NCBI GenBank assembly: GCA_964023275.1
Contig: OZ029929.1
Span: forward strand, 682,001-746,000
Direction: 5' to 3'
Length of the DNA: 64,000 nt
Origin: Norana najaformis
Taxonomy: Eukaryota; Annelida; Clitellata; Crassiclitellata; Hormogastridae
Within the stretch, counting starts at the first letter, position 1. Every line of letters begins with the position of its first letter. The position numbers and the translations under genes are program-made. Below are positions 1 to 64,000 of this stretch, piece by piece. The notes beneath the pieces are model-generated. The model saw only the letters and a program-made list of their open reading frames with translations. It was not told the DNA's origin and did not search any database.

Positions 1-616
1 GGAACAGTGACTGAGGGACAGCGAATGAGGGACAGTTCATGAAGGTCAGTGCGCTAAGGACAGGTGTGTACCAGTGTGTGTGGATCTTGACGTCTATATT
101 GTACCACAAGTTCACTAACATACACTTGACTGTGTCACCATGCATTTGTGAAATTTTACCGGTGCTTGAAGACTGTGGTTTTACTTGTTCAGGTCTGGAG
201 CACCCCTGTTGAGTTTATTCTCTAAGAGGCATTTTATAAATGTTAAATTACAATTGCAATTATAATTACATGCAGTAGAATTTGGCACTAGCATAAGCTG
301 GGTAGTAAATGGCAAGTCCTACGATGCACTCGACCCCGTTTCCAGGACATTGGGATTCATCCATTTCCGGGTCAAGAGCAGGAAATGAGCGCCTCGGCTA
401 CATTCTGTTAGGGACCTGTAATCAGTACTTAATCTATTCAGCAAAAGAAAGAGAATGAAGGCAAAACGCACTGAAAATGACGGATGACAGACATAACTTT
501 CTGGTTCATGATTAAATTTCCAATTACTTGGGTCCAGTGTTGTTGAAACGTTGGCATCCAGGTGTGCGTTTGTCTACCTGTGATTGACGAGGTTGCCTGT
601 ATTCTTCCATTTCCAG
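1..616. repeat. Intron upstream of the first visible exon; LINE-end and SINE pieces
   Basis: No coding exon is recognised. Bases about 190-275 match the LINE 3' end seen again at 46900-47000 (ends in ATTACAATTACAATT-like sequence). Bases about 280-415 are a headless copy of the SINE family seen complete at 28355, 49445 and 51600 (shared segments AGCATAAGCTGGG and GGAAATGAGCGCCTC). Confidence 0.5.
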
Positions 617-751
617 GCACTGCATCCGTTCTACATCTTCCAGCTGTTCAGCTGCATCCTATGGTACACCGACCAGTATGGATGGTATGCCACCTGCATC
701 CTCCTCATCTCAGCCATCTCACTCACTGCTCAAATCTACGAAACACGCTCT
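617..751 (+). CDS. ATP13A3-like: ATPase exon a (residues 1-45)
   Basis: Bounded by TTTCCAG and GTAAGT, phase 0 to 0. Begins [16 protein letters not shown], matching the conserved NPFYVFQLFS stretch of P5B ATPases at the start of M3-M4; two hydrophobic stretches. Confidence 0.93.
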
Positions 752-2663
752 GTAAGTGTTTACTGCCGTAAACTAAACAACCGGTAAAGTGTAAACGTTA
801 TTTAAGTACAGCCGTAAATGGTAAACATTCTGAATTCACCGTCCGTAAAAGTGGTGTATGATTTCATAGCCCATAAATTATTATTATTTCTGAATTTATG
901 AAGCGCCACTATCTAATGACTAAGCATTAATCAATGGTGCTGAGCAATTGTAAGTGAAGGGCTTGCTCAAGGCCCCTACACAGTAACCATCTCAGGAGAG
1001 GAGGCTTGAACCCGTGCCCTCCACATTACGGGCCAAGCGCTCTAACCAATCAGCTGCCAGGCCCACTGTGAATGGTGTTTAAGCATTTAAACTGTAAAGG
1101 TTCAGTATGTAAAGAGCATTGATTATAAATTGTAATTGTAATGACGACAATTTATACAGCATTGTCAGTAGCAAGCTACTTCAAGATCGCTTTACAATTA
1201 ATGTCAAATGTCGGCACGCACAAGAGTACAACAGTACATGATAACTGGATGATGTAGAAAATCAGAATCAAATTCTGATACTAGAGTCAGACAGTAAACA
1301 GAAAATTTTAACTGTTAGTAGAGGGATCTCAAAAGTTTGTTTAAAACAAAAACATTTTCGGCTTCTTGGATGGCTACAGGAAGACTATTCCAGGAACTCG
1401 ACCCTAAAGGCTTGATCTTTAGTTTTAGTTTTTTATTTGCCGTTATGTCCGAGGACATTCGCTTTGAATGAGGACAAAAGCTGTCTTCTTTGGATGATTG
1501 TACAAAGGCCATCCTCTTGGAACAAAGAAGCAGGTCTATCTGTGTGTGAGTCTGTCTGTATGTGTCTGTCTGTCTGTCCGTCCAAGTTAGGCAGTGATCA
1601 CTTGGTGGCCGAAAGCTGGCATATTTATGGTATCGGGGACTGCTTTTATATGGCCGTTGCTTATCGGCGTTGTCCGCCGAAGTGACGTTAATTATAGGCG
1701 TGGCTTCTGTAAGTATCCCGTCATCGATTGAAGTAAATAAACGTGGATTCGAATGGCTGCTGTTGAATAAGGGTTAGGGTTAAAATTAGGGTTAGTTCAG
1801 CTGAGTAGATATTGAATAACGCCTAACTGATATTCGCAAACAGGATCAAGAAGATGGCAACGATAACCAATCAGTAGGCAGAAGCCAGGCCGAAAGCCAG
1901 GCCCAAAATAGAACGGTCCCCGATACTATCAGTATGCCCGATGCTATTTATACAGCCAGATATTTTGACTATTTCCTTCCCGTCTACATATGGCGCTAAA
2001 ATTGGCCACATTCTGGCAACAACAGTAACTTTAGACGCTGTGCTTCCACTTTAACTTTGCGAGTGCATTTCCAGGACCCTTTACCTTACGTTACTCTTTC
2101 CCATCACATTCCTAGGCCTATAATACTCCATATAATAATCCCATGGCTTAGCTATGGTAATGTAATACTATTGTATTTGCGTCAGATTTGCTAAAACCAG
2201 TGTTTGATGTACGGTAAGGTTTGGTGAATCAGTGAAATAGCGCCGTAAGAAAATCTTAGTGAAGAGGATCAACTTCTTAACTTTGCAAATAGAGGTGTGG
2301 ATCCATACCGATATTACTTTTAGTAAACGCTTTTCACTTTAACTGTTTCTTTTCATAAAGTTTCTTTAGCCAATTATAAACCCCAATTTTTCTGAATAAA
2401 AACTAGGTTTTACCTGAAGAAAATCGTTATAAAATAGGTACTAGTAAAACCATAATTCATTTTGGGATCATTTTAGTTGTCAGTTGAGAATAATTCATTT
2501 GCATTCGCTAGGTGACAGCACAGTTTTAAAAAAGCCCAGTAAATCAAATTTCTGTGACTAGACGCGTGATTCCTTTATACGTGTTGACCATTGATTTACG
2601 TTCCTTCTCTGTATGAATGCGTGCAATCGGTGTGTCGACTATATGTATGTATGAATGAATGTC

Positions 2664-2699
<36 letters not shown>

Positions 2700-5600
2700 A
2701 TCGTTATCGTAATCTCGAGATTTCTACAGCGCCCAACGAAAGCTAACTCGCTGGAACCAGCTTATTCACCGCCGCTCAGTCAAAACAAAATCGATAGGCA
2801 AGATGGGTTCAGTTCCAGGTCAAGATCCAAGAGTCAGGAAGGCTGACGGCTGAGGTGGGTGGTGTTTGGAATCGGATCTGCAAGATATATAATGGAAAGA
2901 AGGGGAATCTGGGTTCTGTTCTGTTCTGTTCTGTTCTCAGCCTTCCTCGTTCCGAGATTCGGCCGCATCATGCACAATGTTCCTCCAGTGTCCTCTGTCC
3001 TCCACCAGCCTGAGCATCTCCTCCATTGTTAGCCCAGTCCATGCCCTGATGTTGCCCAACCAGTTTATTCTCGGTCTTCCTCTTTTCCGTCCTCCCGGTA
3101 TTGTGCCCTGTATTATCTCCTTCTCGATGCATGTTCCCTCCTTCCTCATGATGTGGCCAAAATAGATCAATTTCCTTTTCCTTACTGTCTTCAAAAGATT
3201 CCTCTCTACTCCAGCCGCTTCCAGTACCCATTCATTTGACCGCATTTCCATCCACGATATTTGCATGATCATTCTTAGACATTTCATCTCGAATGCTTCT
3301 ATCCTCCTCTCTTCCTCCTTCCTCAAAGTCCAACTCTCACATCCGTACAGTGCCACCGGCCATACTAATGTCATCAAGAGCCTCATCTTTGTTACCAGTG
3401 ATATGCCATGGCTTTTCCATATTTTTTTAAGATTTGTAGCCATTGCATATCCCTTTGCAAGTCGTACCCTTATCTCTGCTCCACAATCGCTGTCCCTGTC
3501 GATCCTCGAGCCCAAGTACATGAAAGTATTCACCTGCTCCACTGTTTCCTGACCTATGCTGATCTGACACCTGGTTTCTGCTGTTGTCATGACCTTTGTT
3601 TTATCCGTGTTAATCCGCATTCCATATTTCCTTCCTGCTCTGTCTAATCTTTCAACCAGTGTTTGTAATTCCTTCTCAGATTCTGTTATTAGTACTATGT
3701 CGTCTGCGTATCTTAAGTTTGTCAACCGCCTTCCCCCTATCTGCACTCCTCCGTCAAAACCCTCCAAAGCCTCTCTCATTACCCTCTCCGCCAGAATGTT
3801 AAATAAACTTGGAGACAACACGCATCCTTGTCTCACCCCTCTCCTGACTCTGAACTCTCCAGATAGTGTTCCTGCCACTTTGATCTTTGCGTTTTGTTTC
3901 TTGTACAGCTTGGATAACAACTTTATTATGTGTCCAGGAAATCCCATTTCTATCATTGTTGTCCATAATGTTTCATGTGCTATTGAATCAAAAGCTTTTT
4001 TGAAGTCTACAAAGCACATGAAAAGAGGTTGTTGATGTTCATTTGCCTTTTGCATAATAATTCTCAGGTTTGTTATCTGGTCTCTTGTCCCTCTAGCCTT
4101 CCGAAAACCCGCCTGTTCTTCCGCCACTTCTGCTTCCGTCTGATTCCTTATTCTTTCCAAAATGATCCTCAGCATAATCTTACTTGCGTGTGCGACCAAG
4201 GCCACTGTTCTATAGTTTGTACATTGCCTGGCATCTCCTTTCTTTGGTATGGGTACAAAAATTGAATCCGCCCAATCCTCTGGCCATTCTCCATCTTCCC
4301 ATAGTGCTGTGCATATAAGATGAAATCTGTCTACTGTAGCTTCTCCTCCGTATTTAAACAGTTCCGCAGGTATTCCATCCGGCCCCGCTGATTTCCCGTT
4401 CGCACACTGTTTTATCGCTCTTGCCACTTCTGATCTTAAAGGGGGTGGCTCTCTCTCGTATTCATTCGTGTCCTCCTTCACCTCTTTGTCATCGTACAGT
4501 TCTTCGCAATACTGCCTCCAACGTTCAGCAATGCCTTCAGTGTCCGTGATGTATTCTCCATTTTCTGCCTGTATGCAGTGTATTTTTGGCTGGAATTTGT
4601 TTGTAATTGACCTGACTGTTCTATACAGATATCTACTGTTCCCCTTCTTGTTCTCTATTTCCGCCTTTTCACACACCTCCTCCAGTTGTTTCTGTTTGTC
4701 GTTTCTTAGATGTCTCTGTACCTCCGCCTTCAGTTCTTTATACTCTTCTCTGTCCTTTTGCTTGGCTTCACGCTTCTTGTTGATGAGTTCAACAGTTTCT
4801 TTGGTAATCCATGGCTTCCCTTTGTCTCTCCTCCTGTAACCGACTATTTCTTCGGCCGCAGTGAAAAGTATGTCTTTTGTTTCCTTCCACAATTCGTTGG
4901 GTGACCTTTCCTCTATTACCGTGTTCAAAGCTTCGAATCTGTTTGCTACTTCTATCTCATAGGTGATTCCCTTGTTTCCAGCCAGATCCTCTACATTCAG
5001 TCTTTTTATCACCTCTTCCTGCTTTTTCCTTCCTAATCTGATCTTCAATGTTGCCACCAGCAAATTGTGATCTGAATTGCAGTCCGCACCTGGGTATGTC
5101 TTGCATTTGTTGATACACGTCTTCCACTTCCGATCGATACCTATGTAATCAATCTGGTTTTTTGTTCTTCCGTCCGGAGATGTCCAAGTACTTAATCTCC
5201 TTGGATGTTGTTTAAACCATGTATTGGCCAGACCCAACTCCTGTTCCATACAAAAATCTATTAGCCTCTCCCCTCTCCCATTTATCTCCCCCAATCCTTC
5301 TCCACCCGTCACTGGTTCTATTCTACTTTTTCCCACTTTAGCATTGAAATCTCCCATTACCATTGTAATGTCTCTTTTCGGAATGTTTTTTAACGCTTTT
5401 GCCAGCATCTGGTAGAACTCCTCAACTTCATCTTCCTCTCCATCTGTTGTTGGCGCATAGACCTGTATCATGCTTATGCATCTTGGCTTTGCTTTTAATC
5501 TTACCACCAAAATTCTGCTGCTTATTGTTTCATATCCAATTAGGGCCTTAATCCTGTTTTTCTGTATCCAAACTCCTACTCCTCCATGTCCCTGAGTCTC

Positions 5601-8553
5601 TTCTCCTGAATATACAATCATATGTCCCTCTGACGTTATGAAGTGTCCCCTGCCTCCCCAACGTACCTCTGCCAAGCCACATACCTCCAACCTCATTCTC
5701 TCCATCTCCTTACCAAGAACCTGGGTTTTTCCCAGCTGTATCATACTTCGCACGTTCCAAGTGCCTACTCTCATCCTCTTCCTGAGTTGAAAAATGTCAT
5801 CGTCCGACTTCCCTCTCTCTTCAATCTCCTCCGTCCCTGTATTACCTCCTCCTCTTCTTCCAGTAGCCGACTTTCCGACCCTGTCCTGGTTGCTCAACAG
5901 GGGACGCGGACCTTGTGAACCCGGGCGTCGTCCGAGCCGGTATGGATTAAGTTTGGATTCCATTTTTCATGATGCTGTTTGGGGATGATAAGATGGTAGG
6001 CCCCCTAGTCTTTCCATCTCGCAGTAAGGAAGCCCTGCTCCAGGTGTACCGGAAGTGCCCTCCTGTCTCTGTAGACTCGCCGTTGTCCCTTGTAACGGCT
6101 GAGGTGGGTGGTGTTTGGAATCGGATCTGCAAGATATATAATGGAAAGAAGGGGAATCTGGGTAGGATCTGCGAAACAGGAGTGTTTTTAGTTTTGAGTG
6201 GAAGACCTGCGTAGAAATCGTCAGGGATGAAGTGATGGTGAGATGGATCAGATAATTGTCGTCATTCTGGCGAGCGTTTTTTCCAGAGGAGTGGAGCAGG
6301 TATGGCTTTGACTATTATGTATGTATGTATATGTATGTATGTATATGTATGTATGTATTTATGTATAAATATGTATGTATATGTATGTATGTATAAGTAT
6401 GTATGTATATGTATGTATGTATGTGTATGTATGTATATGTATGTATGTATATGTTTGTATGTATATGTATGTATGTATGTGTATGTATGTATATGTATGT
6501 ATGTATATGTATGTATGTATATGTATGTATGTATATGTATGTATATGTATGTATGTATATGTATGTATGTATATGTATGTATATGTATGTATATGTATGT
6601 ATGTATGTATGTGTATGTATGTATATGTATTTGTATATGTATGTATGTATATGTATGTATGTATGTATATGTATGTATGTATATGTATGTATGTATATGT
6701 ATGTATGTATATGTATGTATGTATGGCTATATAGTCAGATTTTTCTATATTTCCGATTTATAGGTAGAGCGTTCTATCAGTAACAATAACAATAACAGCG
6801 AAAGTTTGGACGCCTTTCTTCCACTTTTTTTTTATATCTCAGTATCCCAAGTGGGACTTCATCTTCGATATAACCATTGGCTCTTGATTGACTGCTGGGT
6901 CGAGACCAGGGACACACCTTTTGGGCTGGCCGCGTTGAGCATACCCCTGTACTTGGTCCACAATGGGTATCGCCTTTTCAGCCTAGGCTGTTGCGTTTCG
7001 ATACCGTACTTTCTTACGTTACCCTTTCCCATATATTATTAGGCCTGTAATACTCCCATATAATAATCCATAATACGCCAGTGGCTTAGCGAAGGTTAAA
7101 GACTACTATTGTATTTGCGTGACTTTTCCAAAACATTGGAAAAAGTGTACGTAGGTATCTTTGAAATAGCCCTGCAGGAAAATCTTCGTCAGGCAGACCA
7201 GGTTGTTGACTTTACAAATAAAGGTGTCGATCCGAAACCTCATTTATGAACACTTTTCTGCTTTTAAGTTTTCTTTTTATAAAATGCTTTTGCTGATTTT
7301 AAGTCTCATTTTTTTCTTAATGAAAACGGATTTTGACCTGGTGAGAAACATACGCATAAGTGAAATTATAATTCTTTCGCAATTTCTGTTGTAATTAGAC
7401 GCGTCCGCTAATTTTGAAATGTTTCATTTGCATTGACTAGGTGGCAGCACGTACCTGTGCTTTATTGAAAATGATTCATTTGCATTGACTAGGTGGCAGC
7501 ACGTACCTGTGCTTTATTGAAAAATGATTCATTTGCATTCGCTAGGTGGCATCACATACATGTGCTTTATTGAAAATGTTTCGTTTGCATTCGCTAGGTA
7601 GCAGCACAGACACGCGCTTTCTTGAAAATTTTCGTTTGCATTCGCAGCATGGTATCTGAACTGTACATTATTATTAGTAGTAGTTCCAGTGTTTAACGAC
7701 ATCTTATGTCATCAAAGGCCATTGACGTTGCCCTCCTCCTTTATCCAGGCTTAGGCAATAGCGTAGTTGAACTTTACATTAGAAAATCTGAGTCAAAAAG
7801 ATCAACTTTTTAACTATCCGAATAGAGGTGTCGATCCGTACCCACATTTAGTTAACGCTTTTCATTTGTGACTTTCTTTTCATAAAATTCCTTTAGCCAA
7901 CAATAAACCCCAATTTTTCTTAATAAAACGAGGTTTACCAGAAGAAAATCCTTCGAAAATAGGTACAAGTAACACCATAATTCATTTGCGTTGGTCAGTG
8001 GATACGTGTCTGTTGAGAATATTTCATTTGCATTCGCTAGGTGGCAGCAGGGATTTTAAAAAGCCCAGTAGATCAAATTCTGTGATCAGTGGAAGGTTTA
8101 TAGAGCGTCGGCATTAGCGAGCTATTTCAACGGTGCTTTACAATGTCAAATGCAGGCGCGCTCGGTAATAAAAAATAAATGAATGATGCAGAAAATCAGA
8201 ATCAAATGCTGATACTAGAGTTAGACAGTTATAATAAATAATAAACATAATAAATGATTGACATGCATGTGTTACATCCATTACTACCGGATGTAAAAAG
8301 ACAACAATATAATGTTAAAACCATAAAAAATTTATAACACGTATGCTATATAAAAGCGTATATTAACACTTGTAATTGTTGCACGATGTTTAATATCTCA
8401 TGTCTTGATTGATATTACATTAATGATAAAAGGATTACTGTCCTATTATTATCATCCTTATGTTTATTGTCGTTTCTTTTGTTACTGTTATATTATAAAT
8501 TTTTTTGTAAATTCTGGTGCGGTATGTCACCCAGAATATTTTGATGAATAAAC

Positions 8554-8602
<49 letters not shown>

Positions 8603-11600
8603 CATATAATATATATATATATATATATTTAGTTAACAAAATTTTAACTGCTAGTAGAAAACAGATGGGATGAGCTGATTAGGTGATTTACTGTGTAAAC
8701 GTTTTGTGTGTTTCTGTTGTTGTTGTAAGATGCAACGTGCTCTGAAGAGCACTCTGACACCAACAGAGGTTGTCTCTGTCTACAGATCGGACAAGGATGG
8801 TAAGTAATGACTATACTGATAGGGGCGTGAAGCTATGAAGTTAACTCACCTGTCTTGATCACCTGTATTGATTACCTCTCTTGTTCACCTGTATTGTTCA
8901 CCTGTATTGATCACCTGTATTGATCACCTGTATTGATCACCTGTCTTGTTCACTTGTCTTGTTCTCCTGTACTGATTGTTCACCTGTCTTGTTCACCTGT
9001 ATTGATCAGCTGTCTTGTTCACCTGTCTTGTTCACCTGTACTGATTGTTCACCTGTCTTGTTCAACTGTCTTGTTCACCTGTATTCCTTACGTGCCTGGC
9101 TGATGTGTTTTGTTGACCTGTGGTTACAGCGTTTGAAATGATTCTGTCTGACCTTCTGGTTCCTGGTGACATCATCGAAGTGCCAAGACAAGGCTGCGTG
9201 ATGCAGTGTGATGCTGTTCTCATTAACGGAAACTGCATTGTCAACGAAAGCATGCTTACAGGTAGGAACCAGATCAAGTCATGCAGGTAAAAGCCTGGTC
9301 AAGTCATGCAGGTAAGAACCAGGTAAAGTCATGCAGGTAAGAACCAGGTCAAGTCATGCAGGTAAGAACCAGGTCAAGTCACACAGGTAAAAGCCTGGTC
9401 AGGTCATGCAGGTAAGAACAAGGTCAAGTCATGCAGGTAAGAACCAGGTCAAGTCATGCAGGTAAGAACCAGGTCAAGTCATGCAGGTAAAAGCCTGGTC
9501 AGGTCATGCAGGTAAGAACCAGGTCAAGTCATGCAGGTAAGAACCAGGTAAAGTCATGCAGGTAAGAACAAGGTCAAGTCATGCAGGTAAGAACCAGGTC
9601 AAGTCATGCAGGTAAGAACCAGGTCAAGTCATGCAGGTAAAAGCCTGGTCAGGTCATGCAGGTAAGAACAAGGTCAAGTCATGCAGGTAAGAACCAGGAA
9701 AAGTCATGCAGGTAAGAACAAGGTCAAGTCATGCAGGTAAGAACAAGGTCAAGTCATGCAGGTAAGAACCAGGTCAAGTCATGCAGGTAAGAACCAGGTC
9801 AAGTCATGCAGGTAAAAGCCTGATCAGGTCATGCAGGTAAGAACAAGGTCAAGTCATGCAGGTAAGAACCAGGTAAAGTCATGCAGGTAAGAACAAGGTC
9901 AAGTCATGCAGGTAAAAACAAGGTCAAGTCATGCAGGTAAGAACCAGGTCAAGTCATTCAGGTAAGAACCAGGTCAAGTCATGCAGGTAAAAGCCTGGTC
10001 AGGTCATGCAGGTAAGAACAAGGTCAAGTCATGCAGGTAAGAACCAGGTAAAGTCATGCAGGTAAGAACCAGGTCAAGTCACGCAGGTAAAAGCCTGGTC
10101 AGGTCATGCAGGTAAGAACAAGGTCAAGTCATGCAGGTAAGAACCAGGTCAAGTCGTGCAGGTAAGAACCAGGTCAAGTCATGCAGGTGTCATGTTCATT
10201 TATGAATTTCCCATAAATTATTAATAATGCAGCAACAGTTTTGACGTAGCAGATCTTGGTGAGGATTAGTAATAATAATAGAAGTAATTCTTTAATCTGT
10301 GGACATTTTGAGAAATTCCAAGAGATCGTAACTACCTAGTTATACTGCTAATAATAATAATAATAATTAACAATAATAATAAAAAGAATAATAATAATAA
10401 TAGTAGTAGTAGTAATAATAATAATATTTATTATTATTATTATTTTTATTATTATTATTATTATTTTTATTATTATTATTCCATTTGCTCATAAATGCCT
10501 CAGGATAAAGTTTTTTTTATCACCTGAGGGATCATACCTACCTCAGGTAAAAAGAAAAATAAATAAATAATAATAATAAAACTTCTGAAACTTTGGGCCA
10601 GACAGATTCAGTTGGCCCTGCTTATTCAGCTGCTTCGGCTTTCGTTTTGCGCAGACATCGGGAGGTAGGTCTAATAGGGAAACTACTGTACTTTCCTCCA
10701 TCTTCTTAGCTATGATGATCCAGGGCTTCACTGCAGTCAATCTTTGCGGCACCTTTCATACTGAAAAACCATCAGTGAAAACTAGTAATGCCAGAACAAT
10801 GTTATTCTAAGTTTTGTAAAAAAAATATTAATGTTAATAATGAAAACACAGGGAGAGCTTCAATGCTGCTGGCCTGGTTAGCAACATTGATTAACACTTA
10901 CATCAAGGCGCCTCTGTGCGTGAAGATGCCTGGTTCATTTCTCGTTCATGGCTTATTTCTGAGATTTGAATCTCGGGCTAGTACAGTCCATACACGGGGA
11001 CCTCAAATGGTGTGGTGCGCTTTCAAACAGGCAGCGGTGGTGAAGGATCTCGTCTGATAAATGCATTGAAAGTGAGCAGGGTCGAGGCCACACGGCCGCT
11101 ATAGATCCTGCTCTTTGGTCGGGTCTCGTTGGCTGGATACTCTCCTGAATACATACGAGAGTTGTTTGTGCCTGTCGGTGCCCATCCGGGTCGTCAGTCG
11201 CTTCGCTCTTCATCCCGAGGAGATTGACAGGTTCCTCGCTGTGGTACATCAGCATGACAACACCGTGCGTTGTCCTGCGTGGGTCCTTCACTGTGGAATA
11301 GTCTTCCTATAAACATTCGTTCTATTTCTGTGAATTTGTCCCAAGAAACATTCTCTTCGTTAGTCAAGACTTACTTGTTTAAATTAACTGGGCAGCCATG
11401 TTCACAGCGCTTTTGAGAGGTTCTTAAAATGCGCTATATAAAAGATTAGATACATACATACATACATACGTGTACATTTACATTTACATTCTGTGGCTGT
11501 TTAGTTGTGCCAGAACTTGACAGAATCTGGCTGTTTGAGATGCTGTCGCTAATCTCTGAGGGACATTTCTTTTGAACAGGTGAGAGCATTCCTGTCACAA

Positions 11601-14533
11601 AGACTCCCATTCCAACCGGTGGCACTGGAACGAACCAAGGCGTCAAGTTCAACATGACTGAGCATTCGCGACACGTTCTCTTCTGCGGCACCCACGTCAT
11701 CCAGACTCGCTACTACGGAAGCCACCTGGTGAGGGCCGTTGTCATTCGATCAGGTGGGTGCAACAGGTGCGTCTTGATCTTTCGATGTTGTTCAGAACAG
11801 TTCAAGATCACACCTTCGAGGTGGTTGAGCCCTCTGCTTGGAATGATCTCCCTATTAATCTGCATGTCCTTCTAACCAGAGATGATAGATACAGTTTTCA
11901 CCAACAGTTAAAAACTGTCCTCTTTAGCTGAAGCTGGGCTGGGAGCACCACCACTACTTGAAGGGCGCTATATAAATTGAAAATGAAAGAATGAAAGAAA
12001 GAAAGAATGAATGAATGAATGTTCAGGTACAAACTGGGAATTGACTTTTAAAGCTTGCTTTCATCCACTGTTGGTATTCTTTCTCGTGCTTTGGACCAAT
12101 CTTCATTGATCTTTTGGCTTCTAAAATGCCATTTTTCTGCCTATCCTTCCTCTTTTTATCTCACCTGCATACCCTGCCAATATGCAAAAGTTTGGAGCAC
12201 TATATACAGGGTGAAGGTAGCTGTGGTAGAGATTAAGCTGATGTAGTAACGTTAGCCTTAGTTGTCGCACAAAAGTGTTTCAATAATTCAGTTTTTCTTA
12301 TAAGGCTTTAAGTTTTTGGTTTTTCTGCTTAGCTTTTTCGACGGCTAAAGGAGAACTTGTCCGGTCCATACTTTATCCAAAGCCGGTTGATTTCAAGTTT
12401 ACACAGGATGGCATCAAGTACATCGGAGTCCTTGCGCTGATCGCATTCGGAGGAATGATCTACACATTTGTTCTTATGGTAGGATTTCATCAGGAGAAAT
12501 AGGCAGTAGTGCAGGAATACACTGCTGGATGGCTTTCATCCATTCTTCCATTTATCTTTTCCATCCAGTCATTCATTCTATCCTTCATTCATTCGTCCAT
12601 TGACCTATCCAGCCGTACATCTCTATCCATTCATTTTTCATTCATACATCCATCCAACCATATATTACTCCATCTATTCATCCATCCATTTATCTGTCCA
12701 TTCACCCATCTATCCATCTTTCAGTCCATCATCCACCCACCAATCCATCCATTGATCCATCCATCCACCCAGTGACCCATCCAAACCAAACCCTCTATCG
12801 ATCCACCTGCTCACCCATCTATCGATCCACCTACCCATCCATTTTTCCTCTCATCCACGCACCCATCCATCCATCCATTCATCCTTCCATCCATCCATAC
12901 ACTCATCCATCCATCCATTCATTTGTCCATCTATTCATCCATCCATTTGTCCATCCATCCATTTGTCCATCCATCCATCCATTCATTTGTCGATCTATCT
13001 ATCCATCCATCCATCCATTCTTAAACAACATCACTTGTTTCATCATATGACACACAGTTAAAACTGCGCTTTTCCTGTAGATCCAAAACGGTGATGACGC
13101 CGGTCTGATCATCACTCGCGCTCTGGACCTCGTGACAATCGTGATTCCACCTGCTCTCCCAGCGGCCATGACGATCGGAATCGTCTTCGCCCAGAGACGG
13201 CTGAAGCGCAGGAAGATCTTCTGCATCAGTCCGCGCAGCATCAATTTATGTGGTGCCATCAACGTCTTCTGCTTCGACAAGACTGGTACCCTGACCGAGG
13301 ACGGACTCGACCTGTATGGCGTGTTACCAGTGTGCAAGCAAGCGTAAGTGATGTTGCTGCTTCTTAGAATGGAGCACATCCTATCTCATCTAATCTAATA
13401 ACTTCTGTAGCGCCGTTTGTGGGGCACAGTAGCCGATTGGTTAGAGTGCTCGGCTTGTAATGCAGAGAGTGTGGGTTTAAGCCTCCACTTTAGATGGTTA
13501 CTGTGTAGGGACCTTGAGCAAGATATTCACTCACAATTGCTTCGCGTCTCAGATTCAGATTTACTGATCTTGCTCGTATAATAGATGCAAAAAATAATAA
13601 AAAAATAGCAATAATAATAATAATGCCTGATGGTCCCTTCAGAGGAAATCATAATCCAATTCCTAATTCATTGGAGAAGATGGGTTGGATTGCGATAGGT
13701 CAGAGAAACCAGAAGCCAGGCTAAGTTCAGTGTTAAGCAAGTTGAAGCATAGTCTTAAGTTAAGACCTGAATGACATCAAAGAACTGGGCAGTGAATTCC
13801 AGAGCCTTGGACCAACTGCAAACGATGCTCGAAAAGTTCATGCCATCCTATTACGAAGCACAGCAAGAGCTAGTGAGTACCGAGGCTGTGCAAACGAAGG
13901 GGTCTTGTTGTTGGATTTGTTGAGGTCGTTTTTTTGCCTCAGTCAAATGAGCCTTTGGGTTTGTCTTATCTTATATGATCAAGAAACTTCTGTAGCGCCA
14001 TAATCATGACGTGTAAGGGTTATTAGGCAAAAATAATCATAGGGGTTGTTGGTTAAAACTAGACATTAATGCTTATTAGGTGAAATCAGCTGTAGTGGTT
14101 ATTAGGTGAAGATAACCATAGGGGTTGTTGGTTCAGATTAGGCAGGGGTTATTAGATTCAACATGTTCATAGGGGTTATTAGGTAAAGATAGACATGGCG
14201 TTAAATCATAGGGGATGGTAGGTGAACATAGCCATGGGGTTTCAAATAGCCACACGTGGTTATTTGGTAAAGACAGCCATGGGGTTTGGTCGATCATTTG
14301 TGATCTTGGGAGTTGATCATTTCCAGGTTCCAGTCGGAGGAGAAGCTGATCTCAGCCTTAGACCAGCGTAGCCCACTTGTCGTTGCCATGGCAACCTGCC
14401 ACTCCCTGACGATCATCGAAGGTCACATCGCCGGAGATCCGCTCGACCAGAAGATGTTTGAGGCCACCAACTGGGTACATACTTACATATATTATATATG
14501 TATACATATATGTATATGCATATAAACACACAC

Positions 14534-14587
<54 letters not shown>

Positions 14588-17500
14588 GACCACACCTGAG
14601 AAAACTATCACAGTCAGAGAGTTTCAAAAACCAGTTTAATATTGCATCGAATTGGGCTGAATATTTTGGTGAAAACCTTTTTTTCATCATCACAAAAAGC
14701 TAAAAGCTGCAACTAACCCTAGCCCTTTAGTGAAAACACTCCTCTTCAACAAATTCTATCCTGATTCGTCCTCTTCCCCTTATTTCAGTTTCCAGTTCAG
14801 TTCCAAACACCATCCAGCGTGACTGTCTGCCTGCCTGACTCTTGGATCTTGACCTGGAACCGAACCCTTCCTGCCTATCGATTTTGTTTTGACTGAGCAC
14901 CTGAATAAGCTGGTTCCTGCAACTTAATTTTCTCGAGCTTACGATTACGATTACAACTATTTATTGTGTACATCTCCATGCAAAATGTTTTCGAAAATCA
15001 CTAAAGGTTAGATTTAGATTAGGGTAAGAAATAGATAATAATATGATAAATGAATGAAATGTGTCTTTTTGGATTTTCGTTTAGGAGTTGGAGGAACCAG
15101 GGGAAGATACAAACAAATATGATATCATTATGCCAACCGTTGTTCGTCCAAAATGTCCAGATATCACGAACCAATCTCCTGGCTACGAAAACTCCGACGT
15201 AGGTTTCCTGTCCAGTTGCTGTTATTACCAGTTGTTTTATATACACCCTGAGCAGTTTCTGGCCAGACAGTTTAAGTTGATTGGCTTTTACTGTGTAGAT
15301 GAGAGGATATGAGAATGTTGGTATTAACTGTCCAGGTAAGACCCTTTAAGTTGATTGATTGGCTTTGCCTGTGCAGGTGGGGATATGAGAATGTTGGTAT
15401 TAACTGCTCAGGTAAGACTGTTTAAGTTGATTGGCTTTGCCTGTGCAGGTGGGGGATATTAGAATGTTGGTATTAACTGCTCAGGTAAGACTGTTTAAGT
15501 TGATTGGCTTTGCCTGTGCAGGTGGGGGATATGAGAATGTTTAAGTTGATTGGCTTTGCCTGTGCAGGTGGGGGATATGAGAATGTTGGTATTAACTGCT
15601 CAGGTAAGACTGTTTAAGTTGATTGGCTTTGCCTGTGCAGGTGGGGGATATGAGAATGTTTAAGTTGATTGGCTTTGCCTGTGCAGGTGGGGGATATGAG
15701 AATGTTGGTATTAACTGCTCAGGTAAGACTGTTTAAGTTGATTGGCTTTGCCTGTGCAGGTGGGGGATATGAGAATGTTGGTATTAACTGCTCAGGTAAG
15801 ACTTTAAGTTGATTGGCTCTGCCTCTACAGGTGAGGGGGATATGAGTGTTGGTATTACCTGTTCAGGTAAGACCGTTTAAGTTGATTGATTGGCTTTGCC
15901 TGTGCAGGTGGGGGATATGAGAATGTTGGTATTAACTGCTCAGGTAAGACTGTTTAAGTTGATTGGCTTTGCCTCTACAGGTGAGGGGGATATGAGTGTT
16001 GGTATTACCTGTTCAGGTAAGACTGTTTAAGTTGATTGGCTTTGCCTGTGCAGATGAGGTATATTAGACTATTGATATTAGGCTTGTAACGTGGAGTGTA
16101 TGGGTTTGAGCTCCTCTGATGCGGTTACTGTGTAGGGGCCTCAAGCCAAGCAAGTCTTTCACTGACAGCTGCTCAGCGCCATTGATTAATGCTTAGTCAT
16201 AAGATAGTGGCGCTTAATAAATGCAGAAATAATATTAACTGTCCAGGTAAGTCAGTTTAAGTTGATTGGCTTCCCTCTGCAGGTGAGAGGATATGAGACC
16301 GTTGTTATTACCTGTCCTGGTAGGACGTTTAAGTTGATTAACTTTTTTACCTGTGCAGGAAAGGTTTTTGGCTTTACCAGTGCAGGTGAGTTGATTTGAG
16401 ACTATTGCTATCACCTGCCCAGGTGCTGTAATTTTAATTTGATTGGTGTTACCTGTGCAGGTGATGCCATATGAGATTGGCATCCTGAGACAGTTCACCT
16501 TCTCGTCAAAGCTGCAGAGAATGTCCGTCATCAGCCGAGAACTGAACAGCGACCACTTTGACGTCTTCACCAAAGGGTCGCCAGAAATGATTGTCAGCCT
16601 ATGCAACGCTGATACAGGTAGTCACCACAGCAGGGCTTGCGTTTCAATCAAAAAGACATAGTGGATTGTAGAGGAGGCGCTCATTCCTGCTATTTGACCC
16701 TTGAGCCGGTTGCTGCTTTGTGCATTAGACACCGGCGCTATAGAAGTTTATAAATAATAATAATAATAGCAATAATAATAACTGTGATGTTAATAATAGC
16801 AAACGTATGATTGAAATTGTATAAGTTCTCCATTAATCATGGAAATAGCCACCGGATCTGGGGTAAAAAGTAAAGTGTCCCATATTCCGCAGGTGAGACA
16901 TAGGAGGAGGCGCTCATTTCCTTTTCTTTTAGCCCTTTGAGGCGGCAATGGACGAATCCCAAGTTCCTGGACACGGGGCCAGTGGATCGCAGGACTTGCC
17001 GTTTACTTCCAACGCCGGTACCAAATTCTACTGCTTGGTGACAGAAACAGTTGGGTTAGATTAGCTGTAAGCCAAGTTAACGCCATTTGGGTTAAGTTAG
17101 GGTGTTAGCAACTTGTCCAGGGTTTTTACACGTAGCCTACTTAGAAGGCTTGAAGCTGCAGTCTTTCAGTCTTTCTACCTGACTCTTGGATCTTGACCTG
17201 GAACTGAATCCTTTCTGCCTATCAATTTGTTTTGACTGAGCGCCTGTGAATAAGCTTAGTTTTCGTTGGGTGCTGTAGAAATCTCGAGCTTACGATTACG
17301 ATATTTAATGTTATGCTTGATATCGTCTACCTAACACATATGTGTCTCTCTGTCTGTCTGTCTGGCTGGCTGGCTGTCTGTCTATCTCTGTCTGTCTGTC
17401 TGTCTGGCTGGCTGGATGTCTGTCTGTCTCTGTCTGTCTGTGTCTGTCAGTGTCTGCCTGGCTGTCTCTATCTCTGTCTGTCTGTCTGTCTAGTGCCGGA

Positions 17501-20500
17501 CGACTTCCATGACGTTCTGACGTACTACACGCAGCAGGGATATCGGGTGATCGCCCTCGCCCACAAACAGCTCTCCAGAATGACCTACGTCAAGATCCAA
17601 CGAGCACAAAGGTACTTATCAAGTACTGGCTGCAGTACTTGCAGTTATGGCAGGCATCTCTGTATCAGACGACAAAAACAATGGTGCTGCTGAAAATGAT
17701 GATGATGATGATGATGATGTGATGATGATGATGTGATGATGATAATGTGATGATGATGATGTGATGTTGATGATGATGATGATGTTGATGATGATGATGA
17801 TGATGATTTGATGATGATGATGATGACTGATGATGATGTTGATTACCTTTGCCTCTGGTCGTCATCAGAGAGCAGCTCGAGCGTGACCTGACGTTTCTCG
17901 GTCTGCTGGTCATGGAGAACCGACTGAAACCAGAAACAGAGCCGATCATTCAGACGCTCAAGAGCGCCAACATCCGCACTATCATGGTTACCGGTACGTT
18001 CATACCATTTTAATCTTTTCTTATCTCATCTTCTTCTTCAGTGTTCTGCCCTTAGGCAGGTTCAAGAATCCTTTCTGTTCTCTGCCCTCTCCTTGACTTC
18101 TCTGTAGCCCCGTCTTCTTCCTTTATCCGTCATTCAGTCCAACAGCATATTCCTTGGTCTTCCTGGAACCTTCTTTCCCTCAATTCTTCCTTCTATTGCT
18201 GTCTTTGGAAGAGAATTTCCACGCAGTATGTGACTAATCCAGTTGTCTACTTATTGTATTGACCAGTGGCCTTTTTTCCAATACCAAGCGCAACACCTCC
18301 TGGTCTGTTTTATAATCTATTTATCTAATATAATTTTTCTTATCTTAAAGAAGGTGGCGGCACAGTAGCAGGACTTTGGAAGCAGGGATTTGGAAGTCTG
18401 TTTGCCAGATAGAGCCACCGTAGAAGCAGTGTTTTAAAATGACGCTGCATTCGCCAGGTGGCGCCATGTACCTTAGGCGCTCCACTAGACCGTTTGTGAT
18501 TTTAAAGACGGGTGATTACAGAATTCAGTTTAACTGTAGATGAATTAAGTTGTTGTTTAAATTGGCCGATATTCTGCAGGTAATATAGCATAGCAAGGTG
18601 GCGCCACATTAGCAGGACGATAAACAATTAATGGAGTTGGAAAAATCTGTTCACCAAATGTAGGCACCGTAGATGCGGTGTTAAAGTGACGCTGCATTCG
18701 CTAGGTGGCGCCGTGTACCTTATGCGCTCCACTATACTGTGAAAATAAGGGCGATCGATTACAGAAATCAATTTCACTGTAAACGATTAAATTTGTTACT
18801 TAAAATTGGCCGATATTCTGCAGGTAATATAGCATAGCAAGTGGCAACACAGTCGCAGGACGATAAACAATTAATGGTTTTGGAAAATCTGGTGGAGAGA
18901 TAGAGCCACCTTTGATGCGTTGTAAAGTGACGCTGCATTCGCTAGGGGGCGCCATGTACCTTATGCGCTCCACTAAACCGTTTGTACTACTGAGCCGATC
19001 GATTACAGAAATCAATTTCACTGTAAATGATTCAATTTGTTAATTAAAATTAACCGATATTGTGCAGGTAATATAGCATAGCAAAGTGGCGCCACAGTAG
19101 CAGGACGATAAAAAAGTAACTGGATTTGGGAAAGTCTATTGGACACCGTAGATACGCTTTAAGTGATGCTGCATTCGCTAGGTGGCGCCATGTACCTTAT
19201 GCCTCCACTAGACCGTTTGTGATATTAATCTCGATCGGTTACAGAAATCAGTTTCACTAAATGACTTAATTTGTTATTTAAAATTAACCGATATTGTACA
19301 GGTAATATAGCATAGCAAAGTGGCGCCACATTAGCAGGACATTAAACAATTACTGGAATTGGAAAAATCTTCGCCACTTTAAGTGATGCTGCATTCGCTA
19401 GGTGGCGCCATGTACCTTGTGCGCGCCACTAGACCGTTTGCGATATCAAGTTCGATTCAATACAGAAATCAGTTTCACTCTAAATAATTTAATTTGTTAT
19501 TGTGCGGACAACATAACAAGAGTTTAAGTGATTCAGACTCCGCTTAATCCGTGTTAGAATCATTGCAAATAACTGAAAATGTTCAATGTCCAATCGTATT
19601 CGTAAACTCGAGATTTCTACAGCGCCCAACGAAAGCTAAGACGCGAGAACTAGCTAATTTACAGGCGCTCAGTCAAAACAGAATCGTTAGGCAAAAGGGT
19701 GCGGTTCCAGGTCAAGATCCAACAGGCAGGCAGTCAGACGGCTACGGTGGGTGATGTTTGGAATTGGAGCTGGTGGACAGTTAAAGGAAAGAAGAGGAAG
19801 ATAAAGGCAGAGGGTGACGCTATTCATCCTTCTTAAGACACAGCGTCATTAAACGGAAATCACGTACCTACCTAAGCAGAAGGAGTCCAGGATGGTCTAG
19901 TGGTTACCATACAGGACTGTCAACCCAGAGATGGGGTTTCAAATCCCTGTCAGGGCAAAATGATGTTTCAAAATTTCTACTCCATTTTACACCCCTAGAG
20001 AACTCGGCCATAAATTGAATGCATTGACTGTTGGAAGATCAGACGGCAGTGTAGAGGCCTGGCCATCCAAAGGGACCTGCAGTTTAGGCTGATAAATTTA
20101 AGTTGCTAATGCTTGATAAAAAACCAATGGCTGTGGTTAGCTGAGGTTTTTCTCAGCACCTGTCATGTGATTGTGTGTGCATTTATGAGCTTTGGAATAA
20201 TATAATTAATAATAATAATAACAAGAATATTAATAATAATGTCAAAATACAGTTGTATTGTATTGTCTGTTTGGTTACCTAATCTAACCTAGACTGAACA
20301 TATGATAAAGTCATTGTATAAATGATTTTAAATAATTCCTAATAAATATTTATAAAGTTGTGCTCTTATTCTGTTGCTGATGCAGGTGACAACATGCTGA
20401 CAGCGCTCAGTGTGGCTCGTGATTGTCAGCTGATTGACAGACAGGACCAGGTTGTCATGGTGACTGCGCTGCCGCCTAGTGAGAGCGCCCCGGCTCGACT

Positions 20501-21104
20501 GGAATACATCCACAGCAAAGACCATCGCAGGGGCAAAGTAGGCCGAAAGAACTTTGCGTCGATATTGGATTTTTTCGGTTAATTTCTGTTTAAATTCAGG
20601 ATTATTATCATATAAAACATCAAATATTATTATTGTGTTTATTTTAATTATTATTATTGTATTGTAGTAAAACTGTGATTATTATTATCATTATTGTGAT
20701 TATTATTGTTGTTGTTGTTGTTATTATTATTATTATTATTTCTTTTTTTATTTTTTTACCCGAGGTATATATGATCCCTCAGGATTTAAAAATATTCTCC
20801 TGAGAATGAAAAATTCTGGGACGGCTAGAAATCGTCAAGATCTGGCGGAGCAAAAGTACCGTGGAAGACAACAGAATTGAAGCATTGAATTGTGATGTGG
20901 TGGAAAAGATAACTGGTTTCTCTCGTGTCTCCGGTTATACGAGAGAGACAGCGCCCTAACTCTGTTATGAAGAGTAGGCCACTGTTGTTTATTGGGCCAA
21001 GAGTCTCGAACGCCAAAGGTACAAAGTGGTAGTTCTGTGCAAGAATGTTATTATTACTATTATTATTATTATTATTATTATTATTGTTATTGTTATTATT
21101 ATTA

Positions 21105-21135
<31 letters not shown>

Positions 21136-24100
21136 AGTAAACTTGAGATTACTATTATGTTTATTTTTATTATCCTTCAGGATTAATAGTTAATTAAATG
21201 TATTAATTAGCTAATATGTGAAGGAAGAATCCAGCTCTCTTGTAAGATTGAACATTGGTTTGCCTGTTCTTTGCAGAGTATCTCTTCTGCCCTGGAACTC
21301 AACTACTGTAGCAACACAAAGTTCACGATATCCGGAAAGTCGTGGACCGTCGTTCGCAAACACTTCCCAGACATTCTTCCCAAGGTATCTGTAATCGATT
21401 CAGCTCTTCTCCTCATTGTTGTTCTACTTTTCCGATTAGATTAGGTTGGGGAATTCACTGATCCTATAGCCTGACTTCTCCTCTTCTTGTTTTTTCACCA
21501 TTCCATTTCCATCCATACATAATCCGCTTCTGCTGTCTGCCTGTCCACTGCGTTACCTGCCATCGTATGAACTCGCCATCACTTTACCAGTTGTAAACTC
21601 TGTGCAGGTCTTTCACTCAAAACTGAGCACGCTCCTCTTCCACAAATCTTATCCTGATTCCTCTTCTTCCTTTTACCTGTCCTACAGACCCAGTTCCAAA
21701 GACCACCCACCTTAGCCTGCCTGATTGTCTGTCTGCCTGCCTGCCTGTCTGTCTGCCTGCCTGCCTCTTGGATCTGATCTAGAACCTGACCCTTCTTGCC
21801 TATCAGTTTAGTGTTTGACTGAGCGCCTATGAATAAGCTGGTTCTGGTGACTTAGCTTTCTTTGGGCGCTGTAGAAATCTTGAGCTTACGATTATGATTA
21901 TGACCTTTGGATTTGGACTTGGAACCAAACTTGTCCATGGCTGTCTCGCTGATTCTGTCTTACCCGTTCGTGGAATTGTATCTTTCACTTAGCATCTGTG
22001 AATAAACTGGCTCCTACAAAATTTCTCTCATCCCATGGCAGAATTTGGTACTGGCACAGGTTAGCGAACAAAGAGCAAGTCTTGGGTCCCATCTGGGACT
22101 TAAGGATCTAACCTTAAAGGCTCTGATCCAATGAGAAAGAATTGGTATGAAAGTGGTGCTACAGAAGTTACTGCTTAAGATTTACAGATATATTTTGAAT
22201 GTTGTAGTTGGCCGTTCGTGGAATCGTATTCTCGAGGTTCTCACCGGAAAACAAGCAGCAGCTCATTGAACTCTTACAGGACATGGAGTATGTGCCCCCC
22301 CCTTCCCTTTTCCTTTTTTCTTCTCCCCACTCATGCCTTTTGTGCCTTCTCGTGCATTTATATGACCGTCTCTCTCTCTCTTGTAGTTATAAAATTCCTC
22401 AGTTGTTCCCTGTTACCTAAGGGCCATGAGGCAGTTGCCAAAGATTGTTCTCATTATTTGCTAGATAGCACCATAGCTGGACTACGTATGCACTCACACA
22501 TCTAAGCCTTTCATCATATAACATATGTGGTATTTTTTCCAGTATTAAGCAGTATGCTGGTGGTGTAATAATAATAACAATAATAATAACCATAATATTA
22601 ATAAAAATAATAATCATAATAATAATAATAGCCATCCCAGAACTATGCAATCCCTAATTTTTGAAATCCTGATCGATCATAAGTACCTTAGATTAAAGAT
22701 AATAATAATAATAATTAGTAACTTCTAAGGTTCTAATGGACAAGGCATCAACTGGCGGTGCACCAAAGCCAAGCTGCAATCAGGTCAGTACCCAGGGGTC
22801 AGTCCAAAAGTGTTTGCATGTACTACACCAGGGAATCGTTATTGCACGTTTCGTTATCAGCCAGATTCTGATATAACTTGGTCGAAGATATGGACAGCAT
22901 TCTAACGACTTTCAGGTGTAGTAATGAGTCGTATGTGTTGTAGATATTACGTGGGTATGTGTGGTGATGGAGCAAATGACTGTGGCGCGTTGAAGACGGC
23001 TCATGCGGGAATTTCTCTCTCAGAGGCCGAGGCATCCGTTGCCTCTCCATTCACTTCCAAGGAACCAAACATCAGTTGTGTTCCAAATGTTATCAGGTAC
23101 GGAAGATGGTGAGATGGCAGACACCCTGATTGATTTAAGAAGGTTCATCCAGTAGCCTCTGATGTCGACTAGGTGGTTGCCCTACCTTACCCTTATTTAA
23201 CCTGTCTTTACCCTTCCTTTGCCCTAATTTAACCTACCTTACCCTGCTTTAGCCTACCTTTACCCTTCCTTTGCCCTACTTTAACCTACCTTTGCCTAAC
23301 TGTTGTACTTCCTTTGCCCTGCTTTAACCTATCTTTGCCCTTCCTTTGCCCTACTTTAACCTACCTTTGCCCAACCTTTGCCTTACTTTAACCTATCTTT
23401 GCCCTTCCTTTGCCCTACTTTAACCTACCTTTGCCCAACCTTTGCCTTACTTTAACCTACCTTTGCCCTTCCTTTGCCCTACTTTAACCTACCTTTGCCC
23501 AACCTTTGCCTTACTTTAACCTACCTTTGCCCTTCCTTTGCCCTACTTTAACCTACCTTTTCCCAACCTTTGCCTTACTTTAACCTGCTTTTGCCCTTCC
23601 TTTTGCCCTACCTTACTCTACCTTGCCCTCCCTTTGCTCTCCTTACCCTCCTCTCCCCTGCCTCACCTGGGCTTGTCCTGGCTGATTTAATAGACATTTG
23701 TGTGGCCTGATGTTTTCCAGAGAAGGTCGTGCGGCTCTCGTGACGTCCTATGGAATCTTCAAGTTCATGGCTTGCTACAGTATGACGCAGTTTCTCTCTG
23801 TCTGCTTACTCTACTGGGTAAGTATGCCTCCTTCAGGATGCCACCTCTAGTATACCTACTTACGTATGCCGCATGTTTTCCATTGAGAACTAATAAGGCC
23901 AAAAGAAACACTTGTTTGCATGCCTCTACAGAAACTCTGTGACCAGTCAACTTAACAAAATATTATTTTTATTATTTTTGCATCTATTAAGGACCGCTGT
24001 CTAATGACTAAGAATCAGTCGATGTTGCGGAGACAACTGTGAGTGAAGGACTTGCTCAGTAACTGTATTGGGGAGAAGGCGTATTCTCCACATTACTAGC

Positions 24101-27100
24101 CAAGTGCCATAACCAGTCGGCTGCCTTGACCCAAATACAAGCTGAGTGCTCTAACCAATGAGCTCCTGTGACCCACATACAAGCTGAGTGCTCTAACCAA
24201 TGAGCTCCTGTGACCCACATACAAGCTGAGCGCTCTAACCAATGAGCTCCTTTGACCCACATACAAGCTGAGCGCTCTAACCACTCAGCTCCTGTGACCC
24301 ACATACAAGCTGAGCGCTCTAACCACTCAGCTCCTGTGACCCACATACAAGCTGAGCGCTCTAACCAATGAGCTCCTTTGACCCACATACAAGCTGAGCG
24401 CTCTAACCACTCAGCTCCTGTGACCCACATACAAGCTGAGTGCTCTAACCAATGAGCTCCTGTGACCCACATACAAGCTGAGCGCTCTAACCAATGAGCT
24501 CCTTTGACCCACATACAAGCTGAGCACTCTAACCACTCAGCTCCTGTGACCCACATACAAGCTGAGCGCTCTAACCACTCAGCTCCTGTGACCCACATAC
24601 AAGCTGAGCGCTCTAACCAATGAGCTCCTTTGACCCACATACAAGCTGAGCGCTCCAACCACTCAGCTCCTGTGACCCACATACAAGCTGAGCGCTCTAA
24701 CCAATGAGCTCCTGTGACCCACATACAAGCTGAGCGCTCTAACCAATGAGCTCCTTTGACCCACATACAAGCTGAGCGCTCTAACCAATGAGCTCCTTTG
24801 ACCCACATACAAGCTGAGCGCTCTAACCACTCAGCTCCTGTGACCCACATACAAGCTGAGCGCTCTAACCAATGAGCTCCTTTGACCCACATACAAGCTG
24901 AGCGCTCTAACCACTCAGCTCCTGTGACCCACATACAAGCTGAGCGCTCTAACCAATGAGCTCCTGTGACCCACATACAAGCTGAGCGCTCTAACCACTC
25001 AGCTCCTGTGACCCACATACAAGCTGAGCGCTCTAACCAATGAGCTCCTTTGACCCACATACAAGCTGAGCGCTCTAACCACTCAGCTCCTGTGACCCAC
25101 ATACAAGCTGAGCGCTCTAACCAATGAGCTCCTTTGACCCACATACAAGCTGAGCGCTCTAACCACTCAGCTCCTGTGACCCACATACAAGCTGAGCGCT
25201 CTAACCAATGAGCTCCTGTGACCCACATACAAGCTGAGCGCTCTAACCAATGAGCTCCTTTGACCCACATACAAGCTGAGCGCTCTAACCAATGAGCTCC
25301 TTTGACCCACATACAAGCTGAGCGCTCTAACCACTCAGCTCCTGTGACCCACATACAAGCTGAGCGCTCTAACCAATGAGCTCCTTTGACCCACATACAA
25401 GCTGAGCGCTCTAACCAGTCGGCTGCCATGACCCACTTACAAGCCAAGCACTCTAACCAATCAGCTACTATGACCCAATTGCAAGCTGAGCGCTCTGACC
25501 AATCAGCTACTATGACCCAATTGCAAGCTGAGCGCTCTGACCAAGCGACTACTGTGACCCACATACAAGCCAAGCGCTCTAACCAATTGGCTGTCATGTG
25601 ACATGTTAAGTAGTGTTAATATAATAATATGTTTTTAGTCTTTCTTTTCAACTGTATACAAGCTGAGCGCTCTAACCAATGAGCTCCTTTGACCCACATA
25701 CAAGCTGAGCGCTCTAACCACTCAGCTCCTGTGACCCACATACAAGCTGAGCGCTCTAACCAATGAGCTCCTGTGACCCACATACAAGCTGAGCGCTCTA
25801 ACCAATGAGCTCCTTTGACCCACATACAAGCTGAGCGTTCTAACCACTCAGCTCCTTTGACCCACATACAAGCTGAGCGCTCTAACCAATGAGCTCCTTT
25901 GACCCACATACAAGCTGAGCGCTCTAACCACTCAGCTCCTGTGACCCACATACAAGCTGAGTGCTCTAACCAATGAGCTCCTGTGACCCACATACAAGCT
26001 GAGCGCTCTAACCAATGAGCTCCTGTGACCCACATACAAGCTGAGCGCTCTAACCAATGAGCTCCTGTGACCCACATACAAGCTGAGCGCTCTAACCAAT
26101 GAGCTCCTTTGACCCACATACAAGCTGAGCGCTCTAACCACTCAGCTCCTGTGACCCACATACAAGCTGAGCGCTCTAACCAATGAGCTCCTTTGACCCA
26201 CATACAAGCTGAGCGCTCTAACCACTCAGCTCCTGTGACCCACATACAAGCTGAGTGCTCTAACCACTCAGCTCCTGTGACCCACATACAAGCTGAGCGC
26301 TCTAACCAATGAGCTCCTTTGACCCACATACAAGTCGTTAGGTTGGAAGCGGTTCGGAGGAGTTCACTTGACGAGGTGCTATATAAATTGCGCATATGAT
26401 ATTACTGGAAAACTTAATTTGGGAAACTTCTGTTGCTGCCAGAGTCAGATTGATCAAATTTGTTTAAAATTCTCAAGAAATGAAATCTTCCTCTGCCTTG
26501 GAATTGAACCTGTTGCTTTGGCGAGCGCAGGCCAACGTCTCACCAACTGTGCTTTGAAACGTTTTGCAGTTTGGAGCGAATCTGACGGATTTCACTTTTC
26601 TCTACATCGATCTCCTGCTGCTGACGTCACTTGGTATTTGCTGTAAGTGAAATCAAGTACTACACTAGAAAGTCGTTATAAAAGAGGATATCAAGAACCG
26701 CCTTATATCGAGGTCTTGTTGTGACGAATTTAGCTTCTGTAGGTGAAGTAATTTTGGAATTTTTATCACCAGCCTTGTTTTATCAGAATTCTTGTTATAA
26801 TGAAACGTGTTATGACAAGTCTCCGGTGTGTCCATGTTCTGAGCCGTGTTATGTCGAGTGTACACTGGTGGGAAGATCAGGAGAGAGATAGAGGCAGAGA
26901 GACAGATAGAGAGAGACAGAGAAAGAGACAGAGAAAGAGACAGAGAGAGAGAGACAGAGAGAGAGACAGAGAGAGAGAGACAGAGAGAGAGAGACAGAGA
27001 GAGAGACAGAGAGAGAGAGACAGAGTGAGAGACAGAGTGAGAGACAGAGAGAGAGCTGGTCATCTGCCATCACATGACTAGACTATAAAAATGAATGTGT

Positions 27101-30100
27101 ATATGTGTGTATGTACATACGTAGGTATGTATGAGTGTATTTGTGTATATATAAATGTATGTTTGTATGTTTGTATGCATGTGTGTACATATTTATGTAT
27201 GTATGAGTATATTTGTGTATGTATGTATGTATCTGGCTATTTATACAGTGGCTTTAAGGTGCTATAGTACCTGAAGAAATGACCTGCAGTATTCTCTGGA
27301 ATCTGTGCTTTTAGTTTGCTACACGGGAGCCTATCCAGTGATCGATCCTAAGCCACCTAAGGTCAGCCTGATCGCTGTCACTCCGATCCTCTCGCTCGTT
27401 CTTCAGCTGCTCATCAACTTCGCTGTCCAGTTGCTCGTCTGGAAGGCCACGGAACTCCAGCCCTGGTCAGTAGTAACCGGACGTTAATCGCTTGAGGCAT
27501 TTCCTGTGGCTTGTGGCAACCGCAGATTTGACCCTCGTGTCTTGTATCTATGAGGATTCGAGTCTCTTTCTCTTAAAATTGAATTTAGCTTAGACTTTGG
27601 ACGGGAGCACAGATTTTATGCCTTGACCCTAGGTGCAGAAGACCCTAGATATGCCACAGGAGGTGGTGAGGGGAGGAATGGCCACCCGCCCTTATGTGCC
27701 GAGGCTAAGAAAGTGATGTCAGTAACGCTTAATAATGGGAATGGTAGGCTTGAGTCTTCTACAGCACCCAACGAAAGCTAAGTCGTTGAATCTTGCTTAT
27801 TCACAGGAGTTCATTCAAAACAAAATCGATAGGCATATTGATGATGGTGATGGTGATAAGGAAGGGTTCGGTTCCAGGTCAAGATCCAAGAGTCGGGCAG
27901 GCAGACAGTCAGACAGCTATGGTGGATGATGTTTGGAATTGAACCAGAAAGTGAGATAAGGGAAGAGGAAGAATTAGGATAGGATTTGTGGAAGAGGAGT
28001 GTTTTCTGTTTTGAGTGGAAGACCTGCACAGAAATTGCAAGAGGTGAAGTGTGGCAACCTCTCACGATTGAATTATCAAATGCATTACTCTACTTTACCA
28101 GCTAAGAATAGCTCTGTAATTCTGATGCTTACGCTAGCGATCTGTTCTTTCCTATTTGTAGGTTTGAGCCTTACGATTTGAACGAGGATTACCAGTGTTA
28201 CGAAGTGACCGTCATCTTTCTATCCTCCTCTTTTCAATACATCATAATGGCTGTAGTCTTCTCAAAGGGACCGCCCTATCGCAAAGCTCTCTACAAGAAC
28301 TGTGAGTTTCGTTCACAGCCTCATCAAACAGGTTGCATGTGTGTATACGTGTATGTGTGCGGCACAGTGGTCTATTGGTAATGCGTTTGGTCATTGATCA
28401 TGCGGTTGTGGGTTCAACTCCATGTAACGACCCTGGACAAGTTGTTTGCGCATGTCAAACCTCTGTTACCAAGCTGGATTATTTGGTCCCTATAAGCAGG
28501 AAGTAAACGGCAAGTCCTGCCATGCACTGGCCCTGTGCCGAGGACATTGGGATTCGTCCATTGCTGGCTCAAGGGCCTAAAGAAAATGAGATGAGCGCCT
28601 CCCCTACGTCTCACTTGTGGGATCATATGGGATGCTTTACTTACTTTACTTTTATACATCTGTGTTTTGTGTTGTATGGTATTGACTGGTTGTTGCGTTT
28701 TCTTGTTAGACATTTTTATGATCGACATGGCCGTGTGTTTGGCGATCACGTTGCTCGTTGTCCTCTACCCATTTCAGTGGGTTGTTGATCTCATGCAGGT
28801 CAGCCAGTCTACCCTCTCTTCTTGGCTCTCGTCTTCGTACATTACATTACATCTTTGTACTAGTTTAATATCTTTATTACTGTAAAGCATCTTTACATTA
28901 GCTTACATTTTTGTGGTATGCTACTTGTAGCTGCAAGAGAAAACTTTAGAAATCTACATATTGGTGATAATAATATTAATAATAATTTCTGGTTTTTGGT
29001 GACAAAAGAGAGACATGACATCTGTTTCAACGCCTGTCAGTTGCCAACCAACGATTTAATGCTGTCGCCTTCCGAAGCACTTTCTTTATGCCAAAACTTG
29101 ACGAGTTTTAGCCAACCCAGACAGTTTTTTCTCTGGAGCGTTTTTTATAAGGCCCGAGGGATTATAAGTACCTTGGGCATTTAAAAAAACAACAACAATA
29201 ATAATAATAATATTAATAATAATAATAATTAGTAACTTCTAATTCACCGGTGTCTAATGCACAAGGCAGCCAACGACTGATGGTGCACCAAAGCCAAGCT
29301 GCAATTAGGTCAATATACAGAAGTTCAGTTCAAAAGATGTTTATGATACATTTAGACATATTTGCAAATGATATGAGAATATTTTTGGCAATTTCTTTCA
29401 CATTATGGCACATAATTTACGAGAGAAGGAGAGGCTCTGGCAAGGAGAGAAAATGGGGACGATATGGAATCTTTCCCCAGAAAGGCATTTTGCCAAACTA
29501 GCATGCAGATATACTGGATAGGCTGACTTAGACTACAACTTTGAAACAATGTAATACTTTACATTGCATTTTGATAAATCTTTGTACTGGTTTTATGTTG
29601 TTACATCTGTGTAATACTGTAGTTGTAATAGAAAATTCGTAAAGAGGGTTTGTGTTATTACATTACGCCTTTGTAATGGTGTAATATCTCGCTGTGACTG
29701 TTTTGACTGTGTTTCCAGTTGCAAATGCCGCCTTCGATCGCATTTCGAGCTCTTATCGTCGGCCTTGGAATCATCAATTTCTTCGTCGGATACATGGTTG
29801 AGGTCTCGAGTTTTTCTCTGCTCGGAAAATTACGCAGTACAGCCTAATCCAATCTGATGGCAACTTCTATAGCGCCACTGTAATAATACTGAGTGCATTA
29901 ATCGATGGTTCTTGCTGGAAAAAAGGGAAATGTGCTCTGGACAATGGTCGGCAGCTCTTTGTTGAAGTTCTTATAAGGAACTATATAAGTGGTGAAGTGC
30001 TATGATGCATACAATGGTGTAGCAATTTGGGGGGCCATTGGGACTTAAACTGGGTGTTGATATTATTAGTGGGGATGCGGAGGTTTGAACTTTAATGTAA

Positions 30101-31329
30101 AAATATAAGGAATAATCTTCACTGGCTGATCTATGCTCTTGGCAGGTTGTTTGTTTATACTTCTTGTCAATGTTTCCAAGCAGAATTCAGTAGAGTTGTT
30201 TAGGTGGGAAGTAAACAGCAAGCCCTGTGATGAGCTGGCCCCATGTCCTGGACCCTGGGATTCGCCCACTGCCGGATAGAGGGCTAAGAGTTGGAAATGA
30301 GCGCCTCCCCAACACTTGCCTGATTTCTTCCTCTTCCATTTATCTCTCATTTTCTGGTTCAATTCCAGACACAACCCACCATGACCATCTGACTCTCTGC
30401 TTGCCTGACTCTTGGATCGTGACCTGAAACCGAACCATTCCTGCCTATCGATTTTTTTTTGACTGAGCACCTTGAATAAACTGGTTCCTGCGACTTAGCT
30501 TTCATTGGGTGCTGTAGAAATTTCCAGCTTACGATTACGATAGTACTGTAAGACATAGGAGCTATACTTTTATCAACTGAACTGTTAGTCTTGAGGATTG
30601 GTGATTTTTATGTTGAATGGAATTAGGAATTAGAATTATAGCGCCTTCAAAAAAGATGTTGTTATTGAAACGATCCAGGTGTTCGTGGTTGTGCTAGAGT
30701 ATGCGCATTTTGAAGGATTAGGCTTCAGCTTGTGTCAATTTTTGAGGTTATGGTTTGAACAGAGGTCATGAGTTTGTGGACTTTTTATTTATTTATTTTT
30801 ATTTTTTTTTATTTAGGAATACCTGGTTGACTTTTTCATTGACGGCAAATGTCTCCAGCCCATCACGGACAAATACATCAACAGCAAGTTGCCTTACAAC
30901 GTCATCGAATCCGAGATTCGCGATCAGCCGAACTGGCCCCCCATCTCCACCTCTGGAACTACAGTCGCTGACCTGATGCGACTCGAGCATCTCGCTGGCG
31001 CCGATGCTGCAGACAACGTCGCCGAGAGCAAGCCGCTGGTCGACGATGAGTCGGACGACGAACAGATGTCGAGATGTTCTTCCAAGCGTCACTACGAGAC
31101 ACCGAACATTTCTAAGGATGTCGAAGCCATGGAATCGAACAATTCCTGGCGGATCGAAGCAGATTCCTACGCAGTGCAGCAGAATGCCAATTCCTGGCAG
31201 ATCGGCACGAATTATGTAGCTCCAGTATTGTCGGAGGAGGATTCGCGGTTGACACCGCTTGTTCCAAACGTGGATCTGTCATCGACTGAGCTCAGTGACA
31301 AGAAAACGGTGGAAATGACGATTTTATGA
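617..31329 (+). CDS. ATP13A3-like: P5B-type transport ATPase (ATP13A2/3-like), 3' part of gene, 22 exons
   Basis: Joining 22 exons gives one open frame of 1073 residues ending in TGA; every exon phase agrees with the next. Residue numbers below count from the first visible exon. In order they show M3-M4-like membrane segments, TGES in the actuator domain (split by intron 3), PPALP (242-246, P5B signature in M4), DKTGT with the phosphorylated Asp at 285, [11 protein letters not shown] and KGSPE in the nucleotide-binding domain, [12 protein letters not shown] in the hinge, then M5-M10 and a Ser/Asp-rich cytosolic tail of about 165 residues. Family knowledge: P5B ATPases export polyamines from late endosomes and lysosomes. 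The N-terminal region and first membrane segments lie beyond the left edge. Assignment to ATP13A2 versus ATP13A3 is not resolvable here; invertebrates often carry one pro-orthologue. The tail is longer than in the human proteins as I recall them. Confidence 0.95.
885..1080 (-). mobile_element. tRNA-derived SINE, family A
   Basis: Reverse copy. On the - strand it reads a tRNA-like head (TTGGTTAGAGCGC, then a GGTTCAAGCC-type B box), a body with TTACTGTGTAGG and AAGCCCTTCACT, then a TAATAAT tail. Other copies: 13418, 23957, 33575, 43485, 46525, 52535, 56165. Confidence 0.7.
1305..1440 (-). mobile_element. 5'-truncated LINE, 3' coding end
   Basis: The - strand encodes [18 protein letters not shown] then LLRSLY and a stop. 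This is the WNSLP...F..LL signature found at the C-terminal end of many non-LTR retrotransposon ORF2 proteins. Confidence 0.55.
2075..2545. repeat. AT-rich dispersed repeat, copy 1
   Basis: Shares long similar stretches with 7005-7450 and 7770-8095, including AATAGAGGTGT, ACCCCAATTTTTCT and CATTTGCATTCGCTAGGTG. No coding capacity is seen. Possibly a non-autonomous element; ends are not defined. Confidence 0.5.
2655..2845 (-). mobile_element. (TCTG)n then older LINE 3' tail, interrupted by the RTE LINE
   Basis: A TCTG microsatellite (2660-2700) is followed by a reverse copy of the common tail family. Its - strand contains ACCTGGAAC, CTATCGATTTTGTTTTGA and GGGCGCTGTAGAAATCTCGA, ending in TTACGAT. 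The same element resumes at 6164 after the inserted LINE, so the insertion is nested. Confidence 0.65.
2846..2914. repeat. Target-site duplication, left copy (69 bp)
   Basis: Identical base for base to 6095-6163. It begins ACGGCTGAGGTGGGTG and ends GGGGAATCTGGGT. Flanking bases differ on both sides, which fixes its length at 69 bp. Confidence 0.93.
2915..6094 (-). mobile_element. Full-length RTE-like non-LTR retrotransposon
   Basis: A 3180-bp insertion in ATPase intron 1 (antisense to the gene) flanked by identical 69-bp duplications. On the - strand it has a short 5' leader of about 131 bp, one 1008-residue ORF, and a 3' UTR of only about 22 bp ending in tandem AACAG units. A single apurinic-endonuclease/reverse-transcriptase ORF, a near-absent 3' UTR and a short-repeat tail are RTE-clade traits. 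The ORF is undamaged and a second copy at 58000-58493 differs at about two sites in some 480 bp, so the family has moved recently. Confidence 0.92.
2937..5963 (-). CDS. LINE ORF: APE endonuclease plus reverse transcriptase
   Basis: 1008 residues. The basic, Gly-rich N-terminus (1-63) is followed by an apurinic-type endonuclease: VGTWNVRSM (66-74), AEVRW (98-102), GDFNAKVG (204-211), SDHNLL (297-302). The reverse transcriptase follows: [38 protein letters not shown] (motif A), [14 protein letters not shown] (motif B), and RYADD with the catalytic Asp pair at 754-755. A C-terminal region ends with GHIMRKEG and a GRKRGRPR basic patch. All catalytic signatures are present with no internal stop, so the product may be active. 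An alternative start is Met64 (MRVGTWN). Similar proteins are often mislabelled 'craniofacial development protein 2-like' in gene sets. Confidence 0.93.
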   Translation of the reverse strand: MESKLNPYRLGRRPGSQGPRPLLSNQDRVGKSATGRRGGGNTGTEEIEERGKSDDDIFQLRKRMRVGTWNVRSMIQLGKTQVLGKEMERMRLEVCGLAEVRWGGRGHFITSEGHMIVYSGEETQGHGGVGVWIQKNRIKALIGYETISSRILVVRLKAKPRCISMIQVYAPTTDGEEDEVEEFYQMLAKALKNIPKRDITMVMGDFNAKVGKSRIEPVTGGEGLGEINGRGERLIDFCMEQELGLANTWFKQHPRRLSTWTSPDGRTKNQIDYIGIDRKWKTCINKCKTYPGADCNSDHNLLVATLKIRLGRKKQEEVIKRLNVEDLAGNKGITYEIEVANRFEALNTVIEERSPNELWKETKDILFTAAEEIVGYRRRDKGKPWITKETVELINKKREAKQKDREEYKELKAEVQRHLRNDKQKQLEEVCEKAEIENKKGNSRYLYRTVRSITNKFQPKIHCIQAENGEYITDTEGIAERWRQYCEELYDDKEVKEDTNEYEREPPPLRSEVARAIKQCANGKSAGPDGIPAELFKYGGEATVDRFHLICTALWEDGEWPEDWADSIFVPIPKKGDARQCTNYRTVALVAHASKIMLRIILERIRNQTEAEVAEEQAGFRKARGTRDQITNLRIIMQKANEHQQPLFMCFVDFKKAFDSIAHETLWTTMIEMGFPGHIIKLLSKLYKKQNAKIKVAGTLSGEFRVRRGVRQGCVLSPSLFNILAERVMREALEGFDGGVQIGGRRLTNLRYADDIVLITESEKELQTLVERLDRAGRKYGMRINTDKTKVMTTAETRCQISIGQETVEQVNTFMYLGSRIDRDSDCGAEIRVRLAKGYAMATNLKKIWKSHGISLVTKMRLLMTLVWPVALYGCESWTLRKEEERRIEAFEMKCLRMIMQISWMEMRSNEWVLEAAGVERNLLKTVRKRKLIYFGHIMRKEGTCIEKEIIQGTIPGGRKRGRPRINWLGNIRAWTGLTMEEMLRLVEDRGHWRNIVHDAAESRNEEG
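6095..6163. repeat. Target-site duplication, right copy (69 bp)
   Basis: Perfect copy of 2846-2914 at the 5' side of the inserted LINE. Confidence 0.93.
6164..6250 (-). mobile_element. Continuation of the older LINE tail split by the RTE insertion
   Basis: AGGAGTGTTTTTAGTTTTGA and GTGGAAGACCTGC recur in the unbroken copy at 27980-28030, showing that this segment was once continuous with 2695-2914. Confidence 0.6.
6313..6733. repeat. (GTAT)n / GTATAT compound microsatellite, ~420 bp
   Basis: An almost pure tetranucleotide run with periodic TATA steps. The three open frames through it are a by-product of the repeat. Confidence 0.97.
6734..8175. repeat. Rest of ATPase intron 1: AT-rich dispersed repeats and a short tandem block
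   Basis: 7005-7450 and 7770-8095 are copies of the element at 2075-2545. Between them, 7415-7640 holds about four ~50-bp units containing CATTTGCATTGACTAGGTGG and CTGTGCTTTATTGAAAATG. No exon is seen. Confidence 0.55.
8176..8729. repeat. AT-rich intron end with a (TA)n run
   Basis: No exon or recognised element. A TA dinucleotide run occupies about 8557-8632. The intron ends in TTCTGTTGTTGTTGTAAG at exon b. Confidence 0.7.
8730..8799 (+). CDS. ATP13A3-like: ATPase exon b (residues 46-68)
   Basis: Encodes MQRALKSTL...[11 protein letters not shown] and joins the M4 side to the actuator domain. Acceptor TTGTAAG, donor GTAAGT, phase 0 to 1. Confidence 0.85.
8835..9115. repeat. Intron 2 minisatellite of ~12-13-bp CACCTGT units
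   Basis: The units alternate TTGATCACCTGTA and TTGTTCACCTGTC and fill nearly all of this ~330-bp intron. The natural intron end, TTTTGTTGACCTGTGGTTACAG, resembles the unit, so the array probably grew from the branch-point/acceptor region. Confidence 0.9.
9130..9261 (+). CDS. ATP13A3-like: ATPase exon c (residues 69-112), actuator domain
   Basis: Encodes [13 protein letters not shown] and [19 protein letters not shown]; the Gly of TGES is split over the junction. Donor ACAG/GTAGGA, phase 1 to 1. Confidence 0.96.
9262..10197. repeat. Splice-donor minisatellite, ~37 copies of a 25-bp unit
   Basis: Starts exactly at the authentic 5' splice site of exon c. Each unit contains TGCAGGTAAGAACC or a close variant (GTAAGAACA, GTAAAAGCC), followed by AGGTCAAGTCA. 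Nearly every unit therefore carries a consensus U1-type donor CAG/GTAAGA. Variant units recur in a higher-order pattern. Confidence 0.97.
10198..11579. repeat. Intron 3 remainder: AAT/ATT block and LINE 3' ends
   Basis: 10340-10490 is (AAT)n running into (ATT)n and can fold on itself. 10966-11110 is a reverse LINE-end fragment shared with 40090-40225. 11118-11460 (+) encodes [18 protein letters not shown] and [17 protein letters not shown] then a stop, a typical non-LTR C-terminus, followed by GCGCTATATAAAAGATTAG. Confidence 0.6.
11580..11753 (+). CDS. ATP13A3-like: ATPase exon d (residues 113-170), actuator domain end
   Basis: Encodes [14 protein letters not shown] and [20 protein letters not shown], very close to the P5B consensus [12 protein letters not shown]. 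Acceptor TTGAACAG, donor CAG/GTGGGT, phase 1 to 1. Confidence 0.96.
11754..12332. repeat. Intron 4 with a LINE 3' end
   Basis: 11800-11990 (+) reads [20 protein letters not shown] then LKTVLFS and a stop, ending in GGGCGCTATATAAATTGA and a GAAT/GAAA run. The rest shows nothing recognisable. Confidence 0.55.
12333..12478 (+). CDS. ATP13A3-like: ATPase exon e (residues 171-219)
   Basis: Encodes [20 protein letters not shown] (a P5B hallmark) and a hydrophobic helix [19 protein letters not shown]. Acceptor TGCTTAG, donor ATG/GTAGGA, phase 1 to 0. Confidence 0.96.
12520..13030. repeat. (CATC)n/(ATCC)n degenerate microsatellite, ~510 bp
   Basis: Fills intron 5 with CATCCATC, CATTCATC and related steps. 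Confidence 0.95.
13081..13343 (+). CDS. ATP13A3-like: ATPase exon f (residues 220-307), M4 and phosphorylation site
   Basis: Encodes [20 protein letters not shown], the P5B PPALP motif in M4, and [19 protein letters not shown] with the catalytic Asp. Acceptor TTCCTGTAG, donor GC/GTAAGT, phase 0 to 2. This exon alone identifies the family. Confidence 0.98.
13391..14326. repeat. Intron 6: SINE A, dispersed repeat, ~18-26-bp tandem block
   Basis: 13418-13620 (+) is a SINE A copy with ATTGGTTAGAGTGC and an AATAATAATAAT tail. 13625-13900 resembles the family at 39908 and 55216. 14020-14290 holds degenerate repeats of TAGGGGTTATTAGGT and AAAGATAGCCATGG ending 37 bp before exon g; several units contain AGGTAAAGA or AGGTGAAGA donor-like strings. 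Confidence 0.6.
14327..14474 (+). CDS. ATP13A3-like: ATPase exon g (residues 307-356), nucleotide-binding domain
   Basis: Encodes [20 protein letters not shown] and [12 protein letters not shown], matching the P5B ATCHSLT and GDPLD.KMFEA motifs. Acceptor TTTCCAG, donor TGG/GTACAT, phase 2 to 0. Confidence 0.97.
14537..14975. repeat. (TA)n run and a LINE tail in intron 7
   Basis: 14537-14582 is (TA)n. 14700-14975 (+) is a copy of the common LINE tail: CTTGACCTGGAACCGAACCC, CTATCGATTTTGTTTTGA, and an end in TTACGATTACGATTAC. Confidence 0.75.
15085..15198 (+). CDS. ATP13A3-like: ATPase exon h (residues 357-394)
   Basis: Encodes [19 protein letters not shown], matching the MPTVVRPP region of ATP13A3. 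Acceptor CGTTTAG, donor GAC/GTAGGT, phase 0 to 0. Confidence 0.93.
15267..16460. repeat. Array of acceptor + mini-exon + donor cassettes before exon i
   Basis: Tandem ~73-bp units (some shortened), each with GATTGGCTTTGCCTGTGCAG (acceptor-like), a ~36-nt stretch and CTCAG/GTAAGACT (donor-like). Cassettes bounded by AG...GT: 15299-15335, 15377-15411, 15449-15484, 15568-15603, 15687-15722, 15760-15795, 15831-15866, 15908-15943, 15981-16016. The true exon i acceptor, ACCTGTGCAG/GTGATGCCATATGAGA, resembles the unit, so the array looks like copies of that boundary. Confidence 0.95.
16080..16230 (+). mobile_element. Head-truncated SINE A inserted in the cassette array
   Basis: Begins at GGCTTGTAACG (A box missing), contains the B-box-like GGGTTTGAGC, and ends GGCGCTTAATAAATGCAGAA. 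Short ATATTA repeats flank it, consistent with a target duplication. Confidence 0.7.
16461..16617 (+). CDS. ATP13A3-like: ATPase exon i (residues 395-447), nucleotide-binding domain
   Basis: Encodes [20 protein letters not shown] and [18 protein letters not shown] is the nucleotide-binding KGAPE motif. Donor ACAG/GTAGTC, phase 0 to 1. Confidence 0.97.
16618..17493. repeat. Intron 9: SINE pieces, LINE tail and TCTG microsatellite
   Basis: 16690-16765 is a reverse fragment of the 'AACTTCTA..GCACCGGTGTCTAATGC' family. 16900-17045 is a reverse SINE B fragment. 17155-17305 (+) is a LINE tail ending TTACGATTACGATA. 17340-17492 is (TCTG)n/(GGCT)n running directly into the exon j acceptor. Confidence 0.7.
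17494..17611 (+). CDS. ATP13A3-like: ATPase exon j (residues 447-486)
   Basis: Encodes [20 protein letters not shown] and ALAHKQL (the P5B GFRVIALA.K motif). Acceptor TCTGTCTAG, donor AAAG/GTACTT, phase 1 to 2. Confidence 0.95.
17696..17840. repeat. (GAT)n microsatellite in intron 10
   Basis: ATGATG runs with TGTGATG interruptions filling most of the intron. Confidence 0.95.
17869..17993 (+). CDS. ATP13A3-like: ATPase exon k (residues 486-528), P domain
   Basis: Encodes [19 protein letters not shown] and [11 protein letters not shown], leading into TGDN. Acceptor GTCATCAG, donor ACCG/GTACGT, phase 2 to 1. Confidence 0.97.
18015..18330 (-). mobile_element. Decayed LINE C-terminal fragment
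   Basis: The - strand encodes [19 protein letters not shown] then [14 protein letters not shown], a stop, and [16 protein letters not shown]. This is the familiar C-terminal GRPR region of an APE-type LINE, with stops. Confidence 0.65.
18345..19510. repeat. ~240-bp tandem repeat, about five copies
   Basis: Copies start near 18345, 18598, 18841, 19084 and 19321. Each holds GTGGCGCCACA, GCATTCGCTAGGTGGCGCCA, ACCGTTTGTGAT and ATTCTGCAGGTAATATAGCA. Copies diverge by roughly 10-15% by eye. Part of the unit (GCATTCGCTAGGTGGC) is shared with the intron 1 repeats at 2510 and 8030. Confidence 0.92.
19590..19830 (-). mobile_element. LINE tail, reverse copy
   Basis: CTCGAGATTTCTACAGCGCC, CGATTCTGTTTTG (reverse strand) and CCAGGTCAAGATCC place it in the common tail family; it ends near TGGTGGACAG. 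Confidence 0.75.
19884..20225 (+). mobile_element. tRNA-Asp/Glu-like SINE
   Basis: The head is tRNA-like: GGATGGTCTAGTGGTTACCA, anticodon-loop region ACTGTCAACC, B box GGTTTCAAATCC. A ~250-bp unrelated body and an AATAATAATAAT tail follow. Acceptor stem pairing is poor, so it is not a working tRNA gene. Confidence 0.7.
20386..20537 (+). CDS. ATP13A3-like: ATPase exon l (residues 528-578)
   Basis: Encodes [17 protein letters not shown] (P-domain TGDN motif, MLTA.SVARDC consensus). Acceptor TGATGCAG, donor AAA/GTAGGC, phase 1 to 0. Confidence 0.95.
20590..21276. repeat. Intron 12: (ATT)n blocks and a dispersed palindromic motif
   Basis: ATT-rich microsatellites at 20690-20745 and 21045-21140. 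Around 20755-20785 lies CCCGAGGTATATATGATCCC followed by TCAGGATT, also found near 10500, 29155, 31980, 41625 and 54640. Confidence 0.75.
21277..21384 (+). CDS. ATP13A3-like: ATPase exon m (residues 579-614)
   Basis: Encodes [20 protein letters not shown], matching the P5B ISGKSF..I..HFPDL stretch. Acceptor CTTTGCAG, donor AAG/GTATCT, phase 0 to 0. Confidence 0.92.
21385..22207 (+). mobile_element. LINE tail copies in intron 13
   Basis: 21600-21905 is a (+) tail copy (TTTCACTCAAAACTGAGCAC through GCTTACGATTATGATTATGA). A second, degraded tail follows to about 22015. No exon is seen. Confidence 0.65.
22208..22287 (+). CDS. ATP13A3-like: ATPase exon n (residues 615-641)
   Basis: Encodes [20 protein letters not shown], the P5B VFARM.P.QK..L motif. 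Acceptor GTTGTAG, donor GGA/GTATGT, phase 0 to 2. Confidence 0.94.
22288..22943. repeat. Intron 14 with an (AAT)n run and a SINE C copy
   Basis: (AATAAT) at 22560-22635. 22705-22815 (+) is the repeat containing AGTAACTTCTAAGG, ACAAGGCATCAACTG and GCTGCAATCAGGTCA. Other copies: 29230, 45535, 51215, 52820. Confidence 0.6.
22944..23096 (+). CDS. ATP13A3-like: ATPase exon o (residues 641-692), hinge
   Basis: Encodes [20 protein letters not shown] (catalytic GDGxND hinge) and [20 protein letters not shown]. Acceptor TGTTGTAG, donor CAG/GTACGG, phase 2 to 2. Confidence 0.98.
23176..23665. repeat. Intron 15 minisatellite, ~32/64-bp pyrimidine-rich unit
   Basis: Repeats of CCTACTTTAACCTACCTTTG and CCCTTCCTTTG in an alternating two-unit pattern. 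Each unit has TTTAACC (branch-point-like) and a polypyrimidine stretch. It ends 55 bp before exon p. Confidence 0.93.
23721..23817 (+). CDS. ATP13A3-like: ATPase exon p (residues 692-724), M5-M6 region
   Basis: Encodes [20 protein letters not shown] and [13 protein letters not shown], matching P5[20 protein letters not shown]. Acceptor GTTTTCCAG, donor TGG/GTAAGT, phase 2 to 0. Confidence 0.96.
23957..24126 (-). mobile_element. SINE A copy next to the 42-bp satellite
   Basis: Reverse SINE A: TAATATTATT tail, GGACTTGCTCAGTAACTG body, and a tRNA-like head (CAAGTGCCATAACCAGTCGG) leading directly into the array. Confidence 0.75.
24127..25600. repeat. 42-bp satellite derived from a SINE tRNA head, block 1 (~35 copies)
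   Basis: Unit: TGACCCACATACAAGCTGAG, CGCTCTAACC, then AATGAGCTCCTT or ACTCAGCTCCTG. In reverse it reads CATTGGTTAGAGCGCTCAGC, the A-box segment of SINE A plus a spacer. Two subtypes are interspersed. The last four units grade into SINE-like variants. 42 is a multiple of 3, so spurious long frames (14-residue period) run through it. Confidence 0.97.
25601..25654. other. Non-repeat break in the satellite
   Basis: About 54 bp of AT-rich sequence (contains TTAATATAATAATATG) separating the two blocks. Confidence 0.9.
25655..26336. repeat. 42-bp satellite, block 2 (~16 copies)
   Basis: Same two subtypes as block 1, ending at CCCACATACAAG before a LINE-like end (GAGGTGCTATATAAATTG at 26374). Confidence 0.97.
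26570..26642 (+). CDS. ATP13A3-like: ATPase exon q (residues 725-749)
   Basis: Encodes [20 protein letters not shown], matching the P5B SNL.DFQFLFIDL stretch. Acceptor GTTTTGCAG. I chose the donor GCT/GTAAGT at 26643. A weaker in-phase donor (CTTG/GTATTT) would end the exon at 26633, three residues shorter. It sits right of the 2.2-kb satellite, so simple gene finders may miss it. Confidence 0.88.
26880..27240. repeat. (GAGACA)n and (GTAT)n microsatellites
   Basis: 26880-27050 GAGACAGA-type run; 27090-27235 GTATGT-rich run. Both in intron 17. Confidence 0.93.
27315..27465 (+). CDS. ATP13A3-like: ATPase exon r (residues 749-799)
   Basis: Encodes [20 protein letters not shown] and a membrane helix [17 protein letters not shown]. 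Acceptor TGCTTTTAG, donor CTG/GTCAGT, phase 1 to 2. Confidence 0.93.
27735..28070 (-). mobile_element. LINE tail, longest unbroken reverse copy
   Basis: The - strand encodes [19 protein letters not shown] and [12 protein letters not shown], the C-terminal part of the tail family, ahead of the GGGTGCTGTAGAAG end. Useful as reference for the interrupted copy at 2695/6164. Confidence 0.75.
28162..28301 (+). CDS. ATP13A3-like: ATPase exon s (residues 799-846)
   Basis: Encodes [20 protein letters not shown] then [15 protein letters not shown], matching the P5B SSFQYLI.A...SKG.PFR motif. Acceptor ATTTGTAG, donor ACT/GTGAGT, phase 2 to 1. Confidence 0.96.
28355..28650 (+). mobile_element. tRNA-derived SINE, family B
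   Basis: Head GGCACAGTGGTCTATTGGTA (A box) and GGTTCAACTCC (B box). Body includes AGTAAACGGCAAGTCCTGCC and GGACATTGGGATTCGTCCAT. Ends TATGGGATGCTTTACTTACT. Other copies: 49445, 51600. Confidence 0.8.
28710..28798 (+). CDS. ATP13A3-like: ATPase exon t (residues 846-875), membrane helix
   Basis: Encodes [20 protein letters not shown] then FQWVVDLMQ. Acceptor TTGTTAG, donor CAG/GTCAGC, phase 1 to 0. Confidence 0.9.
28799..29718. repeat. Intron 20 with a SINE C copy
   Basis: A SINE C copy lies at 29226-29340 after an (AAT)n run. The remainder shows nothing recognisable. Confidence 0.5.
29719..29802 (+). CDS. ATP13A3-like: ATPase exon u (residues 876-903), last membrane helix
   Basis: Encodes [20 protein letters not shown] then FFVGYMVE. 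Acceptor GTTTCCAG, donor GAG/GTCTCG, phase 0 to 0. Confidence 0.92.
29803..30816. repeat. Intron 21: SINE B / LINE tail chimera
   Basis: 30208-30330 is SINE B body (TGGGATTCGCCCACTGCCGG) joined directly to the LINE tail family at 30331-30542 (+), which ends in CTTACGATTACGATAG. Confidence 0.6.
30817..31329 (+). CDS. ATP13A3-like: ATPase terminal exon (residues 904-1073, stop TGA)
   Basis: Encodes [20 protein letters not shown] then PNWPPIS (the family's conserved WPP near the C-terminus) and a ~120-residue tail rich in Ser, Asp and Glu that repeats a [20 protein letters not shown]-like motif. Acceptor TTTTATTTAG, phase 0. Confidence 0.93.
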   Translation, partial: EYLVDFFIDGKCLQPITDKYINSKLPYNVIESEIRDQPNWPPISTSGTTVADLMRLEHLAGADAADNVAESKPLVDDESDDEQMSRCSSKRHYETPNISKDVEAMESNNSWRIEADSYAVQQNANSWQIGTNYVAPVLSEEDSRLTPLVPNVDLSSTELSDKKTVEMTIL

Positions 31330-32894
31330 TAAATGTCGTCAACCCTTGTTGCTGGGATTGTCTGATGCCATCCGTTTGTGTGTGGAGTTTGCATCCTTCA
31401 TCAACTTCTTTTCTTGTTATCTGACTTGTTAGTCGGTGATATTGCTAGGAACTGATCGCAGTTGAAATAGTGAGATTTTTACAGTTTTACGTGGAGATCT
31501 TTAACCAAGTTAAGACATTCGTTTTCAAACAGATTTTCTAACATTTTTCCAGCAAGACCACCCAGTCATAGGGGCTGCAGAATCTTTGGAAAAACCAGCA
31601 AACAAATGGAGATTTTAGAAAAATTGTAGACCACCTTCTCTTCTGGTCCTCTGCCCTCAGGCAGGTTCAAATGTCCGATGACGCCACTCCTCTTGGTGCT
31701 GAGCTTCTTTCAGCTGCTGTCTCCATCCATCATCATCCAATTCAGCAGCATCTGACTGGGTCTTCCTCTTGTCTTCTACCAGGAAACATTAAAAGACTGC
31801 TATGGAAAAGTCACCAAATGAGAGGAAGGAATAAGAAGAATTAAGAAACCAATCAAGCTTAACGACTAAGAAACCAAAACATCAGCCTTATCACTTGTTA
31901 TCATTTACCAGTATTGCAATATTGGTATTACTATTGTCATTAATATTACTATAGTATTATAGTTGTTACTATTTGTTACCTGAGGCATATACGATCCCTC
32001 AAGATTCAGAAAACTAAACTACAAGCAAAGGGAAAATGTGCGGAAAATCAGGCCTCATGCTTAGCAGCGTCTATTTTAAATGCAGGTGGGTCTGTAGCTT
32101 TCATGAACTGCACTGGAAAAAACAACATTCGAACTCAACGAATTTTGCTGTGGTGTACGTCGAGAAGGAGAATATCGTAGTAACAATAGCGTGACAACCG
32201 AGTTGCAATTTGCATAATTAATGTAACTAAGTCGAATTGATTAATATTAAGTATGGATGAGTCGAAGCGAAGAGGCTGATAGAAAAGCGTAGTAAATTTT
32301 TATTTAAATCTTGTTGATCATGTGATTTTAGTTATGTGTTTCTGTGTTATGTTGTCGCAATAGTATTAAATATTTTTTAACATTAATGATTTTTGGTACT
32401 GTAACGACTCAATGAACTTTCGTGAGAAATCCGACATTCTTGAATATTGAGGTCATTTTGCTGTATGTTGTGTTGGATTGGTTTGCAGTACGTTGCAATG
32501 TGTTAGTACGTTGCATTGTGTTGCAATGTGTTGCATTTTGTTGCAGTACGTTGCATTGTGTTGCATTGTGTTGCTGTGTGATTTGCAACACGTTTTACCT
32601 GTTTTGTTTCCTATCCGCTGTGTTTTTTTATTTCTATTTAACAAGTGATTCTCAGCTATGGAAATTTTGATTGATATTTAAGTTTTTAGAGTCGCAGATG
32701 ATATTTATTTGAAAGAAATCTTCTCTAAATCTGCAGTATGTTCTCTCAGTGTATTGGAGGAAAACCTATTCAATGGCTATACATGCGACGATTATTATTA
32801 TTATTATTATTATTATTATAGTAGGCCTAATATTTTTTTTAAATATTTGTTTTTTTCCGTAGTTCATTTGTTTGGTCAGTCAGAATTATTCGTC

Positions 32895-32925
<31 letters not shown>

Positions 32926-32933
32926 GTTGTTAC

Positions 32934-32964
<31 letters not shown>

Positions 32965-33575
32965 AGTAGGAGTAGTGGTATCATCATCGTCGTCATCATC
33001 ATTATTGTTGTTATTAATATTATTGTTGTTATTATTATTATTAAAATTAGGTGAGTGTTGTTCTGGTCTTTGCTAACGTCATCAACATGATAATCATCAT
33101 TATAAGCATCTTCGTCTTCTCCTCCTTCTTCTTCTTCATCATCAAACAAGTTTTTGCTGTTGAATTTAGGCTGTGAAATAAATTTGAAGTCACTCTGATA
33201 TTTGTTTTCTTAAATTGATTTAAATTGAGACAATAAAATTAATTTAGTGGCATTTGAACAGTTTACAGCAAACTTAGAATTTCAAGTCGAGGCTATTTGA
33301 AAAATTCAGGATCTTAAAAAATGAGTGTCTTGCCAAATGCAAAAACATGTTTGGCATAAAACATGTAAAACTTTACAGCGTAAGACTCGTGTTTTTACGA
33401 ACGGATTATTTACAATGTACAATATTCTCAATCATTGGTCTCTTGATATTACTAATTGTTTTACACAGTTGTAATTTTTCTCACTTCTGGGATGTTTACC
33501 GTAACTTCTAACTGGTTTAATTTGACGTAATTTCCATTGTATCGCTTTCCACTACATATCTGGAATTGCATTGGG
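31330..33575 (+). other. 3' UTR and downstream repeats
   Basis: AATAAA signals at 33177-33182 and 33232-33237 are plausible polyadenylation sites. Inside are a reverse LINE C-terminal fragment (31640-31790, - strand DGWRQLKEAQHQEEWRHRTF), a TTGCATTGTG/TTGCAGTACG tandem run (32485-32585), and (ATT)n/(TTC)n microsatellites at 32785-33150. Confidence 0.55.
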
Positions 33576-33760
33576 GCGCGGTAGCTGATTGGTTAGAGCG
33601 CTTGGCTTGTAGCGCAGAGATTATGGGTTCGAGCCTCCTGCCCTGAGGTGGTTACTGTGTAGGGACCTTGAGCAAGTCTTTCACTCACAACTGCTCAGTG
33701 CCATCGACTGATGCTCAGTCATTAGATAGTGGCGCTTAATAAATACAGGAATAATAATAA
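33575..33760 (+). mobile_element. SINE A, near-complete copy
   Basis: GTAGCTGATTGGTTAGAGCG (A box), GGGTTCGAGCC (B box), TTACTGTGTAGGGACCTTGA, GGCGCTTAATAAATACAGG, then AATAATAAT. The best reference copy in the window. Confidence 0.85.
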
Positions 33761-36700
33761 TTGAATCCGAGTTGGAGCAGCCACAGCCTGGAGCTTGTGA
33801 CTGTTGCCGAGATATCTGTAGTCACAGATGACGGTGCTCTTGTTAAGCATCAGCCTAACATGAGTCAGAGACAGCTGGGTTGTTTACATCAGCGAATGTA
33901 CTATTGTTTTCTTGAACTCGGTCACTGAGTGCCATTACGTGTAATTTATGTCCCATTTACCGTAACTTTATTTACTATGTAAATTTTTAGGAACTGATCG
34001 AATTTTTGCAACTGTTTACTTGCTGTGCGGCGCCCTTTTTTCGACCTCGGTTGTGTTATGGCGCTATATAAATTGTATTATTATTATTATTATTATTGTT
34101 GTCATTTGCAATTTTTCTGAGTGGTATCGTCGCAGGTGTGTGTGTAGGGGGCTTGGGGTTCTGAACTTGTGTAACCCCCCTCGATTGTTTTTGTGCGGTT
34201 TGTGGGATTTGTTGGGGAAATTCTTTTGCAAATTCTCATGGTTTGCATAATGGTTTTTTTAAGCTTCCTGATTTTTGATTGTGTGACTGTATTAAGAGAC
34301 TTTGTATAGCATCGTTTAAGGTCCTCTCATGCATGGCTGGCCCAAACAATGGCGGCTTAAAACCGCCCCGCATAGCCATGGCGAGAGGCTTGAGATGTCT
34401 CATAACGGCGCTATACAAATCTTTAGAACACGCCAGTGTTGCCGTCTAATTCTACATCTTGTGATTATTGTTATTTAGGCGAGATTTCACTGAATAGAAT
34501 TCTGCCACAGAGATTTTACTTCTAGTCCGTTTTAAAATGCATTGGGGGCCGGTGCAGAACGGCTTCAAACTTGTTATCTTGGCTTCAGATTTTTCCCATT
34601 TTGGCTGCGTAAATCTACTTAAATTTGACCTACTTACATTTGACCTAGTTAATTGTAATCTGCGTAAAACTACTTAAATGTGACCTACTTGAATTTGACC
34701 TACTTGATTTTGACCTACTTGAATGTAACCTGCATAAATCTACTTAAATTTGGCCTACTTAAATTTGGCCGAATTAGATTTGACCTACTTAAATGTAACC
34801 TGCATAAATCTACTTAAATTTGACCTACTTAAATTTGACCTACTTATATTTGACCTACTTATATTTGACCTGCCTAAGTCTGTGCTGCAGCCTATTCCTG
34901 ATGTTACGATGATCATAGTATCTAAATTATGCCAACACGTGCGAATTTACTTGGTGTAAATAGCGTGTAGATATTTTCTTGTGTTACGTGAGATGTTGTT
35001 CAGTTTGTTGCTTGCTCTTTTTGCACGGCTTCTATGCCGATTGTGGCTTTGCGTAGAGTTTTCTCGTCCGATTCAAAACTTGTGTACAGCTTATACGAGA
35101 GGATCTCTAAAAACACCGGTGAGGATTTCACTTTTATACACTGAAGCCTTCATGTAAGGTGCGTCATTATCACATGAGTTCTTGTATAACACGGTTAGAA
35201 ATATGGATCCAAAAATCTGATCAGTTGCTTTAAAGGGAGGCTTCGGTGTAGCAGAACTTAGGGGCTTCTGTGCAGTTAGAATAGATCATTCCTTATGTAT
35301 GTCGCCTCGCTAAGCGGTTAGCCACTTCTGAAGTGAGTTGAATAGTACGGGTGGCTAACCACAGCTGAAGCCAATCGAATAGGTGGCTAACCGGAGTTAA
35401 ATTAAGCAAGTTGAACTGGTGGTTAGCCATCTGAAGCTGGTTTAACTAGTGGTTAGCCACAGTTGAAGCCAGCGATTGGCACTGGTGTAATTTTGACGAG
35501 GCAGAACGAGATATCTGATTTGATTTCTAGGCTGTACGTTAGTTAATAGGATTTCTTGATACTGTTTCCACACGGACAAAATTCCTTCAGATGTTAAATG
35601 TTTTTGAAGAGCAATAAAACTCGGTGAACTATTCGCTTCATTTCGCTGTTCTTCCTGTAGTATGTAAGTATGTATCTAAATACTTATATAGCGCATTTTA
35701 GGAATCTAACAAAGGCGCTGCGGCATGAGTATCTAGCAGTTCCAAAAAGGTGCGTCTTAAGATGAGCCGAGAAAGTTTGTTGAGCCGTTAGAGGATTAAG
35801 AGTTCGAATTTCCGGAAGGAAAGTCCTACATAGAGCCACGGTAACACTCCATTTATACGCATACATTCATACACTCACGCCCACCAATACATACATACAT
35901 TCGTACATACATACATTCATATGTAGTGTGGATGCCTCAGCCACTACATATATATACACGCATACATTTTCAACCGTGCTAAAATTTAACTGTATTTAGA
36001 ATTTAACTTTTACAGTCATACAGTCGTATGTGCATAGACTGTAAATAAACGGAATATGCACTTGAATGTAAGCCCATGTTTCCGTGGCTTCCACCGGACG
36101 CATAGTCTGATATTTGGGCTAAGACATAGGCCAAAAAATCCAATCCTCGACTCGAGGACGGCAGAAGGCAATACAAACAGACCAGAACATTCCCCCACCC
36201 CCAATAGTTCCCGCGTGGAGTCTCAACAGACGCCTAAGGACTTGACTAAGCCAGGATGTAAATTTCTGTGCTTCAGGCCTACGGTAGCGAAGGCCTCTTT
36301 AAGCCTAAACAGTTTTTTTGAATGACTGAGAGGCCTCTACACGGAATATTCACACAGAGTGCGTTCCGATTATCGGACAGCGGGAGCCACCTGACAACGA
36401 AGCCGACGGCATGCCAGCCAAGCAGACCACAACAGTGGAAGTACAGGGCGTTCCGAAAAAAACGACCGATCTCGTAATCGTAATCGTAATTCCAAGATTT
36501 CTACAGCGCCCAACGAAAGCCGCGCCGCTGGGACCAGCTTATTCACAGGCGCTGAGTCAAAACAAAATCGATAGGCAAAAAGGGTTCGGTTCCAGGTCAA
36601 AACCCAAAAGTCAAGCCGAGAGACAGCGTGGCAGCTATGGGGGGTGGTGTTTGTGGTTGGAGAGGAGAGAGAAACAAGAGGAAGAAGGGGTTCACTGAAA

Positions 36701-37182
36701 CATCATCATCATCATAAACTATGGGTACAGCTCCCTTAGGCGCCCGATGCCATTCTCGCTATGTTCCTCCACTGTTGGCTTTCCAGTGCGGCGTGGTTCA
36801 GCTCTTGGAGTGATGTAACTGAATGCAAATGTAATTGTACACGGTTTTCTACAGCGAACATGTGCCCTCGACCCTGCTAAATTTTTCTGAGTGGCTTTAA
36901 CAATATTTAGACTAGTGTAGAAAGAGCTTCTGGCTAGTTTTTCCTGAAGCGGCGCTATACAAATTGCTTACGCCGCCACTATCACCAGTGGCGGCTCCAG
37001 GATTGATTACGTGGGGGCGAGAGCATTTCGGAGGGGCGCCACATTCTGGCAGTCCACCATGGACGGGTCTGGTCTGAGGGGCGCCGACATATAACCAAAA
37101 GGGGCGCTGAACCCGCCAATGACCGCCATCACCACCACGCAAACCATCTTTGTTGATTTAGAGCGTAGGAATTACCTGAAAT
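33761..37182. repeat. Spacer of decayed repeats
   Basis: 34060-34100 GCGCTATATAAATTG plus (ATT)n LINE end. 34610-34880 is a ~17-bp tandem repeat (ACTTAAATTTGACCT). 35280-35480 holds repeated GGTTAGCCAC steps. 35685-35870 is a reverse LINE end. 36470-36700 is a reverse LINE tail starting CTCGTAATCGTAATCGTAAT. 36715-36835 is a reverse LINE C-terminus (ALESQQWRNIARMASGA). No host exon is recognised. Confidence 0.5.
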
Positions 37183-37454
37183 CTTTTCAACTGTTTATCC
37201 CTTCTGATGATCTTTCGTTCTTCCTTTCTTCCTTCATGCATTCATTCTATCCTTCCCTCCATTCGTTCATATTTCCTATTTTCTTGCTTTTTCATTCATT
37301 CATTCATTCGCTAATTCACTCAGTTGCTAATTCATTCACTTTTAACTGTTTGAACTTAACCGTCTAATTATTCCAAAGTTGTTTGGTTGGTTTGTTTGAA
37401 CTGACATCATTAACTAACAGGTGTGTATAATGCGTTAATCAAGAAATGCGGTGT
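37183..37454. repeat. Direct repeat flanking the single-exon gene, left copy
   Basis: Matches 40949-41252 closely: TATCCTTCCCTCCATTCGTT, TTTGTTTGAACTGACAT and TGTATAATGCGTTAA, each on both sides. Confidence 0.85.
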
Positions 37455-37750
37455 TGTCGATACCTTGCCAGCGACGTGGCAAGAGATTTTCTGGACACCC
37501 TTTGAGTGGCGGGGGGCTGAGTGCGAACAAACAGCGGCGCCACCTACGGTCATGGAACGTGATCAAAATCGAATATCTGCGACTTAGTGCGAGAACGTTG
37601 CGCCCCGCGACGACAAGGACCTCGCGGAATGTGAACGGACGGCGAACAACCAAAGCGAGCCACTCCTCCATCCACCGGATCAGAGTTCAAAGGTCATCGT
37701 CCGTAGGATGACCTCGGGTCATCGCAATCTAACATTCGAGACCGGTTTCT

Positions 37751-38965
37751 ATGTATTATTCCGCCCTGTGTGGAATGAGACGTCGACGTAGAAAACACAT
37801 CTTCAGCGGACTGACCCTCGACGCGTCCGGTAGCCGGGTCTCGCCGACTTTCCGAATCTGCACTGGCTTCCTGTTCCTGGCCAGCGTCGTCCTCTGTCAC
37901 GTGACCATCGTGCGCTACGTCGACGAGCGTTTCCGACCGGAAGCAGCCGATGATTCGCGACTGCTTCCGGTTGAGACCGCTGGGAGCGGAGAGGAAGGGA
38001 AGTGGAAACCTGGTGGAGCGAGGCGACTGATGTCGGAGGAAGATGAAGAGGATCGAAGGCCTGAATCACATCCGAAGAACGAGGTCGCTGTGGAATCGTC
38101 TCGAACCGGGCAGAACATCTGTCGTAATGGCCACATCCAGGGTCTGAGCGCCGTCTGCGACCACCTGCCATGTCTGCGCGCGCTCCAGGCCGATCGAACA
38201 GGTGCGCGCGATCTCCTACCTCGCCCGTCTCACATCCCACCGGACCAACTGCGCCAACTGAACCGCATTCCGGGATCCCTTGACCCCGTCCACTACACGC
38301 TCTTCCCATTCCTCGCCGACATCCAGTGGTCCGAGGGCGTTCTAGGGTCCGTCGGTCAGATCGGGGGAGTCGGTCTTGGCCAGTTCGCGGCGCTCCTATC
38401 CCTGAACCTCGATCGGAACTCCGGAGAGCGTTTCTTCGTCTCCGACCCCTTCAACTCGTCGTGTACAAACCTCCCCGGGCTGTCGCAGTTCGAGGTCTTC
38501 CGCTCCCATCTTCGCGACTTCGACTTCCACGTCGATTCCCCGTCACCCTCCAACCGCGTCTATGTGCACCTCGGAACACCCTCCCCAGCCATCGCTGAGC
38601 TCCTCGTCGACTGGGACCTGCCCCGTTTTCGGTTGATAAGCGTCGAAAGCCATCGCAACGAAGTGGACTTTCTCCAGAGGCTTGAGCTGGCCGCCTGCCT
38701 TCTGAGGGACGGAGGGATCATCGTAATTGATCAGCCTGCATCGGTAGAGGCGGCGCTGTCGACGGCCGCTGCGTTCCTCGCAAGACACGGTCGGTCCGCC
38801 ATTTCGCCGATCTTCGCCGCCGGAAATAAGCTCTTCCTGACGACGAGCAACTGGAAAAAGGTCTACGCGGACCACTTCCGCCGGAAGGAAACGAGCCTCG
38901 TCCATCTGAACGTCGTTGATGAGAACAGCGGTTACCATGAAAACAAGATATTCATAGTCAGGTGA
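37751..38965 (+). CDS. Single-exon type II membrane protein with methyltransferase-like domain
   Basis: 404 residues, GC-rich, uninterrupted. An in-frame TAA at 37730-37732 supports the ATG at 37751. A basic N-terminus (RRRRRK at 10-15) precedes one membrane helix at about 36-57 (ICTGFLFLASVVLCHVTIV), giving a predicted type II topology. An acidic linker of about 100 residues follows. The C-terminal domain (about 190-370) has QIGGVGLGQFAALLSL (SAM motif I-like), RFFVSDPF (motif II-like DPF), LLRDGGIIVIDQ and GNKLFLTTSNWKKVYADHF. These resemble class I methyltransferases of the Methyltransf_24 type. The usual DGGH acidic motif reads SVESH, so catalysis is uncertain. Substrate unknown; Golgi location is inference from topology. 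Confidence 0.75.
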   Translation: MYYSALCGMRRRRRKHIFSGLTLDASGSRVSPTFRICTGFLFLASVVLCHVTIVRYVDERFRPEAADDSRLLPVETAGSGEEGKWKPGGARRLMSEEDEEDRRPESHPKNEVAVESSRTGQNICRNGHIQGLSAVCDHLPCLRALQADRTGARDLLPRPSHIPPDQLRQLNRIPGSLDPVHYTLFPFLADIQWSEGVLGSVGQIGGVGLGQFAALLSLNLDRNSGERFFVSDPFNSSCTNLPGLSQFEVFRSHLRDFDFHVDSPSPSNRVYVHLGTPSPAIAELLVDWDLPRFRLISVESHRNEVDFLQRLELAACLLRDGGIIVIDQPASVEAALSTAAAFLARHGRSAISPIFAAGNKLFLTTSNWKKVYADHFRRKETSLVHLNVVDENSGYHENKIFIVR

Positions 38966-40948
38966 CGCTTTCCCGTCTTTATCTACTGACTCATCCTTCT
39001 CTGCCTCCTCCTTGGCCAGCCTCCTCATCTTTCTATCATCCACTTCATCCTCCATTTACCCATCCTCCTTCTCCTCGGTAGAAACTTTGTACTCTTCTTC
39101 CTCTTCCTCTTCTTCCGCCTCTTGCTCCTCTCTCTTCTTTGTTTGATTCTCCTTCTCCTCTTCCTCCTACTCCCATTCTCCTACTCAAAACCGTCCTTCC
39201 CTCACTCCTCTTCTTCTGTCGACTCATCCTAAAAGAATTTCGTCTTTCAAGCACCGATTATGAATCTCCCAACTGGAAAAGCAACAACTGGAAAGGCGTC
39301 TGCCCTGGATGATGGAGCCGCTGTCATTTCTCCGCAGAAACTGACACACTTGGGTGCTGCAGCGAGTGTATCCATAGGTAGAGTTTTCCATCGATTTTCG
39401 GCTCTGTCTCATCGGAATAATCTCAGATGCCATATAATCCACGTCTAGGAATATTTTAAACGCGTAGAGAAAAATACGTAGAGAAAAGGAATTTTCCAAT
39501 TTGACAGAAATTGGCGAAATTAGGGTTGAATATTATTTAAAAGTAGTTAGGTATTCAATGAGTCTGTTTAGCATTTTCAATTCTGTGATCTCGCTTCTTT
39601 TCAACTCCTGCACAGTGATGAGATTTTACGTTGGTATGTTCAACATCGTATGGTTACAAGGTGCAGTATTTTTACCAAGAATTTCGAGTAGGCAGAGGCC
39701 CGATTTAAAAGGTACCCAGGACCAAGATTTTTCGGCCCCTGGGTTTTGGCTATGTTGGAATTTAGAAAATGTTCAAATGCGGAGCGGCTACATACTGTAG
39801 AGTTCAAACAACCTGAGTTTCATGAAAGCCTACACAAAGGTTTAAGATTTCCAGTTGTTGTCGGAAATGATCTTCATTGTACAGTTTCTCTCTTGCCAGC
39901 TAATCTAATACTAATCTACTAATCTAAAGACTTCTACAGTGCCGTTATCATAATGCTCAAGGTACCTTCAAGTCAAAACCGCAATCCAAAATCATAATCC
40001 ATTGGAGAAGCCGGATCGAATTCCTACAGGTAATTCAGATAGCTACTCCAGTGCCTCTAATATTACTTGTTACTTTAAAGTCTGCACTAGTCTCGGACTA
40101 GCATGGCCCGAACAAGGGGACCTTAAATGGTGTGGCGCCCATTCAAATGGGCAACTGTGGTGAAGGATCTCACCCGATTAATTCATTGAAAAATGAGCAG
40201 GGTCGAGGCCATGCGGTCGCTATAGAAAAACGTGTACATTTTCCATATTTTTAGTTTGAAACTGCAAAAATTGCCTAATTTCGAAAGGGATGCCGAGATC
40301 ACTTGAACGATATTTAACTTAAATGTAAAATTCTGAGGTTTCCAGAAGGTCTTAAGTCTATGCCCAAGCCCCCTTTTTTCTTCACTCATTTGCGTCATTG
40401 TTAGGGTAATGTTGAAGTACCCTTTGATCTGTCCGTTCAGTTAGGTTGTATATCTTTACAAGGCAAGGGTAAAACTTTATTGTTTTGGTTTAAAATGACA
40501 CTTTAATGTCTCATAAAAAAGTCACTTGAACCCGCTGAAAAGTACATACTGTATTTCTTTGTCCATTGATCGAAAGAGGTTAACTCAATAAAGCAAATAG
40601 GTTTAATGTTTTTCTGCGTAAACTGTATGAAATTGCGCTTCACATTCAAAGGTTTTAACCAGTGTTACAGCTGCTTGCTAAGGCTTTGACTGTATGTGAC
40701 TGCATGTGTGAGTAGTTGCTTTTGCAGTTCCATAGCTTTGCCGTATTTTTATTCGAAACTTTCATTAAGACCCGGTGATAGGTTTGGTTTTCGACGTCTT
40801 GTTTTAATCAAAGGGAGATGTTTTTGAGGTGTTTTGAGGGGTTGATTGTGTAATTTTGTTACCTGCGTCGGGTGACGTAGGGACACCTGCTGTCAGAAAA
40901 GATGTTAAACGTGTTTAATTTAAGTAGGAATTCATTAGCATTTTAATA
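38966..40948. repeat. CT-rich 3' flank and spacer
   Basis: 38990-39230 is strongly CT-rich (TCCTCCTC-type). 39908-40030 is a copy of the 'CTAATCTAAAGACTTCTACA' repeat. 40090-40225 is a reverse LINE end shared with 10966-11105. AATAAA near 40588 could serve the upstream gene. No exon is seen. Confidence 0.45.
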
Positions 40949-41252
40949 AGATCTTTTCATCCCTTCTAACAGTCTTTCGTTCTTCTTTTGCTCCTTCATT
41001 CATTCATTCTATCCTTCCCTCCATTCGTTCATATTTCCTATTTTCTTGCTTTTCAGTATACCATTCATTCATTCTTTCGTTCGTTCATTCATTCATTCAC
41101 TAGTTCACTCAGTTGCTAATTTATTCATTCATTCACTTTTAAGTGTTTGAACTTAACCGACTAATTATTCCTAAGTTGTTTGGTTGATTTGTTTGAACTG
41201 ACATTATTAATTAACAGATGTGTATAATGCGTTAACCAAGAAATGCGGTGTT
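40949..41252. repeat. Direct repeat flanking the single-exon gene, right copy
   Basis: Same orientation as 37183-37454 and about 90% similar outside the CATT-type microsatellite. Confidence 0.85.
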
Positions 41253-41339
41253 TCTCATCTCTCTGAAGTTGCTCTTATAATTCAGACATCTTTTCTTTCA
41301 GTGGTTCAAATTAGTCGCACGGTGACCTTCCTTGTATAA

Positions 41340-41620
41340 GCCGCAGTAGTAGCAGCAGCAGCAGCTGTTGTTGTTGTTGTTGTTGTGTTGTTGTTGTGTT
41401 GTTGTGTGTTGTTGTTATTGTGTTGTTGTTGTTGTGTTGTTGTTGTTGCTGGTGGTGGTGGTGGTAATAATAGTAGTGTTATTGTTGTTGTTATTATCAT
41501 CATCATCATTATTATTAATACTACTACCATTATCATTATTATTATTACTACTGCTACTGCTGCTACTACTACAACTACAATAACAGCAACAACAACTACT
41601 ACAACTACAATATCATCTTA
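41340..41620. repeat. Compound trinucleotide microsatellite
   Basis: (GCA)n, (GTT)n, (GGT)n, (ATT)n, (TAC)n and (CAA)n segments in succession. Confidence 0.95.
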
Positions 41621-41704
41621 GGAAAAATGATCCCTCGGAATGATGAAGTCTTGGGGCTGTTTTAAAGTTTTGTTATGATTGTATTCTGAAAGGTAGGGCA
41701 ATGT

Positions 41705-42860
41705 AAGATTTTCTAAAGACTTCCTCTTCCACGTATCCTGTCTTGATTCCTCCTTTTTCGCTTACCTCTCTCTCCCATTCAAACACCATCCACCCTAGCC
41801 GTCTGACTGTCTGCCTTGACTCTTGGATCTTGACCTAGAACCAACTCTGACCTTTCCTGCCTACCGATTTTGTTTTGACTGAGCGCCTGCGAATAACCTA
41901 CTCAGTTTTTTCTGGACGCTGTACTAATGATTACGATTACGATAAGACGCCAAATAATAAATTGTCATATGTGTGTGTGCTTGTGTGTATGCGTGTGTTT
42001 TTGTGTTTACGTACGTATGAATACGGTTCGCAGATTTCTCAAAATGGGCTCCTCAGGGCGTTATCTACTTTGGCCAAGGCCTCTGTTGTTCCCATTGTGT
42101 CTGCTGAGAGCTTTCGCTCTTTGTCGGGCTGAGAAATACTGTCACACGCATCAAGACACTTAAAGGTTGAAGTCTTCTCGCTGCTTAGGCGCCGAACGGT
42201 TTTAGAATTCGTTCAGGGTTTGAAAACATAGTACTGACTGGATTTTCGCGACAATTGAGCGATTGGATTACTGTCAACAAGATCCCCAAACATCAAATCA
42301 CTCCTGTTCTCAATTTACTTCACTGGCTTAAATCATAATACCTGACTGAATAAACTACAAAGTCGTATCACTTAACTACGTAGCTAATGCATGTCAGTCC
42401 TCTCAACTCTCCTATCTTCCTCAGCTATTTACAATCCAATCATTCCGCTCAACCTGCTCCTCTTCTGCCCTAACACTTCTCCGCCCTCCCGTCACCTCAT
42501 CCTTAAAATTTTGAAATCGCTCCATAGCCACAGCTGCCCCACCCCTCTGTAATAAACTCCCCCAGAATTATGTTCTGACCCATCCTAAATACTCACCAAC
42601 ACTTCACCCCTTGAAACTTCTGTGCTGGTTTTCATTCAAAACTGAAATCACTCTTCCCCTTATCTCTTTGTTTCTGCTCCAGTGCCAAACACCACCTTAA
42701 GGTCTGTCTGTCTGCCTGACCCTTGGACCTTGACCTGGAACCCAATCTGACCTTACCTGCCTATCGATTTTGTTTTGACTGAGCGCCTGTAAATAAGCTG
42801 GTTCCCGCGACTTTGCTTTTAATGGGCGCTGTATAAATCTCGAGTTTACGATTACAAGTA
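41705..42860 (+). mobile_element. Two LINE 3' tails
   Basis: 41705-41945 and about 42440-42860, both (+), ending GCGCTGTA...TTACGATTAC. The second extends further 5', with coding remnants of a C-terminal WN(K)LP region (AAPPLCNKLPQNYVL). Confidence 0.7.
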
Positions 42861-45089
42861 CTTACTTTATTTTTAAAAAGTTTCCTGTATGCATCTGAAT
42901 GTTTTTGGCCAACATAAGCCCATCGCAGTTCTCGTGTTTGCCACCCTGCGCAATTTTGGGCACCTCTGCGGGTGGCCAATCGAGTCATGGAAACTTGTAG
43001 ATGCGTTGGGTTCGATTCCTGTTGAATTGGTTGGATTAGTTGGATTCGAATAGGACTACACGTTCATTTTTTTTACTTTAGATTAGATTGGATTGGATTG
43101 GATTAGGTTACACGAGACTAGATTAGGCTTGACAGTTTGATTTTATTAGATTCAATAATTAGATTGGAATATCTAATTGGATTTTCTAATGTGTTAGATT
43201 GGCATAAGACTGGCATAAGATTGGCAGTTCTAATAAATTCGGTAATGCTTTACAAGATTAAATTAGCTTTGACTAGGTCATGCAAAAGCGCACTGCATTG
43301 TTCCGGGCCGCTGCTTCGCTGCTAACAGCCGTCTTCTCAATCTCTGATTCATGACAGTCGAGAGAAAAATAGTCAAGTTTGAAGGACGTCAGTTGTATGT
43401 AAGAGCGAAGGATGAGCTTTTTCAAGTCACGCCAGCTGAACAACGTCACAGTTTGAGAACATAAACCAGTTCCTCTATTTTGTTGGGACACCGATTGATT
43501 AGAGCGCCCGGCTTGTAACACGGAAGGTACGGGTTCGAGCCTTCTCCTCCTCTGAGACGGTTCCTGGGTGGGACCTTGAGCAGGTCCTTCACTCGCAATT
43601 CCTTCATCAGCACCGTCGATTATATTGTATTTGATAACTTATATAGCGCTTCTTACAGAACAAACTACTCAGAAGCGCTTCCAGCATGAGAACGCCGGGG
43701 AAATAAAAACGTCTTTAAACAACGAGCTGGCTGAGCTCTATCACCAACAGTGACCCTTGCACGAAGCTATAGCGGAAGTCCATTCCATAGAGATAAGCCA
43801 ACAACAGCAAAATCCCTCTTCTGCGCAAGCGAGGACTTAACACGAGGAACAAATAGATCTAGAGAACGTAGAGGACGGGATGAGGTACTGGAGTGTAGAG
43901 GCCGAATAAGATCACAAAGATATTTGGTAGCCTGGCCGATGCGAGCTCTAATTACCAGAGACAATAGTTTAAACTGAATACGAGATACGAATACGAATCG
44001 ATTGATGCTGTCTGTCTGTCTTGTCTGTCTGTCTGTCTCTCTTGTCTGTCTCTCTGTCTCTCTGTCTGTTTCTTTCTCCCTCTCTCTCCCCTTTAGCCAA
44101 ACCTCCCAGGCTGTTACGGTATCTTGTTCCTCTAAACGTGAAATCACCGAAGCGGAAAGTCTGGGCGTAGATCATCTAAACTTCACTGAGCACGCCGGAA
44201 TCATATTTGACAAGAAATATTTCTGATATGGCGATAAGTCAAAGACCAGTGCATGGCGTGTTCTAGTGACTGAGGCGTGACGCGTTAAAATCTTTCAATG
44301 GTTCGTGCTTGACGTGTTATTATCGGCGAGGCATCGCAGACTACAGGGAGTTTAAAGGTCTTCAGGGTTGAAGAGAAATGAAAGGGTTTCCTGTAGCATC
44401 ATACGGGCCTGGTAAGTTCATTTGGTTCAAAGTTCAAAGTTCACACATAACCCACCCTAACAGCTCCCTCCCTCCCTCCCCCGCTCCCTTGCTCACTCTC
44501 TCTCACTCACTCTGTGTGTGTATGTGTCTCTCTCTCTCTCTGGTTTCAGGCAACGGTCTTGGTTCTTGACATTGCATCTTTGGTCAACTCCACATACTTG
44601 ACGCAGCGCCCGTGATTAAGTTGGTGCCCTGCGTTTAGCGTTTAATTAGCGTTTTAGAAGTTTCGAGTTTACGATTACAAAGTTCATAGTACTACCGTAC
44701 TACGCCCAAGCGCTGATCATGGCCACTGTTAGTTTCAAACAGGGTGAGATTTGCTGCTGGCAGCTGTGGGGAAGCTCCATGGGAGGAGCGAAATGTACGA
44801 TGGAGACAAATCTTAGTCTGAACCTGTGGGGAAATCGCACTCTGATTTAGTGTGGCATTCCGGGATTCAAACTCTGAACTTTGTGGGTGATAAGCACAGA
44901 CAGGCATGCAGACACAGACAGACAGACAGAACAGACAGACAGAACAGACAGACACAAGCAGAAGCAAACATGAACAAAGACAGACAGGCTGATAAGTAAA
45001 CAAACAAGCCAATCGAAAAGCAGTTCACCGGCCCGAGGAAGGTGTGTTCGGCACCAGTTTTCGCAAGTTTACAATTACTGCCGCACCCG
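42861..45089. repeat. Spacer: SINE A, reverse LINE end, TGTC microsatellite
   Basis: 43020-43270 is rich in GATTGGATT/GATTAGATT steps. 43485-43625 is SINE A (+) without a tail. 43625-43985 is a reverse LINE end (TTATATAGCGCTTCTTACAG). 43990-44095 is (TGTC)n. 44570-44680 is a worn LINE tail. 44905-44960 is (CAGA)n. No host exon is recognised. Confidence 0.5.
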
Positions 45090-45270
45090 AAGCGTCTACG
45101 GAGTACAATGTAGCACGTGTGTCACCAAAGCGACGTCGCCAATATAATCATTAGCATGCAAAGCGGCGGGTGTGGCGGAATATAACGCCCCGAGCGCCCT
45201 ATTACCCACTTGAAAGGAACCACCCATCGAGCACTCAGTTTATTACCGGAGATTTATCGTCGGATCGGAG
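45090..45270. other. Unique, non-repetitive GC-moderate segment
   Basis: Contains no family repeat and no long frame. It includes CCAATATAATCATTAGCATG followed by CAAAG, reminiscent of homeodomain/octamer-type sites. A regulatory role is only a guess. Confidence 0.2.
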
Positions 45271-48075
45271 TTAATGTTCAGTCGTGTGTGTTCAGGTGAA
45301 AAGAAGTTACCGTTCACCGATTGTTACCTTTATCCTTAAGTCCGTCTTCGTTCTATAAATTTGGTGGCATATTATTGTTCATGTTTTGCTCATGCGTTAA
45401 AAATGTTCTGCTTGAATTGCTCCTGAATTGAATAAGGTTTTATGAATTGTCAATAAATAATATTTGAGCAGTTCTGTAATTACAGCGACAGGTAGCACAA
45501 GGCAATTTAAAGCAAAGCAGCGTAAACCGTAATTGTAATTAGTAACTTCTAATGCGCCGGTGTCTAATGCACAAGGCATCAAACGATGGCGCACCAAAAC
45601 GCAGCCGCAATCAGGTCAACATCCAAAAGGTCAGTCCACAAGACAGAGAGGCAGCCTATGGTGGATAAGCAATCTAAAAAGGTATGTCTTAAGAAGGAAA
45701 TGACAAAAGCCACGCAGCAGAACAGACAGATACCTTCGTATGTGTTACAGCTCAAGCCAGCGTAGGGTAAGGTAAATCAAAGTAAATGTAAACCTAAATG
45801 TGTTTCTATAGCGACCGTATGGCCTCGACTCTGCTCATTTTGGAATGAATTAATCGGGGGAGACCCTATACCACCGCTGCCCCTTTGAACGACCTTTGCA
45901 GTGTGTTAGATACTGCCGTCTCACAAACCGACCCAATTCCTACTGTCAACCTTAACAAGCGCATCTGACGAGATTCTCTCAAGTGGCGTTATATAAATTT
46001 GTGATTACAACCAATCCCAATTCCTACAGTCAACCAGACCCAGTTTACATAATTAACACGACCCATTTCGTGCACAGTCAACCCGACCCAATTAATCTAC
46101 GTAAACATGATTAAATCCCTAAATTTGTGGACCCAACCCGATTTCTGTATTTAACCCAACCTAGTTACTAAACTTAGCCTGACCTGATTTGCATACTTAG
46201 ACACACCTACTTCCTACAGTTGACCCGAAATAACCCCGGTGTTGATTTGCTCTCTGTGTCGTGACCATATTTTTGCCCTGCAGCCAAATGGATATTCGAC
46301 CCACCCTTACACTAGTAACCGGAACCCCATTCAACTCTTTTTGGGAAATTCATTGGACGCTTTGCCCTCTGACTACTCCTACTGTACCTTGCCCTGGGGT
46401 CAGTACCATCACCCTCCCCTTGGCGAGGTACACCTAGGCCTACGTGTGTCGTCCGCCCAGCCAAATGTGCTTCTTTAAATCGGTACCAGACAAACAGCGG
46501 CTACTGAAATGCGCAGCGGTATTATTTCTGCATTTATTAAGCGCCACTATCTAATGACAAGGCATCAATCGATGGCGCTTATCAACTGCGGGTGAAGGAC
46601 TTGCTGAGGGCCCTTACACAGGAGCCGTTTCAGAGCTCGAACCCGTTGCAAGGCCAGCGCTCAAACCAATTGGCTACGGCGTCACAAGCCGCTGAATGCG
46701 GTGGTCAGATAAAAACTGGAAGCCAGTCACACTGGACGAAACCTGGGTAGCAGACATGCTTACGTTTGTCCCTCGCATGAGAACCACTGCGGCCCAGTAC
46801 AGAAGCTTTGCCTACGTTGGTCCCACTTGATGGAATCGTCTCCCTCGAGAACTGCGACTTGAGCTCCTTTCTCTCCCCCTCTCAGTGTTCCGCAGGCGCC
46901 TGTTCAACAGTGATTTTACTTTTTCGGGTTGGAGGCACCCCTATTGAGTTTATCCCCTAAGAGGCGCTCTATAAATCTCAATTTACAATTACAATTATGA
47001 AGTGTCAGCGAGTTCATTTTGCTCAGCCTCGGCACATAATAGCGGTTTCCCATCGCCCTCTCTTTCTGCCCTGGTCATATTTGAACCTCCGACTTCGAGG
47101 CCAACAGTCCAGCATTACAACCACCGAACGACATTGCATATAGGAGTTTAAAGTTCAGTGCTCGTATACAGAAGTCCACGCTTCGTTTCGCGTCCATACA
47201 GTAAGCAAAAGGGGTCCCGTCAACCACGTCACTACACCTGGATGTGTATCGATGGCGTTGAAAGCATTTTACGCTCCGCTGACGATAGTCATCCAACTGA
47301 GACGAGCTGTTTAGGACGTCCGCGTTGGGCGTCTCTCTCCCTCTCTCTGTACCCGAGTCGAAGTGAACATTTCATGACTCTTAATGGACTTAACTATCTA
47401 GTAGGAGTGTCTCAGACAGACGGACAGACAGAAGGACAGACAGAGAGATACAGACAAACAGACAGGGCGAGTGAGAGAAAGACAGACAGAACAGACAGAC
47501 AGACAGAGATAGACAGACACAGATAGAAAGACAAACATAGACAGACAGACACAGATAGAGAGACAGACATAGACAGACAGACACAGATAGAGAGACAGAC
47601 AAAGATAGAGATACAGACATGAAGACAGACAGACACAGATAGAGAGACAGACACAGACAGAGACACAGACAAGACCGACAAACAGGCAAAGAACATTTCA
47701 TAAAACAGACTAACATTTTCAAACAAACGCTCAGCCGACCAATAGGATCGAGCCGGTTTTTCGAGTCCCAGAAAACAAGCTCTCAGAAACCTAGAGTTCA
47801 AGTTCACCTCGACCCTAAGTCGTATGACGGAGTCAGGTACATTAACTCCATTCACTTTCGGAAATACAAAACAGTCTGGATTAAAGAAGCTGCCCTCAAG
47901 TTCTCATTTTGTTTGACACGACCCAACAAAACCCTCATCTGTCTCAAAGCCCCGTTTTGAGATGGTTCTAACAATGACTACCCAAAGAAATACTGAACAA
48001 AGACATACTGCCAACAGGGGCATCCATTAACGACGTCCGCAGAGCAGGGTGGGGGTCAATAAAATACGGACAAGT

Positions 48076-48106
<31 letters not shown>

Positions 48107-48410
48107 GAGAAGAACAGACAAGTAATCAGACAGACAGACAGACAGACAGAAGAACAGACAAAGTAAGTAACAAGTAAGTTTACGTATCAATACACCCTCT
48201 CCCTTGATGTCTAGTTCGCTTAAGTTGTACGACGCCCAGCGTAAGTGTCCCTGACTATAGAGCTTCAGTAGTCCTAAGCATTGGAGAGCGGACGTCCGCT
48301 ACAGGGGAAGGAGAATGTAATCCAAAAAGCGGACAAGCGGAGGGATGGAGTCAAAGCAGGTCATATTTTGTGGATGTCCTGTATGGAAACCCTAGAACCG
48401 ACCGCCTCTG
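45271..48410. repeat. Spacer before FBXL6: SINE and LINE ends, CAGA microsatellites
   Basis: 45535-45660 SINE C (+). 45800-46010 reverse LINE end. 46525-46690 SINE A (-). 46735-47000 (+) LINE 3' end encoding WNRLPRELRLELLSLPLSVF then RRRLF. 47040-47130 reverse tRNA-like SINE head. 47410-47690 and 48070-48160 (CAGA)n. The last part would hold the FBXL6 3' UTR; no clear polyadenylation signal found. Confidence 0.5.
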
Positions 48411-48609
48411 TCAGAGAGCAAAGGGCAGAAGGCAGAGGTCACGAGTGGTGTTGACCTCATCCTTTTCCGCCTGGGCGACTAAGGACGCGATGTCGTGACG
48501 CAGTTGAACGAGGTTCGCTCCGGAATATTCCTTCTTCATTCCTCTCGGGAGACCACGACAAGAGTCCAGGTGGAGGCAGTTGAGCCGAGGACAGCCTTCC
48601 AAGATGGAT
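48411..48609 (-). CDS. FBXL6: FBXL6 exon 10 (residues 511-576, stop)
   Basis: Encodes SILEGCPRLNCLHLDSCRG and LPRGMKKEYSG. Acceptor GATTACAG; phase 2 in. Confidence 0.95.
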
Positions 48610-48692
48610 CTGTAATCAAATCAAATCAAATGTAGGGCATCTTGATTAGCGCAACATGATTATGCAAAGCTGGACAGAATTACGTGTGAATA

Positions 48693-48728
<36 letters not shown>

Positions 48729-51700
48729 TGATGTAAATTTATGTAAATTAATATAAATGAATGTCAGTTAGTGCAATTCTATGTAAATTAATGCAAATCA
48801 ATATAAACTGATGCAAATTAGTTTCAATCCTTGGAAACTTATGAATATATATACATAAATATATACATATATATATATATATAAAATGTATATACAAAAT
48901 TTCATGCTAATTAGTGCAATTTATCTGATAACTTAAGAAAATTCATAAATACTGCCATAAATTTACGCCAATATGCTCTCACAGAAATAAATAAACAAAA
49001 GTCAGAGTAAAATTATTGCCACACGTTGGGCTTCAGTAGTGGATTCTATGTACAGCACCGACAATCAGGGATCTGTTGACAACGCATTGCTTAAGATAAA
49101 TGCTCATACATTACATTACGACGCAGAAGGTAAGACGTGTTCTTACTGCACTCGAGCGCACGAGATCTGTGTTCCCCTGAGGTCCAGGTTTTCCAGCTTG
49201 GATTTCGTTGGGTCGCTTGAGAGTTTCTTCATGGCCATGTCGAGCGACATGCCTGGGTAGATGTTCCACGACAGGTCAAGCACGACTAGACTGTGCTGCC
49301 ACTGAAAGACAAAACAGACGGTTTAGATAACACGGTGTTAAGTGCCAGAGTGTTAGGTGCCAGAGTGTTAGGTGCCAGAGTGTTAGGTGCCAGAGTGTTA
49401 GGTGCCAGAGTGTTAGGTGCCAGGGCTTAGGTGACATGGTTCTAAGTGTGGCACAATGGCCTACTGGTAACGAGATTAGTGTATAATCATGCGGTTGCGG
49501 GTTCGACTCCGTGTAACGACCCTGGACAAGTTGTTTGCGCACACCGTGCCTCTGTCATCAAGCAGTAGAATTTGGTACCAGCATAAGCTGGGAAGCACTA
49601 GACCCATGTCCAGGACCTTGGGATTCATCCATTGCCGGCTCAAGGGCCTAAGAAAAGGAAATGAGCGCCTACCATACGTCTCACTTACGAGATATGGGAT
49701 ACTTTACTTCATTGTTAAGTGCCAGGGTTTAGGTCACAAGGAGGGAGGGTATTTGACAGGGACAGCTGCGTGGCAGTAAAGAAATCCAACCCAAGCAAAA
49801 CAGAATCTCTCCAGTAGACATGCACTGACTTTCAGTTAATCAATCCACTGGTTTGAAACTTCTTCCCAAAACCAATTTGCAAAGAAGGAACCAACCGACA
49901 TAAATATTTCACAGTTAGTCACGCAAGTCCACGCGACTTCTGTCAATTAACGTCGACCTATGCAAGCATTCCTGTTCCCAGACCCTCTGCCAATTGTCTG
50001 CTGGTTCAGTCAAGCGTGACGGTATGCATCATACGCCACCCAACACGTCTGATTTGCTTTTTCTAAGTGTACATGGCATAGGCTGCAGCTAAGCGACGAG
50101 CATTTGGTCCAAAGCCGAAGACTTGGATGGAAAATTCTTCAATGTGCTAAGGCTTGTTGTGGCAGTATTAAAAACACCCAACTCCCATACAGGTGAAGCA
50201 GAAAGACTGAAAATACATGCTGGATAAATTAAGGTCAGGTCAAGTCATATAGGTCAAGCAGAATGATTGATAATACATGCTGGATAAATTAAGGCCAGGT
50301 CAAGTCATATAGGTCAAGCAGAATGACTGAAAATACATGCTGGATAAATTAAGGCCAGGTCAAGTCATATAGGTCAAGCAGAAAGACTGAAAATACACGC
50401 TGGATAAATTAAGGCCAGGTCAAGTCATACAGGTCAAGCAGAATGACTGACAAGACATGCTTGATAAAATTAAGATCAGGTTAGGTCATAATGATACACC
50501 TATCAGGGGTCATCTATTATGGACTCTGCTAAGATGGGGAGTGAGGGGTCAGCAAATGCAGACAAGGGAAGGGGGCTGTGCCCAATGAGGACGTCCGCAT
50601 ATCAATTGGGCAGTTAGTTCAGTAAAGCAGGTGCCTTAAACATCATCTGGTGTCCAAGTCACTGGATTGTATCTATCTTGGTGATGACAATGGCACCGTA
50701 GAAACCATTAGAATAGATTAGATTATGTTGTCAAGACAACAGCATCTAAGATTAGATCAGATTACCTTGGTCATGATGATCTCGATGCCTTCATACTTGG
50801 CCGCTGAGCTGCTAGAGATGAACAGCTGTTCCAAGTCGGTGACTGGAAGGCTTTGTAGGCTCTCGCAAGTCACACTGGTACAGCCGCGAATGTCCAACAC
50901 CTTCAGACCGTAAGATTTCTTCAAAATCCTACAGCAACACATGAAACATTTATACATATTTTTTACTTCGTTATTATTAAATGATGATGATGATGAGTTT
51001 TCTCCCCAAAGGCAGGTCCACTGGCTTTATGTCACACTGGGATGAGACGAGTGAGGTGGTTTCCCATTGCCTTCCTCACAGACACTTGCGGGTGAGCAAC
51101 TTGTCCAAGGCCGCTACGCAGTGGCTTAAGGCAGATTCAAACCCACAACCCTCTGGTTAGGAGGCACCAACCATACCACTACACCACCACGTCCCACGAC
51201 TCAGAAGTATTATTAAATAGTAACTTTTACTATGCCGGCATCAAAAATGCACAAGGCATCAACCAAAGGCCACTAAACTCAAGCCCAAAATCAGCCAAAT
51301 TTCCTAAAGTCAGTCCACCAAGACAGAGACTCTCAGGCAGATATGCATTTATGAAAGCAAAGGGAGTAACTGGCGATTTATACAGCGCCTTTAAATAGCA
51401 CTGGACATTGATGTGAACACCTGTACAACATTACACAGTAACTGGGAAACTCTGTACAGTGGGATGCACATGGTTCTTTCTCAAGTCTTCCTTGGACACC
51501 TACTGACTTTGACCTGACTGTATGCCCACATTTCCTAAACTGTGGGTGATCAGTAAAGTAACTTCAATGCAATACACTGTTACAAATGCACAAGATTGCT
51601 CCAAGTGTGGCATGGTGGTCTATCAGTAACACGTTTGGTCAGTGATCATGCGGTTGTGGGTTCGACTCCATGTAAGACCCTGGGCAAGTTGTTTGTGCAC

Positions 51701-54700
51701 ACCATGCCTCTGTCACCAAGCAGTAGAATTGGAACTTGCGTAAGCTGGGAAGTAAGCGGCAAGTCCAGTGATGCACTGGCCCCGTGTCCAGGACCTTGGG
51801 ATTCGTCCATTGCCGGCTCAAGGGCCTAAAGAAAAGGAAATGAGCGCCTCCTCCTACGTCTTACTTGTGGGATCATATGGGATACTTTACTTCATTATTT
51901 TGATCCATTACAGCAAAGAGGAGGTCGCAAGACAAAAACCTGTGGAGGAAGTTGTTGGAGACTTCGCAGCCGATGCCACGACTGGATCCACTGATTCCAA
52001 GGTCAAGTTCCTGGAGGTTGGGAAAACCTGGAGATGCAATCTGTAACCATCAAAACAAACACCAGAGGTAATCAAATACGGCTACAAATGGAAAACTGTT
52101 GACTGTGCTTCCGAAACAATTTCCGACTTACCACCTCTGGTTGATCTTCAGAAAAGCCGCATCAAAGTATGCTCTTATCAATAATCTAATCTAATGACTT
52201 CTATAGCACCGTTATCGTAATGCCCAAGGCATCAGTCGATGCTCGCTTGAACAGTCCGTGTAGGATTAGCAGAAGCTTTGCACCAACTATCAGCCTACAA
52301 GATTCATTCATTCATTCATTCAGAACACATATATAGTGCCCTTCAATTGGTATACCCAGAGGCACTTCCAGCCCAGCTCCGGCAAAAGAGAACAGTTTTC
52401 AACTGTTGGTGAGAAGTGTATCTAGCATCCCTCGTTAGAAGGACAAGCAGATGAGGGCAAGTACCTGTAAAAAAATGACTGAATACCCTAACCCAACCTG
52501 GCTTACCCTACCTTACCTTATGTTCCCTTACTTACTGCTTAGAGCACTCAACTTGCAATGCAGAGAGTACAGGTTCGAGCCTCCTCCCCTGAGACGGTTA
52601 CTGTATAGGGGCCTTGAGCAAGCCCTTCACTCACAATTGCTCAGCGCCATCGATTGATGCTTAGTCATTAGACGGTGGCGCTTAACAAATACATAATAAT
52701 AAATAATAATAAACTTTGCTTTCCAAACCTCAGCTTACCTTATCATATTTTACTTTACCATTTATTTGTTACCTTTAACTTACTTCTTACCTTACAATTT
52801 TACCATACACATAATAATAAAGTCAATAACTTCTACAGCGCCAGTATCTAATGCACAAGGTATCAACCGATGCGCACTAAAGCCAAGCTGCAATCAGGTC
52901 AACATCCAGAAGGTCAGTGCAAAAGACAGATACCTTACCATGCCTAACCTTACCTTACCTACCCCATGACACTGACGGTTGTTACCTGTTCCTTGCACGA
53001 GGCATGGGTGATATGGAATGGCGCATAGTTCAGTCACAGAATCTGAATATCTTACCATACCTTACCTAATGTCTTATCTACCCCTATGACAATGATGACT
53101 GTTACCTTACCTTACCTAACCCCTGTGACACTGACGTTTCGTTACCTGTTCCTTGGGTGAGGCATGGTTGATACGGAATGGCGCGTTGCTCAGTCTCAGA
53201 ATCTGAAGTCGAGGGCAGCAGGTCTGCATCTTCTCAATGTCAAACATCACGAGGTCCGACGTGAACAGAACGTTGCTGATGTCAAGCACCTCAAGCTGTG
53301 AACATGTGGTCTACAAGCAAAACAAACAGAACAAAGCCACACTGAAATACGTAAACGTAAAGAAACAGAGGGACTGGTGCGGGGCAGTCGCGGACAGGCT
53401 GAATTGTTGCCACAGGACAGTGGAGATCTGCAGTGAAGTGTGCGACTGAAACCAATGGACTTAGAGAAAGAAAGAATGAAACGCAAAGAAACATACCGGC
53501 AATGCAGTTGTTTGAGAGCCTCTACAGAAACTCCTCAAAAGAGGGTCAAGCCATAGATGATGAGATGAAAGAAGGTTCCAGCCTGACTTGGTTTTGGCTG
53601 TACAGATTTCAACCGTGCTTCTCTGACAGATTACAGTTATTTACGACAGTTTCACCTGGAGCGACCATCGACTGATGCATTCAGCATTACGATAACGGCG
53701 CTATAGAAGTCATCAGATCAGATGCTTCAGAGTATAAACGTGAAAGATAACCCAGCGTTGATCCTACCGCGATAAGCTTCATGATGACAGTGAAGTTCTT
53801 GAGTGAGTTGGCGGAAAGGTTCAGTGAATGGACTTTGTTGCCCCTTGTTTCCAACAGATGGTGCATCGCCTTCCCATGTGGAGCATCCGTCTGTCAAAAA
53901 ACCCATTCATTTAGCTCCTTTAACAGTAAAGGCCTAATTATGCTGCTCAATCATCAGCTCCACAATGCTCAACAATGATAAAATATTTGGGTAAAAACAA
54001 GAACAGCTGTGGTGGTGAGAAGTGGCATCCAGTTAAGAAGGTAATCGTAACAGCTCAATGAAATTGAAAATAAAAATATTTTTTTATTCTCTAGAGAATT
54101 TTTCATTGCTCATTTCAACCCCAGAATAAAAAAGTAATTACATCTCAATGCAGGTAATGTGTCTCAGGTTAAAGACATAATAAAAATCAAAGAAAATAAA
54201 GTTTGTTGAGCTTCACAAAATGGCATCATTTTAAAACATCACTACAAAACGATATTCAGTTAAAACTAAATATAATTATGTAATAATAATAATAATAATC
54301 ATCTTACCTTGGGACACTTAAAAAATAAAAATAAAAAAATAAATAATAATAATAACAGATGTTACAGTAATAATCTCCAGAGTTTTCAGTCCTCTCCCGC
54401 GGGACCATAGAAGTTCCGTGATTAGATTAGACCGGGTGTCAATACCTTTATGGAAGACAAATCAAAACTGTTCAGATCTGGACATCTGTCAACGAGATAA
54501 CACACGCCGACACTGTTCACACGAGTCCCTGACAGATTGATCGAGGTCAGCAGAGGGCAGTTGTCGGCCAGCAGCTGCGTCAGCCATAAACAAAACAATC
54601 CGTCACTACTACGACTGTTATTATTATTTTACCCAAAGTATAAATAATCCCCAGGTTTAAAAATTCTTTGGCAGCACTTCTCTGCAATGATTAGTCTTTG

Positions 54701-57620
54701 CTGATGTTTTCCTGGGAAAAGTACGTGCTTCAAGAAGCGACTGCCTTGAAATACTGAATGGCCTAAGATAAGCGCTGATGGAAGTAATAATTTATTAATA
54801 GTAAAAATATAATAATGATAATATTAATATTATTCTTATTCATTGCAAAGTAATATTTTCCAGAGGTTTGATACATAATAAGATGGTTTTTAAAGCTGAA
54901 ATAAATACGAGATCGATGTCCGTTACTATGTTATATACGAATTTGTGTGATGATGAAGCTTGTAATAAAAAGGCTTTGCTGTTTTAGTTCACAGATTTAT
55001 GTTGCTCCAGTATCCAGTGACAAGCTTCCATCGAAGGTGATAAGCTATGGAGATGTTTCAAACTCTGACAATCTCTTCCAACTATTCGTTCTGTCAGTTC
55101 TGTGAAGTCTTTCAGGTCTAAACTTTCTGTCCATTTCAACTTAATGCCCACCATAGCCTAACTTCTGGTTCCTTTAACCTATCGAAATTCAACCCGGCCT
55201 CTCCAATGGGTTATCATTCTGGATTGCGATTCCGACTTGAAGTGACCATCGACTGATGCCTTGGGCATTATGATAACGGCACTATAGAAGTCTTTAGATT
55301 AGATTAGAGGTTCCACTGGCCTGACTTAACTTTCTCACCTGGATTCCTGAATTTGTTAAGTTCTTCCACTGGCCAAGATTAATTTCCCTGAGTTGTGACA
55401 GGTTCTTCGTCTCAATGATCAGCTGAAGGACTCTCTCCTCCTGCTTGATCCAACCAAACGACAGATCAAGCTTTCGCCAGAGGATCGACTGCTTTGATAA
55501 TTCGTTCCAAAGGCGATTTACTCTCGCGACTCTTCAGGAAACAAGCACAGCACTTGATACAATACGGTAAAGACTGTCAGGTAATGTGAAGATTGTCATG
55601 TAATGTGAAGATTGTCAGGTAATGTGAAGATTGTCAGGTAATGTGAAGATTGTCATGTAATGTGAAGATTGTCAGGTAATGTGGAGATTGTCAGGTAATG
55701 TGAAGATTGTCAGGTAATGTAAAGATTGTCAGGTAATGTGAAGATTGTCAAGTAATGTGGAGATTGTCAGTTAATGTAAAGACTGTCAGGTAATGTAAAG
55801 ATTGTCAGGTAATGTGGAGATTGTCAGGTAATGTGGAGATTGTCAGGTAATGTGAAGATTGTCAGGTAATGTGAAGATTGTCAGGTAATGTGAAGATTGT
55901 CAGGTAATGTAAAGATTGTCAGGTAATGTGAAGATTATCAGGTAATGTAAAGATTGTCAGGTAATGTACGTAATGAAGTGTAGCTTAAAGGAATGTAAGA
56001 TTATATAAAAGCCAACTGATTTTTATTCACAATATTTTTCTCTGATGTGTTTTCCAACAACTGTGGCATATTTTCAGCTTAACCCCAAACACTGCATTAT
56101 TTTCAGATCTGTTACACAGCCATGCCTCAGCGCTATTTTGAGGTTCTTAAAACAGGTTATATTAGGAGCACATTAGCCGACTGGTTACAGAGCTCAGCTC
56201 AAAACGTGGAGGGTATGGGTTGAAGCTTCTCCCCTGAGATGGTTACGATGTAGGGACTTTGAGGAGTCTTTCACTCACAATTGCTCATCGACTGATGCTC
56301 CGTCATTAGATAGTGGTGCTTAATAAATGCAGAATAACAATATGTTCAAATACACACACAATGTCTAATGAACAGAAACTCGACAACAGTTTCATATGAT
56401 ACACAGGGATTCGATGCAAACCTAAATTTGAAAATGCTTCTCTTACGAAAGCCAGGTAGACAAAGCCAACATCATTGATTACGTTCTCTGTTCTGTTTCA
56501 CTTCTTTCTCTTCTGCTCATCTCTCACTTTCCCATTCAATTCCAAACACCATCCACACCATCCAACTCTTGGACCAAACTCTTCCTGCCTATCAACTGAA
56601 CGCCTACCAATAAGCTGTATATGAATAAGCTGGTTCCCACGACTTAGCTTTAGTAGGGCGCTGTAGAAATCTCAAGCTTACAATTACGATTACTTGATGC
56701 AACCATCAATTGATGTCTTGTTTGTTATCTTCGTGGTGCTACAGAAGTCACAAGATTAGATTAGATTAGATTGGTCCGAGCGTACCGACAGAGAGTAGGT
56801 AGAGGTCCGTCAGAATCGACGATGGTCTTGAAAATCTTAACCAGGATGAAGGACGGCAGAAATTGGCCCCAACGATCGATTTCATCCGTTGTTTCAGACA
56901 AACTTCGCTTTTTACAGATCTTGAGCTTTAGTAGATCGGGTTCGGATGTCCGCAAGCTCGTTGCCAAGATGACGTCGTTTGTGCCATGGTTGCCAGGCAA
57001 CGCGCTGTCGACATTGACAACATATGTGGTGGAGTCATCGCTGTTATGGGGCACTTTAGACAGCTGTCCAGTCTTTCGTTTCTTGGCCTCCTGACGTTTC
57101 TGTGGCGATGACCTCTGACTCTTGCTGCTAAAAACAGAACCAAACCTCGAACATCAACCCAAAAATTCCCACGAACTTTTACCCAAACTCTAACCCCTAC
57201 CATAGTACCTTTTCAGTCTCGGCTGTGCTACAGCACTATATAAATCATCTTATTATTATTATTAATATTATTAGTATCAGTATTATTATATAATATGTTG
57301 TCTAGCGATGAGGCGCTCTCTCTCGTGATCTATATCTTTGTGAAGTTCTTCAAATGTGCTTGGATACATAGTTACATACATACTAACTCAACTCAAACTC
57401 TAATCTTAAACCGATTCTAACCAGAACCCTAATCCTAGGTGACGAGTGCAATGACCGACCCTTCTCCGCGACGTTTCCTGGGTTTGACGGAGGAAGCCGA
57501 AGCCTCTGGAGTGTAATCGGAGTCGCTAGAATCGCTCGATGGCCACCCATCTCCGCCAGAAAACGAAAACAACATCGGATTCTTAGGATCCTTCTTAACA
57601 CCCAGAATTCCCTTCTTCAT
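48411..57620 (-). CDS. FBXL6: F-box/LRR protein, FBXL6 orthologue, 10 exons, complete
   Basis: Ten exons on the - strand join in phase into 576 residues. A Lys/Ser-rich N-terminus (about 1-138) precedes an F-box from about 140 (RWGQFLPSFILVKIFKTIVD, SDGPLPTLCRVARVNRLWNE). Leucine-rich repeats follow to the end (CPLLTSINLSGTRVNSVGV, LKVLDIRGCTSVT, ENLDLRGTQIS). The C-terminus, LHLDSCRGLPRGMKKEYSG, matches human FBXL6 (LNLESCRCLPRGLKRAY, from memory). Family role: substrate receptor of an SCF ubiquitin ligase, F-box binding SKP1 and LRRs binding substrate. Slightly longer than the human protein (539). The ATG at 57620 is the only good start, but exon 1 has a non-ideal donor (GG/GTCGGT). It is head to head with C15orf61 across about 3.1 kb. 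Confidence 0.94.
48610..49146. repeat. FBXL6 intron 9: (CT)n and AT-rich runs
   Basis: (CT)n at 48690-48725, then TAAATTAATG-type repeats and (TA)n at 48870-48890. Confidence 0.8.
49147..49301 (-). CDS. FBXL6: FBXL6 exon 9 (residues 460-511)
   Basis: Encodes WQHSLVVLDLSWNIYPG and SKLENLDLRGTQISCARVQ. Acceptor CTTTCAG, donor GCA/GTAAGA, phase 0 to 2. Confidence 0.94.
49335..49435. repeat. 15-bp minisatellite just upstream of the exon 9 acceptor
   Basis: About seven units of AGTGTTAGGTGCCAG. In the sense (-) strand each reads CTGGCACCTAACACT with the branch-point-like CCTAAC, lying about 35-135 nt upstream of the acceptor. Confidence 0.93.
49445..49720 (+). mobile_element. SINE B copy
   Basis: GTGGCACAATGGCCTACTGG head, GGGTTCGACTCC B box, AGCACTAGACCCATGTCCAG body. 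Antisense in FBXL6 intron 8. Confidence 0.8.
50170..50490. repeat. 60-bp tandem repeat, about five copies
   Basis: Units share GAAAATACATGCTGGATAAA, AAGGCCAGGTCAAGTCATA and AGGTCAAGCAGAATGACTG. Confidence 0.93.
50766..50928 (-). CDS. FBXL6: FBXL6 exon 8 (residues 405-459)
   Basis: Encodes ILKKSYGLKVLDIRGCTSV and LPVTDLEQLFIS (human RLLDLRGCARIT...LEQLHL). Acceptor TGCTGTAG, donor AAG/GTAATC, phase 2 to 0. Confidence 0.95.
50929..51939. repeat. FBXL6 intron 7: reverse tRNA-like SINE, SINE C, SINE B
   Basis: 50985-51200 is a reverse SINE with a tRNA-like head (- strand GTGGTGTAGTGGTATGGTTG and GGGTTTGAATC). 51215-51345 SINE C (+). 51600-51895 SINE B (+). Confidence 0.7.
51940..52040 (-). CDS. 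FBXL6: FBXL6 exon 7 (residues 372-405)
   Basis: Encodes PGFPNLQELDLGISGSS and GCEVSNNFLHR (human PGFPSLEELCL...VSNEVLGR). Donor ACAG/GTTTTT is non-optimal but phase and homology fix it; a more distal GT at 51912 would break the match. Phase 0 to 2. Confidence 0.9.
52041..53145. repeat. FBXL6 intron 6: SINEs, GGTAAG-rich stretch, partial exon 6 copy
   Basis: 52184-52260 and 52300-52450 are repeat ends. 52535-52700 SINE A (+). 52820-52930 SINE C. 52958-53050 is a damaged copy of the end of exon 6 with its donor. TTACCTTACC steps throughout (sense GGTAAGGTAA) give many donor-like sites. Confidence 0.7.
52958..53050 (-). pseudogene. Duplicated 3' end of FBXL6 exon 6 with donor
   Basis: Parallels 53122-53207: sense strand has CAGATTCTG, then GCGCCATTCC, CCATGCCTC, AAGGAACAG/GTAACA. 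The copy reads ATTCTGTGA where the exon reads ATTCTGAGA, so it carries a stop in the original frame. Confidence 0.8.
53146..53310 (-). CDS. FBXL6: FBXL6 exon 6 (residues 317-371)
   Basis: Encodes TTCSQLEVLDISNVLFTSD and CCPRLQILRLSNAPFRI (human CCPQLQVLEVS...CPQLQVLRLLN). Acceptor GCTTGTAG, donor CAG/GTAACG, phase 0 to 0. Confidence 0.94.
53768..53890 (-). CDS. FBXL6: FBXL6 exon 5 (residues 276-316)
   Basis: Encodes AMHHLLETRGNKVHSLNLSA, an LRR-like segment. Acceptor TTTGACAG, donor GCG/GTAGGA, phase 0 to 0. Confidence 0.88.
53891..54445. other. FBXL6 intron 4
   Basis: AT-rich with an (AAT)n run near 54280 and 54340; nothing else recognised. Confidence 0.6.
54446..54574 (-). CDS. FBXL6: FBXL6 exon 4 (residues 233-275)
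   Basis: Encodes LLADNCPLLTSINLSGTRV and LVDRCPDLNSFDLSSIK, two LRR units with CP-L spacing. Acceptor GACGCAG, donor AAG/GTATTG, phase 0 to 0. Confidence 0.93.
54575..55338. repeat. FBXL6 intron 3
   Basis: (ATT)n plus the CCCAGGTTTAAAAATTC motif near 54640. 55216-55305 is a reverse copy of the TTAGATTAGATTA-ended repeat. No exon. Confidence 0.55.
55339..55531 (-). CDS. FBXL6: FBXL6 exon 3 (residues 168-232)
   Basis: Encodes VARVNRLWNELSKQSILWRK, the second half of the F-box, and LREINLGQWKNLTNSGIQ. Acceptor TCCTGAAG, donor CAG/GTGAGA, phase 2 to 0. Confidence 0.95.
55570..55975. repeat. 19-bp minisatellite upstream of exon 3, ~21 copies
   Basis: Unit GTCAGGTAATGTGAAGATT on the + strand. 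In the gene's sense strand each unit contains CATTACCTGAC, with the branch-point-like CTGAC. It starts only about 40 bp upstream of the acceptor. Confidence 0.96.
55976..56785. repeat. FBXL6 intron 2 remainder: SINE A and LINE tail
   Basis: 56165-56340 SINE A (+). 56470-56695 LINE tail (+) ending CTTACAATTACGATTAC. 56700-56772 TTAGATTAGATT repeat end. Confidence 0.7.
56786..57127 (-). CDS. FBXL6: FBXL6 exon 2 (residues 54-168)
   Basis: Encodes a basic stretch (KRQEAKKRKTG) and the first half of the F-box. Acceptor TTTTTAG (a NAGNAG-like alternative starts 3 bp later), donor GTCG/GTACGC, phase 2 to 2. Confidence 0.93.
57460..57620 (-). CDS. FBXL6: FBXL6 exon 1 coding part (residues 1-54)
   Basis: Begins MKKGILGVKKDPKNPMLFSF; Ser/Asp-rich (SSDSSDSDYTPEAS). 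The donor GG/GTCGGT is weak and inferred from phase; the reading frame stops shortly after it, so a splice is needed here. Confidence 0.8.
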
Positions 57621-57932
57621 TGCACCACCTGAAAATCACAATAATCGTCAACAGCCGTGGAAGCAATAGGGTGTCGTTAAACGCTGGATGCTACTACTGT
57701 AGCTTAGGCAACAGAAGCGTTTGGAACATCTGCAGCACAATAAGCCATCAAAGGGCATATTCCACAGGGAGACTACAACAGTATCCTAAACTTTTGTCAA
57801 ATTTTGCATTTCACTCACCTAAGTGCACCAAATGGTCTCCACTAAAACTAGATCAGCATATCACGCAACGATTGAATTTCGTAACTTGTATTTTGACAGT
57901 TTAACGATTTAATTTCCGTGTTTCTGATGTTC

Positions 57933-57999
57933 GCCATGTTGATTTCAAACTTAGATGACGTCATAAACAACAACTTGAACTCGACATCTGGTAACTGCC
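57933..57999. repeat. Target-site duplication, left copy (~67 bp)
   Basis: Identical to 58494-58560, from GCCATGTTGATTTCAAAC to CATCTGGTAACTGCC. One or two bases at each end are ambiguous because of microhomology. Confidence 0.93.
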
Positions 58000-58493
58000 T
58001 GTTCTGTTCTGTTCTGTTCTCAGCCTTCCTCGTTCCGAGATTCGGCCGCATCATGCACAATGTTCCTCCAGTGTCCTCTGTCTTCCACCAGCCTGAGCAT
58101 CTCCTCCATTGTTAGCCCAGTCCATGCCCTGATGTTGCCCAGCCAGTTTATTCTCGGTCTTCCTCTTTTCCGTCCTCCCGGTATTGTGCCCTGTATTATC
58201 TCCTTCTCGATGCATGTTCCCTCCTTCCTCATGATGTGGCCAAAATAGATCAATTTCCTTTTCCTTACTGTCTTCAAAAGATTCCTCTCTACTCCAGCCG
58301 CTTCCAGTACCCATTCATTTGACCGCATTTCCATCCACGATATTTGCATGATCATTCTTAGACATTTCATCTCGAATGCTTCTATCCTCCTCTCTTCCTC
58401 CTTCCTCAAAGTCCAACTCTCACATCCGTACAGTGCCACCGGCCATACTAATGTCATCAAGAGCCTCATCTTTGTTACCAGTGATATGCCATG
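58000..58493 (-). mobile_element. 5'-truncated copy of the RTE-like LINE
   Basis: Same 3' end as 2915-6094 (AACAG-type tail, stop, last 149 codons), cut off at the ATATGCCATGG position. Only about two substitutions against the full-length copy. Flanked by a ~67-bp duplication; FBXL6 lies just downstream on the same strand. Confidence 0.93.
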
Positions 58494-58560
58494 GCCATGT
58501 TGATTTCAAACTTAGATGACGTCATAAACAACAACTTGAACTCGACATCTGGTAACTGCC
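58494..58560. repeat. Target-site duplication, right copy (~67 bp)
   Basis: Perfect copy of 57933-57999. Confidence 0.93.
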
Positions 58561-60234
58561 AGACTAATTTTAATCAAACATTTTGCCCGTTTTAATAAAA
58601 CAGGCTTTATGTGTAATTGGAACCCCGAAACTAGATTTCGAATTGCATTAAAATCTCTGGTTTTTGATAATGATGCTCTTCAGCAAGGGTGTTTAATGGG
58701 GGTCAAATCAGGAAACTGAGCTTTCAGCTCACTTAATTGGAGATCTAACAACTGTTTTTAGTCATCGAGGCTTTAACGATCTTTGTTTTCTCTTCACGAT
58801 TTTCGTTGTGTATTCTGTCATCTCTTCGGCACATTTTTACTGAAAAACATTACTTTGGATGATAAACTTTTCCTCTTTCCTATTCACCATACCTTCCAGC
58901 TTTTAACCCATCCTGAAAAATTAAGAACCTGGATTTTTACCATTACGGTCAAAATGGGTTCTGTCCGCACTGCTGACTCTCCTGGTCAGCAGCATTAAAT
59001 TTACAGATTATGTAGACACGGAATAACAAACTTATTAAAATAAAATGCTTACCTAATATTGCGCCAAAGAAGTTTGTTGCTTTCGGAGGTCAAGGTCGTC
59101 AATCGTGTTGTTGATATGGAGGTGTTTATTTTTAAAAATTACTTCTAGTTTTTAAAATCTGTTTGGAATTTTAAATGTCTTCGTAAGAGAAAAACAGATC
59201 GGACTCGTACCATTCTGTGAATTAAACGCCGTATGGGACAGGCTCACACCCCTTTGGAATAAACTCCCGCCAGAATTGCGACAGTTGTCTGGTCAATCAC
59301 ACGAACTCACCAACACTTCACCTCTTTCAGTTTCTGCGCAGGTCTTTCACTCAAGACTGAAAACACTTCTTTTCCAGAAATCTTATCCTGATTCTTCCTC
59401 TTCCCCTTATCTCTCTTCTCGCTTCAATTTCAAACAGCATCCACCGTAGCCGTCCGACTGTCTGAGTGCCTGACTCCTGGATCTTGACCCTTTCACACGC
59501 GCGTTACACTTAAGTGTAACCCTAACACCTCCAACGGGAGCACCTCATCCTTAAAATTTGGTAATCGCTCCATAGCCATAGCTGCCCCCACCACTCTGGA
59601 ATAAACTCCCCCTAGAACTGCGACAGTTTTCCGACCCATCATACAAACTCATTGATGCTCCACCGCTTGCAGTTTATGCTTCGGCCTTTCATTTAAAACT
59701 GAAAACATTCCTATTTCACAGATCCTATCCTGACACCCCTTCTTCCTCTTGTTTCTCTCTCTCCCTCCTCTCCAACCCCAAACACCACCCCCTGTAGCTG
59801 CCACGCTGTCTCTTCGTCTGACTTTTGGATCTTGACCTGGAACCGGACCCTTTTGCCTATCGATTCTGTTTTGACTGAGCGCCTGTGAATAAGCTGGTCC
59901 CCGTGGCGCGGCTTTCGTTGGGCGCTGTAGAAATCTCGAAATTACGATTCAGAATGGCCTTAGAATTGGCTCAGTGGATGGCCTTATATTGCCCTCAGAA
60001 TGACCTTAGAATGGCCTCAAAATACATACTCAAAGCATGGCCATAAAAATACATAGGCGCGCTCTCTAAAGGTCAAGAACAAATGACTGATGAATGACTG
60101 AATAAGATCGATTGATTGACCAATTTACTGATCGAATAAATGACTAAGCAAGTAATGGACGCGTGAGCAGATAAGTCAGAAGGGTCGTAGACAGACCCTG
60201 TTCCCCCAAGTGGGGTAGGGGCGGGACAACTGAC
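58561..60234. repeat. Spacer with two LINE tails
   Basis: 59215-59490 and about 59540-59950 are (+) LINE tails with WN(K)LP coding remnants (TLWNKLPLELRQFSD in the second) and the GGGCGCTGTAGAAATCTCGA end. 58561-59200 shows no recognised feature, and no further exon of the neuroligin-like gene. Confidence 0.6.
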
Positions 60235-60420
60235 CTTTCGTGACGGGTGAGATCATGAGCAGGTTGACCATAACAGCCTCATGGCCATGACCTAGGAGGG
60301 TGACGTCATCCTTGTTGCCCCCAAAGGGTCGATTGTTTTCCTGGATCCAGCAAAGGGCGGCGATCTGGTCGAGAAGAGCGTAGTTACCCGGGGCGCTGCT
60401 AACACCCGTGCTGAGGAAAC
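60235..60420 (-). pseudogene. Orphan neuroligin/carboxylesterase-like exon
   Basis: An open 186-nt segment with canonical acceptor (ACATACAG) and donor (AAAG/GTCAGT), phase 1 to 1. It encodes GFLSTGVSSAPGNYALLDQI then AALCWIQENNRPFGGNKDDV and TLLGHGHEAVMVNLLMISP. It matches the neuroligin/cholinesterase core GFLSTGD..APGN.GLLDQ..AL.W...NI..FGGD...VT.FG. The catalytic GESAG serine position reads GHGHEA, so it is non-catalytic like neuroligins. No neighbouring exon is found on either side within the window. It could be an exon of a gene extending right past 64000 whose 3' exons were lost, or a relic. Labelled pseudogene only for that reason. Confidence 0.6.
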
Positions 60421-60745
60421 CTGTATGTTCATTAATCGATTTTGTTTTGACTGAGTGCCTGCGAATATGCTGGTCCCTGCGACGTGGCTTTCGTTGGGCG
60501 CTGTAGAAATCTCGGAATTACGATTACGAAACCGAGTTATTTAAATTTATAGGGCGACTTTAGTCGACTACCGAGATTCTTTTACAATACAATACAACTA
60601 TAATTTAATAATGACCTCCTTACAAAGTTCAGAAGTGCATACACTGAAGCCGGGAAACTTTTATCATGTATTCTCTGCATTCATGGTATTATTAGTTAAT
60701 AATTAATGGTTGGCCTGTTATTTTTACTTCGTAGGGTCATACTTG
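60421..60745. repeat. LINE tail and C15orf61 5' flank
   Basis: 60430-60535 (+) is a short LINE tail ending TTACGATTACGA. 60540-60745 is AT-rich and should contain the promoter/5' UTR of the next gene; no clear core element is seen. Confidence 0.55.
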
Positions 60746-62725
<1,980 letters not shown>

Positions 62726-62822
62726 CAATGTAAAGACTTTTTCGTTCAGGGTGCACGGCTTTTATAGCTGGGATAGGTTGTGTGGGACTGCAGCAGTTGT
62801 TCATCCTGTTAAGAATTTTCTT

Positions 62823-62828
62823 AATAAA
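62823..62828 (+). terminator. Polyadenylation signal AATAAA
   Basis: About 100 bp after the C15orf61 stop codon, followed by a GT-rich stretch. Confidence 0.6.
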
Positions 62829-62989
62829 CAGTGCAAAGGACTTTGAACAGATTACAGTCTGGCAAGTCTTTGATCTTGAATTTTTTTCTGTTCAAAAGAT
62901 CACGATTATGGGGATTACGGATTTATGAGATTATGAAATTTAGTTTTATTAGAAATGAGAACAGAATAATCCCCTTTTATAATATGACA

Positions 62990-64000
62990 ACAATGTATGT
63001 ATGTATGTATGTATGTATCACTAAATTTGTAAAGCGCCTTTAAGTAACTCACAAAGGCACTGCAGCTCGGCTACCTAACGGTCTCTAAACAGGAACGTCT
63101 TGAGACGGGCAGAAAACGTTTCCTGAACTGTTGAACAGGCGAGGAGTCGGATGTCTGGTGGAATAGTGTTCCAGAGAGACGGCCTCACAGTGGAGAAGGT
63201 GCGGCTATAGAAACTTCTTTGTTTAGATTCAATTACCCTAATCGTACTTTACCATCAAGGAATAAATCCCAAAAAGCCAGAGAGCTCTACACTTTTTCCA
63301 ATACAATTAAATTTTGCATCTATCAGTGCTGTGTGCATCATGCATATACGGAGTCAAATGGGAAAGTGGAGCAGATTCAGGCCTGGCAAGGATTTGAACC
63401 CCAACCTTTTGATTGACAGTCCAGCATGCTCACCACTAGACTTGTGCACCCTGTGTGTATGTGTGTGAAGATGATATAGTGCCTTTTAAGAAATTTATAC
63501 TGATGCTAGCTATGCTAGACTCATTGGTGTTGAATGTCAATATACATTATATAATGTATGTATACATATATGTGTGTATATGCAAGTAGACATATATATG
63601 TATATACTTGTATACATACACACACAGACATATATATATATATATATGTATATACTTGTATACATACACACACAGACATATATATATATATATATATATA
63701 TACTTCTAGTATTACTGCCGCAATAGCGGATAAAAATAACCTTATGCAAACACACACACATGCAAATATGCAAATTTATGCATACATCGCTTCTTGGCGT
63801 AATTACATGTGACCTAATTACGTGCAAATGAACTGAGTTCGTAAGCAGAGCCCCCAGTTCCCTTATTGGCTGGGAGCTGATAGTTCAGCTGGCGTTTGAC
63901 AGAGCATTAACAGCGGCCTAGTGTGTTGCAGTTCACTAGATTAAGCTGACGTTCGAACAGTCCAGGGTTCGAATTTTTGTACTTCTGGACAGTCCCTCTG
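62990..64000. repeat. Right-edge repeats
   Basis: (GTAT)n at 62995-63018. 63025-63220 is a reverse LINE end (- strand LWNTIPPDIRLLACSTVQET). 63375-63455 is a reverse tRNA-Asp-like SINE head (- strand AGTCTAGTGGTGAGCATGC, ACTGTCAATC, GGGTTCAAATCC). (TA)n/(CA)n compound runs at 63540-63705. 63830-64000 shows nothing recognisable. Confidence 0.6.

Follow-up and report, generated by a model that had tools for sequence, protein, structure and literature searches.

The presence of a row of short, exon-like segments within a single intron of a P5B ATPase gene, each running from an acceptor to a donor, raises the question of where such segments come from and whether they are exons, decoys for the spliceosome or by-products of a repeat. 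The window is the whole stretch of 64,000 nucleotides analysed (C17:682001-746000), taken from a genome of 608 Mb in 17 contigs. The host gene was modelled with 16 exons (617-23817), whose borders were placed by hand by reading the sequence; they are backed by the single open frame that the joined exons form and by the protein match. The joined translation has ATP13A2 chains as its best solved relatives (E 6.6e-202) and contains the Pfam families E1-E2_ATPase, Hydrolase and Cation_ATPase, in agreement with the sequence-only reading, which had named a P5B ATPase. The same reading had placed the end of exon H and the start of exon I in phase 0, and this holds in the 16-exon, one-frame model. The junction lies where the alignment with human ATP13A2 is poor, near a 5-residue gap. 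The three features that frame the array are the following (a slash marks the cut at a splice site):

15085..15198, + strand: exon H of the P5B ATPase, ending in phase 0 at the donor GAC/gtaggt (gene model)
15199..16460, + strand: intron H-I, 1262 nt, the reader's intron 8 (gene model)
16461..16617, + strand: exon I of the P5B ATPase, starting in phase 0 (gene model, ATP13A2 match)

Within this intron lies a minisatellite that appears to have been seeded by the boundary of exon I. The claim of nine AG-bounded segments ending in CAG/GTAAG was recovered in number, lengths, frames and sequence. Five segments of 36 nt are open and encode 12 residues, four being identical and the fifth one base different; the off-pattern segments are also as described, two of 36 nt with a TGA stop (15831, 15981), one of 35 nt and one of 37 nt. 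A tenth such segment is split by an insertion, and two further copies lie nearer to exon I. The array and its parts, all on the + strand, are:

15271..16422: minisatellite, apparently seeded by the boundary (joint spacing; two-step unit of 73 bp; truncated units of 46 bp; local repeat of 119 bp)
15299..15335: cassette 1, 37 nt, frame-shifting
15377..15411: cassette 2, 35 nt, frame-shifting
15449..15484: cassette 3, 36 nt, open
15494..15539: truncated unit of 46 bp with an acceptor but no donor
15568..15603: cassette, 36 nt, open
15613..15658: truncated unit of 46 bp with an acceptor but no donor
15687..15722: cassette, 36 nt, open
15760..15795: cassette, 36 nt, open
15831..15866: 36-nt cassette with an in-frame TGA
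15908..15943: cassette, 36 nt, open
15981..16016: 36-nt cassette with an in-frame TGA
16054..16246: tenth CAG/GTAAG segment, split by the SINE-like insertion; 36 nt and open if this is removed
16081..16237: SINE-like insertion, including one copy of its 6-bp ATATTA flank (genome-wide match ~16081-16234)
16283..16319: older copy, 37 nt, donor CTG/GTAGGA
16386..16422: diverged 37-nt copy, the closest to exon I, with GTGCTG at the donor position
16439..16474: real acceptor boundary of exon I (-22..+14), from which both joint types appear to derive (alignments)

The insertion, for which SINE is our own label, has ATATTA on either side and matches 39 further places at 79-85% identity among 40 scored. 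TRF finds periods of 73, 119 and 36/37 in the intron and ends the main array at 16080; the 119-bp blocks are near-identical (99% matches). Counted up to the real acceptor, 20 of the 27 intervals between joints measure 35-38 nt, the rest being 27, 39, 41, 41, 46, 46 and 193, and the gaps behind donors are 35-41 nt in 11 cases out of 12 and 66 nt in the remaining one. A GT follows the cut at 24 of the 27 joints. Joints alternate between an acceptor-like type (A) and a donor-like type (B), and the 73-bp unit is one such A+B pair, repeated in blocks. The autocorrelation of the array has the same structure, at 0.59 for lag 73 and 0.39 for lags 36 and 37, against 0.22-0.36 at the other tested lags. 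Eight of the 14 A joints read GTGGGG, and four joints (15830, 15980, 16282, 16385) read CAG/GTGAG.

We scored splice signals with weight matrices built from the P5B gene's own sites, which number only 15-16. With acceptor/donor pairs 20-60 nt apart and thresholds of 8/8, the array holds 10 pairs, against 1 elsewhere on the + strand and 3 on the - strand of the 64 kb. At 9/8.5 these counts become 8, 0 and 1, and at the lax setting of 6/6 they are 14, 15 and 17. The paired splice signals of the cassettes exceed chance. On these small matrices, 13 of the 14 cassette acceptors score at least as high as 14-16 of the 16 real sites, and the ten CAG/GTAAG donors outscore all 16 real donors; the fourteenth cassette has an acceptor of 9.75 and a donor of 2.95. 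The scores support the view that the cassette signals would be about as good as the real sites of the gene. When each joint is read both ways, again with the small matrices, 24 of 27 reach the weakest real site and 4 of 27 reach the medians.

The repeat unit resembles the boundary of exon I, as had been proposed. Aligned with the real boundary, the 73-bp unit scores 47, against a maximum of 30 among 1,000 shuffles, none of which reaches 47. The exon side alone is only weakly similar, its score being reached by 12, 67, 160, 228 and 275 of 2,000 shuffles for five copies, and by 24, 55 and 716 of 1,000 shuffles in local alignments. The donor half of the unit, written as the hand-made consensus TTGGTATTACCTGTCCAGGT, agrees with the real acceptor TTGGTGTTACCTGTGCAGGT at 18 of 20 positions. 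Over 27 nt, the A joints share 17-22 positions with the real boundary and the B joints 16-19, a similarity that in the B joints is partly made up of features that any acceptor has. At least 17 positions are shared by 10 of the 12 B joints and by none of 264 background AGGT sites, 5 of which reach 16; the other two B joints fall within this background range. Over 36 nt, four of five tested B joints score 21-23, against a maximum of 19 among 98 background CAGGT sites, and the fifth (16319) scores 18, which is matched by 8 of the 98.

The hand-made consensus and the main-copy tail match the real acceptor better than any of 300 shuffles, and the copy at 16283 better than all but 4 of 300. The score of the copy at 16386 is meaningless here because the query overlaps its target. 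A donor copied from the donor region of exon H or of exon I was rejected, the main-copy tail showing no similarity to either (199 and 121 of 300 shuffles). The start of intron H-I matches the copies at 16283 and 16386 and the hand-made consensus at levels reached by 1, 1 and 2 of 300 shuffles, in short matches; for the two copies (1 of 300 each) this is no worse than the match of the 16283 copy to the acceptor (4 of 300). Exon I's own ATTGG...CAG was tried as a second seed and is not significant (474 of 2,000 shuffles).

These results modify the initial picture, in which each cassette was a duplicated mini-exon with a donor of its own. The origin of its acceptor end at the boundary stands, but the donor end is boundary-like too, and a "cassette" is therefore one period of the repeat. 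The cassette (36) and the "intron" between cassettes (37) are best read as one period each of a boundary repeat of about 36.5 bp, which would explain why the two are nearly equal in length and have CAG/GT at both ends. It seems that the real intron/exon junction was copied more than 20 times in a row. The edge copy of this array is a diverged one: the real acceptor at 16460 aligns with the unit and lies outside the main array of TRF.

Tandem alternative exons of the Dscam type are open and conserved in length, and their copies have diverged in coding sequence. Among 12 full units, divergence is 0.172 in the exon part and 0.148 and 0.206 in the flanking intron parts. In the phase-0 frame, the divergence at codon positions 1, 2 and 3 is 0.252, 0.113 and 0.150, so that position 3 is not the most variable; these figures are affected by the relatedness of the rows, by one row that lacks a base and by alignment gaps that displace the frame. 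Four of the 11 uninterrupted acceptor-to-donor segments are not multiples of 3, and four of the 11 have an in-frame stop (15377, 15831, 15981, 16386). No coding constraint is seen in the copies, and the open frames all go back to a single lineage. We rejected a Dscam-like exon bank: the open copies are near-identical, lengths vary among 35, 36 and 37 nt, 4 of 11 segments have stops, and exon-like divergence is absent. Thus, of the proposal that a boundary duplication had created a set of potential microexons, the derivation from the exon-I boundary holds (score 47) and the selected microexon set is not supported, in view of the frameshifts, the stops and the lack of coding constraint.

A search of the 608 Mb, which skips very common words, found no second locus for the unit of the array. 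A paralogue on C16 (L058) shares the phase-0 intron and the exon start GTGATGCC, with no TRF array in that intron. In the C15 paralogue a short TAC repeat before exon I is the only TRF match, and in the C11 paralogue, where exon H was not found, TRF reports only TGA and ATTC repeats after exon G. Because no array was found in the intron of L058 and no second locus for the unit, the intron probably predates the array, which is probably local. An introner or other dispersed element was rejected: this search yielded one locus for the unit, and only the insertion at 16081 is dispersed.

The account we consider probable is that of a neutral minisatellite, seeded by the boundary, which would place latent dual-specific AG/GT sites in tandem and produce exon-like cassettes as a by-product. 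It would have been founded by a slip, or by unequal exchange, that spanned the intron/exon junction and involved about 36 nt. Since exon I begins with GT, the copied joint would be AG/GT, a latent dual-specific splice site. In one of the two joint types the exon side would then have drifted from GTGAT to GTAAG, and the resulting A+B pair may have spread by slippage and conversion or block amplification. At the RNA level, the real donor of exon H and acceptor of exon I would remove the whole array, whose silence is assumed, and any joint may be used rarely, as noise. Gaps of 35-41 nt probably fall below the length at which an intron can be spliced out, and neighbouring cassettes would therefore compete rather than be joined. 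Nonsense-mediated decay would dispose of the frame-shifting, stop-bearing and partly used forms. One point speaks against neutrality: strong signals are kept in most copies, and drift would erode them unless the expansion is recent.

A rival reading takes the array as a decoy, its many strong sites competing with the H-I junction and diverting some transcripts to nonsense-mediated decay, so that copy number would tune expression. The strong cassette acceptors, the CAG/GTAAG donors that score above all 16 real sites and the existence of frame-shifting and stop-bearing cassettes agree with it. Longer alleles of the human ABCA7 VNTR accompany lower expression and more exon-19 skipping (PMC5954066), although its authors do not link the lower expression to decay of frame-shifted forms. 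The modelled reading frame is intact, and the divergence of the 12 units gives no sign of selection keeping the sites; we consider a decoy unlikely. A functional microexon bank, in which any one 36-nt cassette would add 12 residues between exons H and I, in a variable loop before a strand of the N-domain, would make use of the five open phase-0 cassettes with full signals and of a junction at a poorly aligned spot of human ATP13A2, close to its 5-residue gap. It is very unlikely, given that the open copies are near-identical and offer no diversity, that the exon part is not more conserved than the intron part, that lengths of 35, 36 and 37 nt and stops in 4 of 11 segments occur, and that the copies closest to the frame of exon I itself are 37 nt long and frame-shifting.

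Recursive splicing would use the AG/GTRAG joints as ratchet points and remove the intron stepwise. The four CAG/GTGAG joints would suit it, as would further AG/GTRAG arrays in the genome (L040 and L044), but the intron has just 1262 nt and GTGGGG stands at most A joints, which makes this highly improbable. We give almost no weight to an assembly artefact that inflated the copy number or the 119-bp repeat: the near-identity of the 119-bp blocks (99% TRF matches) would fit, but substitutions and indels set the copies apart, and one of them carries an insertion.

The gene is rich in tandem repeats: those with a period of at least 10 make up 24% of its introns (617-23817), compared with 2.0% of six 5-kb stretches placed arbitrarily, and the shortest of the 15 modelled introns has 257 nt. 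The splice boundaries of the gene are not enriched in arrays, 2 of 30 having an array of period at least 10 no more than 40 nt away, where the figure for intron positions is 28%; the acceptor of exon I is not among the two because TRF ends the main array at 16080. A TGTC repeat (17343-17491) reaches the acceptor of exon J (17493), where it serves as the pyrimidine tract. Elsewhere in the window there are a 19-bp repeat of 21 copies with TCAGGTAATG (55570-55967, + strand) and a long stretch that looks like a non-LTR retrotransposon (2960-5800, - strand). At exon C an array begins at a donor:

9259..10188, + strand: exon C donor array, 37 copies of the 25-bp unit CAGGTAAGAACCAGGTCAAGTCATG, the first copy being the real donor at 9261/9262 (TRF, gene model)

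Here the edge copy, i.e., the real donor, lies within the TRF array. Twenty-nine of its donors score at or above the real median, and only the first keeps the frame and an open reading.

Across the genome, three donors in a row were matched 400 times and the reversed pattern 310 times, a small excess in which overlapping matches are counted. By our own count, the matches listed include at least 41 distinct donor arrays, of which 33 were examined; with 2 from another pattern this makes 35 loci. For 22 of the 35, open frames that end at the first donor and have 25-30 residues or more were submitted to Pfam as 27 hand-chosen peptides, 20 of which gave no family. Eight of the 35 arrays begin at a recognised coding exon, two of these falling below the Pfam cut-off:

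L024: VCP, Pfam 2.8e-15, PDB 3.5e-28; matched right up to the donor
L068: Cys-loop receptor, 4.8e-13; matched right up to the donor
L082: Hedgehog, 9.5e-31; matched right up to the donor
L084: M14 peptidase (carboxypeptidase), 1.6e-8; matched right up to the donor
L086: DPYD, no Pfam family, PDB 4.9e-13; matched right up to the donor
L015: secretin-type receptor, 2.3e-6; the match stops 16 residues before the donor
L067: kinase, 3.8e-4, below the Pfam cut-off
L077: Vps41, 4.1e-4, below the Pfam cut-off, no PDB match

The repeat contains exon-tail sequence at L024, L077, L084 and L086, and little beyond the last bases of the exon at the other four and at exon C. In the VCP/p97 gene (L024:1450-1610), the exon end and donor occur three times over with a 49-bp period. 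Because CAGGTAAG is itself a donor consensus, ascertainment alone should bring real donors into the set of arrays that contain it. The class of donor arrays is real at these loci; the count was taken without a matched control and does not show an excess over chance.

Acceptor triples gave 421 matches against 351, in a listing dominated by one array. Seven acceptor arrays were found among the matches listed, and at none of the six loci fetched from them does a recognised exon start at the last acceptor. At L091, one of the six, an exon that we take to be Na/K-ATPase-like lies about 55 nt beyond that acceptor. The donor-acceptor-donor pattern gave 7 against 2, in a wording that cannot match the array of intron H-I. 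Two loci (L040, L044) carry arrays of AG/GTRAG joints that have a period of about 33 and resemble zero-length exons or recursive splice points; in L040 the sequence ahead of the AG is rich in pyrimidines. We hold, tentatively and with more doubt than confidence, that the genome carries recurrent minisatellites seeded by live splice boundaries: by donors in the P5B exon C, VCP, Hedgehog, DPYD, the Cys-loop receptor, the M14 carboxypeptidase and others, and here by an acceptor whose AG/GT joints have split into A and B. Such arrays might be standing intermediates of exon or intron birth, stochastically used and differing in copy number between individuals.

Parts of this architecture have parallels in published accounts. 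Human UBC and VCX3A have dual-specific AG/GT sites in tandem repeats (Duan et al. 2024, PMC10809524); there, as here, units are bounded by AG/GT joints, the segment from joint to joint equals the repeat period, and repeat expansion would be a route to new introns; the joints can be read as 5' or 3' sites there and may be so here. In the human ABCA7 intron-18 VNTR the unit is 25 bp, the first GT acts as the donor of exon 18, and repeat length accompanies exon-19 skipping (PMC5954066). Like our array it is a minisatellite with a real splice site as its edge copy, and the exon C array has its very anatomy (25-bp unit, first GT as donor). In the potato RdRp gene, an intron was gained by a tandem duplication spanning an intron/exon boundary (PMC4974935): in both cases the duplicated piece is the 3' end of an intron with the start of an exon, so that acceptor, tract and branch site would be inherited and a donor recruited at the duplication. 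Human paralogues have internal tandem repeats at exon-intron boundaries (PMC2812944), where minisatellite expansion can alter splice structure, as it might here. Direct repeats near intron borders are the subject of a further report (PMC11782384).

The differences are equally clear. Unlike in UBC and VCX3A, the array here is intronic, lies upstream of the real acceptor and was apparently seeded by it; its alternate joints have diverged into acceptor-like and donor-like forms, and their dual use is putative. Our array is known from the DNA of one assembly, which sets it apart from the other three systems. The potato case is a single duplication with one new intron shown by RNA (PMC4974935), whereas here there are many copies; in the human paralogues the variable repeats are exonic or at exon boundaries, lie in segmental duplications and have transcript support (PMC2812944), whereas here they are intronic; and unlike the ABCA7 VNTR, the array of intron H-I is on the acceptor side and has a unit of about 36.5 bp. 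Among the matches listed from the open-licence literature (titles and abstract openings), none describes an intronic array of acceptor-derived, exon-like cassettes.

The interest of the intron H-I array lies in its dual-site architecture and in the presence of splice-site arrays at other genes of the same genome. It suggests a mechanical route to exon-like cassettes without selection: when an exon starts with GT and its acceptor boundary is repeated, AG/GT joints would result, a few substitutions would turn some of them into donors, and cassette and intron would come to have the same period. Together with the donor arrays in other genes, it would give one genome several natural settings in which to see how the spliceosome selects from many near-identical sites. 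The same arrays would also bear on how new exons and introns begin.
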